This document shows, piece after piece, positions 1-64,000 of a stretch of DNA of 64,000 nucleotides (within the stretch, counting starts at the first letter, position 1; each line of letters begins with the position of its first letter). The notes beneath the pieces were generated by a model. It saw nothing but the letters and a program-made list of their open reading frames with translations. It did no database searches and was not told the DNA's origin. A program made the position numbers and the translations under genes. Origin of the DNA: an uncultured Anaerolineae bacterium (GTDB lineage: Bacteria > Chloroflexota > Anaerolineae > Anaerolineales > Villigracilaceae); NCBI GenBank assembly GCA_937120535.1, contig CAKZJX010000011.1, positions 1 to 64,000 on the forward strand. The letters run 5' to 3'.

Positions 1-81
1 CTGAAAATGCGATTGGTAAGGTGCAAGTTCTTACCCTGACGAACCGTCAGGACGATAGCGTTTGTCTAAACTCGAGTTATA

Positions 82-1056
82 ATATAACGTGAGTTCGGGA
101 TAGGGGGCTCGATGGGATAAACTTGGATTTGCGAAAACAAGCATTCCAAGGAGCCCATCATGGATAGTCTAACCGAATTATTTTGCGATGTCGAATGATT
201 TTTGCCAGTCCTTTGTACCCGTTTGGCGAAAGCAAATGCTTTCGGCAGGCGAACTACAGAGACAACGAGGGCGAAGTTTGAGCGTCAGCGAAATCATGAC
301 CATACTCATCCATTTTCACCAGTCGCATTATCGCACCTTCAAAGCGTACTACACGGAATATGTCCTGGTGCGTTTGCGAAAAGAATTTCCGGGACTGGTC
401 AGTTACAACCGTTTTGTGGGGTTTATTCCTTCCGTGTTGCTCTTCTTGTGCGTCTATCTACGTACTTCCTTGTTTGGGAACGTGTACTGGCATTTCGTTG
501 ATTCGACCGCCTTGACCGTGTGTAAACACCCAAGAATTCACTCACACAAGGAGTTTGCGGGGTTGGCTCAACGTGGTAAAACCTCCACCGGCTGGTTCTT
601 TGGCTTCAAGTTACACCTGATTTTCAATGACCGCGGCGAATTGCTCAATCTGATGCGTACCCCTGGCAATGTTGATGATCGCAAACCCGTTCCCAAGATG
701 GTTCGGAAGCTCTTCGGGAAACTATTTGGCGATAAAGGCTACATCTCCCAAACATTGCGAGACGAATTGCTGCGCACCTTCAATGTTGAATTGGCGACCG
801 GCGTTCGCTCCAACATGAAAAACCCCTCAGGCCCTTGATGGACAAATTACTGCTTCGCAAACGCGCCATTATTGAGACCATCATTGACCAACTTAAGAAC
901 ATTTCTCAAATTGAGCATTCACGCCTCCTAAGCCCAATCAACTTCTTAGTCAACCTGATCTGTGGGCTGATTGCTTATTGCCGCCAACCCAAGAAACCGT
1001 CCCTCGGGCTCAGCGCTCTGCCTGCGCTCGTCGCCTAACCCGAATTCACGTTATAT
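82..1056 (+). mobile_element. IS982-family insertion sequence, degenerate copy
   Basis: The element is bounded by an 18-bp terminal inverted repeat: ATATAACGTGAGTTCGGG at 82-99 and CCCGAATTCACGTTATAT at 1039-1056, with 17 of 18 positions matching. It contains one transposase gene of the IS982 type that carries two frameshifts, so this copy probably cannot move by itself. I could not define a convincing target duplication. The right end lies only 36 bp before the HIT gene and may have replaced its promoter. The 81 bases left of the element hold a small hairpin (36-50, CTGACG/CGTCAG) and nothing else I can name. Confidence 0.85.
160..1038 (+). pseudogene. IS982-family transposase, two frameshifts
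   Basis: The reading frame starts at ATG 160 ([12 protein letters not shown]) and stops at 196. The family sequence resumes in the next frame from about 197 ([10 protein letters not shown]), which implies one inserted base near 196. It then runs to TGA 836-838 after NMKN. The C-terminal part ([15 protein letters not shown] and onward to 1038) is in the -1 frame, which implies a lost base in the run AAAAACCCC at 818-826. Joined, the product is about 290 residues, the usual IS982 length, with the conserved [23 protein letters not shown] and FGDKGYIS blocks of the DDE domain. Two independent indels argue for decay, not programmed frameshifting. Confidence 0.85.
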
Positions 1057-1092
1057 AACGAAAGTCAATCAACCCAACTCGACTCGATTGCT

Positions 1093-1596
1093 ATGAAGCG
1101 ACTCACAACACCCTGGCGTAGGGCCTACATTGAAGGCCATCAAGAAGAAGGTTGTATTTTTTGCAATGCCTTGCGCAAAGAGGTGGACGATCATCAGAAC
1201 TTGATCGTTCATCGCGGACAGCGCGCCTTTGTCATCGTCAATTTGTATCCCTATACCAATGGTCATTTGATGATCGCACCCCTGGAGCATCAAGCGTCTT
1301 TGGAGTTCCTAGATGCGGAGACGCGGGCGGAAATCATGGAATTAACTGCGCAGGCCATAACCGTTCTGCGCGAGGTGTATCGCCCGCATGCTTTCAACAT
1401 CGGCGCAAATATCGGCAAGGCGGCCGGGGCAGGTGTGCCCGATCACGTTCACATGCATGTGGTGCCCCGCTGGATAGGCGATGCGAATTTTATGTCGGTG
1501 ATCGGGGGTACGCGTACGTTGCCGGAGACAGTGGAGGAAACCTATCGCCGGGTGAGGGAAGGGTGGCAGAAGAGGAGGCAGAATGCGGGAGGGTGA
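1093..1596 (+). CDS. HIT family nucleotide hydrolase/transferase
   Basis: This is a 167-residue histidine-triad protein. The triad is visible as HVHMHVVPRW near residue 118, preceded by DHV, and an N-terminal CIFC pair (about residue 20) is the zinc-binding CxxC seen in many bacterial HIT proteins. Length and the NLYPYTNGHLMI block fit the AP4A phosphorylase/HIT branch, which hydrolyses or transfers AMP from adenylated compounds in the cytosol. Exact substrate is not predictable. There is no clear Shine-Dalgarno before ATG 1093, and the upstream DNA belongs to the IS982 remnant, so expression may have changed. The membrane-protein gene 25 bp downstream may be cotranscribed. Confidence 0.88.
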   Translation: MKRLTTPWRRAYIEGHQEEGCIFCNALRKEVDDHQNLIVHRGQRAFVIVNLYPYTNGHLMIAPLEHQASLEFLDAETRAEIMELTAQAITVLREVYRPHAFNIGANIGKAAGAGVPDHVHMHVVPRWIGDANFMSVIGGTRTLPETVEETYRRVREGWQKRRQNAGG

Positions 1597-1621
1597 GGAT
1601 GGGCGGCGCACTGGGTAATGG

Positions 1622-2122
1622 ATGATGCGGTTGGTGGTGTTGACCTCGTTGATCGTCGGTTTCGGCAGCTTGGCTTGGGGGTATGAATTGGGCGGGCTGA
1701 CCGTTTGGCAGAGGCGATGGGTGTTGCTGGGAGTGTTGTGGGTGTTGGCTTACTTGGGACGTTTGGCTTGGTTTGGGGCGGTGGGGTTTTTGATCGCTTT
1801 TTCAGCGGCCAGCTATGGGGTGTGGATCGGGTTGCCGGCCGGCTGGATGATGGTTGGGGCAGTCGGCGCTTTGATTGCCTGGGATGGAGCCGATTTCGAA
1901 CATCGGTTGCGCATGGCTACGCCGCCAATCTCTACTCCTGGAGCGTTGCGGCGCCGGCATCTGCTGCGCTTGGCGATCTTGGCCGGCGGGATGTTGATCA
2001 TTACCCTAGCAGTGATGGCCTATCGAGGGCAGTTCTCGCCGGAGTGGGTGGGATATGCCGTGCTTCTTGCCGGGATAGGAGGCCAAGCGCTCCTCGATAG
2101 GATTCGGCCTGGGGAGGCGTGA
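1622..2122 (+). CDS. Hypothetical polytopic membrane protein
   Basis: This 166-residue protein is very hydrophobic, with about five predicted membrane segments (roughly residues 4-22, 30-48, 50-66, 72-90 and 113-133, with a sixth weak segment near 142-158). A short charged loop lies around residues 90-110. I recognise no family motif. It follows the HIT gene by 25 bp and starts at ATG 1622 or 1625. The position within a consistently plus-strand block supports a real gene, but the function is unknown. Confidence 0.6.
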   Translation: MMRLVVLTSLIVGFGSLAWGYELGGLTVWQRRWVLLGVLWVLAYLGRLAWFGAVGFLIAFSAASYGVWIGLPAGWMMVGAVGALIAWDGADFEHRLRMATPPISTPGALRRRHLLRLAILAGGMLIITLAVMAYRGQFSPEWVGYAVLLAGIGGQALLDRIRPGEA

Positions 2123-2177
2123 TCCGGTTTCGGGTTCGGGAAGGAGGCGCTCAAATCGTCTGGGTAGGCAATCAAGT

Positions 2178-2207
2178 TTGTCGAAACTTATGAAAGTGTG
2201 TTAGTAT
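2178..2207 (+). promoter_or_regulatory. Candidate sigma-70 promoter for the aminotransferase gene
   Basis: TTGTCG at 2178-2183 is followed after 18 bases by TAGTAT at 2202-2207, in an AT-rich patch that stands out from the surrounding sequence, about 29 bases before ATG 2236. Both boxes match the consensus at only 4 of 6 positions. Confidence 0.4.
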
Positions 2208-2235
2208 TTCAAAAAATTCTGTTCAGGTTGATGCT

Positions 2236-3585
2236 ATGTTCGATCTTCTCGATGAAGCCATTCTACCGCTCTCGCGCGAGCATGTGTTCTGGACATGGTC
2301 GGCTCAAGCAAAGGTCAACCCAATTGCAGTGAAGCGCGCGAAGGGGGTGTATTTCTGGGATATTCATGGCAAACGCTATTTGGATTTCAATTCGATGACC
2401 ATGTGCGTCAATATCGGTCATGGCGATGAGCGGGTGATCCGCGCCATCCAGGAGCAGGCGGCCGAGTTGACTTATGCTGCACCGGGGATGACCACTCGGA
2501 TTCGCGCTCTGGCGAGCAAGATGGTTGCCGAGGTTACGCCGGGTGGGCGGTTGAGCAAAGTGTTGTTTACCTTGGGCGGCGCCGACGCCAATGAGAATGC
2601 TATCAAGCTAGCGCGCGGGTATACCGGACGGTTCAAGATTTTGACGCGCTATCGCTCGTATCACGGCGCGACGATGGGGGCGATGGCGGCAACCGGCGAT
2701 CCACGGCGGCACATGTGGGAGCCGGGCGTGATGCCTGGGGTAGTGCACTTTCTCGATCCGTATCGTTATCGTTCAACCTTCCATCGCACTAACCCCGATA
2801 TTCCCGAAGCAGAATTTGCTCAGGATTATTTAAATCATCTGGAAGAGATCATCCAATACGAGGGGCCAGAGACGATTGCGGCGATCCTGATCGAGCCGGT
2901 CACCGGCACTAACGGTGTGATTATTCCGCCTGAGGGGTATATGCAGGGGGTGCGCGCTCTATGCGATAAGTATGGGATAGTCTTGATCGCCGATGAGGTG
3001 ATGAGCGGCTTTGGGCGTACCGGCAAATGGTTCGCAGTGGAACATTGGGATGTGATTCCGGACATCATCACAATGGCCAAGGGGTTGACCTCGGCTTATG
3101 CGCCACTGGGAGCCGTGGCGATGAAGCCGGAGATCGCTGCTGCGTTTAATGAGCGGGTCTTTGAAAGTGGACTGACGTATACTTCTCATCCGATCTCGCT
3201 GGCTGCTGCCGTGGCGAATATTCAAGCGATGAAGGAGGATCGTATTGTCGAACATACGGCGGCTATGGGGCCGGTGTTGAAGCGCATGTTGTCTGATCTG
3301 GCGGAGAGGCATCCTTCGGTGGGCGAGGTGCGTTCGATCGGGCTGTTCGGGATCATTGAGTTGGTTAGAGATCGAGCTACGAAAGAACCAATGGCACCGT
3401 GGAATGGCACTAGTCCGGCGATGATCGCCTTTCGGCAGTATTGTTTGGATCAGGGACTGTTCTTATATACCCATTGGCATACGGTCTTGATCATTCCACC
3501 ATTGATCATTGATGAGGCGCAGTTACAGGAAGGGGTAGATATCTTAGACCGAGCGCTGGAGATTACGGATCGGGTTGTGGCATGA
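2236..3585 (+). CDS. Class III PLP-dependent aminotransferase
   Basis: This 449-residue protein has the full class III (omega) aminotransferase signature. LIADEVMSGFGRTG (about residues 250-263) carries the PLP-binding Asp253, and TMAKGLTSAY carries the Schiff-base Lys282. SYHGATMGA near residue 141 and GGADANENAIKLAR near 114 are the phosphate and substrate regions. Family members transfer amino groups from omega-amines such as taurine, beta-alanine, GABA or ornithine to pyruvate or 2-oxoglutarate. The sequence looks closest to the taurine/beta-alanine:pyruvate type, but the substrate is an inference. The stop overlaps the next start by ATGA (3582-3585), so the two genes are translationally coupled. 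Confidence 0.9.
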   Translation: MFDLLDEAILPLSREHVFWTWSAQAKVNPIAVKRAKGVYFWDIHGKRYLDFNSMTMCVNIGHGDERVIRAIQEQAAELTYAAPGMTTRIRALASKMVAEVTPGGRLSKVLFTLGGADANENAIKLARGYTGRFKILTRYRSYHGATMGAMAATGDPRRHMWEPGVMPGVVHFLDPYRYRSTFHRTNPDIPEAEFAQDYLNHLEEIIQYEGPETIAAILIEPVTGTNGVIIPPEGYMQGVRALCDKYGIVLIADEVMSGFGRTGKWFAVEHWDVIPDIITMAKGLTSAYAPLGAVAMKPEIAAAFNERVFESGLTYTSHPISLAAAVANIQAMKEDRIVEHTAAMGPVLKRMLSDLAERHPSVGEVRSIGLFGIIELVRDRATKEPMAPWNGTSPAMIAFRQYCLDQGLFLYTHWHTVLIIPPLIIDEAQLQEGVDILDRALEITDRVVA

Positions 3586-5606
3586 ACGTCGGATATGCGA
3601 TATGGCTGATGGTAGCGGGGAGCTGCGCGCTGTTGGTGGCCTGGTTGGCTTGGCGACGGCGCTCGGCTCCTGGAGCGCTTTCTTTGACGAGTATGATGTT
3701 GGCCATGGCGATCTGGGCATTGGCGTATGGGTTTTTCTGGTTGACCGAGGAGATCGCCTGGCGGACGTTTTGGTTGTATACGATGCATCTCGGCATGATC
3801 GTCATGCCGATTGCGTTTCTGGTGATGGTGCAGCAGTTCTTGGGGCGGAGTCATTGGTTGACGCCTTGGGCTTACTTGCTACTTTCGGTTATTCCTTCGT
3901 TAACGTTGGCTTTGTTGGTGACCGACTCGCTCCACGGTTTGTTCTTTGGGGGTGAGCTGGTAGATGGAAGGTTTTCTCTTTTGCGTGGGGGACCATGGTT
4001 TTATGTCTTTCTTGTGTATTCGTATGCATTGTTGGCTATCGGATCGTTCCAACTGGCCTGGAACTATTTTCGTTTGGCGCCGTTCTATCGTGGGCAGACG
4101 CGCATTCTGTTGATCGGGGTTTTGTTTCCCTGGCTGTTGAACGCTGTAGAATTGATGGGCTGGAATCCACTGCCCGACTTGGATTGGACGCCTATGGGGT
4201 TTGTGATCACGGGTATCCTGTTTGCCTATGGGTTTTTTGGGTATCGGATGATGGAGCTGGTTCCGATTGCCCGCGATATGTTGGTGGAAAATATGGATGA
4301 TGCTATTGTTGTGGTGGATACCCAAGAGCGTATTGTGGATCTTAACTCGCGAGCGATGCAGCTGGCTGATGTGGGGGTGGAGATGGTGTATGGAAAGACT
4401 CTCCACGAGGTGTTCTCAAAACACGCTCATTTGGTAGAAGAGTATCGTCATCGGCAAGGCCGATTTGAGGTGCGGTTGGGGCGGGCGCCGTTCTGGTATG
4501 TTGATTTGCGAGTGATGGAGTTGCGCGATCGACGCGGGGAAATGGTGGGTCATCTCATCACCTGGCGAAATATCACTTCCCAGAAGCGGATGGAAGAACG
4601 ACTGCGCTTGTTTTTCCGCATTGTGGAACAGAGCCCGGTGGCCATTTTGATTGCTGATCCGGAAGGAATGGTTGAGTACGTCAATCCCCGCTTTACTCAG
4701 TTAACCGGTTATACGTCGGATGATCTGCGCAATCGTAGTTTGTGGACGTTGCAGGTTTCTTCGGAGGATCCCGACTACAAAACGATTTGGGAAACAGTGA
4801 AAGGTGGCACCGTTTGGGAAGGGGAGATGGTGAAGCAGAAGAAGAACGGCGAGGTGTATTGGGCTTTGGAAGTGATGGCGCCGGTTCTAGACGATGGGGA
4901 TGTTAGCCACATTATTGTTATTCAGCAAGACATCACCAAAAGCAAGGAGGCGGAAGAGCAGTTGCTGGTGTTGAATGAGCGTTTGCATGCCAAGTTGCAG
5001 GAGATCGAGCAATTGCACGAACAGTTGCGCGAGGAGGCGATACGAGATAGTCTAACGCGTTTGTTTAATCGTCGCTATATGGAGGAAACGCTGGAGCGCG
5101 AGATTGCCCGCCTGGGACGGATAGCTCAGCCGCTGAGCGTGGTGATGATGGATGTCGATCGTTTTAAGTCCGTCAACGATACGTTTGGTCATCAGGCCGG
5201 CGATGTGATCTTGCAAACGTTGGGGGCGATGTTGCTTGATACGTCACGCTTGAGCGATATTGCTTGTCGCTTTGGGGGGGACGAGTTGTTAGTGGTCATG
5301 CCCGAGGCGACGACAGAGGCGGCCCGAATGCGCGCTGAGGAGTGGCGCATGACGTTTGGGGAGATGACGTTTACGTTTGGGGACGCTGCCGTTCGTTTGA
5401 GTTTGTCGTTGGGTGTGGCGTCTTTCCCGGCGCATGCTCAGACAGCTAGCGAGTTGCTGATCGCCGTCGATCGTGCGTTGTATCGGGCGAAAACCCGACG
5501 CAATCGGGTGGTGGTGTACGATCCGGCGAGCATGGCCGGCTCAATACGGCGTTCTGAGGAGGTTCGGCTGGCAGGACGAGCAAGTAGGGGTAATACACGA
5601 GGATGA
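3582..5606 (+). CDS. 7TM-PAS-PAS-GGDEF diguanylate cyclase-like sensor
   Basis: This is a 674-residue membrane sensor. Residues 1-220 form a seven-helix input module like the histidine-kinase 7TM domain. Two PAS domains follow (about 235-340 and 345-460; the second has FRIVEQSPVAILIADPEG and a PAC segment ending QQDITKSKEAEEQL), then a short coiled coil and a GGDEF domain (about 500-655). The active-site loop reads GGDEL (565-569), so the last position departs from GGD/EEF. An RxxD inhibitory site (RLSD, 556-559) is present at the normal distance. It probably makes cyclic di-GMP in response to a membrane or ligand signal. No EAL domain is present. It is coupled to the aminotransferase gene by a 4-bp overlap. 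Confidence 0.88.
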   Translation: MNVGYAIWLMVAGSCALLVAWLAWRRRSAPGALSLTSMMLAMAIWALAYGFFWLTEEIAWRTFWLYTMHLGMIVMPIAFLVMVQQFLGRSHWLTPWAYLLLSVIPSLTLALLVTDSLHGLFFGGELVDGRFSLLRGGPWFYVFLVYSYALLAIGSFQLAWNYFRLAPFYRGQTRILLIGVLFPWLLNAVELMGWNPLPDLDWTPMGFVITGILFAYGFFGYRMMELVPIARDMLVENMDDAIVVVDTQERIVDLNSRAMQLADVGVEMVYGKTLHEVFSKHAHLVEEYRHRQGRFEVRLGRAPFWYVDLRVMELRDRRGEMVGHLITWRNITSQKRMEERLRLFFRIVEQSPVAILIADPEGMVEYVNPRFTQLTGYTSDDLRNRSLWTLQVSSEDPDYKTIWETVKGGTVWEGEMVKQKKNGEVYWALEVMAPVLDDGDVSHIIVIQQDITKSKEAEEQLLVLNERLHAKLQEIEQLHEQLREEAIRDSLTRLFNRRYMEETLEREIARLGRIAQPLSVVMMDVDRFKSVNDTFGHQAGDVILQTLGAMLLDTSRLSDIACRFGGDELLVVMPEATTEAARMRAEEWRMTFGEMTFTFGDAAVRLSLSLGVASFPAHAQTASELLIAVDRALYRAKTRRNRVVVYDPASMAGSIRRSEEVRLAGRASRGNTRG

Positions 5607-5630
5607 CAGGGCGTCTGTCAGCATGGCAAG

Positions 5631-6611
5631 ATGGTTATAGAATTCCATGGAAAGCAAGGTGTGATGAAGATGATCAATGGAAGCAACGGTAATCATGTGA
5701 AGGTTTTGATCTTAGGTTCCGGGCCGGCGGGTCTTTCGGCGGCGTTGTATGCCGCACGAGCGGAACTGGCTCCGTTGGTCTTAATGGGTACCCAATTGGG
5801 AGGGCAGGCGGCGCTGACGTATATCATCGAGAATTATCCTGGTTTCCCAAAGGGGGTTGGTGGAGCGGAGTTGGGCGAGCTGTTCCAGAAGCAAGCCGAG
5901 CACTTTGGAGCGCGGATGGAGTTTGATACCGCCACGGCCGTGGATCTCTCGCAGCGACCGTTCAAAGTTACGACCGAGATGGGCGAGTATCTGGCCGATA
6001 CCTTGATCATCACAACGGGGGCCAGTCCGGTTCACCTGAACGTGCCTGGGGAGGATGCCTTCCTGGGTCGTGGGGTATCGTATTGTGCGACCTGTGATGG
6101 AGCGTTCTTCAAGGACAAGCGCGTGGTGGTGGTCGGCGGCGGAGATAGCGCCCTGGAGGAAGGCCTGTTCCTGACGCGCTATGCCACTTCGGTGACGATC
6201 GTGCATCGCCGTAATCAGTTGCGGGCCGGCGCGATTTTGCAAAAGCGGGCCAGGGAGAATCCCAAGATCCAGTTCATCTGGAACACGGTGGTGACCGAGA
6301 TCATGGGCCAGGAGAAGGTGGAAGCAGTCCGTCTGAAAAATGTTGAAACGGGCGAGGAGACCATCTTTGAGACCGACGGCGTCTTCATTTTCATCGGTCA
6401 CACGCCGAATTCACAGCTTTTCCAGGGACAATTGCAGATGGATGAGCGCGGCTACATCGTGGTCGATCATCTGATGCAGACCAGTGTGCCGGGCGTGTTC
6501 GCCGCAGGCGAGGTGGCCGATCCCCATTTCCGGCAGGTGGTCACCTCGGCCGGCATGGGCGCTGCTGCGGCCATTCAGGCCACTCGTTTCCTTCAGACCC
6601 AGTCCAACTGA
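5631..6611 (+). CDS. trxB: Thioredoxin reductase (NADPH)
   Basis: The enzyme reduces thioredoxin with NADPH through FAD and a redox disulfide. FAD-binding GSGPAGLSAALYAA lies near the N terminus, the CATC redox pair is at Cys152/Cys155 (numbered from 5631), the NADPH-binding VVVVGGGDSALEEG follows, and the C-terminal FAD motif ends GVFAAGEVAD. Length (326 residues) is normal. ATG 5631 has only a weak ribosome site. ATG 5664, just after AAGCAAGG, would give a 315-residue protein starting MKMINGS and is equally likely. A strong terminator follows. Confidence 0.93.
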   Translation: MVIEFHGKQGVMKMINGSNGNHVKVLILGSGPAGLSAALYAARAELAPLVLMGTQLGGQAALTYIIENYPGFPKGVGGAELGELFQKQAEHFGARMEFDTATAVDLSQRPFKVTTEMGEYLADTLIITTGASPVHLNVPGEDAFLGRGVSYCATCDGAFFKDKRVVVVGGGDSALEEGLFLTRYATSVTIVHRRNQLRAGAILQKRARENPKIQFIWNTVVTEIMGQEKVEAVRLKNVETGEETIFETDGVFIFIGHTPNSQLFQGQLQMDERGYIVVDHLMQTSVPGVFAAGEVADPHFRQVVTSAGMGAAAAIQATRFLQTQSN

Positions 6612-6626
6612 GCGTCTTATCGTGGA

Positions 6627-6665
6627 GAGGAATTTTCCTGAAGCAAAGGAGAATTCCTCTTTTTT
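6627..6665 (+). terminator. Rho-independent terminator after trxB
   Basis: A 13-bp stem starting GAGGAATT and ending AATTCCTC (12 pairs plus one G-U), with a short loop, is followed directly by TTTTTTAT. It lies 16 bases after the trxB stop codon. Confidence 0.92.
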
Positions 6666-6754
6666 ATCGCTGCATCTTGCACCACTACGTTTGCCCTTTT
6701 TTGGGTTTTAGAGCGGTATCTAGCAGTTTGATGACCACTTGAACCAGCACGTAA

Positions 6755-7804
<1,050 letters not shown>

Positions 7805-7840
7805 GCGGTTGTTGCCTGACGCCGAGCGTTTCTAAAGAAA

Positions 7841-7887
7841 GGGGAGATTGCTCGCCTGTGCGGTGAGCCTACCGCTTTGTTTCCCCT
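7841..7887 (+). promoter_or_regulatory. Hairpin between mdh and citrate synthase
   Basis: GCTCGCC and GGTGAGC form an inner stem, enclosed by GGGGA/TCCCC. No T-run follows, so this may be an RNA processing or leader element of the downstream gene instead of a terminator. Purely structural evidence. Confidence 0.3.
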
Positions 7888-7917
7888 CATACAAATTTGA
7901 CGTTGTAAAGGAGTGGA

Positions 7918-9246
7918 ATGATGACTCTGCGCGATAAGATTGCTCAGCAACTCCCGGCCTGGCGGGAGCGATTCCGCGCTCTGAGCAAGGAATATGCGGA
8001 TGTGGTGGTAGACCAGGTGACGGTGGGACAAATTGTCGGCGGAATGCGCGATATTAAAGCCCTGCTGACCGATATTTCCTACGTGGATCCGGCAGAAGGG
8101 ATTCGTTTTCGTGGTCTTTCCATTCCTGAGGTGTTACGTCTCCTCCCTCGCCGTTCGGGCGATGAAATCCCGCTGGTGGGCGGCTTATATTATCTGTTGA
8201 TGGTTGGCGAGGTGCCAACCTTGGATCAGGCGCTGGCCGTGGAAACCGAGTGGGCGCGCCGAGCAGAGATGCCCGAGTATGTGCATTGCATCTTGCAAGA
8301 GATGCCGAGCGACACGCACCCGATGATCCTATTCGCCCAGGCTGTGGTGGCTATGGCGCGCGATTCGATCTTCACGAAGAAGTATCATGAAGGGATGAAA
8401 AAAGACGCTTATTGGGAGCCGGCCCTGGAGGACAGTCTCAATCTAACAGCTCGCTTGCCGGTCATCGCTGCCTTTATCTACCGAATGAAATATTTCGGCG
8501 AAACAGAACGGCCTCACTACGATCCTGAATTGGATTATGGGGCGAATTTTGCTCGGATGATCAAGGCCGAAGATCAGAAAGGATACGCCGAACTTTCGCG
8601 GTTGTACTTTATCTTGCACAGCGATCACGAGTCGGGGAATGTGTCGGCTCATGCCACTCACTTGGTTGGATCGACGTTGTCGGATATTTACCTGGCGTTT
8701 GCCGCCGGCCTGAGCGGCCTGGCCGGCCCCTTGCACGGTTTAGCCAATCAAGAATGCTTGGCTTGGCTGCTGGAGGTCTACCAGAAGTTTGGCGGCGTAC
8801 CCACCCGAGAGCAACTGTATCAATTTGCTTGGGATACGCTCAACAGCGGCAAGGTGATCCCGGGCTATGGCCATGCGGTGCTACGCGTGCCCGATCCACG
8901 CTTCACCGCTCAGATGGAATTCGCCAAGGCCCATTTCCCGGATGATGACCTGGTTCGTCTGGCAGACCTGGTCTTCCAAGTGGCGCCCACGGTGCTCAAA
9001 GAGCAGGGGAAGGCCAAAAACCCGGCGCCCAATGTGGACGCCATCTCCGGCGCGTTGCAATACCACTATGGGGTACGCCAGTTCGATTTCTACACTGTCC
9101 TGTTCGGCGTGGGGCGTGCTTTGGGGGTGACGGCCAATTACGTATGGGCGCGCGCCCTGGGTCAACCGATTGAGCGGCCGAAGTCGGTGACCACTGCTAT
9201 GCTTGAGGAAATGGTCAAGAAGGCCAAACAGCCAAGCGCACCATGA
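7918..9246 (+). CDS. gltA: Citrate synthase, mitochondrial-type
   Basis: Condenses oxaloacetate and acetyl-CoA. The 442-residue length and the block around residues 234-275 (HSDHESGNVSAHA, then GLAGPLHGLANQE) match the long eukaryotic/mitochondrial class, not the short hexameric bacterial type. Catalytic residues are visible as His273 (GPLHGLAN), His319 (GYGHAVLR) and a C-terminal aspartate near 390 (QFDFYT). AAAGGAG lies before ATG 7918/7921. It sits 113 bp after mdh, giving a two-step TCA unit. Confidence 0.94.
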   Translation: MMTLRDKIAQQLPAWRERFRALSKEYADVVVDQVTVGQIVGGMRDIKALLTDISYVDPAEGIRFRGLSIPEVLRLLPRRSGDEIPLVGGLYYLLMVGEVPTLDQALAVETEWARRAEMPEYVHCILQEMPSDTHPMILFAQAVVAMARDSIFTKKYHEGMKKDAYWEPALEDSLNLTARLPVIAAFIYRMKYFGETERPHYDPELDYGANFARMIKAEDQKGYAELSRLYFILHSDHESGNVSAHATHLVGSTLSDIYLAFAAGLSGLAGPLHGLANQECLAWLLEVYQKFGGVPTREQLYQFAWDTLNSGKVIPGYGHAVLRVPDPRFTAQMEFAKAHFPDDDLVRLADLVFQVAPTVLKEQGKAKNPAPNVDAISGALQYHYGVRQFDFYTVLFGVGRALGVTANYVWARALGQPIERPKSVTTAMLEEMVKKAKQPSAP

Positions 9247-9286
9247 GCCACCATACCCGTGTGGAGCGTTGGGGGCAGGGTGCAGC

Positions 9287-9994
9287 GTGAAGGACGCAGT
9301 GGCATGGGGCGTGATCGGACTTCTCTTGTTGGGAACGGCGGCCTGCCTCCCAACAGAAGCAGATCGTATGCTGAATGAGGGGCTTATGCCGGTTCGCTAT
9401 CTGGCCCTAGGGGATTCATACACCATCGGGGCCGGCGTAGAGGAAGCACAGCGCTGGCCCAATCAGTTGGCCGAGCGCTTGCGCTCTCGTGGCTATGAGA
9501 TGGAAGTAACCATCGTAGCCCAGTCCGGCTGGACGGTTCAGGAGTTACTGCGCGGCATGCGAGAACAGGCGTTGCAGCCGCCGTATGACTTGATCTCGCT
9601 GTTGATCGGGGCCAACGATCAGTTTCGAGGGTATGATCCGGAACAGTATCGCAAGCACTTTGCTCGGGCGTTGGGCGAAGTGTTGGAATATGCTGGGAGC
9701 GATGCCGGGCGGGTAATCGTGGTGTCGATCCCCGATTGGGGTGTCACGCCGGCTGCAGGCGGTTTGGATCGGGCGCGTATTGCTCGCGAGATCGACGCTT
9801 TCAATTCCATTAACCGTGAAGAAGCGCTGCTGGTCGGGGCGTGGTATGTCGATGTAACGGCCATCTCTCGACAAGCCGAGCATGACCTTTCTCTGTTGGT
9901 CCTAGACGGCCTACATCCTTCAGAGAAGATGTATTCGTTATGGGTCGAAATCATCCTGCCATATGCCGAGTCGGCTCTGCAAGAAAGAAACTGA
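9287..9994 (+). CDS. SGNH/GDSL hydrolase lipoprotein
   Basis: GTG 9287 is chosen because it gives a clean lipoprotein signal, MKDAVAWGVIGLLLLGTAAC, with the modified cysteine at residue 20; longer in-frame starts overlap citrate synthase. The mature part has the SGNH blocks: ALGDSYTIGAG (nucleophile Ser), the glycine of block II, GANDQ (block III Asn) and DGLHPSE (catalytic Asp and His). It is therefore a surface-anchored esterase or acyl hydrolase of unknown substrate. It begins 40 bp after the citrate synthase stop. Confidence 0.88.
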   Translation: MKDAVAWGVIGLLLLGTAACLPTEADRMLNEGLMPVRYLALGDSYTIGAGVEEAQRWPNQLAERLRSRGYEMEVTIVAQSGWTVQELLRGMREQALQPPYDLISLLIGANDQFRGYDPEQYRKHFARALGEVLEYAGSDAGRVIVVSIPDWGVTPAAGGLDRARIAREIDAFNSINREEALLVGAWYVDVTAISRQAEHDLSLLVLDGLHPSEKMYSLWVEIILPYAESALQERN

Positions 9995-10000
9995 TATAAT
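9995..10000 (+). promoter_or_regulatory. Candidate -10 box
   Basis: A perfect TATAAT lies just after the SGNH gene and 30 bases before ATG 10030. No convincing -35 box is present at 16-18 bases upstream. Confidence 0.4.
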
Positions 10001-10029
10001 CTGAGCCAAGAGCTCAGGAGAGCGTGCCA

Positions 10030-10551
10030 ATGTATAAAGTGGGTCCAGAGGAACGGGTGAGCATCGTGATGGCATACACTCCGTCGGGGTTGGTGCGGGG
10101 TGAAGTGGTGATTCCCAAGGCGATCCGCGTCAACACGTGGTTGCGGACCGATAGTGCTCCGGAATATCTGCGCCTGTACAACGTAAACTGGCTACAAATT
10201 AGTGGCGGAGGTGCCAAAACCGCCGCTTATCGCGAACTCCTGCTGCCCCTCTCCCTCGTGATTGGTTTCCATCCGGCTCCTCCGAACCAGGAACCCCTCG
10301 ATTACGATGAACGTGAAGATAACCGGGTCAATCGGCATGTGATGGTGGTGATGGGACCGTTTGTGATCAATGGGTATTATCGTACAGCGGCTCAGAGCGA
10401 TTTAGCGACTACTTTACAAGTCTTGCATTCCCCGTGGCTTTCCATCTACTCGGCAGAGATCACTTCTCCACAACTGCCCCAAATGCCGGCGGTGCCGACG
10501 CCGATGTTGCTGGTGCGTCCTAATCAGGTGGGATTTGTGCCGCAGGAATAA
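10030..10551 (+). CDS. Conserved-looking hypothetical protein
   Basis: This is a 173-residue soluble protein (GTG 10024 would add two residues). ATG 10030 is preferred because AGGAG lies 10 bases upstream. It contains a central stretch like MVVMGPFVINGYYRTA and ends with a Pro-rich tail. There is no signal peptide or membrane segment. I do not recognise the family. Own -10 box upstream and a separate promoter downstream suggest a single-gene unit. Confidence 0.6.
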   Translation: MYKVGPEERVSIVMAYTPSGLVRGEVVIPKAIRVNTWLRTDSAPEYLRLYNVNWLQISGGGAKTAAYRELLLPLSLVIGFHPAPPNQEPLDYDEREDNRVNRHVMVVMGPFVINGYYRTAAQSDLATTLQVLHSPWLSIYSAEITSPQLPQMPAVPTPMLLVRPNQVGFVPQE

Positions 10552-10613
10552 ATGGTCGTCCGACAGGAAAATCGGTGACGATTGCCACTTTTCCGCAAAC
10601 CGGCAAGGCGCGA

Positions 10614-10619
10614 TATAAT
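10614..10619 (+). promoter_or_regulatory. Candidate -10 box of the PLP enzyme gene
   Basis: Perfect TATAAT, 33 bases before ATG 10652. The sequence 17 bases upstream (TTCCGC) is a weak -35 match. Confidence 0.5.
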
Positions 10620-10651
10620 CGGGTTGTCAGACAACTTGTCAGGAGTGTGCT

Positions 10652-12124
10652 ATGAGCAGAATCGATCTCACCGTATTTCCGGAGCGTCGCGCTCGGGCGG
10701 TGCAACGCGCTCGGGAACGTAATATTATCATCCCTACCTATGCTCAAATGAAAGATCCCAGCAAGATCCCGACTCGGATTGTAGAAGAACTCACGAGTAT
10801 TGGCCTTTGGGATGTTCACCCGCGTAATCTGTTCCGGATTACCTGGCACAACCAACCCGTCGCTTCCGGCGGGACCTTTGGCGGAGTCAATTATCTCGAG
10901 TTTCCGTCTTCGCTCACCGGCGTCCCCGCTCGGATTATCGCCCTGGTCGGGAAGTGGTTTCCCACAGGTGCGCACAAGGTCGGTGCAGCGTTCGGTTGTC
11001 TGGTGCCGCGCCTGGTCACCGGGCAATTTGATCCGACCACGCAGAAGGCGGTTTGGCCCTCGACCGGGAACTACTGCCGCGGAGGAGCCTACGACTCGGC
11101 GCTGTTAGCATGCGAGTCAATCGCCATCTTGCCCGAAGGGATGTCGCGCGAGCGCTTTGAGTGGCTCTCCAAGATCGCCGGAGAGGTGATCAAAACCCCG
11201 GGATCGGAGTCGAACGTCAAGGAGATTTTCGATAAATGCAAAGAGCTGCGCGCTTCGGGCGAAGATTTGATGATTTTCAATCAATTTGAAGAATTCGGCA
11301 ACTACCTATGGCACTTCGAGGTGACAGGTCATGCCATGGAAGAGGTTTTGCAAACGGTCATGGGACCGCGCGATCGCTATCGCGGTATGGTCTCGGCTAC
11401 CGGTTCGGCCGGCACCATTGCCAGTGGCGACTGCATGAAGATCCTCTTCCCCGATAGCAAGATCGCTGCCAGCGAAGCCCTGCAATGTCCTACGTTGCTC
11501 GAGAATGGCTTCGGGGCACATCGCATCGAAGGGATTGGCGACAAGCACGTGCCTTGGATCCATAACGTGAAGAACACCGACTTGGTTGTGGCCATTGATG
11601 ACAACGCAGTGGTCAACGTGGCACGACTGTTCAATGAGAGGGCCGGCCGGACGTACTTGGTGAAGCGCGGCGTCCCAGAAGAGTTGGTGCAGCAATTGGA
11701 CCTGCTGGGCTTTTCTGGTATTTCGAACGTCTTGACTGCCATCAAGATGGCCAAGTATTATGAGCTGGGGGAGCATGACATTATCTTGACCGTCTTGACC
11801 GACTCGATGGAGCTATATCAAAGCCGCCTGCAAGAGATGCGCCAAGAGATGGGTGAATATGATGAACGGACAGCAGCAGTGGACTATGCTCGCTGGATCC
11901 TGCAGCAATCCACCGATAACATGCTTGAGCTGCGGTACACCGACCGCCGCCGAATTCACAATCTCAAGTACTTCACCTGGGTTGAGCAACAGGGAAAGAC
12001 CTACGAAGAGATCCTGGCCCAGTGGTATGACCCGGATTATTGGACGGCTGTGCAACGCCAAGCGGAAGAAATTGACGAGCTGATCACAGCATTCAACCGC
12101 GATGTGGGCTTGCTGAACGAGTAG
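10652..12124 (+). CDS. Fold-type II PLP-dependent enzyme (cysteine synthase/Trp synthase beta-like)
   Basis: A 490-residue enzyme of the tryptophan-synthase-beta superfamily. GAHKVGAAFG carries the PLP lysine, STGNYCRGGAYDSA is the substrate/asparagine loop, and SATGSAGTIASGD is the glycine-rich phosphate-binding loop. The protein is longer than cysteine synthase (about 310) and has a C-terminal extension of about 100 residues rich in Tyr and acidic residues. The reaction is not predictable: beta-elimination or beta-replacement on an amino acid is typical of the fold. A hairpin begins about ten bases after its stop. Confidence 0.85.
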   Translation: MSRIDLTVFPERRARAVQRARERNIIIPTYAQMKDPSKIPTRIVEELTSIGLWDVHPRNLFRITWHNQPVASGGTFGGVNYLEFPSSLTGVPARIIALVGKWFPTGAHKVGAAFGCLVPRLVTGQFDPTTQKAVWPSTGNYCRGGAYDSALLACESIAILPEGMSRERFEWLSKIAGEVIKTPGSESNVKEIFDKCKELRASGEDLMIFNQFEEFGNYLWHFEVTGHAMEEVLQTVMGPRDRYRGMVSATGSAGTIASGDCMKILFPDSKIAASEALQCPTLLENGFGAHRIEGIGDKHVPWIHNVKNTDLVVAIDDNAVVNVARLFNERAGRTYLVKRGVPEELVQQLDLLGFSGISNVLTAIKMAKYYELGEHDIILTVLTDSMELYQSRLQEMRQEMGEYDERTAAVDYARWILQQSTDNMLELRYTDRRRIHNLKYFTWVEQQGKTYEEILAQWYDPDYWTAVQRQAEEIDELITAFNRDVGLLNE

Positions 12125-12158
12125 AAAAAAGACAACCCCCCGTTTGAGGCGGGGGGTT
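12124..12158 (-). terminator. Terminator after glgC, possibly bidirectional
   Basis: AACCCCCCG/CGGGGGGTT stem (12134-12158). Reading on the minus strand the stem is followed by GTCTTTTTTC, a proper U-tract for glgC. On the plus strand it directly follows the PLP enzyme gene but lacks a T-run. Confidence 0.88.
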
Positions 12159-12206
12159 ATGATCCAGGACGGTGGGGCAAATGCCGGCCGGCATGCTCAG
12201 CTCGGC

Positions 12207-13502
12207 CTAAGCCATGCTTTGGGCGTTTACGCTTTCGGGTGCGATGACGGTGCCGGCGGGAATGTAGGTATCTTTGGGGATGACGACGATCCCATCTCGC
12301 ACAACCCAGAGCGCAGAGGCATCCATCCCCTCGGGGATGTTTGTCCCTTCGGGGAAGGGGCGGACGATCACGCCCTTGCCGAGGCGCACGTTTTTGTCCA
12401 AGATAGCGCCTTCGATGTCGCACTTCGGACCGATCCCGAGCGGGACTTCACCGCGACGATCAGGGCGGTCGTAGTAATCGGCGCCCATGATTACGCTATT
12501 ACGGATCCGCGTGCCGGCTTGAATCTGGGAACGCACCCCCACCACCGAATTCACGATCTCGGCACTCTGGATGCGACATCCTTCGGCGAGCAACACGTTT
12601 TTCAGCAAACTGTCTTCGACAATTGAGCCGGGAAGGACGCGAGCATTGGTGTAGATCGGCCGTTGTGGATCATAGAAGTTGAAGGGGGAATTGGGCTGGG
12701 TGAGTTCTAGGTTGGTGTCGTAGAAAGAGCGGATCGTCCCAATATCCTGCCAATATCCATCGAAGTCATAGCCATACACAGCGTGGGTCTTAATGGCTGC
12801 CGGGATGACATGGGAGCCGAAATCGTCAAAATCTGGGTAGGCGGTGAGAAAATGATACAGTGCTTCATATTTGAAGACGTAGATGCCCATGGAGGCCAAG
12901 AAAGGGCGCTCTTTTTCATCGCGACTGACCAAATCGGCCAGCTCAGCGCGGCCTTTGGGCTTCTCTTTGAAGTCGATGATACGACAATCCTCGTCTCGTT
13001 TCAGGATGCCAAAACGATGGGCATCGCGTCGAGAAACTGGTTGGACGGCTACAGTGATGTCGGCTCGCTTGTCCCAGTGGAATTGCACCAGGGCTGCGTA
13101 GTCCATGCGGTAGAGGTGATCGCCGGCCAGGATCAGGATGTCCTTGGCGCCCGAAGCGCGGATCTCGAAGAGTTGTTTGCGCACGGCATCGGCTGTTCCC
13201 TGATACCAGTCCTCCGACGACAGGGTTTGCTCTGCCGCCAAGATTTGCACCCAGCCGGTATGGAAATTATCAAAGTAATAGGTCTGGGTGATGTGGCGAT
13301 GCAGAGAAACCGAGTTGAACTGGGTCAACACGGCAATGCGATAGATGCCCGAATTGATGCAGTTGCTGATGGGAATGTCGATCAGACGGTATTTGCCTGC
13401 GATGGGAACGGCGGGTTTGGAGCGCAGTTGGGTGAGTGGCCATAGGCGAGCGCCGCGACCACCTCCCAGAATAACGGCCAGGATACTGTTCAGGTCGGGC
13501 AT
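12207..13502 (-). CDS. glgC: Glucose-1-phosphate adenylyltransferase
   Basis: Makes ADP-glucose from ATP and glucose-1-phosphate for glycogen synthesis. The true start is ATG 13502 (MPDLNSILAVILGGG), with GAGGAG just upstream; this gives 431 residues, the normal GlgC length. The GGGRGARLWPLT nucleotide site, SKPAVPIAGKYRLIDIPISN, GTADAVRKQL, AGDHLYRMDY and FKEKP blocks are present, followed by a left-handed beta-helix C-terminal domain. A 40-residue ORF ends 20 bases upstream and the pair share a long leader. Confidence 0.95.
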   Translation of the reverse strand: MPDLNSILAVILGGGRGARLWPLTQLRSKPAVPIAGKYRLIDIPISNCINSGIYRIAVLTQFNSVSLHRHITQTYYFDNFHTGWVQILAAEQTLSSEDWYQGTADAVRKQLFEIRASGAKDILILAGDHLYRMDYAALVQFHWDKRADITVAVQPVSRRDAHRFGILKRDEDCRIIDFKEKPKGRAELADLVSRDEKERPFLASMGIYVFKYEALYHFLTAYPDFDDFGSHVIPAAIKTHAVYGYDFDGYWQDIGTIRSFYDTNLELTQPNSPFNFYDPQRPIYTNARVLPGSIVEDSLLKNVLLAEGCRIQSAEIVNSVVGVRSQIQAGTRIRNSVIMGADYYDRPDRRGEVPLGIGPKCDIEGAILDKNVRLGKGVIVRPFPEGTNIPEGMDASALWVVRDGIVVIPKDTYIPAGTVIAPESVNAQSMA

Positions 13503-13522
13503 GGGGGGCTCCTCGTAGAGGC

Positions 13523-13645
13523 TTAGGGCTTTCCGTTCAGCTGTTTGGGAGTTGGGTTTCTGTGGAACTTCGAGAGAAGGTATACGATCGGATAGGCAAG
13601 CAAGATGAACAGATCCATCAGCAGGAAGAGCAAGTAAAGTTTCAT
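13523..13645 (-). CDS. Small membrane protein upstream of glgC (40 residues)
   Basis: ATG 13645 is preceded by AAAGGAGAAGAAGCC, one of the strongest ribosome sites in the window. It opens a 40-residue frame whose first 24 residues form one hydrophobic segment (MKLYLLFLLMDLFILLAYPI at the start), followed by a basic, Pro-rich tail. It stops 20 bases before the glgC start. I recognise no family; it may be a small membrane protein or a regulatory leader peptide for glgC. Confidence 0.55.
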   Translation of the reverse strand: MKLYLLFLLMDLFILLAYPIVYLLSKFHRNPTPKQLNGKP

Positions 13646-13885
13646 GGCTTCTTCTCCTTTCTCCCGCATTGGGTGCGGGAGGGACGCCCAAAGTCTTCCC
13701 TCGGGACAATGCCTCTAAAACGACGGCAGCGATGGCTGCTTTTTCTCGCCCTACACACCGACTAGGCGGCTCAGGATAAGCCCAGACTGGCACTTAACCG
13801 TTCTCCTGTGTTGCTAAGGAACAGCTTGAATGGCCGGATGTAGAACGGTATCACACCTATTGCAGAGTGTTTTGATTCAATTATA
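13646..13885 (-). promoter_or_regulatory. Long leader of the small ORF/glgC transcript
   Basis: A perfect TATAAT on the minus strand (13880-13885) would start a transcript near 13873, leaving a leader of about 230 bases before the 40-residue ORF. The leader holds a perfect 8-bp hairpin (CTCCCGCA/TGCGGGAG, 13661-13681) directly upstream of the ribosome site. No -35 box is convincing. I match it to no known riboswitch. From 13886 to the tRNA terminator I see no gene. Confidence 0.4.
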
Positions 13886-14015
13886 CACATAGAACGGCAA
13901 ACGCGCGCGTCGTGCTGTGGTTCAATCGAACTGTTGATCGTATGGGCGATTGGAGTTGCGGAAAAACGCTAGGTAAACTTGGCGCACAAGGAGAGCAGAC
14001 TAAGTGTACCTTAAC

Positions 14016-14037
14016 AAAAAATGCCCTCCTGCGAGGG
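14016..14037 (-). terminator. Terminator after tRNA-Leu
   Basis: On the minus strand CCCTC-GCAG-GAGGG is followed by CATTTTTT, about 27 bases beyond the tRNA 3' end. Confidence 0.75.
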
Positions 14038-14063
14038 AAGGGGCGTTTCGTGTATAATCCAGG

Positions 14064-14147
<84 letters not shown>

Positions 14148-14172
14148 ATGTCGTCTTTTTCAGGCGGCCTAG

Positions 14173-14201
14173 AGTATAACAATTCTCTTGACAGTGGTCA
14201 A
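14173..14201 (-). promoter_or_regulatory. Promoter of tRNA-Leu
   Basis: Minus-strand TTGACC (14196-14201), 17-base spacer, TATACT (14173-14178), about 26 bases before the mature tRNA 5' end. Confidence 0.8.
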
Positions 14202-14232
14202 GGTGGAACGGGCAAGCGCAAGAGAGAATGCT

Positions 14233-15291
14233 ATGAAACTTGGGATCATCGGACTTCCTCAATCCGGGAAAACCACCCTGTTCAATGCTCTGACTCACGG
14301 TCGGGCGCCGCTCACCGCCTCAGTGGGTCGTGTGGAGCTTCATCAGGCCGTGGTAGACGTCCACGACCCGCGCGTGGACGCGCTCGCAGCGATGTTCAAA
14401 GCGCGCAAGGCGACCTATGCCAAGATCACCTATGTGGACATTGCCGGCCTGGAGGCCGGCGCCGCTAAAACCGGCTTCTCCGGCACCCTCCTGAATCAGC
14501 TCTCCCAGATGGATGGCTTTCTGCTAGTAGTGCGTTGCTTTGAAGACGAAAACGTACCCCATCCCCTAGGCCATGTGGACCCGACGCGAGATATTGAGGT
14601 CGTAGAAGGCGAGTTTTTGCTCAACGACCTGATCATGGTGGAGCGCAAACTGGAACGATTGGCCGAGGAACGCAAGAAAGGGGCAACCGACAAGGCGCTC
14701 AACGCTCGGCAGACAGAGTTCTTTGAGCGGCTGCATCGAACCCTTTCGGAAGGCAAGCCCTTGCGTCATTTGCAGTTCACTGCCGAGCAGCAGAGAGAAC
14801 TTTCTAGTTTTGGGCTGCTGACGCGCAAGCCGATCTTGATCATCTTCAACGTAGGCGAGGGGAAGGCTCCCCCCTCGCTTTCGATGGGCTATCCCAGCGT
14901 GGCGGTTCAAGGAAAACTGGAGATGGAAATCGCTCAGTTGCCGCCGGGGGAAATGGCGCTCTTCTTGCGGGAATTTGGGATTGAGAAGCCGATGTTCACC
15001 CAAATTGGGCGTTTGGCGTATGATATGCTGGACATGATCTCTTTCCTGACGACTGTCGAAAACGAGGTGCGGGCCTGGCCGATCCGTCGCGGCGCTACTG
15101 CCCTAGAAGCGGCGGGAGCGATTCATACCGATCTGCAAAAGGGGTTCATCCGGGCCGAGGTGATCGCCTATGAGGACCTGATCCGCCTGGGATCTATGCA
15201 CGAAGCGAAGCAGAAAGGGAAGGTGCGGCTGGAGGGGAAGGAGTATATCGTCCAAGATGGAGATGTGCTGTATATCCGATTTAATGTATAA
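14233..15291 (+). CDS. ychF: YchF/OLA1-type P-loop NTPase with TGS domain
   Basis: A 352-residue member of the Obg-related YchF family, which prefers ATP and binds ribosomes. The start MKLGIIGLPQSGKTTLF contains the G1 loop, with GLPQSGKTT in place of the common GLPNVGKST. DIAGLEAGA is the G3 region. The usual G4 region reads IFNVGEG, and a C-terminal TGS domain (about residues 265-350) ends GDVLYIRFNV. ATG 14233 is chosen over the GTG at 14188 because it begins exactly at the conserved MKLGIIG. A TATAAT overlaps the stop codon and may serve the next gene. Confidence 0.9.
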   Translation: MKLGIIGLPQSGKTTLFNALTHGRAPLTASVGRVELHQAVVDVHDPRVDALAAMFKARKATYAKITYVDIAGLEAGAAKTGFSGTLLNQLSQMDGFLLVVRCFEDENVPHPLGHVDPTRDIEVVEGEFLLNDLIMVERKLERLAEERKKGATDKALNARQTEFFERLHRTLSEGKPLRHLQFTAEQQRELSSFGLLTRKPILIIFNVGEGKAPPSLSMGYPSVAVQGKLEMEIAQLPPGEMALFLREFGIEKPMFTQIGRLAYDMLDMISFLTTVENEVRAWPIRRGATALEAAGAIHTDLQKGFIRAEVIAYEDLIRLGSMHEAKQKGKVRLEGKEYIVQDGDVLYIRFNV

Positions 15292-15327
15292 TCCCTGCGC
15301 GCAAACCTTCTTTCGTGGAGACATTCT

Positions 15328-17088
15328 ATGCCCTATAAGCTCTCTCGCTGGTCGTTGGAGGATCTCTTTCCAGGGATTCAGAGCTCCGAACTGGAAGCAG
15401 CGTTCAAGCAAGTTGAAGAACGGGTAGCGGCTTTTGAAGCGATTCGTCCACAGCTGCGCCCCGATCTATCGGGCGAGCAGTTCGTGCAATTTCTCAAAAT
15501 GCTGGAAGACCTGATCCGCTTGACCAACAAGCTGGACGCGTATGCCGGCCTGTCGTTTGCTGCCAACACTCAAGATCAGGCGGCGATCACGTTGCAAGCT
15601 CGAACGCGCCAGTTCATGGCCGAGATGAACAACCGCGTCTTGTTCTTCAGCCTGTGGTGGAAGGGACTGGACGACGAGCCGGCCCAACGCCTAATGGAAG
15701 CCTCTGGCCCTTATCGCTACTATTTGGAGGAGATGCGCCACTTCAAGCCGCATACCTTGAGCGAAGCAGAGGAGAAGGTGATTAACCTCAAGGATGTGAC
15801 CGGCGCCGGCGCCTTGATCAACCTCTACGATAGCATCACCAATTGCTACGTCTTCAAATTGCGGGTGAACGGCAAGACCCAGCAACTCACGCGCGGCGAG
15901 CTGATGAATTACGTGTACAGCCCCGATCCGAAGTTGCGCGCTGCAGCCTATCGGGAGCTGTTGCGGGTCTTCGGCAACGATGGGCTGATCCTCGGTCAGA
16001 TGTATCAGACGCGGGTTCGCGATTGGTACAACGAATACCTCGTCTTGCGCCAGTTCAAGAGCCCGATCGCCGCCCGCAATTTGATGAACGATGTTCCTGA
16101 CGAGGCGGTGGACGTGCTTTTGGATGTGGCGCGGCGCAACGCCCCGGTGTTTCAGCGGTTCTTCAAGATCAAGGCCCGCGTGTTGGGGAGGAGGAAATTG
16201 CGCCGCTACGACATCTATGCGCCCACTACCGCCTCCACCCGAAAGTATCCCTTCCCCAAGGCGGCCGAGATGGTGCTCGAGTCGTTCTCGGACTTCTTGC
16301 CGGAGTTCGGGGAGTTGGCGCAGCGCGTCTTCGAAGAGAAACACCTGGATAGCGAGATCCGCAAGGGCAAGATGAGTGGAGCGTTCTGCGCGTCTATCGT
16401 GCCAGAGATGACGCCGTATGTGTTGGTGAATTATCAGGGCAATGCCCGCGAGGTGGCCACCTTGGCCCATGAATTGGGGCATGCCATTCACTCCATGCTG
16501 GCCTCGCATCACACCGTGTTCACTTTCCACTCTTCGCTGCCATTGGCAGAGACAGCCTCTACCTTTGGGGAGATGATGTTGGTTGAGCGCATGCTGGCGA
16601 AGGAGCGCAGCAAGGCGGTGCGCCGCGATATCCTGTTCCGCCAGGTGGACGATTCTTACGCTACAATCGGACGCCAGGCTTGGTTTGCCATGTTTGAGCG
16701 CCAAGCGCATGATATGGTGATGAAGAACGCCAGCGTGGACGAGATCTCGCAGATGTATTTTGAGAATCTCAAGGAGCAGTTTGGCGATGCGGTGGAGTTG
16801 CCGGAGGAGTTTCGCTGGGAGTGGGTGGCCATCCCGCACTTTTATCATACGCCGTTCTACGTCTACGCCTATGCCTTTGGGAAGTTGTTGGTGCTCTCGC
16901 TGTATAAGCAGTACAAAGCCGAGGGCGAATCGTTCAGGCCGCGTTATCGCGCTATCCTGGCCGCTGGTGGTTCGGATTCGCCGGCTCGTATCCTGGCCCA
17001 GGCCGGGATCGATGTTCGCTCGGCCGACTTCTGGCAGGGCGGGTTCGATGTGATCCGCGAGCAGGTGGAGGAGCTCGAGCAGTTGTAG
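15328..17088 (+). CDS. pepF: Oligoendopeptidase F (M3 metallopeptidase)
   Basis: A 586-residue cytosolic zinc peptidase that degrades oligopeptides. The HExxH zinc motif is LAHELGHAIHS with His381, Glu382 and His385; the third ligand lies in the following TASTFGEMM segment. The N-terminal helical domain and C-terminal PFYVYAYAFGKLL block are typical of the PepF family. Start ATG 15328 lies 36 bp after ychF. A terminator hairpin follows. Confidence 0.94.
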   Translation: MPYKLSRWSLEDLFPGIQSSELEAAFKQVEERVAAFEAIRPQLRPDLSGEQFVQFLKMLEDLIRLTNKLDAYAGLSFAANTQDQAAITLQARTRQFMAEMNNRVLFFSLWWKGLDDEPAQRLMEASGPYRYYLEEMRHFKPHTLSEAEEKVINLKDVTGAGALINLYDSITNCYVFKLRVNGKTQQLTRGELMNYVYSPDPKLRAAAYRELLRVFGNDGLILGQMYQTRVRDWYNEYLVLRQFKSPIAARNLMNDVPDEAVDVLLDVARRNAPVFQRFFKIKARVLGRRKLRRYDIYAPTTASTRKYPFPKAAEMVLESFSDFLPEFGELAQRVFEEKHLDSEIRKGKMSGAFCASIVPEMTPYVLVNYQGNAREVATLAHELGHAIHSMLASHHTVFTFHSSLPLAETASTFGEMMLVERMLAKERSKAVRRDILFRQVDDSYATIGRQAWFAMFERQAHDMVMKNASVDEISQMYFENLKEQFGDAVELPEEFRWEWVAIPHFYHTPFYVYAYAFGKLLVLSLYKQYKAEGESFRPRYRAILAAGGSDSPARILAQAGIDVRSADFWQGGFDVIREQVEELEQL

Positions 17089-17117
17089 CAGCCGTCCGGT
17101 CGTCTCATTCAAGGAAA

Positions 17118-17156
17118 TGGCCGCCTTGCCGAACAGGAGCGGCCAGTTTGGTTTCC
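17118..17156 (+). terminator. Terminator after pepF
   Basis: TGGCCGC/GCGGCCA perfect stem (17118-17145) with a 14-base loop, followed by GTTTGGTTT. Lies between convergent pepF and kynU. Confidence 0.65.
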
Positions 17157-17171
17157 GGTTGGGCAGGGAGG

Positions 17172-18512
17172 TTAGGTCACGGTGAGGCGAGCGTGGGGGT
17201 AGGCTTGGTAGCGTTTTTTGAGCATCACCGTTCGAATACGGTCGAAGGCCTGCCACACGTCGCTGAAGGAGACGTAGAGCGGGGCGAAGCCCAGGCGAAT
17301 GTTGTCGGGGGCGCGAAAGTCAGGGATCAGGCGCATCTCTTCGATCAAGGCGCGGGTGATGCGATAAGCTTCGGGGTGGCGCAGGCTAATGTGGGCGCCG
17401 CGCCGCGCTGGGTCTCGCGGGGAAGCGAGGGAGAAGCCGAACGGGGTGAGGAGATGCTCGGTGAGGTAGGCGGCGTATTCGGTGAGGCAGATCGCTTTTC
17501 GGCGAATGCGTTCGATGCCGGCCTGACGGATCGGTTCCAGGGCTGCCTCGAGCGTGAGCAGGGAGAGTATGGGTTGGGTTCCCACTAGAAAGCGCCGAAT
17601 GCCCGGGGCCGGCAGATAGTCCAATTCGAAGTCGAAGGGAGCGCGCTGACCCCACCAGCCCCAGATGGGAGAGGTCACCCAATCTTGGAGCCGGCGGTTG
17701 ACGTAGAGAAAGGCTGGAGACCCTGGGCCGCCGTTCAGGTATTTGTAGGTGCAGCCGATGGCAAAGTCTACCTGCCAGTCGTCGAGGGCCATGGGGATCA
17801 CGCCGACCGAGTGGCTGAGATCCCAGAGCACCAGGGCGCCTTTGCGATGGGCCAGCTCGGTGATGGCTCGCATGTCGTACAGGTAGCCGCTCTTGAAGAC
17901 GACGTGAGAGAGGGTGACTAGGGCTGTTTGGTCGGTGATGGCGGTGGTTAGCTGGTCGAGGTTGGGGGTGATTCCGTCGTCGGAGCCGAGGTATTGAACG
18001 GTGTAGCCTGGGTCGCTGCCCAAACTCTGGCCATGGAGCGGAGATGGGGAGAGCAGGTTGGCAATGCCCTGGAGAATGTAGGCGTCGGAGGGGAAGTTGA
18101 GGGTGTCGGTGAGGATATGTTTGCGTTCTGGGCGCAGGGAGAGAGCCGCCAGGGCCAGTTTGTAGAGGTTGATGGAGGTGGTATCGCTCACGATCACTTG
18201 GCCGGGGGCAGCGCCGATCAGTTCGCCGATGGCGTCGCCAACTCGCAGCGGGGCGTCCCACCAGCCTCGGTTCCAGCTGCGGATCAGGTCGCGCCCCCAT
18301 TCTTCTTCGATCGCATGACGGGCGCGCTGGATTGCCGCTTTGGGTAGGCGGCCCAGGGAGTTGCCGTCGAGGTAGATCAGGTCGGGCTCGGCGAAGACGA
18401 AGTGATGGCGGAAGGGGGCTAGCTCGTCGTGGGCGTCGAGGGCTAGGGCGAAGTCGTGGTCCGGGGCGAAGGGCCCCGCCGAGGTGGAGGGGGAATCGTC
18501 GTGGAGGGTCAT
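17172..18512 (-). CDS. kynU: Kynureninase
   Basis: PLP enzyme that cleaves kynurenine (or 3-hydroxykynurenine) to anthranilate and alanine. The 446-residue protein has the signature YLDGNSLGRLPKAA near residue 48, the DLSHSVGVIP aspartate block, and CTYKYLNGGPGSPAF with the PLP lysine. Length is near the family norm. The start overlaps the stop of the upstream GMC oxidoreductase gene by four bases, so the two are coupled. No other tryptophan-catabolism gene is in the window. Confidence 0.93.
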   Translation of the reverse strand: MTLHDDSPSTSAGPFAPDHDFALALDAHDELAPFRHHFVFAEPDLIYLDGNSLGRLPKAAIQRARHAIEEEWGRDLIRSWNRGWWDAPLRVGDAIGELIGAAPGQVIVSDTTSINLYKLALAALSLRPERKHILTDTLNFPSDAYILQGIANLLSPSPLHGQSLGSDPGYTVQYLGSDDGITPNLDQLTTAITDQTALVTLSHVVFKSGYLYDMRAITELAHRKGALVLWDLSHSVGVIPMALDDWQVDFAIGCTYKYLNGGPGSPAFLYVNRRLQDWVTSPIWGWWGQRAPFDFELDYLPAPGIRRFLVGTQPILSLLTLEAALEPIRQAGIERIRRKAICLTEYAAYLTEHLLTPFGFSLASPRDPARRGAHISLRHPEAYRITRALIEEMRLIPDFRAPDNIRLGFAPLYVSFSDVWQAFDRIRTVMLKKRYQAYPHARLTVT

Positions 18513-20107
18513 GGGGAGGGGACGGTTTTGGCAGGGATTTTGCTCATGGCGTATTCAGCCAGTGCGGCAATGGTCAACGATGGGTTGACGCCGGGGTTGG
18601 CCGGCATGATCGATCCGTCAATGATGTAGAGATCGGGGTAGTTGTGGATGCGGAAGGATTCGTCTACCACGCCTTCAGAAGCATTGCGGCCAACAGGGGC
18701 GCCGCCGAGGATGTGGGCGGTGGTCGGCAGGCCAAGCAGGTTCTCGCCGAGGGAGCCAAGGGCGATGCCATTGGTGCGGCGAGCGAAGTCGCGGGTGAGG
18801 TCGTGGGTGCCTTCCACGCGGGCGTAGATCTCGTAGCCGGGTTCTTGTTCGGCCACCAGGCCGCGGCGGAAGAGGGTGTAGAGACTACGTCCGAGGCGAA
18901 AGCGCATGCGGTTGTCGGCATGTTGCATGACGAGCAGGATGGTGGTGTTGTGAGCCCAGCCGGGTAGGATCATGGCTTTGGCGAAGTCGAGGGGGTGGGA
19001 GAGGATCCAGCCGAGGAAGCGCAGCAGGCGGATGGGCACGCTGACGTCTATGTCGATCAGCGGTGCGGCCAGGTAGCGCATGAGGGAGGAGCCGTCGGGG
19101 TAGCGCACTGGCTCAACGCGGGTGATGGGGTCGTGGTTGTAGATGGAGGTGATGGCGATGCCTTCGGAGTAGTTGATCTGGGGGGTACGGGCAAGCGATC
19201 CGAGCAGGGCTTCGGAGTTGGTGCGCACCATGCGGCCCAGCTGAGGCGAGAGGTGAGGCAGGGAGCCTTTTTCGCGCAGGCGCAGCAGGAGGGGGATGGT
19301 GCCCATCACGCCGGCGGCGAAGATGACGTGTCGGGCATAGAGGGCTTTTTGGGGTTTGATGAACGAGGTGGAGGAGCGGTAGACGACGCGGTAGCAGTCT
19401 GTGCCGTTGAGCGTGGCGCAGTGGACGTCGATCACTTCGCATTCGGGGAGGATGCAAGCGCCGTTTTTCTCGGCAAAGTAGAGGTAGTTTTTGGGGAGGG
19501 TGTTTTTGGCGTTGTAGCGACAGCCGACCATGCATCCGCCGCAGTGCTGGCAGCCAGCCCGGGCCGGGCCGGCGCCGCCAAAGTAGGGGTCGGGCACGGT
19601 GACGCCCGGCTCGCCGAAGAACACGCCTACCTCGGTTGGGCGAAAGGTGTGCCCCATGCCACGCTCTTCGGCAATCGATTTCAACACGTGGTCGGCCGGC
19701 CAAAGTTTGGGGTTGCGGGCCACACCCAGCATTTTACGGGCAGTTTCGTAGTGGGGGCGCAGCACTTCTCCCCAGGGGATGGGATGGTTCCAGGCTGGGG
19801 TGGCGAAGGTTTCGTCGACGGGGACTTCGAGCACATTGGCATACCCCAGGCTGCCCCCTCCTACGCCTACACCGTGGAGCACCATTACGCCTTTAAGGAT
19901 GCTGATCTGCAGGATGCCATGGGCACGCAGGGCGGGAAACCACAGGTATTTCCAGAATTGCCAATTGGTACGGGCAAAATCGTGGTCATTGAAGCGTTTG
20001 CCTTTCTCGAGGACAACCACTGAGTATCCTTTTTCGGTCAGGCGCATGGCCGAGACGCTGCCTCCAAACCCTGATCCAACGATTGCGTAGTCGTAGATGT
20101 ACTCCAT
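18509..20107 (-). CDS. GMC oxidoreductase, cholesterol-oxidase-like
   Basis: A 532-residue FAD-dependent alcohol dehydrogenase/oxidase. The N-terminal DYAIVGSGFGGSVSAMRL binds FAD, and VGVGGGSLGYANVL is the second GMC motif. CQHCGGCMVGC (about residues 186-196) is a four-cysteine cluster seen in the cholesterol-oxidase-like branch. The C terminus ends DGSIMPANPGVNPSLTIAALAEYAM with the catalytic region. The substrate is unknown. GGAGG precedes ATG 20107. It is coupled to kynureninase downstream. Confidence 0.88.
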   Translation of the reverse strand: MEYIYDYAIVGSGFGGSVSAMRLTEKGYSVVVLEKGKRFNDHDFARTNWQFWKYLWFPALRAHGILQISILKGVMVLHGVGVGGGSLGYANVLEVPVDETFATPAWNHPIPWGEVLRPHYETARKMLGVARNPKLWPADHVLKSIAEERGMGHTFRPTEVGVFFGEPGVTVPDPYFGGAGPARAGCQHCGGCMVGCRYNAKNTLPKNYLYFAEKNGACILPECEVIDVHCATLNGTDCYRVVYRSSTSFIKPQKALYARHVIFAAGVMGTIPLLLRLREKGSLPHLSPQLGRMVRTNSEALLGSLARTPQINYSEGIAITSIYNHDPITRVEPVRYPDGSSLMRYLAAPLIDIDVSVPIRLLRFLGWILSHPLDFAKAMILPGWAHNTTILLVMQHADNRMRFRLGRSLYTLFRRGLVAEQEPGYEIYARVEGTHDLTRDFARRTNGIALGSLGENLLGLPTTAHILGGAPVGRNASEGVVDESFRIHNYPDLYIIDGSIMPANPGVNPSLTIAALAEYAMSKIPAKTVPSP

Positions 20108-20599
20108 TCTGGCCTCCGAACGAAATTATACCGTGCGAGGAGCAATCGATAGAGAGCAGAGCCGGCCGGCCGGTTTGCCCCCAACGCAACCAAGGCGCCG
20201 AGAACGCTGCCGGGAGGTCTGCACGCCTGAGACGCTGTGGGAGAAACGTGGCGCAGGCTGCGCTCGGGGACAGGCGATCGGAGGGTGCGCTAGGGGCCAT
20301 GTGAGCAAAGGGAGACGTTCGGGAAGGGTTTGCTGATCGGGGAAAGATGGGATGTGCTAGAGGGTATGAACGAGTTTGTGTTTTCTTCTTGTCGTTCGCC
20401 GGTGTGCAGTCGGAACGGCATGGTGGTCGCGTTGCAGCCGCTGGAAACCGTGGCCGGCCCGGAGATTTTAGTCATAAGGAGACGCTGCGGCTGATGCGGC
20501 AGTGGCAGCATCAGCCGTGTTGAACATCACCGAGTCGTCGGCGTCTCCGTGTGGGCTACTTGGTCCTCACGGAGACACCGAGGTCTATGATTGGGATAG
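20108..20599. other. 492-bp intergenic region with competing inverted repeats
   Basis: I find no credible gene. The part near the dehydrogenase stop holds GGAGACGC (20478-20485), a perfect 10-bp hairpin CGGCTGATGC/GCATCAGCCG (20488-20517), GCGTCTCC (20541-20548), and CACGGAGAC (20568-20576). GCGTCTCCGTG can pair either with the left GGAGACGC or with the right CACGGAGAC, so two folds exclude each other. On the minus strand this is the 3' region of the dehydrogenase transcript. The half nearest the GMC gene shows nothing. Confidence 0.5.
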
Positions 20600-21448
20600 C
20601 TAGGAGTACTGATAAAACCCGCGGCCGCTCTTGCGACCTAACCAGCCGGCGTCTACGTATTTGCGGAGCAGCGGGCAAGGGCGATATTTGTCCTCGCCTA
20701 GATCGCGGTGCAGGACCTCCATCACGGCCAACACCACATCTAGGCCGATCAGATCGGCCAGGGCGAGCGGGCCGATCGGGTGGTTCATGCCCAGTTTCAT
20801 CACCGTGTCGATCGCCTCAGGCGAGCCGATCCCTTCTTGAAAGGCAAAGATGGCTTCATTGATCATCGGGCAGAGGATACGATTCGAGATGAAGCCCGGC
20901 GAGTCTTTGGCTTCTACCGGCTCTTTGCCCATGGTTTTGCATACTTCAATCACGGTTTGAGCTGTGGCGTCGTCGGTAGCCAGGCCGCGGATGACCTCCA
21001 CCAGCCGCATCAACGGAACCGGATTCATGAAGTGCATGCCGATCACCTTTTCGGGCCGGCGGGTGACGGCGGCGATTTTGGTGATCGAGATCGAAGAGGT
21101 GTTGCTGGCCAAAATCGCCTCAGGACGTACAGCGGCGTCTACCTCTCGGAAAATCTTGAATTTCAGTTCGGGATTTTCAGAGACGGCCTCGATCACTAGG
21201 TCAGCTTCGCCCACGGCGCTCAAATCGGTCGCAAAGCGGATGGCTTCGGCGCGGGCTTTTTGCTCGGCGGTGAGGGCGCCTTTCTCCAAGAGTTTGGCCG
21301 TGGATTTGGCGATAGCGGCCTTGGCCTTCTCAATCGCTTCTGGGACGATGTCCATGCAGGTGACCTCATAGCCGGAGGTGGCGGCCACCTGTGCGATGCC
21401 GTTGCCCATCGTCCCGGCGCCGATCACAAAGATGTGTCGAATGCTCAT
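20600..21448 (-). CDS. 3-hydroxybutyryl-CoA dehydrogenase
   Basis: A 282-residue NAD(P)-dependent 3-hydroxyacyl-CoA dehydrogenase: [16 protein letters not shown] is the nucleotide fold, and [12 protein letters not shown] and [16 protein letters not shown] carry the catalytic Ser/His region. The C-terminal domain contains [11 protein letters not shown] and [20 protein letters not shown] 21448 is chosen because GGAG lies nine bases upstream; the in-frame TTG at 21466 lacks a site. It follows the thiolase by 46 bp, so the pair converts acetyl-CoA to 3-hydroxybutyryl-CoA or runs beta-oxidation in reverse. Confidence 0.93.
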
Positions 21449-21494
21449 GTTCGGTTGCTCCTGCAAGATGAGTTGTAGATGGGATGGGGACGGA

Positions 21495-22691
21495 TCACTC
21501 TATCTCGATGGCCATGGCCACCGCTTCGGCGCCTCCTAGGCAGAGCGCAGCTAGACCGCGCCGGCCGCCTCGATCTCTCAGGGCGTGGATCAGGGTGGTC
21601 AACACGCGGGCGCCGCTGGCGCCGATCGGATGGCCCAGGGCGATGGCGCCGCCATGCACGTTGACCTTGCTCCAATCCCAACCTTGGTCGGCTAGGGCAT
21701 AGCCGTTGGCCAGCGCTTGGGCTGCAAAGGCCTCGTTGAGTTCGATCAGGTCCACGTCGGCCAGGGTCCAGCCGATCTTTTTGAGCAGGAGTGGGATGGC
21801 CAGGGCCGGCGCGCGGAAGAGGTATTTGGGTTCGTCGGCGGCTTGGGCATAGCCGATGATGCGGGCCAGTGGCTTCAGGTCATGGCGTTCGGCGTAGGCG
21901 CGGCTGGAGACCACCACGGCTGCAGCGCCGTCGTTCAAGCCAGGCGAGTTGCCGGCCGTCACCTTGCCATCTTTCTGAAAGGCCGGACGCAGGGCCGCCA
22001 GGGCCTCTAAGCTGGTGTCGCGGCGCGGGGTTTCGTCGGTGTCGAACAGGGTGACGCCCTTCTTGCCGGGGACCTCCACTGGCACGATCTCAGCTTTGAA
22101 TTTGCCGCCGTCTATGGCCGCAATGGCTTTTTGATGGCTCTCGTAGGCGAATTGGTCCATGGCCTCGCGAGCGACCTCGTATTCGCGGGCGATGAACTCA
22201 GCGGCGTCGCCCATGCCCCAATTGACCAGGGAGCACCATAAACCGTCGTGAAGTAGGGCGTCGGTCAACTGGACGTGGCCGAAGCGCAGCTCGCCGCTTC
22301 GCCCATGAACTAGGAACGGGGCGCGGCTCATGGACTCGAAGCCGCCTGCCACGAAGAGCTGTCCATCGCCGGCCTTGATGGCCTGAGCGGCGAGCATCAC
22401 CGCCTTCAACCCCGAGCCACAGACTTTGTTGATGGTGGTCGCTCCGACCGAGGATGGCAAGCCGGCCCCGATCGCCGCCTGTCGGGCCGGGGCTTGGCCG
22501 AGGCCGGCCGAGACCACGTTCCCCATGATTACCTCGTCAATCTCGGCCAGATTCGGCAGGCCAGCTCGTTCGACGGCAGCTTGAATGACGATCGAGCCCA
22601 GCTTGGGGGCGGGAAAACCGGCTAGACTGCCTTGAAATTTGCCGCTGGGCGTGCGTGCGGCAGAGAGAATGACAACCTCCTGATCGCTCAT
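21495..22691 (-). CDS. Acetyl-CoA acetyltransferase (thiolase)
   Basis: A 398-residue thiolase. The acylated cysteine is Cys91 in [11 protein letters not shown]. The histidine motif [19 protein letters not shown] and the C-terminal [14 protein letters not shown] cysteine block are present. It condenses or cleaves acetoacetyl-CoA. ATG 22691 is preferred because AGGAG sits just upstream and [15 protein letters not shown] is the usual thiolase N terminus; a longer in-frame start at 22760 lacks support. It is the first gene of a two-gene unit with the dehydrogenase. Confidence 0.94.
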
Positions 22692-22898
22692 GGTCGCTCC
22701 TGTAGGTGGGGAAAACTGAATGGTTTGTCCAAGGGTGCCAAAAACCCCGACATGCTCCACCGGCCGGCAACCGCCAACGTTTCTGGTTGCGGCGTAAGCA
22801 TTGTGCTGGAGCAGTGTGTTTTCATTATAGCTGTGCCCCAGGGCACAGATAAAGTAACAAAAGTAATCTTTTTGGAAGTCGGCCTGACGGAATGACCG

Positions 22899-24608
22899 TC
22901 ATGGCTCAGGCGTTGGTGTATCGCGCCAGTCGGCCGGCTGGACGAAGCGGATCAGCCACTGGCCGTTGCCCTGATCTTGGACGTAGGAAAACGGCGTCAC
23001 CAAGTGAATCCACGTGCGGCCAGGATGGAGGGCGATGGGTTGGTTGTGAGTATCTAGGAAATGCATCGGTCGCCGCAAGCCCGTTTTCTGTTCCCAAGCG
23101 CGGTTGATGGTGGACCAGCGGATGGGAAATGCCAGGCCATCGCGAAACAGATAGGCATAGCCTGTTTGGTGAGGGCCGATGTTAATTTCAAACTGGTTGT
23201 AGCGGAAACGAATGTGTTCGGCAAACACGACGATCACATTCTCAAACGCTTGCTGACGTCCGGTCAGGCGATCGCGTGCCGGGACTAACGGCTGGCCGGT
23301 ACCGTCGGCTAGGTCGGTCCAGCGCAAGTAGCTGCCGGAAATGGGATCATATCGCCAGGCGGATTGGGTATAAGCATGGTAGTAGACGTGGATATCGGTG
23401 GCTGGAACGCCGCCCGGAGGAACCTCGTCGGCAAACAAATTGCCAGAGTAATTGACCGGCTGATTGGGTTTTCGATGAGTTTCAGCCAGGCGGCGCAGTC
23501 GGGTGGCAGTCAGCAGGGCGCTGTTGGGGGTGGTGGGATCAACGCCGTGAATGATCTCGCACGCGTCGAGCACCTCTAAGATGCCGCGGCCAGCGCTGGC
23601 AAATACCAGGCAGCTGTTTGGGAATATGCGACCGACATGGTTATAGGTCAGCCGCCCAGAGCGGATGGGGCCGACATATGGCTCATCGGGGATAAACCAG
23701 TCAGGCGGGGTGCCGGTGACGATCGGCCGGGGGGTTGGGGAAGGCGTCTCGAGCAGGATCAGGCCGACGTCCCAGTGCGAGGCGGTGGAGGTGGGATAGA
23801 AGGGGGGTGTTTCGCCGCTTTCGGGATGCACGTCGGAGTCCAGGTCGTCGTCGCCGACGTCCGGTGTGGTGAAGGCATAGGTCTTGGGAAGCGGGACGTG
23901 CAGGATGACCGGGCGGTCCGGGCGGTCGAAGGCGTAGTAGCCGTTGGAGTCGGTGGACGTTTCGGCCAGAACCTGGCGCGTGGCTGCCTCCAACAGGCGT
24001 ATGCATGCCCCGGGCACGCCCACCTCCCAATCGTCGGCGCGGCCGTTGGCGTTTTCGTCTAACCAGACGCGGTTGCCAATCCACTCGCCGCTCGGACGCA
24101 GCACGTCCTCACGGACAGGACAGCTGGCCGTCACGTCGGGGATGCGACGGATGCCGTTGCCGTAGAAGACGCTCAGGAAGCGTGTAGAGCCCTGGCCGAT
24201 CCAGAGCTCGAACACCCAGGAGGCGAAGTTGATGCCTGCCTGGGGGCGGGTGGTCACTGGCATGTTGCTGATGGAGACGATCACGGCCGGCAGGCTCAGC
24301 CACGAAGGATCTTCCACCCGGCGCGCCGTGAGGGGGTTGACATCGGGCGGGAAGTTGTCAAGTTCGGGGCCAAGGCGCAGGGGAGCCAGGCGGGGCTGGT
24401 GGGTAGGCGTGGGAGAAGGAGAGGAGGTGGCTGTGGCGGTGGGCGGAGCGGGCGTTTCGCTCGTTTGGCTCGGAAGGGGGAAAGGGGAGGCAGGAGCTTC
24501 TGGCAACGGCGAGGGAATAGCTTGCGGCGTGGGCCGGCAGGCAAGCAAGACGAGCGGCAGGATTAGGATGGCGAATAGCAAGCGGGACAGCAGGTGGAAA
24601 CCTTTCAT
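22899..24608 (-). CDS. DUF3048-type lipoprotein with inserted SdrD_B-like domain
   Basis: A 569-residue surface lipoprotein; the lipobox is LVLLAC with Cys24. A Pro/Thr/Ser-rich linker spans residues 25-75. From about 107 the sequence matches DUF3048/YerB (LPAVIVSISN, TRPQAGINFASWVFELW, TRFLSVFYG). At about 177-290 it is interrupted by a prealbumin-like SdrD_B-type module (IGNRVWLDENANGRADDWE then STDSNGYYAFD). DUF3048 then resumes at about 312 with VGPIRSGRLTYNHV and the C-terminal domain. DUF3048 proteins are envelope proteins of unclear activity; the insertion suggests an extended extracellular surface. It lies 53 bp after the LCP gene. Confidence 0.8.
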   Translation of the reverse strand: MKGFHLLSRLLFAILILPLVLLACRPTPQAIPSPLPEAPASPFPLPSQTSETPAPPTATATSSPSPTPTHQPRLAPLRLGPELDNFPPDVNPLTARRVEDPSWLSLPAVIVSISNMPVTTRPQAGINFASWVFELWIGQGSTRFLSVFYGNGIRRIPDVTASCPVREDVLRPSGEWIGNRVWLDENANGRADDWEVGVPGACIRLLEAATRQVLAETSTDSNGYYAFDRPDRPVILHVPLPKTYAFTTPDVGDDDLDSDVHPESGETPPFYPTSTASHWDVGLILLETPSPTPRPIVTGTPPDWFIPDEPYVGPIRSGRLTYNHVGRIFPNSCLVFASAGRGILEVLDACEIIHGVDPTTPNSALLTATRLRRLAETHRKPNQPVNYSGNLFADEVPPGGVPATDIHVYYHAYTQSAWRYDPISGSYLRWTDLADGTGQPLVPARDRLTGRQQAFENVIVVFAEHIRFRYNQFEINIGPHQTGYAYLFRDGLAFPIRWSTINRAWEQKTGLRRPMHFLDTHNQPIALHPGRTWIHLVTPFSYVQDQGNGQWLIRFVQPADWRDTPTPEP

Positions 24609-24661
24609 GGCGGAGCCGAGGAAAGCATCACCGCAGAGGGGTCTCTGCGGTGATGACGGTC

Positions 24662-26146
24662 TTAGGGGATGAGGTTGGCGTTGGCCACGTCGAGGCCGAT
24701 GCGCAGCTCAATGTCCACTGTGGAGGCGGGGTTGGGTTCGAATTTGATCTGGGAGGTGCCCGAGTTGCCGTTTAGCCCGAAGAGGTGGAGGAAGAGCCGC
24801 AGGGTGTAGAGCTTGGGTGAGTGCAAGACAATCACGGTGCGCTGGGAAGCCTGGTCGCTGCCCAGTTCGGCGACGTTCAGACCAAAGCCTTGCAGGTAGG
24901 CAGCGGCGCGTTGTCCCAAATCGGGGGTGTAGGTGCCGTTGATGATGCGGATGCGCGCCCCTTCCTGGCGCGCCAGCTCCAGCGGATCGCCCGAGGCCAT
25001 GGCCGAGGCAGCGCCGCTGCCGAAGATCTCATCGCGCAAGATGCGGATTTGATCGGGTTTGGCCTTGAACACGCTGGCATCTTCGCCGCCTAGCACGGTG
25101 CGGCCGAAGGTGATCATGGTGTAGTCAATGATGCCAGTCTTGATGTTTTCGCGCGGGATGCTCTGCAACAGGACGGCCAAGCGGATGCCATCTTCGAGAG
25201 ATAGGTTGGTGCGAATGCCGGACGAGAACAGTTGGTATAGCTGCGGGGCCTGTCGGATAAAGGTTGGGAAGTAGTCCGGATTGAGCACCTTGTCCATGAT
25301 GGCGAAGATCACGTCCTGTTGACGGCGGGCGCGGTCAACATCGCCGCCTTCGGTTTTGCGGGTGCGGGCATAGGCCAGGGCTTTCCAGCCGGGTAGGTGG
25401 CGATAGCCGGGGGTGATGACGACTTTGTCCTTGCCGGTGCCGATTGGGTCGAGCACCAAGCGTTCGCGCACCATCACGTTAATGCCGCCGATGGCGTTGA
25501 TCATCTCGATGAAGGTGTTGAAGTCCACCTGGCCGTAGTAGTGCACTGGAACGCCGAGGAGCTGTTCCACGGTCTTCATGGCCAGGGCCGGGCCGCCGCC
25601 GGGCAGTTTGGACCCCTCGCCGATGGCATAGGCCATGTTGATGCGTCCGTAACCGGAGCCCGGGATGTTCACCCACAGGTCGCGGGGGATGGAGAGCATG
25701 CCGGCGGTTTTGGAGACCGGGTCAATGGTGAAGAGGATCATGGTGTCGGAACGAGGGGCTTCTTTTTTGGCTTCCCAGTCGCGGGCGTCGATGCCAATGA
25801 AGAGGAAGTTGATGCGGCTACCGCCGTCCCAGGTCGGAGCCGGCACGTCCATCGGGGCGGAGGCGGTTCCCCCTTCAGGCATAATAGAAGCGGGATCGGG
25901 AGTGGGTTGGGGAATGGGGGTCCCTTCAGGGTTGAAGTTCAGCAAAGCAGGGGCAGCGGCTCCACAGGATTCGGGGGGGAGGCCCGGCAGGTTGGTGATG
26001 GTCCAACAGACCAGCAGGTTGCGTGTGAAGAGAAAGGTGGCCGCTCCCAGGCCGATGGCAAGGATCCAAAAGATCAGGCTAGGGAGGAGGCGCCACACCG
26101 ATAGGCGCGGTAGGGTGAAGGTAAGGGATGGAAATCGGATGTTCAT
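24662..26146 (-). CDS. LytR-CpsA-Psr (LCP) family protein with LytR_C domain
   Basis: A 494-residue envelope enzyme. One N-terminal transmembrane helix (about 20-45) is followed by a Pro-rich linker and an LCP domain (about 110-265): FLFIGIDARD, RSDTMILFTIDP, GMLSIPRDLWV, GRINMAYAIG, and YARTRKTEGGDVDRARRQQ with the conserved arginines. A C-terminal LytR_C domain (about 385-440) begins ARIRIINGTY. LCP proteins transfer polyprenyl-linked glycopolymers to peptidoglycan or other envelope acceptors. It overlaps the HEAT gene by four bases. Confidence 0.92.
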   Translation of the reverse strand: MNIRFPSLTFTLPRLSVWRLLPSLIFWILAIGLGAATFLFTRNLLVCWTITNLPGLPPESCGAAAPALLNFNPEGTPIPQPTPDPASIMPEGGTASAPMDVPAPTWDGGSRINFLFIGIDARDWEAKKEAPRSDTMILFTIDPVSKTAGMLSIPRDLWVNIPGSGYGRINMAYAIGEGSKLPGGGPALAMKTVEQLLGVPVHYYGQVDFNTFIEMINAIGGINVMVRERLVLDPIGTGKDKVVITPGYRHLPGWKALAYARTRKTEGGDVDRARRQQDVIFAIMDKVLNPDYFPTFIRQAPQLYQLFSSGIRTNLSLEDGIRLAVLLQSIPRENIKTGIIDYTMITFGRTVLGGEDASVFKAKPDQIRILRDEIFGSGAASAMASGDPLELARQEGARIRIINGTYTPDLGQRAAAYLQGFGLNVAELGSDQASQRTVIVLHSPKLYTLRLFLHLFGLNGNSGTSQIKFEPNPASTVDIELRIGLDVANANLIP

Positions 26147-26724
26147 AATTGGGGCTTTAGATACACCATGTTTACGCCCATGTTTTCCAGGCCGATCTCA
26201 GCCCAGTATTGGAGCATGGCCGAGTCGTTGGACAGGGCTTCGATCATGGGCTGGATGGCACGTGGGTCGGCAATTTTGGCGAGGGCGTGCATGGCATGGA
26301 TTTTGGCGGATTGAGAACCTTCTTTGAGCACTGCGATCAGGGCGTCGGCGGCCGGCCGCCCGATGGCGATCAGGGCCCGCGCAGCTAGGTCGGCGACTAG
26401 TGAATCGGGGTCAGAGAGGGCGCAGATCAAGGCGGGGATGGAGCGCTCGGAGGGGTGGCTACACAATCCCAGGGCGGCGCACTGACGAACCTCGGGGGCG
26501 GGATCGTCGAGCAGGGGAAGGAGCAGGTCAGCCTCGACTTCGGGGAAGGAGGCCAGCGCCCGCGCAGCCCACCAACGAGTGTCTATCTCCGGGGAGTCCA
26601 ACAGGGCACGCAAGGCGGGAATGACTGTTTCTCGATCTAGCTCGTGCAGTAGGGGCAGGGCGGCTTCGGCGCGCTCCTCATTGCCACTGGTGAGGTTGGC
26701 AAGTAGCTGGTTGAGGTCAGGCAT
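26143..26724 (-). CDS. HEAT-repeat protein
   Basis: A 193-residue all-helical protein of about six HEAT/PBS-lyase-type repeats; units such as PEIDTRWWAARALASFPEVEA and ALSDPDSLVADLAARALIAIG are clear. No catalytic motif. Such proteins act as protein-binding scaffolds. It is coupled to both neighbours (TAATG with the Trm112-like gene upstream, ATGA with LCP downstream), which points to a shared transcript. Confidence 0.85.
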   Translation of the reverse strand: MPDLNQLLANLTSGNEERAEAALPLLHELDRETVIPALRALLDSPEIDTRWWAARALASFPEVEADLLLPLLDDPAPEVRQCAALGLCSHPSERSIPALICALSDPDSLVADLAARALIAIGRPAADALIAVLKEGSQSAKIHAMHALAKIADPRAIQPMIEALSNDSAMLQYWAEIGLENMGVNMVYLKPQL

Positions 26725-26942
26725 TATGTCTCCAGCGGAGGGACAGGTAGCTGTTCAATTGGGGTGGCGATCCACTTTTCGCCTTCGTCGAGCAACATGA
26801 TGGGGATGTCGTCCACAATCGGGTATTTGCGCCCACATTCGTTGCAGATCAGCCAGCTTTCCCGATGCAGGGTGAGCAGGCCATTTTTCTCACGCACGCA
26901 GTGTGGACAGCGCAGGAGTTCAAGCAGTTCGTTGCTGATCAT
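26724..26942 (-). CDS. Trm112-like zinc-binding protein
   Basis: A 72-residue protein with LLELLRCPHC then WLICNECGRKYPIVDDIPIML, the CxxC...CxxC zinc site and PI-x-DGIP-type block of the Trm112/UPF0434 family. Trm112 proteins bind and activate methyltransferases in other organisms; the partner here is unknown. ATG 26942 is chosen because GGAG lies five bases upstream and it begins at the domain; an upstream start at 27002 adds unrelated residues. Confidence 0.85.
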   Translation of the reverse strand: MISNELLELLRCPHCVREKNGLLTLHRESWLICNECGRKYPIVDDIPIMLLDEGEKWIATPIEQLPVPPLET

Positions 26943-27062
26943 AATTGCTCCGTATTCGGTAGGCAGGTATTTTACCAGAGGTTGCACGGGCTCTTCCACC
27001 ATCCAGAGAGGGTCGATCGAGAACGCGTTCGCGCTGCGGAAGGCGGGCAGGGGATTTTTTGC

Positions 27063-28955
27063 TCAAGGTGAGGGTTGGCATAAGCCTTGTTTTTTGGCCT
27101 GTTTTTCTGCGTCCTCGGTTTCGGGGCCGTATTGGCAGACAGCTTGCCAGGGTTGGTAGTGGGTGAAGAAGCGGTCGGTGAAGTATACGACGCCGTTTTT
27201 CCAGACGGTGCGCTTGACGGTGACGTCGGCTCCGTCGGCGGCCCAGTCCACCTGTTTGATCTGGCCCGGGTTGAGCTCGGGGTTGAGTTCAAAGCGGGGC
27301 GGCGGGGCCGGAACAACGTTGATCGGGCCAGTGGTGGTGTAGGTGACGGTGCGCCCATCGGAGGTGGAGTAGAACTTCCAGGTCAGGGATTGGGCGACCC
27401 GGTTGAAATAGGTTTCCATCAAGAGCCAGTAGGGGGTGTCGTTGACGAACTTGAAGTCCACCAGGGGGAAGTAGATGGCGGCATCCATGCCGGCCAGGTT
27501 GGGATCACGACCCGAGGCGGTTTGTTCGTAGTAGGAGACGCGGTAGGCATGGGAGTGGCGTTCTACGATGGGGAAGCCGGCAAAGAAGACGGTGCGGAAC
27601 AGAGTGGTGCTGACTTGACAGACACCGCCCCCCACACCTTTGATGGTGCGTCCGCCGTAGATGATCCAGGCTTCGGTGAAGCCGTTGTCCAGGCTGACAT
27701 CGCCCAGGGCTTTGCCCATCGAGAAGGTCTCGCCTGGTGCTACGAAGATGCCATGGAAGCGGGCTGCTGCGATGCGAATGTTTTGCATGCGCTCGGCGTT
27801 GGAGCCACGAAAATAGGTGGTGTGGGCTGCGATCAGTTCGCGGATGCCGAGCGATTCGGCAGTGGCGCTATCGGTGATGGCCGGCGGTTCCTCACGAATC
27901 ACGAGGGGAACGGTGTGTTCGCCACGCAGCAGGGCCTGGTTGACGGCAGCCAGGGTGGCCGGCATGTCGAGGGTGCGGCCGATCACGGCGTTTTCGATCA
28001 GGACCAGTTGGCGGGTGTTGTCGTCGAAGTAGAAACGGGCATTTTTGGGGGGGCGGTTAATTTGGGCGGCGATGGGGATGAGCTTTTCGGCAAACTGGCT
28101 GCTTTCTAGGCCGACGTGGATTTCGGATATCTCACCGTTGTCCACGCGACGGATAATCAGCATTTCGGCCAGCAGGGCCGGCTCAAACGTCCACGGGCCG
28201 GGATCGCCTGGCACGGGGTTGGGCAGGACGAGCTGGAACGGTTGGGAAAGGATGCGGCGCGCGATCTCGGCCTGGGCGGAGACATCCAGCAGAGCGGGGC
28301 GGGTCTCGACGATCACCAGAGGCACTTCGGCGTCGTGGAAGTTTTGTAATTGGGCGCTGAGCAAGCGCAAGGTGGCATCCACGTCGAGGCGGCGGCCGAT
28401 TTGGCCAGGTTGGGCCACAACGGTTGTGCCCTGGATGTACAGGGTAGCCTCGATGGCTGGGCGGTTGATGGCGCTTGCCAGGCGGTTGAGATAGGCATAA
28501 GCCAAGCGCTCATCGAGGACGATCACCGGCGGCACCATCACTCCCTGGCGACGGGCGCGCCATTGGTCGAACAGGGCACGCCACAGCCCTCCGCTGCGCC
28601 CCACATGGTAGGCTATCTGGGCGCTGGAGGAGGCATCGAAGACCATGCCCAATTCGACCGGCGAAGCTACCCACAGGTTGGCGCCATCACGAAAGACGAT
28701 CTTGCCCTGGATGGGGAAGGAGAGCGCTTGGTTGAGTTGAACAGCGGCTTCGGCTGGGGCCTTGCCCGAGAGGTCTACGCCGGCCACGGTCACGCCCGGA
28801 AAGATGCGGCCGGCATAGGTTAATTGATAGCCAAGGACGACCATCATTATCAGGGCCAGCGAGCCGGCAACGCCAACGATCAGCGAGGCGAGGAATTGGA
28901 TCGGGAGGGGATAGGGGCGCGAGTAAGGCTTTGCGTAAATGGTCATCGGGAGCAC
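27063..28955 (-). CDS. VanW family envelope protein
   Basis: A 630-residue protein with one N-terminal membrane helix (about 20-45), two repeated beta-rich domains of the PG_binding_4 type (about 50-330), and a VanW domain (about 370-510; ARFHGIFVAPGETFSMGKAL, GGGVCQVSTTLFRTVFFAGFPIVERHSHAYRV, DAAIYFPLVDFKF). A short G5-like beta segment closes the protein. VanW domains occur in envelope proteins of Gram-positive bacteria and Chloroflexi; the activity is not known. Start is GTG 28955 or ATG 28946; neither has a strong ribosome site. Confidence 0.88.
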   Translation of the reverse strand: MLPMTIYAKPYSRPYPLPIQFLASLIVGVAGSLALIMMVVLGYQLTYAGRIFPGVTVAGVDLSGKAPAEAAVQLNQALSFPIQGKIVFRDGANLWVASPVELGMVFDASSSAQIAYHVGRSGGLWRALFDQWRARRQGVMVPPVIVLDERLAYAYLNRLASAINRPAIEATLYIQGTTVVAQPGQIGRRLDVDATLRLLSAQLQNFHDAEVPLVIVETRPALLDVSAQAEIARRILSQPFQLVLPNPVPGDPGPWTFEPALLAEMLIIRRVDNGEISEIHVGLESSQFAEKLIPIAAQINRPPKNARFYFDDNTRQLVLIENAVIGRTLDMPATLAAVNQALLRGEHTVPLVIREEPPAITDSATAESLGIRELIAAHTTYFRGSNAERMQNIRIAAARFHGIFVAPGETFSMGKALGDVSLDNGFTEAWIIYGGRTIKGVGGGVCQVSTTLFRTVFFAGFPIVERHSHAYRVSYYEQTASGRDPNLAGMDAAIYFPLVDFKFVNDTPYWLLMETYFNRVAQSLTWKFYSTSDGRTVTYTTTGPINVVPAPPPRFELNPELNPGQIKQVDWAADGADVTVKRTVWKNGVVYFTDRFFTHYQPWQAVCQYGPETEDAEKQAKKQGLCQPSP

Positions 28956-29095
28956 ATTCTAATCAGGATAGGTAAAGTCTGGGTTAATAACGCTGGGCGC
29001 TTGACAAAGGTTCCCCGCTGGGCAGAAGGTCGTTGCTGGACTTTTTTGTCAGACAGACGCTCTGCCGAGGTGTCCTTCGCCGGCCCGGCGCGCTG

Positions 29096-29680
29096 TTACT
29101 TCCACCACTTGGGGATTAGCATGGGCGTGCGGGCTTGGTATTCGGCGTAGGCTTGGCCGAACTCACGCAGGAGTTTTCGCTCCTCGAAGTAGGCGCCGAT
29201 GAGGAGGTAGAGGGTGGCGGCTAGGTATAAGGTGAGCAGGTTGCAAGTCATGTGCGGGGTGAGCCAGAGGAGGAGCAGGCCGGCGGTGTAGAGGGGGTGG
29301 CGAACGAATCGGTACAGTCCATCGGTGACCAGACGCGACGGCGTTTCGCCTTCGAGGATCTGCCGTAAGCCGAGGAAAGATAGCAGATCGGTCTGTAGGA
29401 GACCGATCAGGAGCAGGAGCAGGGCGATTCCCTGGCCGAGCAGCATCAGGTAGGAAAATGGCGCTGGGACGGCGTAAAGGGGCACGTCGGGCAGGGTGGC
29501 GGTCAGGTAGAGGATGGGCAGGAAGGTCAGCAGGGAGAAGGCGTTGTAGAACAGACGGTAGCCGCGCATCCGCGTTGGGCCGAGCCAGGAGGTCAGGCCA
29601 TTTTTGACGCGGTGCGAGGCCAGGAGGGAGTGAATCAGGCCCCACAAGAACAGGGAAAGGGCTATCCAGAGGGGACTCAT
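29096..29680 (-). CDS. Membrane methyltransferase, isoprenylcysteine/NnrU-like
   Basis: A 194-residue protein with about five membrane segments. The C-terminal signature LYRFVRHPLYTAGLLLLW, then GAYFEERKLLREFGQAYAEYQARTPMLIP, is that of the ICMT/phospholipid methyltransferase/NnrU group, which use S-adenosylmethionine on lipid or thiol substrates within the membrane. The substrate is unknown. Its start overlaps the stop of the HerA-like gene by four bases, making it the last gene of a tightly packed set. Confidence 0.85.
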   Translation of the reverse strand: MSPLWIALSLFLWGLIHSLLASHRVKNGLTSWLGPTRMRGYRLFYNAFSLLTFLPILYLTATLPDVPLYAVPAPFSYLMLLGQGIALLLLLIGLLQTDLLSFLGLRQILEGETPSRLVTDGLYRFVRHPLYTAGLLLLWLTPHMTCNLLTLYLAATLYLLIGAYFEERKLLREFGQAYAEYQARTPMLIPKWWK

Positions 29681-32196
29681 GCCGGCCCCTTATGTGCGAC
29701 GCCAAAGGCGGGAACTTCGATCTCTCGGCCGCCGGTTTCGACCAGATAGTAGGGCGCCCAGGCGATGCCGAAGCGGATGAGATGGATGTCGGTCTTTTTG
29801 GGGGTGAGGGGGATCTCAGTGATCTTGTTGACTATATCGCCCCAGTGTTGGTTCAACCGCTCCACCAGGCGGGCTCGCTCAGCCTGGAGCTCGGCCAGCT
29901 GTTTTTTGAATTGGGCGATGGTCTGCAACGATTCTTCTACGTCGGCTTTGGCGTTGGCGATTATGCGTTGTTTGGTCAGTTGGGTGGAGAGGCTTTTCTT
30001 GCGGCTGAGCCCGAAGAGGCCAGCGCCCAGTTCGAGCAGGTTGGCGCCGGCTTCGAGTTTGCGGCTCTGGAGTTCGGCTTGGTCTTGCTGGAGTTCGCGC
30101 TCTTCGCGCTCGAGCTTTTCCTGCAGAGCAGCGATCTGGCGGTCGAAGCGGGCGGTCTCTTTTTCGATCTCGCGGTCGCGCGCTTGGCGGGCAGCCTCGG
30201 CGCAGGCTTTGATGAATTCGGCTTGGGAGACATCGGGGCCGGCGTAGACTTTGAGGGCTTCGTTGGCCCGCACTTTGAGCGACGTCGAGCGATAGACCCA
30301 GTCCAGGAAGTCTTTTTGGAGGGCGGTCATGCGTTTGGGGTCGGTCAGCACGGCCGGCGGAGTCTCGAAGCGGGCGTCGGGCAGGGGGGAGGAGGAGAGG
30401 TTATCGATCGGCAGGCTGATGAGGAAGTCTTCCCAGCGTTGAGAGGCGTGGGGAGTGAGGTGGGGGATCAGGGCGAGGCGCGCTACTTCGACGTCGATGC
30501 CGTATTTGCGGTCGAAGAGGCGCACTTGGGCGGCGGCCAGCAAGGCCGGGCGGTAGAGGAGGCCGATCTGACGGGTGTCGTCTGAGAGGGAGAGGCCGCC
30601 GGCACGCAGAGCTTCGGGTAGGCTGTAGATGAGGGGCAGGAAGTATTCTGCGATGGCGGAGGGCAGGGGCGGGCGAGAGGTTGGGCGTGGGGGGCGCGCG
30701 GCAGGCGAGGGAACGGCCGGGGAGGGCATAACCGGCTCGAGGCCCAGGGAGGAGGCGGCCGGCCCGGAGGGAGGTGGGGTGGCGGCAGGGCGTTCGGCGC
30801 CGACCAAGGCGTTGAGAGCCGGGATTTGGGCGCGGGTCAGCGGCCCGGCTAGGTAGTTCATCACAAATCGGGTTTGGAAGACGACCGGGCCTTTTTGGTG
30901 GACGTTGTGCATGATGAAGATGCGCTTGCCCAGGGAGGCGATCAGTTTGTCGAAGGTGGCGCGAGAGACGGTGCCGGCAGCGCTTTCGAGGCCATCGAGC
31001 AGACGCTGTTTATCGCGATCGGTCTGGAGTTTGCCGATGAACCAGGTGCCGGCATTCGACATGGCTTTGTAATCCACATCTACCGGGTTTTGAGTGGCGA
31101 GCAGGACGCCCAGGCCGAAGGCGCGAGCTTGTTTGAGCAGGCGCAGCAGTGGAGGCTTGGAAGGCGGGTTGGCGGTGGGTGGCAGGTAACCGAAGATCTC
31201 GTCCATGTAGAGGAGGGCGCGCAGGGTGGTGGCCCCGGGCTGGGTGCGCATCCAGGTCTCTAGGGCGCCGAGCAGCAGGGTGACGAAGAACATGCGCTCG
31301 GGATCGTTCAGATGGGCAATGTAGAACACGGTATGGCGGGGTCGACCCTCGGACGAGAACAGCAAGGAGGGAATGTCCAGCGGCGTCCCTTCACGCCAAA
31401 CTTCAAAGCCAGGTGCTGCTAGGATGTTGTTGAGCAGCATGGCCAGTTGGAAGCGGTCTTTTTCGGGGAACAGGTTTTCTAGGGGAAAGGCGCCGAGTTT
31501 GTCGAACGGGGGTTGCTGGACCTGGTGGATCAAGGTCTCTAGGGTCAAGTCCTGGCCCTGGGACCAATGGCTTTCAAAGATGTTGGAGAGCAAGATGTGT
31601 TCGCGCGAGCGAAGCGGGTCCACTTCGTCCATGCCGACCAGCCCAAGCAGGGCGGTGACTGTGGAGGCGATGCGTTCGCGTAGGACTTCGCGATTTTCGG
31701 CCCACGGGATGGCAGGGGCGACTAGGGAGGAGAAGACGCTGACCGGCAGGCCGGCGTTGGAACCTGGGGTGTAGACGGCAAATTCCGCCGCCTGTTGTAA
31801 GGCCAGGATGCGGGCGCGGTCAATGCCCCATTCGGCCAGGCCTTTGCGCCAGCGTTCGGCGGTCTCTTGGGCAGCAGCTTCTAGGGATTTGCCCTCGCGG
31901 CGCACAGCATCAGCATCGAGCCAGGGTCGAAAGTCGTCGGGCGCCAGGTTGGGGAAGTGAAGGAGCAGGTTGGTGAGATCGCCTTTGGGATCAATCACGA
32001 TGGCCGGGATGCCTTGCAAGGCGGCTTCTTCGAGCAGGCCGATACACAGGCCGGTCTTGCCTGAGCCGGTCATGCCAACTACCAGGGCGTGGGTGGTGAG
32101 GTCGGCGGGATCGTAGAGCAGAGGGGCATGGCCAGGTTTTCCTTGTTCGGGGTCGAACAAGCGACCGAGGTAGAATTTTCCCTGGGTATTGAGCAT
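29677..32196 (-). CDS. HerA/FtsK-like hexameric ATPase
   Basis: An 839-residue ATPase. The start is ATG 32196 (MLNTQGKFYLGRL), with CGGAGGTCGCC directly upstream; a longer in-frame start exists at 32265 but overlaps the preceding gene. Walker A is GMTGSGKTGL (Lys47), Walker B is RALLYMDEIFGYLPP, and ATQNPVDVDYKAMSNAG follows. Residues 475-530 are a Pro/Ala-rich linker, then a C-terminal helical and coiled-coil region (about 670-780; long runs of Glu/Gln/Arg). HerA-like ATPases translocate DNA or pump macromolecules; the specific role here is unknown. Confidence 0.85.
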   Translation of the reverse strand: MLNTQGKFYLGRLFDPEQGKPGHAPLLYDPADLTTHALVVGMTGSGKTGLCIGLLEEAALQGIPAIVIDPKGDLTNLLLHFPNLAPDDFRPWLDADAVRREGKSLEAAAQETAERWRKGLAEWGIDRARILALQQAAEFAVYTPGSNAGLPVSVFSSLVAPAIPWAENREVLRERIASTVTALLGLVGMDEVDPLRSREHILLSNIFESHWSQGQDLTLETLIHQVQQPPFDKLGAFPLENLFPEKDRFQLAMLLNNILAAPGFEVWREGTPLDIPSLLFSSEGRPRHTVFYIAHLNDPERMFFVTLLLGALETWMRTQPGATTLRALLYMDEIFGYLPPTANPPSKPPLLRLLKQARAFGLGVLLATQNPVDVDYKAMSNAGTWFIGKLQTDRDKQRLLDGLESAAGTVSRATFDKLIASLGKRIFIMHNVHQKGPVVFQTRFVMNYLAGPLTRAQIPALNALVGAERPAATPPPSGPAASSLGLEPVMPSPAVPSPAARPPRPTSRPPLPSAIAEYFLPLIYSLPEALRAGGLSLSDDTRQIGLLYRPALLAAAQVRLFDRKYGIDVEVARLALIPHLTPHASQRWEDFLISLPIDNLSSSPLPDARFETPPAVLTDPKRMTALQKDFLDWVYRSTSLKVRANEALKVYAGPDVSQAEFIKACAEAARQARDREIEKETARFDRQIAALQEKLEREERELQQDQAELQSRKLEAGANLLELGAGLFGLSRKKSLSTQLTKQRIIANAKADVEESLQTIAQFKKQLAELQAERARLVERLNQHWGDIVNKITEIPLTPKKTDIHLIRFGIAWAPYYLVETGGREIEVPAFGVAHKGPA

Positions 32197-32224
32197 GGCG
32201 ACCTCCGAATCAGAGAGATGGTTC

Positions 32225-33355
32225 TTAGGGGGTTTGGGCCTGTTGGTAGATGCGCCAGAATTCATCTAAGTAGAGTTGGGCAATTTCTGGGCTGAAGAAG
32301 ATCAGCAGATTCTCGTCGTTGCGTTCGTCGGCAGAACGGGTGAAATTATACGATCCGGTGACCACGACCGAGCGGTCAATGATCAGCACTTTGTGGTGCA
32401 TCAGGCCTTTGTTGCCGTCGCGGCGCACGTTGATGCCAGCTTGGTGCAAACGATCGAACTCTGTTCCTCGGTTAGGTTGGATCTGATCGGCATCCATCAC
32501 TCCGGCCACCGTTACCCCAGCAGCCTGACGTTGGATAATAGCCTCGGCTAATGGGTCGGACGTGAAAGCATAGGCCAGGAAATAGATGCTTTCTTCGGCC
32601 GAAGCGATCAACTCCACCAGGCGCGCCTCGACCTTGTCATCGGGCGAAAAGTAGGTCTCCAGGCGGACCTGGTCCACTTCGATCACGGGGTTGGGGGTAT
32701 CGGCGCGCGCAGCGGGGCCGAAGAGGTCATCTTGGAACATTTCATTAAACTCCACCAGGAAATTCTCGGCTAATTTTAGCGAGCGAAGATGGATCACGTT
32801 GTTGTGGTCTTGGTAAGCGCCGCTAGGAGTAAAGTTCATGGAACCCGTCCAGACCTGAGAGCGATCGATGATGATAAATTTGTGGTGCATCAGCCCTTCG
32901 CGGCGGTCGCCCAGGACGGGGATGCCGGCGTCGCTCAAGGCCTGGGGGACAGGGCGGTCGCGGTTATCGCTTTCCATCACCATGCGTACCAAGACGCCGC
33001 GATCGCGGGCCCTTAACAAGGCATTGCCCAGCTCGCGCAGGCTCAAGTTGTAGATGGCTACATCCACGCTCAGGCGGGCGGCGTCGATCGAGGCGATGAT
33101 GGCTTGATCTATGCCGCCGGTTTGCTGCTTGGAGACCGGATTGGCAGGATCGGTGAAGTAGAGCTCAAAGAAGGGGCCTTGGTAGCCGTAGCCGACAAGC
33201 AGCGGGATGGGCTGGATGAAGGGCGCAGCGGCGGTGGTCGTCTTGGGAGGGGCGGTGCCTGGGAAAGGGGGAACTGTGGCCGTGGAAAAGGGGGTGCAGG
33301 CAAAGAGCAAGGTCAGAAGGGCTAGTAGGAGGAAGAAGGGGATTCGACGGATCAT
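32225..33355 (-). CDS. Phospholipase D-like lipoprotein, two HKD motifs
   Basis: A 376-residue lipoprotein (lipobox LLTLLFAC, Cys20) with a Pro/Thr-rich linker and two complete PLD motifs: HHKFIIIDRSQVWTGSMNFT and HHKVLIIDRSVVVTGSYNFT. The compact duplicated form resembles the Nuc/NucT endonuclease and bacterial PLD group. The export signal places it outside the membrane, where it could be a nuclease or a phospholipase. Its first codon overlaps the kinase stop (TAATG), and the HerA-like gene starts 28 bp after it. Confidence 0.88.
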   Translation of the reverse strand: MIRRIPFFLLLALLTLLFACTPFSTATVPPFPGTAPPKTTTAAAPFIQPIPLLVGYGYQGPFFELYFTDPANPVSKQQTGGIDQAIIASIDAARLSVDVAIYNLSLRELGNALLRARDRGVLVRMVMESDNRDRPVPQALSDAGIPVLGDRREGLMHHKFIIIDRSQVWTGSMNFTPSGAYQDHNNVIHLRSLKLAENFLVEFNEMFQDDLFGPAARADTPNPVIEVDQVRLETYFSPDDKVEARLVELIASAEESIYFLAYAFTSDPLAEAIIQRQAAGVTVAGVMDADQIQPNRGTEFDRLHQAGINVRRDGNKGLMHHKVLIIDRSVVVTGSYNFTRSADERNDENLLIFFSPEIAQLYLDEFWRIYQQAQTP

Positions 33356-35442
33356 TATTGCAAGAACTCAGGGCGTAAGGCTGGCATGGGAGCTTCGTCG
33401 AGGCGGGGGAAAAAGTCGTCGGGCAAGGAGAGAGGTGTCAGTTTGCCGCCGGTGCTCAAGGAGTCCACCGGCACGTAGTACAGTTTCATCCGAGCGGCCG
33501 CGCCCAAGCGGATGTCTTGAAAGGCAAAGATCACGTATTTGCCGTCGGGGCTAAAGGTGGCGTCGCGATAACAACAGGTGTTTTCGATCGGCGCCACGCG
33601 CTGAAACTTGCGGGTGAAGGTGTCGTACAGAACCAGATCTCCAAAGCCTTCGCGGAAGATGTCGCTGTTCAGGAAGAACAGCAGGTCGCCATCCCAGTCA
33701 TAATCCACGATCAGGGGTTTGAATTCAAAGCGGCTTGGCGGGAAGGTGTCTAGCCCGCGCAAGCGGGTGGCGCCGCACTCCAGTTCGACGATGCGGATGG
33801 CGTCGGAGCGCTGCCGGCCGATGGGCACCATGATCTTGAGTGCCAGTTTTTGGCCGTCGTCAGACCAGAGGGCTTCCTTGACCGGGAATTCGGAGTAATA
33901 GAGGCAGCCGTTGAGGGCCAGCAGATCGCTCTTCTTGCGGACGTTGCGCAGGGTCTCAATGTTAAAGGGGACGATGAAGAGTTCACGCTCTACGGTAATG
34001 GCCACTTGTTTGCGATCGGGCGAGAGGTGGAAGCTTTCAAAGTATTCTGCCCAGAGGAAGCTGGCAATGTTGTCCTCACGCAGGGTTTCGATGTCCACGG
34101 TTTTTGCCGTCTTGCCGGAGATGTAGAGGATGGTTTTGCGATCCAACCACTCTAGGTTGAATTTTTTTGCTCCGTCAATGGTGAGTTGTTTCAGCCCGCT
34201 GCCATCCACGTTCATGATCCAGATGTCGTTGGCGTTCAGGAAGGCGATCTGATCGGCTTCGCCAAGCACGGGTAGGGCCGGCGGCGGGGTTTCGGTGGGC
34301 GGTAGGGGAGGAGTGGGCGAGGGTTCTGTCGTCGGAGAGGGTGCCAGGGTGGGAGAAGGAGAGGGCAGCGGGGTATCGGTTGGGAGGAGAAGCGGCCCGG
34401 CGGGGAGGTCCTGGGGAGTGGGTGAGGCCAGGAAGGGGATGGGATTTCCTGAATCGGCCGCCAGGCGTAGCGAAGGTCCGATTAACCAGCCTGCAACACT
34501 GAGCAGGCCGATCCCTGCCGCGATCCATAGCAAACGGAGCGATGGGAATCGTACCGCCGGCTGTTTCGGCCTCGCAACAGTGGGCGGAGAGGGAGAGGCA
34601 GAAACGACGGTCGCTGCCTGGGCAGAGACCAAGTGGTCTTTCAGGGCTTGGACCAGCTCGGTGACCGTTTGGAAGCGCTGGTCGGGGTCTTTGGCCAGGG
34701 CGCGGGCGATCACGTCTTGAATCCAGGCCGGCAGGTTGGGGTTGAATTCGAGGATGTTGGGGATCGGATCAGTGATGTGTTTCACGGCCACGCCCATCGG
34801 CGTGTCGGCTTGGTAGGGCTGGCAGCCGGTGAGCATTTCAAACAGGATGATGCCTAAAGCGTAGATGTCAGTGCGGTGATCGATCGGTTTGCCGGCAGCT
34901 TGTTCGGGGGACATGTAGGCCGGTGTTCCGATGATCATGCTGTCGCTGGTCAGGGTGGTTCCCTCTTTTTGGAGCACCTTGGCAATCCCGAAATCGGAGA
35001 TGCAAGGGAACTCGTTGGCGGTGAACAGGATGTTGCTGGGTTTTAGGTCGCGATGCACGATGCCCTTCGCATGGGCTTCTTCGAGAGCTGGGGCGATGAT
35101 CTCGAGGATGCGCGTCGCTTCTTTCACCGAGAAGCGCTGTTGCTGGAGGCGATCGGCCAGCGATCCGCCGTTCATATAGCGCATTACGAAATAGGGGCGA
35201 CCGTCTTCTTCCCCCACGTCATATACCGGTACGATGGCCGGGTGTTCCAATTGGGCGATGATCTTGGCCTCGCGCTCAAAGCGCAAGCGGAATTGGGGAT
35301 CGCCATGCAATAGTTCGGACGGCAAAACTTTGATGGCGACTTGACGATTGAAACGCAGGTCGTGAGCGAGATAGACAATCGCCATGCCGCCTTGTCCGAG
35401 TTCGGCCTGGATCACATAATGACTGATGCGCTCGGGCAGCAT
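33355..35442 (-). CDS. Ser/Thr protein kinase with extracellular beta-propeller-like domain
   Basis: A 695-residue membrane kinase. The Hanks-type kinase domain spans residues 8-270: GQGGMAIVY loop, catalytic Lys38 (VAIKVL), HRDLKPSN (Asp132), SDFG (Asp150), and TPAYMSPEQ. One membrane helix lies near 305-325. A Pro/Thr-rich linker leads to an extracellular domain with TolB/PD40-like repeats (IWIMNVDGSGLKQLT, TFSPDGKYVIFAF). It probably senses an external signal and phosphorylates cytosolic targets. It is the first gene of the overlapping set with PLD, HerA-like and methyltransferase genes, and a -10 box lies only seven bases before its start. Confidence 0.92.
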   Translation of the reverse strand: MLPERISHYVIQAELGQGGMAIVYLAHDLRFNRQVAIKVLPSELLHGDPQFRLRFEREAKIIAQLEHPAIVPVYDVGEEDGRPYFVMRYMNGGSLADRLQQQRFSVKEATRILEIIAPALEEAHAKGIVHRDLKPSNILFTANEFPCISDFGIAKVLQKEGTTLTSDSMIIGTPAYMSPEQAAGKPIDHRTDIYALGIILFEMLTGCQPYQADTPMGVAVKHITDPIPNILEFNPNLPAWIQDVIARALAKDPDQRFQTVTELVQALKDHLVSAQAATVVSASPSPPTVARPKQPAVRFPSLRLLWIAAGIGLLSVAGWLIGPSLRLAADSGNPIPFLASPTPQDLPAGPLLLPTDTPLPSPSPTLAPSPTTEPSPTPPLPPTETPPPALPVLGEADQIAFLNANDIWIMNVDGSGLKQLTIDGAKKFNLEWLDRKTILYISGKTAKTVDIETLREDNIASFLWAEYFESFHLSPDRKQVAITVERELFIVPFNIETLRNVRKKSDLLALNGCLYYSEFPVKEALWSDDGQKLALKIMVPIGRQRSDAIRIVELECGATRLRGLDTFPPSRFEFKPLIVDYDWDGDLLFFLNSDIFREGFGDLVLYDTFTRKFQRVAPIENTCCYRDATFSPDGKYVIFAFQDIRLGAAARMKLYYVPVDSLSTGGKLTPLSLPDDFFPRLDEAPMPALRPEFLQ

Positions 35443-35448
35443 GGGAAA

Positions 35449-35476
35449 AGTATACTATGGAATAGGAGAACGACAA
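35449..35476 (-). promoter_or_regulatory. Promoter of the kinase operon, leaderless type
   Basis: Minus-strand TTGTCG (35471-35476), 16-base spacer, TATACT (35449-35454). The -10 box ends seven bases from ATG 35442, so the transcript should begin at or next to the start codon. Confidence 0.65.
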
Positions 35477-35513
35477 GGTTTTGGAGTAAAATGCCCTGGC
35501 AAAGGAGCTGCCC

Positions 35514-36446
35514 ATGCCGGAAGATACTGATCTCGCTCAGTTAAGACAGACGAATCGCCGCCTAAGGATTGGCATCGTGGGGTTGAGCGCGATCATCTTG
35601 ATGATGATGTTTTATCTGGTGGGAACGCCGCTGTTGGCGGCGTTTCTCGAGTCGCTTCGTGCTGATCCACCCCGTTCGTATAAGCTGAATGGGAGCGTTG
35701 ACCCAATTGACGCAGGGCCATTGGCGGCTACCGGAACAGCCGTGGCTCGCAGCGGCAACCTATCGCTGGCGGTTCACGACCCGATCGTCGTTCATGAGCA
35801 GATCGAAGCCCTGGCGGCTGAGCTGGCTTCAGAAGGGGCACAGGTGCTCTCTGGGGAGATGCGGCAAGAGGAGGACGGCGCTGCTCCGGGCGTGGTGATG
35901 ACCGTCCAGGTGCCGGCCGATCGCTTTGACGAGGTGGTGGATCGAATGGCCGGCATGGGGCTGCACGTTTTGGGCTGGGAAGAGATGATCGAGGGGCTCG
36001 ACGAGGAGTATCTGGCGGTTCGGTTACGCTTGGAGTCGCTGCGAGCCGTCCGGCAACGTTTGTTGGAAATGATCCGCCAGGCCGAGACAGTAGAGGAGTT
36101 GCTGGCGGTGGAGGAACAATTGGCGCGTTGCGACCGCGAAATCCAAACCCTGCAAGGACGTTTGAATGCCTTGGATCGATCGTCCCGCTTCTCGGTCATC
36201 ACCGTTTGGCTGCTCCCTCCTTCTCCTAGTCCGTCGTCGAATCACATGTCGGTTTCCCAGGCAGGGGAAATGTTGGGAGATGGCTTGCGCACGGTGGTCG
36301 ATCTTGTGTTCCTGTTTGTTGTTGTCGTTTTGCCGTGGGGGCTCGTGACCGGTTTGGCGGCCTGGGGAGGATGGCGCCTGATCCACCGGCGAGAGAAGAA
36401 AAAAGGGGTGGAACCCCAGACCGATTCCACTCATCCGTCACGGTAG
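35514..36446 (+). CDS. DUF4349 membrane protein
   Basis: A 310-residue protein: a membrane helix at residues 20-43, an extracellular DUF4349 domain (about 75-235; VARSGNLSLAVHDP, then VPADRFDEVVDRMAGMG and a coiled coil around EELLAVEEQLARCDREIQTLQGRL), and a second helix near 265-290 with a basic tail. Family members are envelope proteins without known activity. AAAGGAG lies before ATG 35514. The gene diverges from the kinase gene and precedes murJ by nine bases. Confidence 0.87.
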   Translation: MPEDTDLAQLRQTNRRLRIGIVGLSAIILMMMFYLVGTPLLAAFLESLRADPPRSYKLNGSVDPIDAGPLAATGTAVARSGNLSLAVHDPIVVHEQIEALAAELASEGAQVLSGEMRQEEDGAAPGVVMTVQVPADRFDEVVDRMAGMGLHVLGWEEMIEGLDEEYLAVRLRLESLRAVRQRLLEMIRQAETVEELLAVEEQLARCDREIQTLQGRLNALDRSSRFSVITVWLLPPSPSPSSNHMSVSQAGEMLGDGLRTVVDLVFLFVVVVLPWGLVTGLAAWGGWRLIHRREKKKGVEPQTDSTHPSR

Positions 36447-36455
36447 CTTCATCTT

Positions 36456-38042
36456 ATGTTTTCGTCGAATCGTCAGATTGCCCGCGCGGCCGGCGTGGTG
36501 ATGATGGCCCTGATCGTAGGCCAGATTGCTGGCCTGCTACGTTCGATCCTTGTTGCACACCTGTTCGGTGCTTCGGCCGAGCTGAGCGCCTTTTACTACG
36601 GCAACCGGGTGAGCGAGACGCTCTTCTTGCTGGTGGCCGGCGGCGCACTAGGATCGGCCTTTATTCCCACCTTCACCGGCCTGCTGGCGAAAGGCGAACA
36701 CACCGCTGCCTGGCGATTGGCGATCTCCTTGGCCCGCTTCGTCACCTTGACCCTCGGCCTGCTAGCCGGCCTCGCGGCGTTGTTCGCCCCTCAGATCGTC
36801 CGTCACGTGCTGGCCCCGGGCTTTTCGACCGATCCCGGCCTGTTTTCGCTGACCGTTGATCTGTTGCGGATTCAACTGATCTCCGCAGTGCTGTTTGGGC
36901 TGGGGGGGCTGATGGTCGGGGTGCTCAATGCCCATCAAGTGTTCCTGGTGCCGGCGCTCACGCCGGCCATGTACCAGCTAGGCATCCTCTTCGGTGCGCT
37001 GGCACTTGCGCCCCGCTGGGGGGTGTATGGGCTGGCGTGGGGGGTGGTGATCGGCGCTGCGCTGTATGTGGCCCTGCAGGTGCCAGCCGTGTGGCGGTTG
37101 CGCCCCGATCTAGCTGTGCGGACAGCCTGGTGCAAGATGCTCGACACCGATGTGCGGCATGTCTTGGCGCTGATGGGACCGCGGGTGATTGGGGTGGCGG
37201 TAGTGCAGATCAACTTCTGGGTCAATGGCTATCTGGCCTCATTCATGGGCCAGGCCAGCATGGCCGGCTTGTCGTATGGCTTCTCGCTGATGTTGATGGC
37301 TCAGGCGGCCATCGCTCAATCGGTGGCGATTGCCGCCATGCCGACCTTCTCGGCGCAGCATGCGCTGGGGCAGCAAGAGGCACTGCGCTCCTCGCTGGCG
37401 GCTTCGTTGCGCGGGGTGATCCTGTTGGCCGTGCCGGCCTCGTTGGGGCTGATCGTGTTGCGCCAACCGCTGGTGGCGATGCTCTTTCAGCGCGGCGCCT
37501 TTGACATGTCGTCTACTGAGTTGGTGGCCTGGGCCCTGCTGTGGTATGCGGCCGGCCTGGTGGGGCATTCTGTCTTAGAAGTGTTGACCCGTGTCTTCTA
37601 TGCCCAACACGACACCCGCACCCCGGTCCAGATCGGCGGGATGGCCATGCTGCTCAACATCGGGTTGAGCATCGCTCTCTCGCAGCTCTTTGTTCGGGTC
37701 GGATGGATGCCGCACGGCGGCTTGGCGCTGGCCAACTCGCTGGCTACAGCGCTGGAGGCAACGGCTTTGTTTGCCCTCCTGCGCCGGCGACTAGGCGGGC
37801 TGGAGGACGGGTGGATCGCTCGTGGTGCACTCCAAGCGACGTTGGCCGCGCTGGGGATGAGCCTAGCACTCGGGGCGTGGAGCCGCGCTGCGGCGGAGCT
37901 GAACCGCTGGTTGGTCGGGTTGGGAGGCGTCGCCTTGGGCGGGGTGCTCTATGGGGCGATCCTCTTCCTGTGGCGGGTCCCCGAAGTGTGGCAGGCCTGG
38001 GACTGGATGGTACGGCAAATCAGGCGCTTGGCCGGCGGCTAG
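36456..38042 (+). CDS. murJ: Lipid II flippase MurJ/MviN, first copy
   Basis: A 528-residue polytopic protein of the MOP superfamily with about 13-14 membrane helices. FGASAELSAFYYGNRVSETLF and ALGSAFIPTFTGLLAKGE are the MviN N-terminal blocks, and FYAQHDTRTPVQIG the conserved later loop. It moves lipid II across the membrane for peptidoglycan synthesis. A second divergent copy lies at 46301-47806 on the other strand. It may be cotranscribed with the DUF4349 gene. Confidence 0.9.
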   Translation: MFSSNRQIARAAGVVMMALIVGQIAGLLRSILVAHLFGASAELSAFYYGNRVSETLFLLVAGGALGSAFIPTFTGLLAKGEHTAAWRLAISLARFVTLTLGLLAGLAALFAPQIVRHVLAPGFSTDPGLFSLTVDLLRIQLISAVLFGLGGLMVGVLNAHQVFLVPALTPAMYQLGILFGALALAPRWGVYGLAWGVVIGAALYVALQVPAVWRLRPDLAVRTAWCKMLDTDVRHVLALMGPRVIGVAVVQINFWVNGYLASFMGQASMAGLSYGFSLMLMAQAAIAQSVAIAAMPTFSAQHALGQQEALRSSLAASLRGVILLAVPASLGLIVLRQPLVAMLFQRGAFDMSSTELVAWALLWYAAGLVGHSVLEVLTRVFYAQHDTRTPVQIGGMAMLLNIGLSIALSQLFVRVGWMPHGGLALANSLATALEATALFALLRRRLGGLEDGWIARGALQATLAALGMSLALGAWSRAAAELNRWLVGLGGVALGGVLYGAILFLWRVPEVWQAWDWMVRQIRRLAGG

Positions 38043-38045
38043 ACG

Positions 38046-38534
38046 TCAGCCGATCTTGTAGCCGATCTTGCGTAGGAAGTCTTTGCGCCAGGCGATGTCT
38101 TCAGGGCCTTCGATCCCTTTGGGCGAGGAGCCATCCACCACACCCAGGATGGCCCGCCCCTGCTCGGTTTGGGCGACGATCACCTGGGTAGGATTGGCCG
38201 TGGCGCAGAAGATGCGAGCAACCTCAGGCACGGCCTTAATAGCGTTGAGCACGTTGATCGGGTAGAATCCCTCAGCCAGGAAGACCAGGAAGGAATGGCC
38301 AGCGCCGATGGCCAGGGCGTTCTTTTGAGCCAGCTCGATCATCGCCGGATCGGTGCCGCTCCAGCGTACCAGACACTTGCCTGAGGCTTCACAGAACGCA
38401 AGCCCAAACTTGATGCCAGGCACGGCAGCGACCAGCGCCTCGTGGAGGTCCTCCACGGTCTTGATAAAATGGGACTGGCCGAGGATGAAGTTGATCGGGT
38501 CGGGTTTTTCGACGCGGACGGTCAGGAGTTCCAT
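38046..38534 (-). CDS. Adenosine-specific kinase (DUF355 family)
   Basis: A 162-residue cytosolic protein. FILGQSHFIKTVEDLHEAL, GIKFGLAFCEASGKCLVRWSG, FLAEGFYPINVLNAIK and CATANPTQVIVAQT are the conserved blocks of the adenosine-specific kinase family first described from hyperthermophilic archaea. GGAGG precedes ATG 38534. The gene ends four bases from the murJ stop on the opposite strand. Confidence 0.88.
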   Translation of the reverse strand: MELLTVRVEKPDPINFILGQSHFIKTVEDLHEALVAAVPGIKFGLAFCEASGKCLVRWSGTDPAMIELAQKNALAIGAGHSFLVFLAEGFYPINVLNAIKAVPEVARIFCATANPTQVIVAQTEQGRAILGVVDGSSPKGIEGPEDIAWRKDFLRKIGYKIG

Positions 38535-38626
38535 GGGGCAATCCTCCTTGAGTGTTGCCGATGATTATATACGCAGGTTGGAAGAAAAGGGAAGCCGATT
38601 CTCGCCCGGCAGCCACGATTGGCAGA

Positions 38627-39260
38627 TGATTGTTCCAAAATTGGCAAAAGACGGGTGAACTAACAGGGAGGGCGGCAACTCCGCGGGCAATTTCCTTAAG
38701 TTACGCCATCAAATTAGCCAAACGCAAGCCATGCGACAGATGATTTGCGGCCAAAGCGATCAGGCGGCTGATGGCAAGAGCGGAGCGGCTCACGCTTTAG
38801 CCTCGGCGCTCGTTCTGCTATCGCCTGAACGGCCCGATACACACTCGTTTTTCCAATCCCTATGCCAAGGCGATTCAACACAATCTCGACCGCTCCGTAG
38901 CTCAATCCCAGCAGGTACAGCATCACCGCCATCCCATTCACCCGTTTCGAGATCCGCTTCCGACTGACACCTTTGGGATAGACCCGAAAGACATGCCCAC
39001 AGGTTGTGCACTCCCATCTCCAGGCCCTGACCTCAGAATACTGCGTATCCACGATCTTTTTGCTCACTTCCTGCCGGGGGATAAACTGCCTTCCCTGACA
39101 TCCTTTTTGAGGGCATTGGGTTGGGGATTCATGCTGGGTTGGCTCAACTTTTGGTAAAATCAGGCTCAGGCGCATCTCGGTATGTCCCTTTCTTCATGGG
39201 TTGTGAGGGGGTATGCCTCACAACCACTTAACTACACTTTTGCCAACTTTGGAACAATCA
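38627..39260 (-). mobile_element. Internally deleted insertion sequence with 24-bp inverted repeats
   Basis: A 24-bp terminal repeat at 38627-38650 (starting TGATTGTTCC) and its inverse at 39237-39260 differ at one position. Between them is the N-terminal part of a transposase gene reading leftward. At 634 bp the element is too short for a complete transposase, so this is a remnant. The right end also carries a short tandem copy of the AACAATCAC end sequence. The family is unassigned. Confidence 0.75.
38714..39175 (-). pseudogene. Truncated transposase, zinc-ribbon/HTH part only
   Basis: A 153-residue frame: CPQKGCQG and CTTCGHVFRVYP form a zinc-ribbon, followed by GVSRKRISKRVNGMAVMLYLLGLSYGAVE and GIGKTSVYRAVQAI, a helix-turn-helix typical of IS transposase N termini. 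The catalytic DDE domain is missing; after RLKRE the sequence turns into unrelated residues. It is enclosed by the inverted repeats of the 634-bp element. Confidence 0.75.
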
Positions 39261-39370
39261 CAGAACAATCACGTTGGCAGGGGAGCTATGCCTGCGTGGG
39301 TATGATTTTCTACCCTTGCGGCGTCTACTCTCCTGGAATCGTCCCTACTCCATTATTTCAAGGAGCAAGC

Positions 39371-40039
39371 ATGTCTCTTCTCAACGAGGAAATTCAAGAG
39401 CAAGTGCGACAAGCGTTTAGCGCCATGACGAAACCGGTCAAGGTGCTCTTCTTTAGCCAAGGACAAGGCGGCGCTTTAGAATGTGATTACTGCGCTGAAA
39501 CCCACCAATTGCTGGAAGAGCTGGCCGCTCTTTCGGACAAGATCGAGCTGGAAGTGTACGATTTTCTCGCCGACGAGGCAGTTGCCCAACAATACGGTGT
39601 GGACAAGATCCCGGCCATCGTCTTATTGGGCGGTGAACCGCTCAAGGATTATGGCATTCGATTCTACGGCATTCCTTCCGGTTATGAGTTTGGTACGTTG
39701 ATCGAAGATCTGCTGATGCTCAGCCAAGGCGAGCATAACCTGCTCCCTAAGACGCTAGAGGCCCTGCAGCAGATCGATCAACCGGTGCACATCCAGGTCT
39801 TCGTTACGCCTACTTGTCCCTATTGTCCGCGAGCCGTGTTGTTGGCCCATAAGTTGGCCATGGCGAGCGATCACATCAGGTCCGATATGGTGGAGGCGAT
39901 TGAGTTCCCTCACCTGGCCAACAAATATCAAGTCTACGGCGTGCCACGCACGGTGATCAATGAGGTCATCCACATCGAAGGCGCGGTGCCTGAATCGGCG
40001 CTCATCCAGCGAATGATGGCCGGCCTCAAGAAGGCATGA
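39371..40039 (+). CDS. Protein disulfide oxidoreductase, two thioredoxin folds
   Basis: A 222-residue protein with two fused thioredoxin/glutaredoxin folds, each with a redox pair: CDYC (about residue 38) and CPYC (about residue 152), with cis-proline segments DKIPAIV and YGVPRTV. This is the Pyrococcus-type PDO found mostly in thermophiles, which forms or isomerises cytosolic disulfides with thioredoxin reductase as partner. ATG 39371 follows AAGGAG; upstream in-frame codons run into the IS remnant. The next gene overlaps by ATGA. Confidence 0.9.
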
Positions 40040-40272
40040 CTGCGTCTGGCGTCATTTCCTCGCGCAAAAAGAAGAAACCCGCCTCTTCCACAAGCCAGCG
40101 AAGAGATGGGAAAAAGAACCTCAATCTTTCCATAGCCGGGCACTCGTGTGGCGGCGCACCGCACCGCGGCCAGCTCTGCCCGCAGTGCGGCCAAGGGCGC
40201 TTGGACTACGACGGGCTGCTCAACCTGGTCTGTCCGGCATGTGGGTATACCTCGGGCGGCGGGTTTACCTGA
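40036..40272 (+). CDS. Small zinc-ribbon protein
   Basis: A 78-residue protein: a basic N-terminal half and a C-terminal zinc ribbon [25 protein letters not shown] with two CxxC pairs. Its ATG overlaps the stop of the disulfide oxidoreductase (ATGA), which favours a real coupled gene. Such ribbons bind nucleic acid or proteins; the function is unknown. Confidence 0.6.
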
Positions 40273-40296
40273 TAATCTCCCTCCCCTGGGCGTGTC

Positions 40297-40683
40297 CTAG
40301 GGTCGTTCTCCGAAGAACAAATCCCACCACACTTGCCAATTGGGCAGCAGGGTCGGGGCCGGCGTGGGCGTTGGAGTAGCTGGAAGGATGGCTTCGCCTT
40401 CGATTCCCACCGGCACAACCGCTATCTCCCCTTCTCGGGCCATGCGGTTGTGGACTCGTGCAAATCCCTCAACAGCCGCTTCAGAGGTGGCATAAGCGAC
40501 GGCGGTTTGTAGGGCGATCTGGGTGTGCATCAGGTGGGTGGCCGTAGCGCGATGGGCTTGGGCTTCTTTCGACAAGCGTTCGAGTTCTTCCAGACGGGCG
40601 TTGAATTCGATCACCAGCAAAAACAACGTTCCAATTCCGACGGCCCAGGCAAGTCGGCGCCAGGGAAGGGCGAAACGGTTCAT
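40297..40683 (-). CDS. FtsB/DivIC-like septum protein
   Basis: A 128-residue bitopic protein: short basic N terminus, one membrane helix (about 9-25), a short coiled coil (FNARLEELERLSKEAQAHRATA), then a region ending in a Pro/Thr linker and NWQVWWDLFFG. The architecture matches FtsB/DivIC septum-formation initiators, including the GFARVHNRMAREGE-type segment after the coil. Assignment is by architecture, so moderate confidence. Confidence 0.65.
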   Translation of the reverse strand: MNRFALPWRRLAWAVGIGTLFLLVIEFNARLEELERLSKEAQAHRATATHLMHTQIALQTAVAYATSEAAVEGFARVHNRMAREGEIAVVPVGIEGEAILPATPTPTPAPTLLPNWQVWWDLFFGERP

Positions 40684-40711
40684 GACCTTATCTTACTCTC
40701 GCTTCTCACAG

Positions 40712-40740
40712 TTGGCAAGGCGCGCATCCTCTGGTACAAT
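40712..40740 (+). promoter_or_regulatory. Promoter of rplI
   Basis: TTGGCA (40712-40717), 17-base spacer, TACAAT (40735-40740), leaving a leader of about 60 bases before ATG 40806. Confidence 0.75.
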
Positions 40741-40805
40741 CCAGCCCTGCGAGGCGTTGTACCCTTCGCCCGCAGATCTCTCTATCCAACGAAAGGGCTT
40801 GACAG

Positions 40806-41348
40806 ATGAAAGTGTTGTTGTTGAAAGATGTGTATAAGCTGGGTCGTGCCGGCGAGGTGAAAAAAGTCGCCGACGGCTACGGCCGTAATTTTCTGATCCC
40901 TCAAGGGTTGGCCGTCTTGGCGACCCCCGACGCTCTAAAGCAGGCTGAGCGCATTCGCCAGCAGGCCGAGATCCGCCGCACTGCTTTGAACCAAGAGCTG
41001 CAAGGGTTGGCGGAGCAGATCAACGGCATGGAGTTGACCTTTATGGTCAAGGCCGGCGAGACCGGCAAGCTATATGGCTCGGTTTCGGCTCATGACGTAG
41101 CCGAAGCCATTACCCAGAAGGTGCGCTTCGAGATCAAGCGCCAGCAGGTGGATATGCAACCTATTCGCGAGCTTGGCCAATACACTGTTCCGGTGCGGCT
41201 AACGATGGACCTGGTGCCCGAGGTCAAAGTGATTGTGCGCCGCGAGGGCGAGGAAGAAGAGAGAGCACGCCAAGAGAAAGGCAAACCGACAGCTAGGAAA
41301 GCCCGCCCTAAGGCGGCTGCCGAAGCTGCTCCGGCCACTTCCGAATGA
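40806..41348 (+). CDS. rplI: 50S ribosomal protein L9
   Basis: A 180-residue L9. [18 protein letters not shown] then [20 protein letters not shown] is the N-terminal signature, followed by the long connecting helix and the C-terminal domain ([12 protein letters not shown]). About 30 extra residues at the C terminus are Lys/Ala/Arg-rich, a common extension. It has its own promoter and stands alone rather than next to rpsF/rpsR. Confidence 0.96.
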
Positions 41349-41422
41349 AGTTTTTGCCGCCTGCTGCGTTGTGGGATCCTGTCTAGGGGGTGGATTCCGA
41401 AGCGGCAGGTGGCAGGATTTGA

Positions 41423-41466
41423 TTTGACCTGTGACTGTTCCTTCTGCAGGTCAAACGTGGTACACT
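41423..41466 (+). promoter_or_regulatory. Inverted repeat and -10 box before the RodZ-like gene
   Basis: TTTGACCTG (41423-41431) and CAGGTCAAA (41447-41455) form a perfect 9-bp inverted repeat with 15 bases between. It lies just upstream of TACACT (41461-41466), which ends seven bases before ATG 41474. The repeat covers the -35 position, so it may be an operator; it could also be the terminator hairpin of rplI, though no T-run follows. Confidence 0.5.
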
Positions 41467-41473
41467 TTTTCGC

Positions 41474-42094
41474 ATGCAATCTCCTCCTGAAACCATTGGT
41501 CAGCGGCTCAAGCGCCTGCGCCTGGAGCGGAAGCTGACCCTCGAGCAAGTCTTCGAGGCGACCCGCATTCGCCCGCACTACCTGGAAGCGCTTGAGAACG
41601 ATGACTTTTCGGTGATGTCGTCTGCTGCTCAGGGGCGCGGTTTCCTCCGTCTGTACGCCGAATTCCTGGGTTTGGATCTGGAAGCGGCGCGACGGGAACT
41701 TGAGCAGGCCGCGACGGCTTCCTCGCCCCTTTCGGAAACTCCGCCTGAGGCTGGTCCGACCTCTCCAGCCCTCCCCGCTTCGGCACCTGAACCTGAAGCC
41801 GGCTTGCCCGAACCCCAGGCCGAACGCCGTCCCTTCTGGACTCGCCCCTTCCGTCGCACGGCGGCCACCTCGGCCCGAGAGACGCCGGCCGCCCCGCCGC
41901 AGGAGCAGACGCCAACAGCCCCTCAGGCGCTAGAAGACCTGACTGGAGAAGCCCTGCCGGCCGAAGACCGGCGGCCTGCTGCAGACACGCCGGCCCAGGA
42001 GCGGCTTGAGACTTTGCCCGGGGCCGACGAGCAAACATCGTTGCGCCAGGGCAAACCGGCGGCTGTGCCAAGCGGTAAAAAAAAAGCTCCCTAG
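41474..42094 (+). CDS. RodZ-like HTH protein, first half (zero-frame product)
   Basis: A 206-residue frame with an N-terminal HTH_25 domain (about residues 7-75; IGQRLKRLRLERKLTLEQV, then YLEALENDDFSVM and GFLRLYAEFLGLDL), as in RodZ. A Pro/Ala/Glu-rich linker runs to AVPSGKKKAP and a TAG at 42092. The run of nine A bases at 42077-42085 lies in the final codons. A one-base backward slip there continues in frame into the next ORF, giving a 602-residue protein. As read, this half has no membrane segment and would be a soluble DNA-binding product. Confidence 0.8.
   Translation: MQSPPETIGQRLKRLRLERKLTLEQVFEATRIRPHYLEALENDDFSVMSSAAQGRGFLRLYAEFLGLDLEAARRELEQAATASSPLSETPPEAGPTSPALPASAPEPEAGLPEPQAERRPFWTRPFRRTAATSARETPAAPPQEQTPTAPQALEDLTGEALPAEDRRPAADTPAQERLETLPGADEQTSLRQGKPAAVPSGKKKAP
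42077..42085 (+). other. A9 run, candidate slippage site
   Basis: Nine consecutive A bases in a GC-rich Pro/Ala linker, placed exactly where the two halves of the RodZ-like gene must join. With a -1 slip the frame reads SLEPEAEARAPTLSEPATP and stays open to 43281. Confidence 0.6.
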
Positions 42095-42171
42095 AGCCTG
42101 AGGCCGAGGCCAGGGCGCCGACCCTTTCTGAGCCGGCAACTCCAATCAGTTCAGAGCAGTCGTCATCTGGG

Positions 42172-43281
42172 GTGGGGCCGGCAGCAGACGTTGGGGGGCT
42201 GGACGGCTTTTTGGGGCCGGATACGCGCTGGGGAAGGGGCGAGGCGCCGGCAGAATCGCCCAGGAGGGAGCACGATGCCGGGCAGGGAGGATCGGCCCGG
42301 GCAGCGGTTCAATCACATCCCCTTTCTTCACAAGCCCTGTTTGCCCAGATCGGAGTACAGTTGCGTCAACGCCGAGAGATGCTCAATCTCCGGCATGAGG
42401 AGATCGAGCGTCATCTCCGTATTCGCGCCCATTACCTGCAAGCGCTGGAGGATGGGGATTTGGAGCGGCTTCCTTCGCCAGTCCAGACGCGCGGCTTGTT
42501 GGCCTTGTATGCTTCGTTTCTGGATCTGGACTTGGAGGCGCTGCTGTTGCAGTTTGCCGAGGCGTTGCAGGCCCGTCATCGGGAACGACATCCACTGCCT
42601 CCTGGCGCGCGCGGCATTCCCTCAATGGAGGCGCCGCCTCGCGTTCCGCCCCTGACTCGTTTGCTGGCTGCCGACCTGCTAGTTATCGGGGTGTTCCTGG
42701 GGCTCATGGCGTTTGTGCTGTGGAGCGTGAACCGCATGCTTGGCCAGCTGGCCCAGGCAGTCGCTACAATTCCCCCAATCGAGGAGGTGTTGGAGGTGGA
42801 GCCCGGTCCCACGAGCACGCCGACCGCCGCCCTGGTTGGGGAGATCGTGCTGACGACGCCAACTCTGGAGGAGACGCCGCTGATCTTGCCCACGCCGCAG
42901 GCCGGCGTGACAGTGCAGATCAATCTGATCGCCCTGGAGCGAACCTTTTTGCGGGTGATTGCGGATGGCAAGGTGGCGTTTGAAGGGCGTGTGGCGCCTG
43001 GCTCAGCTTATCCCTTCGAGGCAACGTCGCAGATCGAGGTGGTGGCCGGCAATGGTGCCGCCTTGCGGGTGTATTATAATCAACGCGATCTGGGGCTGTT
43101 GGGCGGGATGGGAGAGGCAGTATTGCGCATCTTTCGGGCGGAAGGGATCGTCACCGCTACACCCACAGCCAGCCCGACGCCGACCATCACGGCGACGCCC
43201 ACCATCACATCCACACCCACTCGCACCACAACCCCCACGCGCACCCCTACTCCCACGCGCACACCCACGCCGACGCGCTGA
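42172..43281 (+). CDS. RodZ-like protein, second half (HTH, membrane helix, DUF4115)
   Basis: The frame is open from the A9 run at 42085; the first usable start codon is GTG 42172, with only weak ribosome-site support. A second HTH_25 domain (about residues 62-130; IGVQLRQRREMLNLRHEEIERHL, then HYLQALEDGDLERL) closely resembles the one in the first half. A membrane helix follows (LLVIGVFLGLMAFVLWSV), then a DUF4115-like extracellular domain (NLIALERTFLRVIADGKVAFEGRVAPG) and a Thr/Pro repeat tail. RodZ anchors the MreB cytoskeleton. Most likely this is the C-terminal part of one protein starting at 41474. Confidence 0.78.
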   Translation: MGPAADVGGLDGFLGPDTRWGRGEAPAESPRREHDAGQGGSARAAVQSHPLSSQALFAQIGVQLRQRREMLNLRHEEIERHLRIRAHYLQALEDGDLERLPSPVQTRGLLALYASFLDLDLEALLLQFAEALQARHRERHPLPPGARGIPSMEAPPRVPPLTRLLAADLLVIGVFLGLMAFVLWSVNRMLGQLAQAVATIPPIEEVLEVEPGPTSTPTAALVGEIVLTTPTLEETPLILPTPQAGVTVQINLIALERTFLRVIADGKVAFEGRVAPGSAYPFEATSQIEVVAGNGAALRVYYNQRDLGLLGGMGEAVLRIFRAEGIVTATPTASPTPTITATPTITSTPTRTTTPTRTPTPTRTPTPTR

Positions 43282-43312
43282 GCGGCGTTGATGGCTTTTC
43301 GTGGATCGGAAT

Positions 43313-44716
43313 ATGCCAAGGAACACCTTTTATCTGGTTTCGCTCGGTTGTGCTAAGAATACAGTGGATTCGGACTCGATGGCCCAGTTGCTGGAGCGCG
43401 AGGGCTTTTCGGCGGTGGAGGATCCTCGCAAAGCCGAGGTGTTGATCGTAAATACCTGCGGTTTCATCGGGCCGGCCCGCGAGGAATCGCTGAACATGCT
43501 ACGTCATTTGGCCAAGATCAAGCGCAAGCACCAGTTGCTGATCGCGGCCGGCTGCCTGACCCAGCGCTATGGGGCCCACGTGGCTCGTCAGGCGCCCGGC
43601 CTGGATGGCATCCTAGGCACGCGTCGCTGGATGGACATTGTACAGGTAGTGCGCCAGTTGCGCCAAAGCGCCCATCCCCAGCCCTTGTATCACCTGCCGG
43701 AGGCGCAAACAGTGGGCACCGACGAGGCCGGCGTGCTGCGCGCCCATCGGTTCGGCGCTTCGGCCTATCTCAAGATCGCTGACGGTTGTCGCCGGCCCTG
43801 TGCGTTTTGTGCCATTCCGCTCATCAAGGGGAGGGCGGTCAGCCGCCCGTTGGAGACCTTGCTCGACGAGGCGCGGCGCCTGCGAGATCGAGGGGTGCGC
43901 GAGTTGATCCTGATCGCCCAGGATACCACCGATTACGGCCACGATCTCGGCATGAAGGACGGCTTGGCCATCCTGTTGGAGCGGTTGACCCAAACTGTGC
44001 CCGACATGGAGTGGATCCGCATTTTGTATGCATATCCGGGCTACGTGACCGATCGGCTGATTGATGTGATGACGTCTTCGAAGCAGATCGTCCCGTATCT
44101 GGATATGCCATTACAACATGCGCATCCAGACGTGTTGCGACGCATGCGGCGGCCGGCCAACCTGGACTGGGTGTATCGCACTCTGGAGAAACTACGCTCG
44201 CGCCTGCCTGGCATCGCCCTGCGCACCACTTTCATCGTGGGGTATCCGGGTGAAACCGAGCAGGAGTTCCGTACCCTGGAGGAGTTCGTCCGCACCGTGC
44301 GCTTCGATCGGGTAGGGGTATTCCGCTTCTCGTTTGAGCCTGGAACGGCCTCCGCACCCTTGGGAGACCCGATCCCACCGGAGGTCAAGGAAGAGCGTTA
44401 CCGGCGCTTGATGGAGCTGCAGCAGGGCATTTCGCTGGAGATCAATCAGTCGTTTGTCGGGGAGACGCTGGAAGTGCTGATCGAGGGGCATTCCCAAGGG
44501 GTATCGGTGGGGCGCTCGTATCGCGATGCACCGGAGATCGACGGCTACGTGCTGGTGCAAGGGGAAGTGGAGGTGGGGGAAATGATCCCAGTGCGCATCG
44601 AGGGCGCTATGGCCTATGATTTGGCCGGCATCCCAGCCTGGGGTCAGGTGCCGATTACGAGGCACTTCGTGCCAGGGCCGTCGCTCCCAGGATCAGGATC
44701 GAGAGCACCAAGCTGA
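43313..44716 (+). CDS. rimO: Ribosomal protein S12 methylthiotransferase
   Basis: Radical SAM enzyme that methylthiolates an aspartate of ribosomal protein S12. The N-terminal UPF0004 domain starts FYLVSLGCAKNTVDSD and carries three cysteines (LGCAKN, VNTCGF, AGCLTQ). The radical SAM motif is DGCRRPCAFCAIP (CxxxCxxC), and a TRAM domain lies at the C terminus. ATG 43313 is preferred; GTG 43301 is in frame four codons upstream. The last 62 bases overlap the 3' end of the convergent membrane-protein gene, so the C-terminal tail (HFVPGPSLPGSGSRAPS) is probably not conserved. Confidence 0.93.
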   Translation: MPRNTFYLVSLGCAKNTVDSDSMAQLLEREGFSAVEDPRKAEVLIVNTCGFIGPAREESLNMLRHLAKIKRKHQLLIAAGCLTQRYGAHVARQAPGLDGILGTRRWMDIVQVVRQLRQSAHPQPLYHLPEAQTVGTDEAGVLRAHRFGASAYLKIADGCRRPCAFCAIPLIKGRAVSRPLETLLDEARRLRDRGVRELILIAQDTTDYGHDLGMKDGLAILLERLTQTVPDMEWIRILYAYPGYVTDRLIDVMTSSKQIVPYLDMPLQHAHPDVLRRMRRPANLDWVYRTLEKLRSRLPGIALRTTFIVGYPGETEQEFRTLEEFVRTVRFDRVGVFRFSFEPGTASAPLGDPIPPEVKEERYRRLMELQQGISLEINQSFVGETLEVLIEGHSQGVSVGRSYRDAPEIDGYVLVQGEVEVGEMIPVRIEGAMAYDLAGIPAWGQVPITRHFVPGPSLPGSGSRAPS

Positions 44717-45167
44717 TCTGCACTAGACGCTCCTCGCGCTGCTGTAGGCGGAGCAATTCTTCTTCGCTGCCGGCCTTTTGCCGCCGAAGCAGAGCGCGGC
44801 GGATGGCAGGGAGCACTTCCCAGGTTTGAACGGCGGTCACGGCAGCCAGGATCAACCCCAAGCCATGTTTGATCAGGATCGCTAGCGACCATTGGCTGCT
44901 GACATCGAAAAACCCCTGGTAGTGTTGGTTGGCGCTCAGTTGAAACAGGCCGGTGGCCACCAATAGGCCGATGCAAAACCAAGCCAGCGGTTCTAGCCGG
45001 CGCTGCATGGCTTCGAGGAAAGCCAGCTGATCGGCCGAAGACAGGCTTTTGCGCATGGCCGGCAGCATCAGCAGGGAGATGGAGACGATCCCTCCCACCC
45101 ACGCGACTGTGGCCAACATGTGCAACCAGTACACCAGGGTGAGCGCCCAGATCGGAGGTGCTGCCAT
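44655..45167 (-). CDS. CopD/DUF4149-like membrane protein
   Basis: A 170-residue protein with four membrane helices (about 8-28, 55-75, 88-108, 145-165). LVYWLHMLATVAWVGGIVSISLLMLPAM resembles the first helix of CopD-like and DUF4149 proteins, where the His may bind heme or copper. Function is not certain. It follows the next upstream gene by eight bases, and its 3' end overlaps rimO on the other strand. Confidence 0.7.
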   Translation of the reverse strand: MAAPPIWALTLVYWLHMLATVAWVGGIVSISLLMLPAMRKSLSSADQLAFLEAMQRRLEPLAWFCIGLLVATGLFQLSANQHYQGFFDVSSQWSLAILIKHGLGLILAAVTAVQTWEVLPAIRRALLRRQKAGSEEELLRLQQREERLVQISLVLSILILGATALARSAS

Positions 45168-45175
45168 GGAAGCGT

Positions 45176-46255
45176 CTAGGGGCTAGGCGTAGGCTCAGGG
45201 GGGACGAATGGGGTGGGCGGCATGCAGTTGTACAGCGCAATGTTGAGATTTTTCTGGGCCAGCGGCTCGAGCGGGGCGACCAGGCTGGCGTTGTAGTATT
45301 GTTCATACGCTGCGCACCACTGCTCCTGGGCCAGGAGTTCATCGCCGTACCGGATGGAGGCAATGCGGAAGCGCTGAGCGGCGGTCATCGTGCCGTCCCA
45401 CATGTTCGGCCAGGCGGTGTAGAGCTGGGAGAAGTAGAGAACGGCATTCCGCCAGTCCAATTCCCAGAAGCTGGCTGCCAAGACGTAGAGCCGGGCGCCC
45501 TCCCGCAGGCCGTTGGCCACGCTGTCTAGCGGTCCGAAGCGTTCGGCCAGCGTCAGGTGATAGATGCCGCCTTCCAGGTTGCCCTGCTTGGTGATCAGGG
45601 CGTAGCCGTGGTTGCGCAGGGCGAAGTAGTACATTCCGTCCACTTCGGCGGTGCGGTAGTTGGGGTCCTTGCGCCGCAGGGTATCCAGGTTGGCGATGGC
45701 GTCGGGCCAATCGCCGGCGTCGATGGCTTGTTTGGCACGTTGAAAGATCTCTTCCATATCGCGCAGGTCGGGGGTTGGGGTGAGGGTGATGGTTGGCGTG
45801 GCGGTGGGAATGGAGGCCAGCGAGGCGAGCACCATCACTTCGGCTAGCTTCTCTGCTGCGCCGGGGAAGGTCGGGTCTTGTTGGATGATGTATTCTAGCC
45901 GCTGCTGGGCCAAGCCGTAGCGGCCAAAGGCGATATCCAGCAGGGCCATGGCGTATTGGTCGGTGATCTCTTTTGTCAGACGCGCTTCATAGGCGGCTTG
46001 GCGTTCGGCGATGGCGGCCCGGTAGCCTCCGAAGCCGCCCAGGGCGATCAGCAGGATCAGTCCCAAGAAGCCGAGCAGGAGGTTGCGCCAGGGGAAGCGG
46101 AATCGCCGGCCGGCTGGCGGGGCCGGCTGAGAGGTCGCCTCGGATTCGACGGGAGGCGTTTCCCCGGCAGGTTGAGTTTCCCCAAGGACCTGGTTCGGCT
46201 GGGTGGACTCTAAAGAGGGGTTGGGTTGAGTCGATTCGAGATTCGGGTCAGACAT
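45176..46255 (-). CDS. Membrane-anchored TPR-like protein
   Basis: A 359-residue protein with a Pro/Thr/Gln-rich cytosolic N terminus, one membrane helix (about 55-80) and an extracellular helical region. TPR-like repeats cover residues about 100-135 and 170-340, split by a 'PTATPTITLTPTPDL' linker. The 45-residue N terminus contains three copies of an 'ESTQPN'-like repeat. The protein ends in a Pro-rich tail. A perfect TATAAT ends eight bases before the ATG. Confidence 0.75.
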   Translation of the reverse strand: MSDPNLESTQPNPSLESTQPNQVLGETQPAGETPPVESEATSQPAPPAGRRFRFPWRNLLLGFLGLILLIALGGFGGYRAAIAERQAAYEARLTKEITDQYAMALLDIAFGRYGLAQQRLEYIIQQDPTFPGAAEKLAEVMVLASLASIPTATPTITLTPTPDLRDMEEIFQRAKQAIDAGDWPDAIANLDTLRRKDPNYRTAEVDGMYYFALRNHGYALITKQGNLEGGIYHLTLAERFGPLDSVANGLREGARLYVLAASFWELDWRNAVLYFSQLYTAWPNMWDGTMTAAQRFRIASIRYGDELLAQEQWCAAYEQYYNASLVAPLEPLAQKNLNIALYNCMPPTPFVPPEPTPSP

Positions 46256-46262
46256 GGCGGCT

Positions 46263-46268
46263 ATTATA
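46263..46268 (-). promoter_or_regulatory. -10 box of the TPR gene, leaderless type
   Basis: Minus-strand TATAAT, followed by AGCCGCC and ATG 46255. Transcription would start about one base from the start codon. The -35 region is weak. Confidence 0.5.
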
Positions 46269-46300
46269 CTCCGTGTAAACTCTCATGATTTAGCTGGCTC

Positions 46301-47806
46301 TCACAATCGGAACAGCAGACGAACCTCGCGCCACACCACTGGCAGGACGATCCCTGCCCCGACCGACATGCCGGCCAAAGCGGCGAGCACCTGCCCAAAT
46401 GGAGCGATTCTGGCCAGACCATAGGCGGCCGCGCCGCCAAGGAGCGCTGCGACCATCCCCCGCGCAAGCGCCCCATCCACCCGGATCGGCTGATGCAGGC
46501 GCGCCGAGAGCCAGGCGAACAACAGGATGGCTTCGATCAGCAGAGCAATCTCGGCCAGGGCGATGATCGGCGCACCCCATGGCCGCAGCAGGGCCACGCC
46601 TGCAATCCCGATGCTCAGAAAGATGACCAAGCGGATCACGACTGCTGCCAAGGGGATCAACGGCTCTTTGCGGGCGTAGAACGATCGCACGGCTACTTCG
46701 TGGATCACGTAGCCGGTCAGGGTGAGCAGGTAGGCGCGGGTGGTCCATGTGAGCAAGGTGGAGGTGGAGACATCGAAGCCGAACGCCACTTGAACCAGCG
46801 GGTCCAGGCTGGCAGCTAGGATGGCAGCGATGGGCAGCGAGAAGGCGATCAGCACCTGCAAGGCACGCTCAATGGTGCCCCGAAAGCCATCCCAGTCGCT
46901 GCGGGCAGCTAGCTCTGCCAGGGTGGGCAACATAGCGGTAGCGATAGCCGTTCCTAGGAGGGTTTCAGGGACCTGCATGATCATCCAGCCATACGTCAGC
47001 GAGGTCACTGCGCCGACCTGATCGAGGCGCGAGGCCAAGTTGTCGCGGGCCAGCATGATGAACTGGATGCCGCCCATGGTTGCCAGGCGGGGAGCGATAA
47101 GCTTCAGAGCGGCGAGCAGGCCGCTATGTCGCAGGTCCACCGCCGGCGTCCAGCGGAAGCCGAAGCGGATCAGGGCCGGCGCCTGGACCAGCAGGTGGAG
47201 CGCAGCGCCCAGGATCACGCCATACACCAGGCCGTGGACGCTCCAGCGCGGGGCAAAGGCCAGCGCGCCGATGATTTGCCCGACGTTGTACAGGATGGGG
47301 GCCAGGGCCGGCGAGACGAAATGCTGATGGGCTTGCAGGCCGGCCATCACCAAGCCGCTGATCGAGAAGATCACTGTGCCAATCAAGTTGAGGCGCATCA
47401 GATCGGCCACCAAACGACGTTGCTCTAGGCCGAAGCCAGGCGCAATCCCGATTTCGGCATCCACGATCGGTTCGGCGAACAGGGCGACGATCCCTGCCAG
47501 GCCGGCAGTGGTGAGGAAGGCCATGTTGGCCACGCGCGAAAACAGGTCCCACGTGGCGGCGCGGTTGCGGGTGGTCAGATACTCGGTCAGCAAGGGGATG
47601 AAGGCCATGGCTAGTGCGCCGCCAGAGATCAAGGCAAACAGCAGGTCGGGCAGGTTATTGGCTGCGTTGAAGGCATCTAGCAGGTGCACTTGGTCGGCAA
47701 AGCGGCGCGAGATCACGCCGGCGCGCACGAATGCCAAGAGTTTATCGAGCAAGAAGAGAAAGGCAATGGTCAAAGCGTTGCGACTGAGGCGAGAAAGACC
47801 GGTCAT
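46301..47806 (-). CDS. MurJ/MviN-like lipid flippase, second copy
   Basis: A 501-residue polytopic protein of the MurJ family (FADQVHLLDAFNAANNLPDLLFALISGGALAMAFIPLLTEYL near the N terminus; SFYARKEPLIPLA later). It differs strongly from the first copy at 36456. ATG 47806 (MTGLSRLSRN) is the natural start; an in-frame start at 47890 would run through a terminator hairpin. It may flip another polyprenyl-linked precursor, or be a redundant lipid II flippase. Confidence 0.87.
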   Translation of the reverse strand: MTGLSRLSRNALTIAFLFLLDKLLAFVRAGVISRRFADQVHLLDAFNAANNLPDLLFALISGGALAMAFIPLLTEYLTTRNRAATWDLFSRVANMAFLTTAGLAGIVALFAEPIVDAEIGIAPGFGLEQRRLVADLMRLNLIGTVIFSISGLVMAGLQAHQHFVSPALAPILYNVGQIIGALAFAPRWSVHGLVYGVILGAALHLLVQAPALIRFGFRWTPAVDLRHSGLLAALKLIAPRLATMGGIQFIMLARDNLASRLDQVGAVTSLTYGWMIMQVPETLLGTAIATAMLPTLAELAARSDWDGFRGTIERALQVLIAFSLPIAAILAASLDPLVQVAFGFDVSTSTLLTWTTRAYLLTLTGYVIHEVAVRSFYARKEPLIPLAAVVIRLVIFLSIGIAGVALLRPWGAPIIALAEIALLIEAILLFAWLSARLHQPIRVDGALARGMVAALLGGAAAYGLARIAPFGQVLAALAGMSVGAGIVLPVVWREVRLLFRL

Positions 47807-47839
47807 GATGGCCGTTGATGGATGGGCGAATCGTAAACC

Positions 47840-47875
47840 AAAAACGCCCCGAAGGGAAGTTTTGTTCCGGGGCGT
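47840..47875 (-). terminator. Terminator upstream of the second murJ
   Basis: Stem ACGCCCCG/CGGGGCGT (47844-47875). On the minus strand the stem is followed by a T-run (TTTTTGGTTT). It would end transcripts coming from the SDR gene or the noncoding region. Confidence 0.75.
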
Positions 47876-48067
47876 CTTATGAAGTTCCAAGTCAGCAGGG
47901 GGTGCCGTCTAGGTTGTTGAGGAGCAAGCCGTGAACGTTTCAAAAAACCTAGCTTGCCCTGCGCTAAGAAAGTCCTAGCGCTATCTTCGGTGCAGGTTAT
48001 CTGGGAAGGTTGAGAACCATCCTAGCCGTCTGAGGGGTGGCAGGGCATTCCTACGCTGGTGTGCGTT
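47876..48067 (-). ncRNA. Candidate structured RNA between SDR and murJ genes
   Basis: This 190-base gap has no ORF but dense pairing: CTAGGTT/AACCTAG and GCAAGC/GCTTGC are interleaved so that they could form a pseudoknot, GCGCTA/TAGCGC is a hairpin, and GGAAGGTT/AACCATCC is another. It ends at a terminator that works on the minus strand. It could be a small RNA or the 3' UTR of the SDR gene. I could not match it to 6S, SRP, tmRNA or a known riboswitch. Confidence 0.4.
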
Positions 48068-48856
48068 CTAGAGCGCGGCCTTGACGGCGCCGCCGTCGAA
48101 CATCAGCGCATGACCGTGGATGAAAGAAGCTGCCGGCGAAGCCAACCAGACAGCGGCGCGAGCAAATTCCTCCACGGTGCCCATCCGTCCTAGTGGCACA
48201 TCGCTGGTCACGTTGGCGGCTTCGATTTCGGGGGTGGTCCCATTGCGGATGGCGCGGTCGTTCATCAGCTGTTCCACGCGCTCCGTCCACGTCCAGGCGG
48301 GGTTGATGGAATTGACGCGGATGCCTTTCGGACCCAGTTCGTTGGCCAGTGATTTCATCAGCCCGATCACTGCCATGCGGATCGAGTTGGAGAGGATCAG
48401 ATTGTCGATCGGTTGCTTGACCGAATAAGACTGGGTGGTGACGATGCTGCCCCCGCCTTGCTGGATCATGTGGGGAACCACAGCATAGCACAGGCGCACA
48501 GCGCTCATCAGCGTCAAGTGAACTGCCGCTTCCCAATCGGACGGGGTGAGGGATAGGAAATTGCCGGGTTTGGGCCCACCGGAATTGATGAACAGGATGT
48601 CGATCCGGCCGAACTCACTCAGGGTAGCGGCAACCACCGCTTCGATGTCGCTCGGTTGGGTGAGGTCGGCGCGCAACGCAAGGACGCGCCGGCCGGCCTC
48701 TTGACGGATTTCGGCGGCGGCGGTTTCTATCTGATCGCTGCGGGCGCACATGGCGACGTGGGCCCCTTCGCGGGCAAACTCACGTGCCGCAGCTTTGCCC
48801 AGGCCTTTTGAAGCAGCCGTTACCAGAACGATTTTGTCGGTCAATCCGAGATCCAT
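48068..48856 (-). CDS. Short-chain dehydrogenase/reductase with altered active site
   Basis: A 262-residue Rossmann-fold SDR: VTAASKGLGKAAAREFA is the nucleotide motif and FINSGGP the NNAG-like motif. Where classical SDRs have YxxxK, this one has SNSIR (in NLILSNSIRMAVIGL), so catalytic Tyr and Lys are replaced by Ser and Arg. The preceding segment SYSVKQP is typical of a recognised subgroup with this change. Function is unknown; it may use another acid or act non-catalytically. AAGGAG precedes ATG 48856. Confidence 0.85.
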   Translation of the reverse strand: MDLGLTDKIVLVTAASKGLGKAAAREFAREGAHVAMCARSDQIETAAAEIRQEAGRRVLALRADLTQPSDIEAVVAATLSEFGRIDILFINSGGPKPGNFLSLTPSDWEAAVHLTLMSAVRLCYAVVPHMIQQGGGSIVTTQSYSVKQPIDNLILSNSIRMAVIGLMKSLANELGPKGIRVNSINPAWTWTERVEQLMNDRAIRNGTTPEIEAANVTSDVPLGRMGTVEEFARAAVWLASPAASFIHGHALMFDGGAVKAAL

Positions 48857-48932
48857 GTAACTCCTTGTTCAATACAGAACGTTATTGTGAGCAACACAGG
48901 CCCTCGACGATGGCTGAAGCGAATTCGGCCAT

Positions 48933-49187
48933 CTAGAACAGCGCATCGGTGACATCGCGCTCGCGCAAGACGCGTCGCTTCCAGTTGTTGAGCAGTGGCG
49001 CCAAGAAGGGCAGCAGTCTCATGCCGTAGTAGGGTGGCAAGATCGGCACCCCAACCAAATCACCGAAACTGATCAGCACAAACAGGTGCTCCAGATTGCC
49101 ACGATGCCGAGTCAGCGCTCGTACTTGATCATGGATCGCCATGCCATACAGGACGTCGCATAGGGTGTTGAGAAGGCCGACGTGCAT
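48933..49187 (-). CDS. Small conserved protein C of the ArsA-like cluster
   Basis: An 84-residue protein that shares the core E(H/N)LF-x-L-x5-GD-x-x-G-x-PI-x-PPYY-x-x-RLLP and the C-terminal WKRR-x-LRE with the proteins at 51217 and 51528. The segment around GDLVGVPILPPYY is moderately hydrophobic. It is the last gene of the minus-strand cluster, 42 bases after the second ATPase. ATG 49187 is preferred over an in-frame TTG at 49190. I know no function for this family. Confidence 0.75.
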   Translation of the reverse strand: MHVGLLNTLCDVLYGMAIHDQVRALTRHRGNLEHLFVLISFGDLVGVPILPPYYGMRLLPFLAPLLNNWKRRVLRERDVTDALF

Positions 49188-49229
49188 CAATCACCCAGGG
49201 AGAGAGACGCCGTTGCGCTTGCGGGCCGT

Positions 49230-50213
49230 TTAGACAAAGAGCTGGTTGCCCATGCGTTTCAACATCTCTACGCCGCGCACTTCGGTCTCGTAGAGGGGAA
49301 GCATGGCGCGCACCATGCCGTCGAATTTCTGCCAGATTTCTTCCAGATAGCGTTCTTGCATCTCAACGCGGTTCCAGACAAAATCGGGCGAACTTTCGGT
49401 CAATTGGGAACGTTCGATCAACATGTTGACGATCACCCCGCCGACGGGGATGCCGAAATCGTGGAACCAGCCGATAAAGCGGGTGATCACGGCGATCGGC
49501 AGCGCCTCAGCCAAGGTGATAAAGAAGAAGGCCGTCAGTTGTTCATTCGTGAGCAATTTGCGCGCTTGCCCCATGCGGTCGCGGAAAGCGATCAAGTAAT
49601 CCATCAGCGGATCGTCTTCTTTCTTCTTGGTGAAGGAGAGCATCTCTCGCAAGGTGCGGGCTTCTTGGCGGCTTTTGAGCATCTTGTTAACCCACAACGA
49701 GTATACCTTGGACATGCCTAGCAGGCGACGGGCATTGGCCGTGGGCGCAGTATCAAAGACGTACACGTCGTACTCGTCCTTGAGCATTAGGTCCACCATG
49801 TTTTCAAACATGGCTGACTCTTCAAAGGCCGGGTTCATGGTGGCCGATTCGACGAAGTCATCAGCTTTGGTGGAAATGTCAGCGAATTTGAGGAACCACT
49901 GGATCTTCTCGCGGATCTCCTGCTTGGAGCGCTCGATGGTGTCTTTGGTGTCGATCTCGTAGGCCCACAGATTAGGCGCACCGTTGACCAATGTGGGCTT
50001 TCCGAACACATCTTGCCCCAGTAGGCCGCTCAAGCTGTGTACGGGGTTGGTGGAAGCCAGCATCACGCGTCGCCCTTGGCCGGCCAGCCAGATGGCGGTT
50101 GCGCCGGCCAGAACCGTCTTGCCTACGCCGCCTTTGCCGCCAAAGAAAATGTAGCGCAAGCGCTGGTGGTCGTTCACGTATTTTCGCATAGAGATTTGGA
50201 TTGTTTGGGTCAT
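49230..50213 (-). CDS. ArsA/Get3-like ATPase, copy 2 (switch I Asp replaced by Asn)
   Basis: A 327-residue deviant Walker-type ATPase: GGKGGVGKT P-loop at residues 25-33 with the signature Lys27. Switch I reads STNPVHSL with Asn56 in place of the hydrolytic Asp of ArsA/Get3. Switch II reads DTAPTANAR (Asp154), lacking the usual GH. There is no cysteine in the whole protein, so neither the arsenite thiols of ArsA nor the Get3 zinc CxxC is present. AGGAGGAGG precedes ATG 50213. It lies 13 bases after copy 1. Confidence 0.87.
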   Translation of the reverse strand: MTQTIQISMRKYVNDHQRLRYIFFGGKGGVGKTVLAGATAIWLAGQGRRVMLASTNPVHSLSGLLGQDVFGKPTLVNGAPNLWAYEIDTKDTIERSKQEIREKIQWFLKFADISTKADDFVESATMNPAFEESAMFENMVDLMLKDEYDVYVFDTAPTANARRLLGMSKVYSLWVNKMLKSRQEARTLREMLSFTKKKEDDPLMDYLIAFRDRMGQARKLLTNEQLTAFFFITLAEALPIAVITRFIGWFHDFGIPVGGVIVNMLIERSQLTESSPDFVWNRVEMQERYLEEIWQKFDGMVRAMLPLYETEVRGVEMLKRMGNQLFV

Positions 50214-50226
50214 GGCCTCCTCCTCA

Positions 50227-51201
50227 CTACTTTCCGTACATGATTCCCGCCAGCCGGCTGATCATCTCCAAACCGGTTACATCGCGTTCTAGCTCGGGCA
50301 CACGGGCCACCACTTGATTGCCAAACATTTCGTCGATCTGGCGTAGATATTTTTCCTGCATCTGGATGCGATTGCGCAGGTAGGGAGGAATGTTTTGGTT
50401 GAGCAATTCGCGTGGGACAACGCGGTTGACTACGTATCCCGAGATGGGCACATCGAAGCGAGCAAACAGCTCGGCTGCCTTGCGCGTGTCAATCAGGATC
50501 ATCTCTTCTGGCACGATGACAAAGAAGAAGGCGGTTTTCTCTTTGTCGGTCAAGATACGCGAGGAAGCGTTGATCCGTCCGCGGATGTACTGCAACTCGC
50601 TCAAAATGCGATCCTCTTCGGTTTCCTTCTGCCGCTTCAAACGGGCAACCATTTCCTCATATTCGCGCATTTCCTCGCGCAGTTTGGTGATCTTATTGAT
50701 CCACTCGTCATAGACCTTGGCCATGCTTAGGTAGTAGAGCGCATGGCCCAGTGGAACCAGATCGTAGATGTAGTAATCGTATTTGCCTTCCACCACGATG
50801 TCCACCACGGCGTCAAAGATGGCGCTCTCTTCCATGGCCGGCTCAGCCGAAGCTGCCTGGATATATTGCTCGATCTCGTCGGGGATCGAGTCGAAGCCAT
50901 ACATATCCAGGATTTTGCGTCGGATCTCCTCTTGATAGGCCTTGATGTGCTGATCGGCATCGATCTCCTGAGCCCATAGGTTTTCCATGATCTGCACGGG
51001 GCCTTTGCCGAAAATATCGCGCTGGAAAATATCGGAGAGGCTGGCTTGAGGGTCCACCGAAAACACCAACACCTTCTTTCCTTGGGATGCCAGCCAATAA
51101 GCTGTGGCGGCGGAGAAGGTAGTTTTGCCCAGCCCTCCTTTACCACCAAACATGATATAGCGGCGTTCAGGGTGTTCTTCGAAGATTCGTCGGAGATTCA
51201 T
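50227..51201 (-). CDS. ArsA/Get3-like ATPase, copy 1
   Basis: A 324-residue paralogue of copy 2. P-loop GGKGGLGKTT (residues 19-28, signature Lys21), switch I SVDPQASL with the hydrolytic Asp50 kept, but switch II is DLVPLGHAL (Asp147), in which the usual DTAPTGH is altered. Residues about 165-215 form a charged coiled coil. It has no cysteine. The protein would dimerise with itself or with copy 2; the complementary losses in switch I and II suggest a heterodimer. GAGGAG precedes ATG 51201. Confidence 0.87.
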   Translation of the reverse strand: MNLRRIFEEHPERRYIMFGGKGGLGKTTFSAATAYWLASQGKKVLVFSVDPQASLSDIFQRDIFGKGPVQIMENLWAQEIDADQHIKAYQEEIRRKILDMYGFDSIPDEIEQYIQAASAEPAMEESAIFDAVVDIVVEGKYDYYIYDLVPLGHALYYLSMAKVYDEWINKITKLREEMREYEEMVARLKRQKETEEDRILSELQYIRGRINASSRILTDKEKTAFFFVIVPEEMILIDTRKAAELFARFDVPISGYVVNRVVPRELLNQNIPPYLRNRIQMQEKYLRQIDEMFGNQVVARVPELERDVTGLEMISRLAGIMYGK

Positions 51202-51216
51202 GGCGGCTCCTCACGC

Positions 51217-51483
51217 TTAGAACATGGCGTCGGAAACGTCTTTCTCGCGCAGTAACCGTCGTTTCCAAGTGGAGATCTGCGGAACGACATAGGGCAGCAG
51301 ACGCAGGCTATAGTAGGGCGGCAGGATGGGGATTCCGATCATATCGCCCATGGTGATCAGGATGAACAGATGCTCCATGCTGGCGCGTGTCCGCAGGGCA
51401 TAGCGGCTCATGTCGTGGGAGGCCATGCCGTAGATGATCTCTTTCAGGTTTTGCCAGAGGCTTTTGGATTCGTGTTCGCTCAT
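51217..51483 (-). CDS. Small conserved protein B of the ArsA-like cluster
   Basis: An 88-residue protein: basic/polar N terminus with SLWQNLKEIIYGMASHD, then RASMEHLFILITMGDMIGIPILPPYYSLRLLPYVVPQISTWKRRLLREKDVSDAMF. It is clearly paralogous to proteins A and C. AAGGA precedes ATG 51483; it ends 15 bases before ATPase copy 1. It may be a subunit, adaptor or client of the ATPases. Confidence 0.78.
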   Translation of the reverse strand: MSEHESKSLWQNLKEIIYGMASHDMSRYALRTRASMEHLFILITMGDMIGIPILPPYYSLRLLPYVVPQISTWKRRLLREKDVSDAMF

Positions 51484-51527
51484 AGATCCTTTCCTTCACA
51501 AAAAGTATGGTATAGACTGGAGAAGGT

Positions 51528-51815
51528 TTACAAACCTTCCAGATGGTAGTCATGTTCATCGGTAAATTCGCGCTCGCGCAGCATGCGTCGCTTCCAAAGA
51601 GAGATCTGGGGTACCAGGTAGGGCAATAAGCGCAGGCTGTAGTAAGGAGGGATGATTGGGAGCCCGATCATATCCCCCACGGTGCTTAGCATAAACAGAT
51701 TCTCCATACTGGTGCGCATTTCCACCGCATGCGACACGAACTCCAGGCTAAACATGCCGTAGAAGAACTCGCGCATCGCTTGCCAAAGCGACTTTTTTTC
51801 TGGTTGACTGGTCAT
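51528..51815 (-). CDS. Small conserved protein A of the ArsA-like cluster
   Basis: A 95-residue protein and the first gene of the cluster. It shares SLWQAMREFFYGMFS, RTSMENLFMLSTVGDMIGLPIIPPYYSLRLLPYLVPQISLWKRRMLRERE with B and C and ends in a longer acidic tail. There is no ribosome site before ATG 51815, and a perfect TATAAT lies nine bases upstream, so its message is probably leaderless. Confidence 0.78.
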   Translation of the reverse strand: MTSQPEKKSLWQAMREFFYGMFSLEFVSHAVEMRTSMENLFMLSTVGDMIGLPIIPPYYSLRLLPYLVPQISLWKRRMLREREFTDEHDYHLEGL

Positions 51816-51823
51816 AATTATAT

Positions 51824-51829
51824 ATTATA
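51824..51829 (-). promoter_or_regulatory. -10 box of the ArsA-like cluster, leaderless type
   Basis: Minus-strand TATAAT, eight bases before ATG 51815, in an AT-rich gap of 70 bases shared with the divergent gene at 51886. The -35 box is weak. Confidence 0.5.
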
Positions 51830-51885
51830 CTACTCATGCCTACCGAAATTGGTGGACGTGGAATCAGTCTTGTTGAGGTGATGGT

Positions 51886-52536
51886 ATGGACTCGCAAACG
51901 ATCATTCTGGCGGCTGTGGTAGTCTTCATGGGATGGTTTGGGTTGGGTATGATCTACAACTTGCGCCGCGGCGATCGCATCTTACGCTGGATGCAAGACG
52001 GTTTGCCCTTGATCGGTCAACGAACCACATTTCGCTGGCTCGGGTCTTCAGTAGCCGAAATGGGCATCGCTAAAGCCAAACGTCCCTTTCATCGGATGGA
52101 CGTGCTCCTTGTCCTGAAACCGCGCGATGTGTTTTGGATGGCGTTACTGGCATTGATTCAAGGACGTGACGACATGATCATCTTTCGCGCTGCTCTCAGC
52201 ACGCCTCCGCTGCTCGACCTCGAACTGGCCGATCCGAAAAGCTGGACTGGGCGTGACGTCCTAAGGAAACTCGCTCAACGCGGCTGGGAAGTGACTAATT
52301 ATCAGGGCATGCGCTTGATGGCCCCGCGTGGCCTGCTTCAGCTGGCCATAGAAACCATGGATCGCCTGAGCGGTCCAATGCAAGCCCTCTCCCCACGCTA
52401 CATCCGTCTCAGCTTACGCAAGATGGCTCCGAACATCGAAATTCATCTGCCTTTTCCTAATCCGAGCCAGACCGATGCCAGGGCGTATTTTGAGTCGTTG
52501 TGCGATCTTGGGCGCGCCGTGGTCGAGCGAAGGTAG
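51886..52536 (+). CDS. Membrane-anchored hypothetical protein divergent from the ArsA-like cluster
   Basis: A 216-residue protein: one N-terminal membrane helix (residues 5-24), then a soluble alpha/beta domain with basic segments (RRGDRILRWMQDGLP, FRWLGSSVAEMGIAKAKRPFHRMDVLLVLKPRDVFWMALLAL). No known motif. It shares its 70-bp upstream region with the ArsA-like cluster and may be coregulated with it. AGGTGATGGT near ATG 51886 gives a modest ribosome site. Confidence 0.65.
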   Translation: MDSQTIILAAVVVFMGWFGLGMIYNLRRGDRILRWMQDGLPLIGQRTTFRWLGSSVAEMGIAKAKRPFHRMDVLLVLKPRDVFWMALLALIQGRDDMIIFRAALSTPPLLDLELADPKSWTGRDVLRKLAQRGWEVTNYQGMRLMAPRGLLQLAIETMDRLSGPMQALSPRYIRLSLRKMAPNIEIHLPFPNPSQTDARAYFESLCDLGRAVVERR

Positions 52537-52559
52537 AGTATTCCTGTTTCGATCCAGCT

Positions 52560-52591
52560 AGGGGAGACGCATCTGCAGATGCGTCTCCCCT
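52560..52591. terminator. Perfect 32-bp palindrome between convergent genes
   Basis: AGGGGAGACGCATCTG (52560-52575) is followed directly by its exact reverse complement. It lies between the stops of the hypothetical gene and cstA. No T-run follows on either strand, so termination is inferred from position. It shares GGAGACGC/GCGTCTCC with the inverted repeats at 20478-20548 and may be a dispersed repeat. Confidence 0.55.
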
Positions 52592-52642
52592 GTTGAAATG
52601 GGTCACTCTTGACCGATTAGCTCTCTCCTCCCGAAGGCGGGT

Positions 52643-54532
52643 TTAGTCGGTGGCCGCTGGGGCCTGCTGTGCCGTTCCACCCTTGGCGTATCGCTGATAG
52701 GCTTTGTAGCCGTCCCAACCGATCACCAGGGCGGTCAGGAAGAGCAAAATGGCAATGACGATCATCGCCCAGGCGCCCACTGCCGCCGTGCCGCCTTTGG
52801 GCACGATGGTGACAAATAGGTTGCGGGCTGTCACCAGCGTGGCCGCTAAGGTGGTCAGGTACATAAAGAGCATGGGCCAGAGAGCGAAAGCAGGATTGCG
52901 GCGTTGCTCTCGCAACCAGACCGTGACAATCAGCAGGCTAAGGGCCGCCATCAGTTGGTTGGCCGAGCCAAATAGCTGCCATAGATACACCCAGGTGCCG
53001 GTCAACACCAAGATCATGGTCAGCAACATCGAGGCAATGGTGGAGACGTGTATGTTCTTGAACAATGGCACCTGGTCGCCGATCCACTCGGACAGGGTAA
53101 CGCGCATGACGCGGAAGATCAGTTGGGTCACGGTCAACACAATCACCATGAAGGCCCCAAAGCCGAGTGCTGTACCAAACGGTCGGAATCCTTCACCGAA
53201 GATGACCGAGAGCAGCGAGCCCACGCCGGCCGCGAAGCGACCCGCACCGCCGCCAGTTCCAGCGATGGAGACGGCCACCAGCGACAGCAAACCCAGCGTG
53301 TTCTCGGTGAACATGGCGCCGGCGCCGACCGGAAGGGCATCGGTCTCATACTCCAACTGGCGCGCCGTACCGATCGAGCCAAACAGGGCATGCCAACCGG
53401 AGATGGCGCCGCAGGCGATGGTCACGAACAGCATCGGCCAGATGGGTTGCCAGGCCTTGGTCGGATCGTAAGCGAAGCCCCACGTCCTAACCGGTTCCAG
53501 GGCAAACGCGCCTATTTCAGGTCGCAGGAAGGGAGCCAACACCGCACCTACTGCGCCTGACAGGATGGTGATCAGGGTGATCCAGAAACCAATGTAGTTG
53601 ACTGGTTGGGCGAAGCGCCAGATGGGCAGGGTGGCAGCCAGATATGAGAAAGCGAGGATAAACAGCGCCCAGAACAGGTAGGAGGGCATGGTCTTGATGG
53701 CGCCGGTCTCCGCATTGTAAAGGGCCGTGGTGGGGCGTTTGCCATCCGGACCCGGAGGTGGGATGCGCGGGTCGGCGTTGGTTGGGTCGTAAACCACCAT
53801 CACCGCTTGGCCACCGGTGATCTGATCGACAGCTTTGTTCAGAGCGGCGATGGAACCGTTAATCGGGCCCACCCATTGCCAGGCTCGGGTCTCTGGATGT
53901 TGGGTTGCTCCAAAGGGGCCGAAGATCATGGCTGCCAAGACCACGATCACCACAATGGCGGTCACTGCGATCAAGTCCATCTTCCAGCGATAGAGCATTT
54001 GGCCGGCCAAGAAGCCCATCACGCCGAGCATGATGATGCCAAGTGGCACGTCGGGGCGAGCGGCCATCAGAGCGCTCATGATGCCCATGAAGGCGCCGGC
54101 GACCAACATCAGGTAGAAGAAGATAAAGATGAACAAGATGATGCGGGTGCGCGGCGCGATTAGGCGATGGCTGATGGCGCTCAGGCTATTTCCATCGTTG
54201 CGGACGGCGACCATGATCGCCGTATAGTCGCTCACCCAACCGATGAACGATACTCCCAACACCAGCCAGATCAGGGCCGGTAGCCATCCCCAAATGTTGG
54301 CCGCTGTAATCGGACCGACGATCGGGCCGGCGGCGGCGATGGACTTGAAGTGATAGCCGTAGAGCACGTTGCGGCTGGTGGGTATGAAGTCCACGCCGTC
54401 CATGTAAAGGCGGGCCGGAGTAGCACGCTTGGGATCGGACTGGATGATGTTTCGGTCAATGCTGCGGGCGTAGAAGTTGTAGATCACATAGATGGCAATC
54501 GCGGCAATTACAACGATCCATAGAGTATTCAT
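52643..54532 (-). CDS. cstA: Carbon starvation protein CstA, pyruvate/peptide transporter family
   Basis: A 629-residue membrane protein with about 16 helices. ARLYMDGVDFIPTSRNVLYGYHFKSIAAAGPIVGPITAA is the CstA signature, along with GWVSDYTAIMVAVRNDGNSLSAI and the CstA C-terminal domain. CstA proteins import pyruvate or peptides when carbon is scarce. AAAGGAG precedes ATG 54532. A thioredoxin-fold gene lies 159 bp upstream on the same strand. Confidence 0.94.
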   Translation of the reverse strand: MNTLWIVVIAAIAIYVIYNFYARSIDRNIIQSDPKRATPARLYMDGVDFIPTSRNVLYGYHFKSIAAAGPIVGPITAANIWGWLPALIWLVLGVSFIGWVSDYTAIMVAVRNDGNSLSAISHRLIAPRTRIILFIFIFFYLMLVAGAFMGIMSALMAARPDVPLGIIMLGVMGFLAGQMLYRWKMDLIAVTAIVVIVVLAAMIFGPFGATQHPETRAWQWVGPINGSIAALNKAVDQITGGQAVMVVYDPTNADPRIPPPGPDGKRPTTALYNAETGAIKTMPSYLFWALFILAFSYLAATLPIWRFAQPVNYIGFWITLITILSGAVGAVLAPFLRPEIGAFALEPVRTWGFAYDPTKAWQPIWPMLFVTIACGAISGWHALFGSIGTARQLEYETDALPVGAGAMFTENTLGLLSLVAVSIAGTGGGAGRFAAGVGSLLSVIFGEGFRPFGTALGFGAFMVIVLTVTQLIFRVMRVTLSEWIGDQVPLFKNIHVSTIASMLLTMILVLTGTWVYLWQLFGSANQLMAALSLLIVTVWLREQRRNPAFALWPMLFMYLTTLAATLVTARNLFVTIVPKGGTAAVGAWAMIVIAILLFLTALVIGWDGYKAYQRYAKGGTAQQAPAATD

Positions 54533-54691
54533 AAGCTTTCTCCTTTTGGCGAAAGAACTCTGAATGGCGTTATTGAATTTGAGGAGCTTACGTCGCCATC
54601 TTCCGTAAGCCGGCCGAGGGGACTAGTCTGTTCTTTTGATTCCAGTATCACCTCCTTTGTCCCGAAGTGCTTGGCCCGGGCGCGTAAGCGC

Positions 54692-55099
54692 TTAGGGCGC
54701 TGGGACAGTTGCCGGAAGGCTCGGTTCGCTCAACAAGCGCTCAATCTCCTCGGCTGCTTGTTGCAACGCTGCCGCGCCGCTGAAACGAGAACGACGATTC
54801 ACGATAACCGCCGGATAGCGGCGAGTACCATAGCGCAAAGACTTGACCACACCTTCCACCGAAGCCACATCGATCACCTTGATCACCAGCTGGTCGCAGT
54901 AGCGTCGAAACATGTCATGCACCCACTGGGAGATGGTCGAATACTCTTGCTTTAGGTCCTCAGGCAAACTGCTTTCGATCTGTTCTTGCTGAACTGTATT
55001 GGATTTGCCCATCTCGCGCCAGGCGATCTCACAATGCATGCAGTGATAGAAGGCGGTAGGGGCATAGGCAATGATTTCTACCAGTAAAGGCTTGCTCAT
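54692..55099 (-). CDS. Thioredoxin-fold-like small protein
   Basis: A 135-residue soluble protein. LVEIIAYAPTAFYHCMHCEIAW near the N terminus has a CxxC pair (CMHC), and YGTRRYPAVIVNRRSRFSGA has the Pro of a thioredoxin cis-proline loop, so a thioredoxin-like fold is likely. No signal peptide. GAGGAG precedes ATG 55099. It is preceded by a leader of more than 300 bases and followed by cstA, so both may be cotranscribed. Confidence 0.65.
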   Translation of the reverse strand: MSKPLLVEIIAYAPTAFYHCMHCEIAWREMGKSNTVQQEQIESSLPEDLKQEYSTISQWVHDMFRRYCDQLVIKVIDVASVEGVVKSLRYGTRRYPAVIVNRRSRFSGAAALQQAAEEIERLLSEPSLPATVPAP

Positions 55100-55436
55100 T
55101 TTGACCTCCTCACCAAAAAATATAAAGACGTCATGGTTGTGTTGGGATCGATCCGTGACGTCTTGCGCGACAGGAGAAGCTACCTTGGCAAGGGATCCCT
55201 TGCCAGGAGAAGGCCAACGGGATGGCGCTGAACCGTGAACGATAAAAGCTCATCTCGAACCGACCGCTTTCATAAACTAGGCTCAAGTTTTCCTTTTGAA
55301 AACTTAAAACACATTTCCTGCTGATTCGGTACGGAAGAAAAGTTGTCGAAAGAAGTTCGCTAAACAGGGGGGCCGATAATCGTTCCGGATTAAATCGCTT
55401 GTTAGCGTAGAGAAAGCACCATCCTTGAGCGTTTAT
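55100..55436 (-). promoter_or_regulatory. Long untranslated leader with several palindromes
   Basis: No ORF. The leader from the promoter at 55437-55464 is about 330 bases and contains GACGTCA/TGACGTC arms (about 55127-55163), a perfect 18-base palindrome centred on GGGATCCC (55187-55204), and AAGTTTTC/GAAAACTT. It may hold a regulatory RNA controlling the thioredoxin-fold gene and cstA. I match it to no known riboswitch class. Confidence 0.35.
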
Positions 55437-55464
55437 ATTATAAACAAATTTCTGAGCTTGTCAA
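55437..55464 (-). promoter_or_regulatory. Consensus promoter for the thioredoxin-fold/cstA genes
   Basis: Minus-strand TTGACA (55459-55464), 16-base spacer, TATAAT (55437-55442): both boxes are perfect. The MITE-like repeats begin eight bases upstream of the -35 box. Confidence 0.75.
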
Positions 55465-55472
55465 CATACGTG

Positions 55473-55636
55473 GGGCTTGTTCAATAAGTCTCTTTGGACG
55501 GTACAAACTGTCTCTAGAAGAGCCACAAGAAGGCCGTTTGACCCTTGAATCGGCGACTGATTCCATCGCTGATCCCCTCCCATGCCTGCCCTACCAGGCT
55601 ATCCTTTCGCGTCAAGGGTGCTTATTGAACAAGGCC
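55473..55636. repeat. MITE-like element, unit 1 (164 bp)
   Basis: Begins GGGCTTGTTCAATAAG and ends CTTATTGAACAAGGCC, an inverted repeat with 15 of 16 matches. It is flanked on both sides by the 9-bp direct repeat ACATACGTG (55464-55472 and 55637-55645), consistent with a target duplication. It has no coding capacity and its interior is about 85-90% identical to unit 2. Confidence 0.85.
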
Positions 55637-55645
55637 ACATACGTG

Positions 55646-55807
55646 GGCCTTGTTCAATAAGCCTCTTTGGACGGTATGAACTGTCTCTAGAAGAGCCGCA
55701 AGCAGGCTGTTTGACCCTTGAATCAGCGGCTGATTCCATCGCTGATCCCCTCCCATGCCTGCTCCACTGGGCTCTCCTTTCGCACCAAGGACTTGTTGAA
55801 CAAGCCC
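55646..55807. repeat. MITE-like element, unit 2 (162 bp)
   Basis: Begins GGCCTTGTTCAATAAG and ends CTTGTTGAACAAGCCC. ACATACGTG flanks it at 55637-55645 and 55808-55816, so three copies of the 9-mer separate two tandem elements. This fits insertion of a second copy at the same target, or unequal recombination. Confidence 0.85.
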
Positions 55808-55816
55808 ACATACGTG

Positions 55817-56240
55817 GAGGATGTTCTAAAAAATACCACTCTGTCCTTGCCATGACGTTCGACGTCCACCAACCACCGCCCAGAAATATATCTCTCGATG
55901 TTTCACTGTAGGCTCTCTTGCACCCGCATCACGGCTTTCCCTCCCTGCTCATCTATCCAAGCCAATCCCTGCATGTCCATCCCATATAGAGCGTCTCCCA
56001 CCACCAAGCAGCCTTCCTTCAGCCAATGGTCGCCTGCTTCCTGATACCATGACCGCCATACCACCCGCTCATCGGTATACGCCGTCCCCAAGCGCGCCCC
56101 AACCAACACCCGTCCTGTTCGGGATACCGCTGCCACGGCGACGACTTGGATATGGGCGTGGACCTGCCGCGCTTGACTGCCTGGTCGCCATGCTTGGGTG
56201 AGCGGTGCGGCAAACCCGAATCCTGCGCCGTCCACCAAGA
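55817..56240 (-). pseudogene. DDE transposase fragment
   Basis: A fragment without a proper start. VDGAGFGFAAPLTQAW carries the first catalytic Asp, VHAHIQVVAVAAVSRTGR and VVGDALYGMDMQGL the second, and VMRVQESLQ precedes an in-frame TGA at 55903-55905. Reading past the TGA continues in transposase-like sequence (RYISGRWLVDVERHGKDRVVFFRT) up to the MITE target repeat. The upstream end meets the panE stop codon. It may come from the element that mobilised the MITE-like repeats, but that link is not shown. Confidence 0.65.
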
Positions 56241-56298
56241 GGATCTCCCACAGAAAAATCGGAATGTGGGATCCAGCGCAGCAAAACGACCTCTTCTC

Positions 56299-57228
56299 TC
56301 AGCCGGCTTGGGTGGCCTTGACCAACAGCGGGAGCAAGGCAGCGTAGATGACGTCTGCTGTTGGGGTTGGGACGCCAACCTGTCGTCCTTTGCGGCCGAT
56401 CACGCCGATGATCGACTCCAACTCAAAGCGGCGGCCATTCTCCACGTCTAGCTGCATTGAGGCTTTGATGTGCGGCGCAGCGGCGTCAATAAACGCCAGA
56501 GACTTTTCGACCACGTTTGGTTCTAGGTTTACGCCGTGAGCGCGTCCTACCGCTTCGACTTCTTTCATCAGGTTGGTCACCAGAAGGCGCGTCTCCGGCA
56601 CGCCGCGCCAATCGCCGATCGGCAAACGGGTGAGCGCTCCTAGGCTGCTGGCGGCCGAGATGAACACCAATTTGGCCCACAGAACGCTCTGGATGTCCTG
56701 GGTGACCTCGACGGTGATCCCGGTCGCTTTCAGGATTGCTTCGATGCGGCGGGCCCGTTCGGTGATCGCGCCGTCCAATTCGCCAAACACGATGCGCCGA
56801 AATTGGGATACCTGTTTGACCACTCCTGGCGCTTCGATGGCCGAGGAGATTTGGGTCATGCCGCCCATCATGTGCTCTATGCCGATGACCTGGCCGATCT
56901 GTTCGGCGGCTTCCACGCCATTTTGTAGGCTGATCACCACGGTGGCGGGGCCAACGATCGGTCGGATGGCTTCTGCAGCGGCTTGGGTGTCGTAGGTTTT
57001 GACGCAGAACAAGATCAGGTCGGCTTGGCCGGCCTCGGCCGGCGTATCCGTAGCATGGGCCGGGACGATCTCAAAATCGCCGTGGATGCTTTTGACTCGC
57101 AATCCCTGGGTGCGCAACGCTTGTAAATGGGCTCCGCGTGCAATAAAAGTAACCCGATGCTCTTGACGAGCCAGTAAACCGCCATAATAGGCGCCAACAC
57201 CGCCGCTGCCCATAATCACGATGTTCAT
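56299..57228 (-). CDS. panE: 2-dehydropantoate 2-reductase
   Basis: NADPH-dependent reduction of ketopantoate to pantoate in coenzyme A synthesis. A 309-residue protein: MNIVIMGSGGVGAYYGGLLA nucleotide fold, FCVKTYDTQAA, QNGV, WAKLVFISAASSLGALTR with the catalytic Lys, and C-terminal DVENGRRFELESIIG. AGGAGG precedes ATG 57228. The DUF503 gene is 43 bases upstream. Confidence 0.92.
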   Translation of the reverse strand: MNIVIMGSGGVGAYYGGLLARQEHRVTFIARGAHLQALRTQGLRVKSIHGDFEIVPAHATDTPAEAGQADLILFCVKTYDTQAAAEAIRPIVGPATVVISLQNGVEAAEQIGQVIGIEHMMGGMTQISSAIEAPGVVKQVSQFRRIVFGELDGAITERARRIEAILKATGITVEVTQDIQSVLWAKLVFISAASSLGALTRLPIGDWRGVPETRLLVTNLMKEVEAVGRAHGVNLEPNVVEKSLAFIDAAAPHIKASMQLDVENGRRFELESIIGVIGRKGRQVGVPTPTADVIYAALLPLLVKATQAG

Positions 57229-57271
57229 GTCTGACCTCCTAGGGGGTGCTTTGTCAAGTATACCTGTTTAC

Positions 57272-57553
57272 TCAAAGGATTTCAATTTTCTCATCCATGA
57301 TATCGCCATCGGTCCAATTGGCTCTCACCCAACGCAATACGGCCTGCAAGGACTGCTGGATGACCACAGCGTCGGAGTTGACCAATGCACAGGCGATCAC
57401 GGCCTCGGTCCATTGATCCTGCAGGGCCATTTCTGCGACCGATACGTTGAATTCGCGATGCAAGCGAGCTAGGAGCGGTTTCAAGCGCCCGCGCTTTTCT
57501 TTCAGCGAAGCGCAACCAGGGAGGTGAAGATGAATGGTCAATTTCCCAAGCAT
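57272..57553 (-). CDS. DUF503 family protein
   Basis: A 93-residue protein: MLGKLTIHLHLPGCASLKEKR then LHREFNVSVAEMALQDQWTEAVIACALVNSDA, the DUF503/YlxP pattern. In Bacillus and Thermotoga relatives it lies near ribosome-assembly genes. Here it follows ctaA by 14 bases. ATG 57553 is preferred; an upstream TTG at 57571 overlaps the ctaA stop. Confidence 0.88.
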   Translation of the reverse strand: MLGKLTIHLHLPGCASLKEKRGRLKPLLARLHREFNVSVAEMALQDQWTEAVIACALVNSDAVVIQQSLQAVLRWVRANWTDGDIMDEKIEIL

Positions 57554-57567
57554 AGGGGAGCAGCACT

Positions 57568-58611
57568 TCAAGCGGTTTGATCGATAGCCCGTAGACGATG
57601 CAGGAAAAAGACGCTTAGCCAGAACAGGGCGATCGCACCTGCTTGATGCAACAAGGCCAGCAGAATGGGCACATTGAGCAGCACAACATGAATGCCCAAC
57701 ACAATCTGAATCACCACCAGGCCCAGCAAGCCGAGCAGACCACGCTGGATTTCTACAGGATAGCCTCGCTTGCGAGCTTGCCAGTACAGATGGGGAACCA
57801 CAAGTATTCCTAAGAAGGCAAACCAGCGGTGGATAAATGCCACCGTTTGCGGCGTTTCGACCAGGTTGAGAAGGTCAAATCCTTGGGCTCCAAAGATGCC
57901 TCCTGGTATCCATTGTCCCAACATCAGCGGCCAGGTGTTTGAAACGTGGCCGGCTTTCAGGCCGGCCACCAGGCCTCCGTAGGCGATCTGGATTAGAAGA
58001 ATCACCAGCGCGACAGCTGCCATCTTGGATGAGAACGACCACCGAGTGGGTCGGCTTCGATCTGGAAAGCCATAGCGATGGCCATAAGCGATCCATAGCG
58101 ACAGGCCAAGCAAAGCGATCGCCAGCATCAGATGCATGGTCAGGCGATAGTGACTTACCGCCGGACGATCGACCAAACCGCTGGCGACCATATACCATCC
58201 CATAAAGGCCTGCAGCAAGAAGAGAACGCCGATGGCAACGTACATTCCAACTTCCTTCCCTGGGATCTTCTTGTGCCATAAGAACCAGAAGAATGGAATG
58301 GCGTAGACCAAGCCAACCAAGCGGGCCAACAGACGGTGCCACCACTCGATGTAAAAAATATACTTGTAATCCTCCAGAGTCATCCAGTAGTTCAACTGGA
58401 TGTACTCCGGCGTTTGCTGATACTTGGCGAAGGCTTCTCCCCAATCGGCCTGGGTTAGGGGCGGGATGACTCCGCCGATGGGATGCCACTCAACGATAGA
58501 CAGGCCCGAACGGGTCAGGCGGACAAAGCCGCCGAAGACGACCATAAAGGCGACCAGGCCGGCGAAGATCAACAGCCAGATCATGACAGCGCGATTTTGG
58601 GTTTGTGGCAT
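57568..58611 (-). CDS. ctaA: Heme A synthase, Cox15/CtaA
   Basis: Converts heme O to heme A for terminal oxidases. A 347-residue protein with eight membrane helices. FGGFVRLTRSGLSIVEWHPIGGVIPPL, the long loop with TPEYIQLNYWMTLEDYKYIFYIEWWHRLLARLVG and the His of IEWWHR, HLMLA, VAFIHRWFAF and LALLHQAGA carry the heme-binding His residues. The sequence is of the alphaproteobacterial/mitochondrial Cox15 type (long loop), not the short Bacillus CtaA type. ATG 58611 follows GAGGA. Confidence 0.9.
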   Translation of the reverse strand: MPQTQNRAVMIWLLIFAGLVAFMVVFGGFVRLTRSGLSIVEWHPIGGVIPPLTQADWGEAFAKYQQTPEYIQLNYWMTLEDYKYIFYIEWWHRLLARLVGLVYAIPFFWFLWHKKIPGKEVGMYVAIGVLFLLQAFMGWYMVASGLVDRPAVSHYRLTMHLMLAIALLGLSLWIAYGHRYGFPDRSRPTRWSFSSKMAAVALVILLIQIAYGGLVAGLKAGHVSNTWPLMLGQWIPGGIFGAQGFDLLNLVETPQTVAFIHRWFAFLGILVVPHLYWQARKRGYPVEIQRGLLGLLGLVVIQIVLGIHVVLLNVPILLALLHQAGAIALFWLSVFFLHRLRAIDQTA

Positions 58612-58723
58612 GTTTCCTCGCAGTTGTTGGAGATTGACTCCGACGAGCATGCGGCGCGTCTGCTCTCATCACCGGGGACATCGAAGTTATTGTCAAGGCG
58701 TGCCGGCGACAGATTCCATCAAG

Positions 58724-60466
58724 CTAGAGAATGGGAGCCCGCCACTCGGCGACGATCTCGAGTTCGTCTTCCAGGAAGCGCCGCTTCATTTCAGAGCGCA
58801 TGATCTTGCCGCTAGACGTTTTAGCAACGGTGGCGCGGCGGATCAGGATAACCGCCGAAGCGCGAATGCCGTGATCGCGGGCGATGTTAGCACGGATTTG
58901 TTTGATCACTTCGTCCCAATCCACGCCTTCCATCTGACTACGCTGTGTTTCATGGACAACCACCAGGTGTTCGACTCCGTCTTTGGTGATCGAAAAGGCT
59001 GCGCCTCCGCCTGGACGAAGGGCCGGATGTGTCTTTTCAACAGTCACTTCAATGTCCTGAGGATAGTAGTTGCGACCGCGCACGATCAGCAAGTCTTTCA
59101 AGCGCCCAGTGATGTACAAGTGTCCATCGTACATGAAGCCTAGGTCGCCGGTGCGCAGGAAGGGGCCTTCGCCGGTATCGGCAAGGTGAGCGCGGAAGGT
59201 GTGTTCGGTGTCTTCGGGACGGTTCCAGTAACCTTCGGCCACGTTTCCGCCGGCCAGCCAGATCTCGCCCACTTCGTTCGGCGCGCAGCGCTTGCGGGTT
59301 TGAGGGTTCACGATGGCGACTCGGATATCGATCAGCGGCGCGCCGGAGCTGACCAGTTCGACGGTGTTTTTCTCATCGTTGGGGCCGGCCGGGGTGATCT
59401 TGCCTTCCTCAAAATCACTGCGTTTGACGCGCAGGATGATCGTCTTGGGCTGATTCGTGTAGGAAGAAACTTCAAGGGTGGCCTCGGCCAGGCCGTAACA
59501 CGGGGCAAAAGCTTTGGGTCGGAAGCCGAACGGGGCAAATTTTTCTGCAAAAGCTTGTTGAGTCTCAGCCCGAATAGGTTCGGCGCTGTTGTAGGCGAGT
59601 TTCCAGGAAGATAGATCGAGGTCTTCGCACTTCTCGAGAGGGATTTTCCGCACACACAATTCATAGGCGAAGTTTGGCCCGCCGCTGGCCGTTACCCGAT
59701 GTTTCTGGATCTTGCGCAGCCAGTTGAGCGGATTTTGCATAAACATGATAGGGCTCATCATCAAGCTGGGCGTTCGGTCTATCACGGTTTGGAAGACAGC
59801 TGTCAACAAGCCCATATCGTGGAAGAGAGGGGTCCAAGTAAGGATAACCGAATCGTCACTCAGTTCGTGCCGGCGGGTTTGTCGAATGGCGTGGGCGTTG
59901 TAGGAAAGGTTGCGGTAGCTGATCACCACGCCCTTGGGGATGTTGGTGGACCCTGAGGTGTACTGAATGAAGGCGATGGTGTCTGGGGTGATGTTCGGCG
60001 GGAGTAGCGCATGGTCGCCGCCAGCCTGGACGGAGTCGCGCGTGATCCACTTGCGAGCAGCAAATTCGGGGAATTGCTCGGCCTGAAGCAGGAAGGCTTG
60101 ATGATATTCAGGGGTGGTGAGTACTATGGAAGCCTGGGCATCGCGAGCGATGGCCTCTAGGCGCTGCGCCGAACGGTTTAGCCCGGGTGGATTGGTGGGA
60201 ATGGGGATGATGCCGGCATACAAGCAAGCATACATAGCGATCACGAACTCCAAGCTGGTAGGGTAGACCAGCAATGCCCGTTCGCCAGGTTCGGCCACGC
60301 TTTGTAGGTGCGCGGCTATCTTGCGCACTTCAGCGTCCAGTTGACGATAGGTCAAGCTTTGATTCTCCTGTTCGCTAGCGCCGAGCAGCATGTGCGACAG
60401 GCGATCGGGTGACTCTTGGGCGTAGCGCTGAAGGCTCTCAACCGGGTTGAGAAAAGGATACTCCAT
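58724..60466 (-). CDS. Fatty acyl-AMP ligase (FAAL-like)
   Basis: A 580-residue member of the adenylate-forming family. IQYTSGSTNIPKGVVISYRNL is the P-loop, FHDMGLLTAVFQ and MSPIMFMQNPLNWLRKIQKHR are FAAL-type blocks, CYGLAEATLEVSS the A5 motif, and LRTGDLGFMYDGHLYITGRLKDLLIVRGRNYYPQDIE the A7-A8 region. FAALs activate a fatty acid as acyl-AMP and pass it to an acyl carrier protein. An ACP gene lies immediately upstream (9 bases), supporting this. Confidence 0.9.
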   Translation of the reverse strand: MEYPFLNPVESLQRYAQESPDRLSHMLLGASEQENQSLTYRQLDAEVRKIAAHLQSVAEPGERALLVYPTSLEFVIAMYACLYAGIIPIPTNPPGLNRSAQRLEAIARDAQASIVLTTPEYHQAFLLQAEQFPEFAARKWITRDSVQAGGDHALLPPNITPDTIAFIQYTSGSTNIPKGVVISYRNLSYNAHAIRQTRRHELSDDSVILTWTPLFHDMGLLTAVFQTVIDRTPSLMMSPIMFMQNPLNWLRKIQKHRVTASGGPNFAYELCVRKIPLEKCEDLDLSSWKLAYNSAEPIRAETQQAFAEKFAPFGFRPKAFAPCYGLAEATLEVSSYTNQPKTIILRVKRSDFEEGKITPAGPNDEKNTVELVSSGAPLIDIRVAIVNPQTRKRCAPNEVGEIWLAGGNVAEGYWNRPEDTEHTFRAHLADTGEGPFLRTGDLGFMYDGHLYITGRLKDLLIVRGRNYYPQDIEVTVEKTHPALRPGGGAAFSITKDGVEHLVVVHETQRSQMEGVDWDEVIKQIRANIARDHGIRASAVILIRRATVAKTSSGKIMRSEMKRRFLEDELEIVAEWRAPIL

Positions 60467-60475
60467 ACAAACCTC

Positions 60476-60736
60476 TTACTGTTGGGCCGCCAATTCGGCC
60501 AAGATCTTATCGGTAATCTGGTTGATGGTATCCATGTTTTCCACGGTGAGTTCGGGGTCAGGGATGTAGAGGTTGAACTCGGTTTCGATGAAGACTCCTA
60601 CCTGGGCCATGGCGAACGAGTCGATCAAGCCGCTAGAAAACAGGGGCTCATCGTCTTTCAAGTCGTAGTTCGGATTTTTGAGTAGCTCGTTCAGCGTAAA
60701 TTCCCGCACTTTTTGCAAGACCTGGTTTCGATCCAT
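60476..60736 (-). CDS. Acyl carrier protein
   Basis: An 86-residue ACP: FSSGLIDSFAMAQV carries the phosphopantetheine Ser40 in the DSF motif. It lies directly before the FAAL gene (9 bases) and 136 bases after the MBOAT gene. It probably receives the acyl group from FAAL and donates it to the membrane-bound acyltransferase, as DltC does for D-alanine. The gap before it shows no ORF. Confidence 0.9.
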   Translation of the reverse strand: MDRNQVLQKVREFTLNELLKNPNYDLKDDEPLFSSGLIDSFAMAQVGVFIETEFNLYIPDPELTVENMDTINQITDKILAELAAQQ

Positions 60737-60872
60737 AGATAGAAACTCCTTGTATCATGAAGGTGAGGTGCTCCGTTTCGAAGATGCCATGCGGGGTTCG
60801 ATCGTAGTTGGCGAGGGGAAGCCATGGCTTGGGTCTCTTCGGCGTTGGGCAAGGGCTGGGCTATAGAGCGCG

Positions 60873-62276
60873 TCATGGGTATATAAACACCGGCGGTGCG
60901 CTTTGTAGATGGATGACGACGATGACGGCCAGCGGGATTGTCGCTAGCAATACGGTGCGTGCCCAGGCCGGCCAGGTGCGGAAGATCAACTCGTCGCCGT
61001 GGCGATGTTGGATCCAGTCGACCAGGAGGGAGAGGGCGATCACCCAAATCGGACGCAGATCGAACATCTGACCATCCCAACCGTGGATCAATTTTACGAA
61101 GAAAATCAGCGTTTGTTTCAAGTCTAACACGAATGGGACGGTGGCGATGGTCATCAACAGAATCAGCCAAAGGCGCTCGCTGATGCGTCGTCTGAGCGGA
61201 ATGGCGGCTTCAACTACGGCCGGCCGCCCTAGCGCGCGTAGATTTTCCAGGACGATGAACAGACCAATCAACGCCCCCCACAGCAAATGGTTCCAGTTGG
61301 CGCCGTGCCACAGGCCGCTGATCAGCATGGTTGCCATGGGAGGCACGATCAGGTTGGGAATATTGTTGCGGCTGGGGTTGCGGCGTAGAAATGCCCGGCT
61401 GATAGGCAGGTAGATATAGTCGCGCAACCACTGGGAGAGACTAATATGCCAGCGTTGCCAGAAATCGGAGACGTCTTTGGAAAAGAAAGGCGCATTGAAA
61501 TTGCGGCTGAGTTGGATGCCGAATAGACCGCTCACACCGCGCACGATGTCGGTATAACCGGCAAACTGATTGTATAGGTAGAACGCATAGGTCACTAGTG
61601 CCCAGAGCAGAACCGGGTTGCCGTAGTCGCTGGGGGCGAGCAGTGGGACCGATGGCAGGTAGAGGGCGAGTAGGCCGGCCAAGATAGAGGCCCGGAAGAG
61701 GCCGATCAGGATCAGGGTCAGGTTAGAAGCGAGGTCTTGATCGCTGAGGCGTCGCTTTTCAGCCAGTTGGGGTAGGAATCTGCGAGCTCGTTCGAGCGGT
61801 CCGGAAATCAACTTGGGATACCAGGCCAGGTAGAGGGCGAAGTCAATCAAGTTGGAAGTGGGTTTGATCAGACGCAGATGAATATCGATCAAGTAAGAGA
61901 TGCTGTTTAGGGCGTAGTAGGAGAGTCCAACCGGTAGGATGAGGAGGGGGAGCAGGTCGAAGCGCTGGGCATCGGGCAAGGTATTGTAGAGTGTTTTCCC
62001 GCCGATCAGGAACCAGAGCAATAGACCGACGTTGAGCAGAATGCCCAGAACCAGGATGAGCCTTCGGCCACGGCCGGCCCGATGTAGCCAGTGACCCAGG
62101 CCAAAGACCAGAATCGTCAGTCCAAAGAGCAGGAGCGGGTGATAGTGATTCCAGGTGTAATAAAAATAGTAGGAGGCGATCAGCAGGGACAGGTTCTGAA
62201 GACGACCCGGCAGAAGGTAATAGATCGCCAAGGTGATCAGGACGAATTGAAGAAAATCGAGAGAAAGGATGCTCAT
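60873..62276 (-). CDS. MBOAT family acyltransferase (DltB/AlgI-like)
   Basis: A 467-residue polytopic protein: FLQFVLITLAIYYLLPG at the N terminus, SFYLIDIHLRL-like segments, SKDVSDFWQRWHISLSQWLRDYIYLPISR, and LISGLWHGANWNHLLWGALIG with the catalytic His. This is the MBOAT fold of DltB and AlgI, which move acyl groups across the membrane to surface polymers. It starts one base after the SGNH gene stop. Confidence 0.92.
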   Translation of the reverse strand: MSILSLDFLQFVLITLAIYYLLPGRLQNLSLLIASYYFYYTWNHYHPLLLFGLTILVFGLGHWLHRAGRGRRLILVLGILLNVGLLLWFLIGGKTLYNTLPDAQRFDLLPLLILPVGLSYYALNSISYLIDIHLRLIKPTSNLIDFALYLAWYPKLISGPLERARRFLPQLAEKRRLSDQDLASNLTLILIGLFRASILAGLLALYLPSVPLLAPSDYGNPVLLWALVTYAFYLYNQFAGYTDIVRGVSGLFGIQLSRNFNAPFFSKDVSDFWQRWHISLSQWLRDYIYLPISRAFLRRNPSRNNIPNLIVPPMATMLISGLWHGANWNHLLWGALIGLFIVLENLRALGRPAVVEAAIPLRRRISERLWLILLMTIATVPFVLDLKQTLIFFVKLIHGWDGQMFDLRPIWVIALSLLVDWIQHRHGDELIFRTWPAWARTVLLATIPLAVIVVIHLQSAPPVFIYP

Positions 62277-62277
62277 A

Positions 62278-63405
62278 TCACTTTCCGTTGCGACCGCTCA
62301 GCGGAGGGGGGAGCGGGTCGAGGGTTTGAGCGGCTCGTTCACCTAGCCAGCGACTATAGGGTTCAGCGCCGATGCGGTTTAGATGATAAAGGTCATACCA
62401 GCCGTTCTTAGGAAGAGGGAGAGTCGGATCGAGTTCAATGAAGGGGATACCGTGTTTGTCAGCAATCTCTCGTAGGCGATCATTTACCTGAGCGATAAAG
62501 GCTTGCAGGCGGTCCTTATCCATGCGAGGTTGGCCATGGGCGTCTTTGAGTTCTAGCAGGGCTTGGTGATAGGCCATTTCAACCACAATCACCTGGGCGC
62601 CCAACGCTTGGCTACGGGTGATGATCTCTTCTAAGGCGGCTAGGTCGTGTTCAGAGAGATGATAGTTACCGAGCTGGCGCTGGAAATTTTTGACCGCTGC
62701 GGTTTGGAGCGGGACAGTCGGATCGATCGCCTTGGGCGACGTGGCAAACCCGTTGGGGGCAATCTCGCCATCCCATTTTTTGAATTCGCGTCGAGCTGCT
62801 TCATAGCGCATCCCGTGGGGAGCAGCATAGCTTAGGAAGGTTAGTGCCCGCCACGCATAAGAATGCTCGCTCAGCCAACCATTAAGAGAGAACTTTCCTA
62901 AGCGGTAGCGAATCCAATCGTTTTGTGTGAAGCGCTCATCAATGTCCTGTCGTCGTAGTTCGGTGTAATCCAAGAAACTGGTGCCGACTACTACCAGTCG
63001 CGGCGGATATTCTTTAAACAGGAGCTGGACCACCATTGATGTGGTCCGGATCTGGGCGCCGGTGATGCCGAAGTTGTAGCAGGAAATGGGTTGGTTCGTA
63101 GCCGCCTCGAAGGTATGCTCAAAGGCGATCGGATCGATCGAACGAAAAGCCTGAGAACTCCCCAAGATCAAGCAATCAGGTGCACCCTGTTCCTGCACGA
63201 ATCGTTCGAGTAGGTTGAACTGGATCTCGATTTGAGGGTGGTTGATCCCGTATACCTGATAGGGGATGTGGTTTTGCACCATCGGGGTGCGAGCTGCCCA
63301 CTCGCCAATCCAGCACAGGGCCACAAAGAGCAAGGCGGCATGGGCAAGCGTGGGGGGAAGGGGTCGTGCAATAGCCAGAGAGACTCGTCGTTCAACGTTG
63401 AGCAA
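62278..63405 (-). CDS. SGNH-like membrane-anchored protein (AlgJ/DltD-like)
   Basis: A 375-residue protein with one N-terminal membrane helix (about 18-38). LILGSSQAFRSIDP near residue 84 is an SGNH-like nucleophile block, and the C-terminal LYHLNRIGAEPYSRWLGE holds the His of an SGNH hydrolase or acyltransferase. The start is TTG 63405, nine bases after GGAGG; no nearby ATG exists. It heads the cassette with MBOAT, ACP and FAAL, the position and role of DltD/AlgJ/AlgX-type proteins. Confidence 0.8.
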   Translation of the reverse strand: MLNVERRVSLAIARPLPPTLAHAALLFVALCWIGEWAARTPMVQNHIPYQVYGINHPQIEIQFNLLERFVQEQGAPDCLILGSSQAFRSIDPIAFEHTFEAATNQPISCYNFGITGAQIRTTSMVVQLLFKEYPPRLVVVGTSFLDYTELRRQDIDERFTQNDWIRYRLGKFSLNGWLSEHSYAWRALTFLSYAAPHGMRYEAARREFKKWDGEIAPNGFATSPKAIDPTVPLQTAAVKNFQRQLGNYHLSEHDLAALEEIITRSQALGAQVIVVEMAYHQALLELKDAHGQPRMDKDRLQAFIAQVNDRLREIADKHGIPFIELDPTLPLPKNGWYDLYHLNRIGAEPYSRWLGERAAQTLDPLPPPLSGRNGK

Positions 63406-63769
63406 GGAAGGTCCTCCACATCAAGTTATGCTCAATGTTATTTTTGGCGTGTCATGATCCAAGCAGTAAGGAATGAGCCGCGCTGCCAAACATCGCACAC
63501 GTAAGGCTCCACAGGTGGGCTTGTTGACACGCCGCATCCACGGGCCGTTGCCGGCCCTGGGAGAGGGCAAGAGTTGTTATCATAGTCACTCAGCCCCCCT
63601 ATTCTACCTGATTCTAGGGGACGCGATGCCAACGGCAGTGCAATTTTTTCAAGCTGCAATCCGCCGGAATGCTTTTGTGATTTCTCGGCGTCCTGTAGGG
63701 ATCACTCTGGGCGTTTCCGAGAGGTGAGGACGTGGCGCAGGTTTTCGATGTCCCTTTTTCTCCCTCTGG
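63406..63769. other. Intergenic region between the acylation cassette and alaS
   Basis: I find no credible gene. On the minus strand TTGGAT and TAACAT, 16 bases apart (about 63430-63458), may be the promoter of the acylation cassette. A GC-rich segment with GGGCCG/CCGGCCC-type pairing lies around 63541-63560. Confidence 0.35.
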
Positions 63770-63775
63770 TATAAT
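63770..63775 (+). promoter_or_regulatory. -10 box of alaS
   Basis: Perfect TATAAT about 39 bases before ATG 63814. The -35 region is not clear. Confidence 0.5.
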
Positions 63776-63810
63776 TTTCCCTTGATATTCAGTTTTGTGG
63801 AGTTCGGTGA

Positions 63811-64000
<190 letters not shown>

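Follow-up and report, generated by a model that had tools for sequence, protein, structure and literature searches.

Does a RodZ-like gene that is broken at nine consecutive adenines into two open reading frames reflect a sequencing or assembly error, a pair of separate genes, or one gene that yields two products through a programmed change of frame? The gene lies in a 64,000-nt stretch of DNA (hereafter the window) from a genome of 140 contigs (98% complete, 3.11 Mb), and its features are listed in Table 1. As the original prediction had stated, the first ORF, of 206 codons, stops just past the A9 run, and the -1 frame is free of stops from the run into the second ORF, giving a joined protein of 602 residues. 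Read in the zero frame, the junction is GGT AAA AAA AAA GCT CCC TAG, which terminates ORF1; ORF2 is in the -1 frame relative to ORF1. Immediately ahead of the run, a TAA formed by a T and the run's first two A's stops the -1 frame, which can therefore be entered only inside the run. A -1 translational shift is equivalent to gaining one A (A10) or losing two (A7), and an A8 variant runs into an early stop after KKKLPRA. The earlier expectation that A8 or A11 would restore one continuous frame was therefore wrong.

The predicted domains were recovered by Pfam, with E values of 1e-19 and 2e-17 for the HTH_25 domains of ORF1 and ORF2, respectively, and 2e-9 for DUF4115 (RodZ_C, PF13464); the membrane helix of the joined protein is a hydrophobic stretch seen by eye. 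The gene has the domain order of RodZ, with an N-terminal HTH_25 and a C-terminal RodZ_C, its HTH domains give weak PDB matches to RodZ-type structures (Thermotoga 2wus_R, 3fym and 4gqm), and each of the eight genomes of the window's genus encodes MreB homologues. The long form is plausibly a RodZ. It resembles the canonical HTH_25-TM-RodZ_C protein in its HTH_25, putative membrane helix and RodZ_C, and in occurring in a genome with MreB homologues, but differs in having two HTH_25 domains and a long low-complexity linker, both also found in continuous relatives, and in the frame break within that linker.

The A9 is the only run of at least eight A's or T's in the window, where composition predicts 1.5 runs of A8 or longer, and it is one of ten A9-or-longer sites in the 3.11-Mb genome. 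A lone run of this kind is ordinary by composition; what exceeds chance is its location at a frame break and its conservation.

Table 1. Features of the split rodZ-like locus, in window coordinates
Feature	Position	Strand	Remark
rplI-like gene	40806-41348	+	upstream neighbour of the split rodZ-like gene
Inverted repeat TTTGACCTG/CAGGTCAAA	41423..41455	+	between rplI and the rodZ-like gene
TACACT, possible -10 element	41461..41466	+	7 bases 5' of ATG; putative leaderless-like start
Split rodZ-like gene, both ORFs	41474-43281	+	
ORF1, short product, 206 aa	41474..42094	+	HTH_25 and low-complexity linker
First HTH_25	41504..41683	+	Pfam PF13413, residues 11-70 of ORF1 product
TAA in -1 frame	42076..42078	+	immediately 5' of run (T and first two A's of run)
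A9, candidate slippage site	42077..42085	+	A9/A10 at same place in 13/13 split g1 and g4 orthologues with assembled junction
ORF2, -1 frame	42079..43281	+	second part of 602-aa joined product
Zero-frame TAG	42092..42094	+	stop of short product
GTG	42172..42174	+	earliest -1-frame start codon past run; no SD by eye
Second HTH_25	42358..42540	+	Pfam PF13413, residues 93-153 of ORF2 product P0002
Membrane helix (LLAADLLVIGVFLGLMAFVLWSV)	42661..42729	+	hydrophobic stretch, read by eye
RodZ_C (DUF4115)	42931..43128	+	Pfam PF13464, residues 284-349 of P0002
rimO-like gene	43301-44716	+	3' neighbour of the split rodZ-like gene

Relatives from two genera share the split; most of the sequences compared are metagenome-assembled. 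The downstream part of the gene has matches in 142 of 150 genomes of family f1, and we checked the frame domain by domain at 107 loci: 7 from the window's genus (g1, eight genomes), 6 from a second genus of the same family (g4) and 94 others. Both gene pieces are present in every g1 genome. All seven assembled g1 junctions are split in the -1 frame, at A9 in six and at A10 in G005; the eighth genome, G006, has A9 and a contig that ends right after it. The six g4 loci are all split at A9 or A10, again in the -1 frame. Comparison with related genomes, proposed originally as a check, thus returned the same split in every g1 and g4 relative with an assembled junction, with a run of A9 or A10 and never fewer than nine (13/13). 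Outside these genera, 92 of 94 orthologues are continuous. Among the continuous ones, only G020 (genus g14) has an A9 in the linker (L138, 1430-1438), and it is in frame; slippage there would have the opposite effect to that proposed for the window's gene, making the product shorter.

The two remaining loci are split without an A9. One, in G024 (genus g18; L151, 1296-1302), has a -1 break near an A7 together with long KPAAKK repeats, and two congeners are continuous. The other, from CFX11 (L165/L076, G131/G156), lies on a 3.1-Mb contig and has two frame breaks and no A-run, which are probably indel errors of that assembly. We considered these breaks as examples of the same device and rejected them, because they are sporadic and the congeners checked are continuous.

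A comparable arrangement occurs elsewhere in the window's genome. In chlD, an A9 (G000:C42:10387-10395, minus strand; L173, also L271-L278) interrupts the gene at a -1 frame break: the AAA ORF ends with GAA AAA AAA ACT TAA, the VWA ORF then continues in the -1 frame, and the first start codon of the VWA ORF is 124 codons past the run. Run and split are identical in layout in all eight g1 genomes, and programmed frameshifting of chlD has been published, Anaerolineaceae included (PMC9227772). Given this genus-wide split and the published frameshifting, g1 appears to make working use of -1 transitions at A9. The two genes share genome and genus, the A9, the -1 direction and a short and a long product; chlD differs in encoding a Mg-chelatase-type enzyme and in its reported mechanism, which is ribosomal with downstream structure (PMC9227772). 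Separately, one of two dnaK copies (L166; G000:C1:2749-2758, plus strand) is broken at an A10 in the -1 sense, into 208 and 452 aa; its congeners are intact, with the run interrupted by G's. Either the break is an error or slippage keeps this copy alive.

Substitution patterns around the junction bear on whether the joined product is made. In G010 and G070 (both g4), the -1 frame has no ATG, GTG or TTG between the run and the second HTH_25; in the other genomes of the tested pairs, the first start lies 49-103 codons past the run. Over the g4 overlap, three pairs gave omega values of 0.47, 0.30 and 0.46 for the -1 frame and 0.83, 1.62 and 0.68 for the zero-frame tail, and the closest g1 pair gave 0.56 for the -1 frame ahead of its first start, a modest constraint. 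These values mark the -1 frame as coding directly after the run in the g4 overlap. Since it evolves as coding sequence in stretches that lack a start codon, the joined protein is probably made. The zero-frame tail, which in g1 has 2-12 residues, is not conserved and so lends no support to a function of the short product. Its basic, histone-like appearance, striking in g4, was rejected as a sign of function given omega values of 0.68-1.62; the acidic linker of continuous relatives, read in the +1 frame, yields tails of similar length that are mostly basic too, so the basic look is a by-product of shifting the frame of an acidic linker by one base. The count of AAA codons inside the run was dropped as evidence because it is circular.

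Three explanations dispense with a programmed change of frame. If ORF2 were a separate gene with its own internal start, left by a true gene fission, the GTG 30 codons past the run in the window could serve as that start, although the favoured model does not require it. Fission is nevertheless very improbable: two g4 genomes offer no start codon before the second HTH_25 and the other tested genomes none until 49-103 codons past the run, selection constrains the -1 frame across the g4 overlap, and the junction always falls at A9 or A10. Long homopolymers mutate fast, and one added A suffices for joining, so replication slippage might toggle the gene on and off within a population; such switching should, however, leave some junctions in frame, and all 13 assembled species junctions are out of frame, which makes phase variation slightly less credible still. 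An indel from sequencing or assembly, or a decaying pseudogene, has precedents in the CFX11 rodZ, split without an A-run and broken a second time downstream, and in the G000 dnaK copy broken at A10 beside intact congeners. Against it, the layout is shared by 14 genomes of two genera, including the four-contig assembly G007, and both parts of the gene are under purifying selection; we give this explanation next to no weight. The single-base indel offered as the alternative in the original prediction is accordingly set aside as a general account, on the strength of conservation in two genera, but not for the A count in this one metagenome-assembled genome. A programmed frame transition, by whichever mechanism, is thus very likely.

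Which step shifts the frame is a closer question. The same two products could be made in translation by programmed -1 ribosomal frameshifting on A_AAA_AAA (g1) or A_AAA_AAG (g4). These heptamers are in the correct phase, chlD frameshifting was published as a ribosomal event that involves slippery sites and structures downstream (PMC9227772), and the direction is -1 in all cases, a constancy that the GeneTack authors take as a ribosomal sign (PMC3711429). Shifts in both directions, the GeneTack criterion, are not seen at the split g1 and g4 junctions, but this criterion is soft (PMC3711429) and is not demanded of dnaX-type cases. The runs themselves are always of 9-10 A's where 6-7 would suffice for the heptamers, and AAG makes up about 41% of Lys codons in the rest of these genes, so that a shorter run would be easily reached by silent change. 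At nine A's or T's, slippage by bacterial RNA polymerase is efficient, and the enzyme adds A's at Thermus dnaX (PMC5009743). In cell-free translation with E. coli components, ribosomes slid only on 11 or more A's (PMC4363877). A search of the 13 junctions for a downstream hairpin or an SD stimulator gave no consistent signal: SD-like matches were poor, and downstream folding z-scores, computed without pseudoknots, were scattered near zero, with G063 alone strong. Because the run is never shorter than nine when ribosomal heptamers need just 6-7 A's, and because the stimulators are not consistent, transcriptional slippage is the likelier of the two, and ribosomal frameshifting is on balance unlikely.

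We infer that the joined protein arises by slippage at the run. RNA polymerase would slip on the A9; mRNAs with nine (or 9+3n) A's would yield a soluble 206-aa protein of HTH_25 and linker, and mRNAs with A10 (also A7) would yield the membrane form, a RodZ-like protein of 602 aa in which two HTH_25 domains are followed by a membrane helix and RodZ_C. The short form would be retained for a purpose, for example to set how much RodZ-type HTH is soluble and how much is bound to the membrane beside MreB. Taken as a whole, a conserved functional transition through transcriptional slippage at A9, with the soluble short form kept for a purpose, is a reasonably probable account. Of the original proposal that a soluble 206-residue protein and a membrane protein come from one gene, the programmed transition between short and long products is strongly supported by its conservation in two genera; the transcriptional step is likely only.

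The split probably arose twice. On a tree of the HTH2-RodZ_C part, g1 and g4 fall in separate groups, and g4 (100/98) groups with the continuous genera g9, g14, g17, g2, g7, g5 and g8 (94/93). The split label changes five times on this tree, two of these being the stray cases, and the well-supported branches alone force two changes; the deep branches have weak support. The two genera differ in run phase as well: the run starts at a codon boundary in g1 (mostly NNT AAA AAA AAA) and reads GTA AAA AAA AA(G/A) in g4. Separate clades and two run phases point to independent gains in g1 and g4; a single origin with many losses is possible and less simple.

A single frame could be regained by altering the run by one base, yet none of the 13 species has done so, and the two-product state is therefore probably favoured; that the out-of-frame state is held in two genera despite so simple a fix suggests the same. 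Where rodZ is annotated as split in these genomes, it should not be labelled a pseudogene. The short form carries the first HTH_25 without a membrane anchor, and any role we assign to it is inferential. Tentatively, and with rather less confidence than in the slippage account, we propose that slippage may fix the ratio of soluble HTH to membrane RodZ, that the soluble form may be dedicated to regulating either MreB/RodZ assembly or transcription, and that two-product rodZ may have been gained independently in two genera through an A9 in the inter-HTH linker.

To our knowledge, few cellular genes rely on slippage for their long product, and our literature search found no report of such a product in the rod-shape (MreB/RodZ) machinery. 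The precedent invoked in the original prediction, A9 slippage yielding two products from Thermus thermophilus dnaX, agrees with the literature (PMC1088944, PMC5009743). That gene shares with the rodZ-like gene a coding-strand A9, two products per gene and proposed heterogeneous mRNAs (PMC1088944, PMC5009743). It is a different gene from a different phylum, and its long product is zero-frame and shortened by slippage, whereas the zero frame of the rodZ-like gene is short and slippage is needed for the long form. In Shigella mxiE and the chlorobial two-ORF dnaX, slippage at a homopolymer joins two ORFs and is required for the long product (PMC1088944; PMC3711429), but mxiE uses a T/U run and neither is RodZ. 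Searches for RodZ with slippage or programmed frameshifting gave no relevant report and no recoded rodZ; RodZ is absent from the GeneTack paper (PMC3711429) and from the accessible portion of the Atkins review.

Two further observations concern the ends of the gene. In the region ahead of it (41423-41473 in the window), an inverted repeat is present in most orthologues, its arms varying by species with pairing retained; it probably serves rplI as a terminator hairpin, and we rejected an autoregulatory operator on the same pattern. Just downstream, a -10-like TA(A/C)ACT lies about 7-8 bases ahead of the ATG in g1, and TGGTA(A/C)ACT is found at the same distance from the ATG in six of the seven g1 genomes with the start available, which suggests that the rodZ-like gene may have its own promoter and a leaderless mRNA in this genus. 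At the other end, the DNA of the C-terminal Thr-Pro repeat tail of ORF2 (43140-43278) resembles tails that several further loci of this genome encode, at about 73-74% identity.

Follow-up and report, generated by a model that had tools for sequence, protein, structure and literature searches.

Carbon-starvation transporters of the CstA family, which carry pyruvate or peptides, are widespread, and pyruvate uptake in Escherichia coli needs a small partner protein; we know of no established role for the small partners of CstA or for the NTPases attached to them. E. coli CstA is paired with YbdD, and btsT is followed by the small-protein gene yjiX and the P-loop GTPase gene yjiA. The small partners in both of these systems end in CC, and neither contains a Get3/ArsA ATPase. 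E. coli CstA is driven by the proton gradient and operates with no ArsA (PMC7730263), and ATP is therefore not required in the CstA family. A second type of system, CstA-CstX-ArsA, was proposed by Castillo and Saier in 2010, in which ArsA homologues would energise CstA via CstX (PMC2963123). It comprises a single-domain ArsA of ~330 aa, CstA, a CstX of ~90 aa and, sometimes, a CstY described with ~210 aa and a single TM segment. Cluster 15 of that study includes adjacent ArsA pairs (Pyrobaculum arsenaticum and Symbiobacterium), the D of the SXD motif was found to be replaced by N only, and the ATPases were regarded as possible homodimers. ArsA of the ArsAB pump has the Get3/ArsA fold in two ATPase halves and enables its secondary transporter partner ArsB to couple to ATP (PMC13381914). 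In Get3, the D57N substitution impairs hydrolysis, not nucleotide binding (PMC6633398).

The locus analysed here lies in a window of 64,000 nucleotides from an uncultured Anaerolineae bacterium and contains, on the minus strand, the five closely spaced genes that an earlier sequence-only reading had listed: A (51528..51815; 95 aa), B (51217..51483; 88 aa), directly upstream of ATPase 1 (50227..51201; 324 aa), ATPase 2 (49230..50213; 327 aa) and C (48933..49190; 85 aa), with gaps of 44, 15, 13 and 39 bp. That reading had placed no transporter or regulator nearby, which is correct for ArsB and ArsR but not for CstA. The CstA in the same cluster that the CstA-CstX-ArsA scheme calls for is a 629-aa protein (52643..54532; PF02554, 343 bits) encoded 0.8 kb upstream, and the function assigned earlier is only partly right because this neighbour on the same strand was overlooked. 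By sequence, no solved structure is similar to it. Between CstA and A, a divergent plus-strand gene (51886..52536) encodes a 216-aa protein with one N-terminal hydrophobic segment, which agrees with CstY in size and TM. Upstream of CstA lies a thioredoxin-like protein of 135 aa (54692..55099, minus strand) with an HCMHC motif, which exceeds the PF07511 cut-off (29.5 versus 24.1 bits). As in the CstA-CstX-ArsA system, there are no ars genes among the examined neighbours. A promoter and terminator scan of the locus gave no signals above those of shuffled sequences.

Both ATPases exceed the cut-offs of PF02374 (253 bits for ATPase 1 and 229 bits for ATPase 2) and TIGR00345 (240 bits for ATPase 1), and their lengths fit single-domain members of the ArsA/Get3 family (~330 aa). 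The AF2 model of ATPase 2 (pLDDT 85.5, pTM 0.84) is closest, among solved folds, to TRC40/Get3 of M. thermautotrophicus (3zq6), with a Z score of 32.5 over 282 residues. The motifs are as the sequence-only reading described them: ATPase 1 has Asp50 in switch I (SVDPQASL) and an altered switch II (DLVPLGHAL), and ATPase 2 carries Asn56 (codon AAC) in switch I (STNPVHSL) and DTAPTANAR as switch II. The deviant Walker A motif GKGG.GK, lysines included, is invariant in both sets of homologues. Asp50 is kept in 92/92 distinct ATPase 1 homologues, in which D147, P150, G152 and H153 of switch II are also invariant and the TAPT positions are replaced; Asn56 is present in all 86 distinct ATPase 2 homologues, and the regular retention of Asp at this position, named beforehand as evidence against a complementary pair, is not seen. 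The losses in the two active sites complement each other and are genuine, fixed and ancient. The pair is indeed free of cysteine, as had been claimed, but among homologues this is typical and not strict (85/92 for ATPase 1 and 72/86 for ATPase 2). Two features of Get3/TRC40 are not shared by the pair. The CxxC zinc site is replaced by IPPYLRNR and PDFVWNR, with a Cys there in only 1/92 sequences, and where TRC40 has its hydrophobic client-binding insert, the pair has a strongly hydrophilic segment (mean GRAVY -1.66 and -1.40, compared with -0.58 in two archaeal Get3 proteins).

In every locus that holds both ATPases (110/110, not all independent, since some genomes were fetched twice), ATPase 2 comes directly after ATPase 1 on one strand, and this order of the pair is conserved among relatives in at least eight bacterial phyla, as judged by record name. 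Together with the counts for Asp50 (92/92) and Asn56 (86/86), this gene order places the observation far beyond chance. No locus collected has ATPase 2 but lacks ATPase 1; ATPase 1 stands alone in only eight, and those inspected end at or shortly past it. In the ATPase tree, ATPase 1 and ATPase 2 each form a clade (support 99 for both) and are sisters (97), and the one-ATPase CstA group (99) and archaeal Get3 stand apart from them. The small genes, whose absence from relatives would have undone the earlier proposal, accompany the ATPases in most loci, with two CstX copies in 73/110 and three in 24/110. B is the most conserved of the three, the position of A between CstA and ATPase 1 is maintained, and C occurs in a subset of relatives. 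Homologues of the CstY-like protein were found in 82/110 two-ATPase loci and those of the thioredoxin-like protein in 52/110, with CxxC in 57/58 of the latter homologues.

A, B and C are paralogous to one another and are the only such proteins encoded in the genome. In size, place and hydrophobic middle they resemble the ~90-aa CstX, of which they are candidate members. The hydrophobic segment of CstX lies mid-protein, is weak (best 19-residue mean 1.25 to 1.73) and is no C-terminal anchor. An AF2 model of B suggests a helical hairpin (helices 3-48 and 56-79) with the turn at a conserved PILPPYY (pLDDT 80, pTM 0.41); at this low pTM, a Foldseek search of the model against the PDB returned no significant match, and a search of plasmids with B found none. 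The three proteins can be aligned with the CstX-like CC-star proteins of one-ATPase operons, and the link to the cory-CC-star profile NF041419 is weak: A, B and C score 35, 34 and 27 bits against a cut-off of 80. They were not accepted as members of that family, since these scores stay below the cut-off and the CC end is lacking. A C-terminal Cys-Cys is absent from all 267 CstX-like sequences of two-ATPase loci, and none of the 400 Chloroflexota genomes has a protein above the NF041419 cut-off. YbdD is ruled out as the partner in these genomes, as PF04328 small proteins occur in 0/400.

Among the same 400 genomes, CstA is present in 39 and the small protein in 39, and 35 contain both (Fisher 2.6e-41); CstA is also present in 20/21 CstX-bearing families. 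The four CstA genomes lacking CstX comprise two with a different CstA class, one with a truncated CstX at a contig end and one that stops 84 bp past CstA. Because the small proteins track the CstA transporter, A, B and C are better read as CstX partners between ATPase and transporter than as clients. CstA lies within the fetched stretch in 89/110 two-ATPase loci and outside it in 21/110, being far away in some genomes (G252 and G320). In the CstA tree, the proteins from two-ATPase loci form one clade (support 100), in which L260, whose locus is cut by a contig end, is counted as two-ATPase. Both the CstA tree and the ATPase tree sort by operon type.

The one-ATPase CstA/cory-CC-star operons of Actinomycetota and of plasmids of Paracoccus, Pseudochrobactrum and Cytobacillus have the same order of CstA, CstX-like protein and ATPase. 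They differ in a CstX ending in CC, a separate CstA clade and a single ATPase that retains both the switch I Asp (STDPAH, 19/19) and DTAP[TS]GH (17/17 where the motif was found). Because the one-ATPase proteins keep both motifs, the pair seems to have divided the work after a duplication, each copy losing a different motif. BagA/BagB of M. tuberculosis (Rv3679/Rv3680) are likewise two adjacent Get3-like ATPases and were solved together as a complex (PDB 6bs3-6bs5), but the similarity is remote: scores of 47-51 bits for NF053622 (cut-off 400) and 40 bits for NF053621 (cut-off 521) rule out orthology. The ArsA of the ArsAB pump differs in its fused halves, its metalloid-binding cysteines and its partner, ArsB. 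For BagA/BagB, we know of no link to CstA.

The pair is most likely one lopsided engine for CstA, not a device for arsenic or protein targeting, and the CstA at 52643-54532 is probably its partner. We infer that the subunits heterodimerise, which site hydrolyses, how the cycle is coupled to transport and what the substrate is. A heterodimer is the simplest reading of the pair because ATPase 2 was never seen without ATPase 1, which itself stands alone in so few loci. The account we favour, with reasonable but not strong confidence, is that ATPase 1 and ATPase 2 work only as a Get3/ArsA-type heterodimer, which serves CstA and is coupled to it through the CstX-like A, B and C. ATPase 1 would provide the hydrolysis-competent site, composed of Asp50 and the lysine that ATPase 2 contributes across the dimer. 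ATPase 2 would hold ATP yet be a poor hydrolase, as its switch I carries Asn, not Asp, and would serve as a stable clamp on ATP or as a timer; the degenerate site of heterodimeric ABC transporters plays a comparable role. A, B and C would link the heterodimer to the membrane transporter, and the ATPase cycle would energise or gate CstA transport, as ArsA does for ArsB. Three points count against this account: the CstA family can do without ATP, as E. coli CstA shows; CstA is absent from the fetched stretch in 21/110 loci; and ATPase 1, with its degenerate switch II, might also be a poor hydrolase.

The same facts can be read in other ways. The pair could be devoted to the assembly, insertion or quality control of CstA and CstX and use its ATP for placing or maturing the transporter, not for driving transport, given that its fold is nearest to Get3, CstX contains a hydrophobic hairpin and btsT neighbours yjiX and yjiA. 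NTPases of the wider yjiA class often act in maturation. The proton gradient alone also suffices for E. coli CstA (PMC7730263). The hydrophilic segment at the TRC40 insert and the loss of CxxC speak against such a factor, although a specialised, non-groove client would still be compatible with them, and we consider the assembly factor rather unlikely. In the sequence-only reading, the pair acts on the three small proteins or on further membrane proteins. Taken as a Get3-like targeting role for tail-anchored or general membrane clients, in which A, B and C would be clients or adaptors, this has in its favour the Get3 fold and small neighbours with a hydrophobic segment, but it does not hold up well and is very unlikely: the insert is hydrophilic, CxxC is gone, the tie to one transporter family is strict, and the weak, mid-protein segment of CstX is not a C-terminal anchor.

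Slow turnover is suggested by the Asn in one subunit and by the changed switch II in the other. This would suit a sensor of nucleotides or of the energy state that turns CstA on or off, with slow hydrolysis only timing the signal; the thioredoxin-like neighbour with its CxHC could add redox control. This reading seems quite unlikely: hydrolysis is probably used, because neither P-loop varies among the homologues, nor does the switch I Asp of ATPase 1. A role in the efflux of arsenicals or other metalloids has only the family-level name (PF02374) in its favour and is scarcely credible. For TIGR04291, which has its cut-off at 650 bits, the two proteins score 110 and 111 bits, and ArsB, Acr3, ArsP, ArsD and ArsR are all missing from the neighbourhood. 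With no conserved cysteine in the homologues and no ars genes, an arsenite pump is ruled out, in agreement with the sequence-only reading. Returning to the heterodimer that serves CstA, we tentatively extend it to a possible ArsAB-like, ATP-powered CstA importer of a carboxylate or peptide, driven or gated via CstX by an obligate asymmetric Asp/Asn heterodimer in many phyla.

The study that proposed CstA-CstX-ArsA describes neither the fixed Asp/Asn split with its matching switch II losses nor a separate two-ATPase clade whose CstX lacks the CC end (PMC2963123), and the two-ATPase variant of this system appears to be new. It is a natural experiment, with the switch I Asp in one protein and the switch II motif in another, and the two have stayed together over many phyla. 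The variant would make it possible to ask if two hydrolysing sites are necessary in Get3/ArsA ATPases, and if such ATPases can power secondary transporters besides ArsB.

ATPase 1 (50227-51201, minus strand) and ATPase 2 (49230-50213, minus strand) are clearly Get3/ArsA-family proteins, with PF02374 profile scores of 253 and 229 bits and TIGR00345 scores of 240 and 219 bits, respectively. The closest solved structures by sequence are the archaeal Get3 proteins 3ug6 and 3zq6, and the AlphaFold2 model of ATPase 2 (pLDDT 85.5, pTM 0.84) matches the M. thermautotrophicus TRC40 with a Z of 32.5 across 282 residues. The five genes and every motif quoted in the sequence-only reading are present in the window, which belongs to a 3.1 Mb assembly. 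In canonical Get3/ArsA proteins, STDPAHSL and DTAPTGH stand together in a single chain. ATPase 1 retains the Asp of switch I and, in switch II, the GH, with the T-A-T positions replaced (DLVPLGH; DMPPFGH in the divergent group). ATPase 2 retains DTAPT (DTAAV in the divergent group), with AN in place of GH and Asn in place of Asp. The losses in the two chains are complementary, as that reading had proposed. Both Walker A lysines, including the cross-dimer lysine, are retained in both proteins. The D57N mutation of Get3 weakens hydrolysis, not the binding of nucleotide (PMC6633398). The motif split, the kept lysines and this mutant effect together suggest that the site of ATPase 1 would be the competent one and that of ATPase 2 would hold ATP.

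To follow the split, we combined loci within the phylum with the best 80 of the 463 small-protein relatives that turned up when 84,980 species were scanned. The closest of these relatives are records of Anaerolineales and other Chloroflexota, which makes a Chloroflexota origin of the window likely. The two ATPases co-occur in 60 relatives. Position 50 of ATPase 1 is Asp in all 92 distinct sequences, and homologues of ATPase 2 do not regularly retain Asp at position 56, which is Asn in 86/86 distinct sequences. In each of the 110 loci with both ATPases, ATPase 1 comes first and ATPase 2 follows it on the same strand, and a small protein is encoded in 109 of these. Regular Asp at position 56 and lack of conservation of the small genes were the two outcomes that, by the sequence-only reading, would have overturned the idea. 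By record name, the pair is carried by, among others, Chloroflexota, Acidobacteriota, Gemmatimonadota, Pseudomonadota, Thermodesulfobacteriota, Actinomycetota, Bacillota and Bacteroidota; the records are mostly metagenome bins, so individual placements may be wrong, but the phylum range is wide. Lone CstX-like genes, mostly C-type, occur with no ATPase in the fetched stretch at five loci (L071, L078, L080, L083 and L107). Separate tandem two-domain ArsA proteins, unlinked to this system, are found in relatives G022, G006 and G031 (L021, L022 and L023).

The sequence-only reading saw no transporter (ArsB) nearby and overlooked CstA (PF02554; 52643-54532), which lies on the same strand as the ATPases and falls inside the fetched stretch in 89/110 two-ATPase loci. 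Of 400 evenly sampled Chloroflexota genomes, 39 hold the small protein, 39 hold CstA and 35 hold both (Fisher p 2.6e-41, the sampled genomes being related to one another), and CstA is also present in 20/21 families carrying the small protein. Four CstA genomes gave no match to the small protein: in two of them the CstA is of another class, the third has a truncated small protein beside CstA at a contig end, and in the fourth the contig ends 84 bp beyond CstA. YbdD (PF04328), the E. coli partner, is found in 0/400 of these genomes. Between CstA and A lies a divergent 216-aa gene (51886-52536, plus strand) with homologues in 82/110 two-ATPase loci and no Pfam or NCBIfam match. Immediately upstream of CstA, a thioredoxin-like/PF07511 protein (54692-55099, minus strand) has CxxC, mostly CxHC, in 57/58 homologues, and possibly acts in redox control or maturation of CstA. 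The order CstA, A, B, ATPase 1, ATPase 2, with or without the thioredoxin-like gene in front, is repeated across Chloroflexota and outside it.

One-ATPase operons, collected by an Actinomycetota search for cory-CC-star (20 loci inspected) and from plasmid records, contain CstA, a CstX with a Cys-Cys end and a single ATPase. Switch I is STDPAH in 19/19 of these ATPases, and switch II is DTAP[TS]GH in the 17/17 with the motif found, two being unresolved by the pattern. The Cys-Cys end occurs in 0/267 CstX-like sequences of two-ATPase loci. In a maximum-likelihood tree, a quick one with some long branches, ATPase 1, ATPase 2 and the one-ATPase group separate (support 99 each), and ATPase 1 and ATPase 2 are sister clades (97). 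The CstA tree divides by operon type in the same way after correction of one mislabelled row. An economical history would be a single duplication of an intact ATPase, with opposite losses fixed before spread over phyla. Small CstA partners ending in Cys-Cys are YbdD, YjiX and the one-ATPase CstX (L214:6183-6380, L215:2877-3080 in E. coli, and L216-L232), never the two-ATPase CstX; the three look unrelated. The E. coli btsT-yjiX-yjiA locus (L215:1910-5280) shares the layout of CstA-family transporter, small CC protein and P-loop NTPase, although its NTPase is a GTPase from another family, and is possibly a convergent parallel to the Cst-ATPase operons.

The association of these ATPases with CstA is not new, because Castillo & Saier (PMC2963123) had already described single-domain homologues of ArsA that are encoded in operons alongside CstA and the ~90-aa CstX, and a ~210-aa CstY in archaeal CstA-ArsA operons. 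In their proposal, the ArsA homologue supplies CstA with energy and CstX links the two. They also suggested homodimers, gave two cases of adjacent pairs within a single cluster, and observed that N is the only replacement for the D of SXD, a point not linked there to the adjacent pairs. Judged by the published descriptions, A, B and C are CstX-like, and the 216-aa gene resembles CstY, matching its size and its single N-terminal hydrophobic segment. We found no paper on the Asp/Asn split in the literature searched, which was thin in subscription journals.

The best-supported reading is that ATPase 1 and ATPase 2 form an obligate heterodimer that would act on CstA, with CstX between; this service to CstA should take the place of the client handling of the sequence-only reading, whose account of the sequence was accurate. 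The analysis establishes the fold, the motif split, the gene order, the co-occurrence with CstA and the history of the clades; the heterodimer, the choice of competent site and the coupling are inferred. ArsA enables ArsB to change from proton-driven to ATP-driven transport (PMC13381914), whereas the proton gradient alone drives E. coli CstA (PMC7730263), so ATP coupling is plausible as an addition rather than a necessity. E. coli CstA requires YbdD (PMC5847655). The main rival is an assembly or maturation role for the pair. General tail-anchored targeting is disfavoured, because the CxxC site is lost and the TRC40-insert segment has a mean GRAVY of -1.66 in ATPase 1 and -1.40 in ATPase 2, compared with -0.58 for the archaeal Get3 insert in two reference sequences only. 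The two-ATPase operon that would encode the CstA-serving heterodimer is real and conserved, an overlooked variant of a system that is known but has yet to be characterised.
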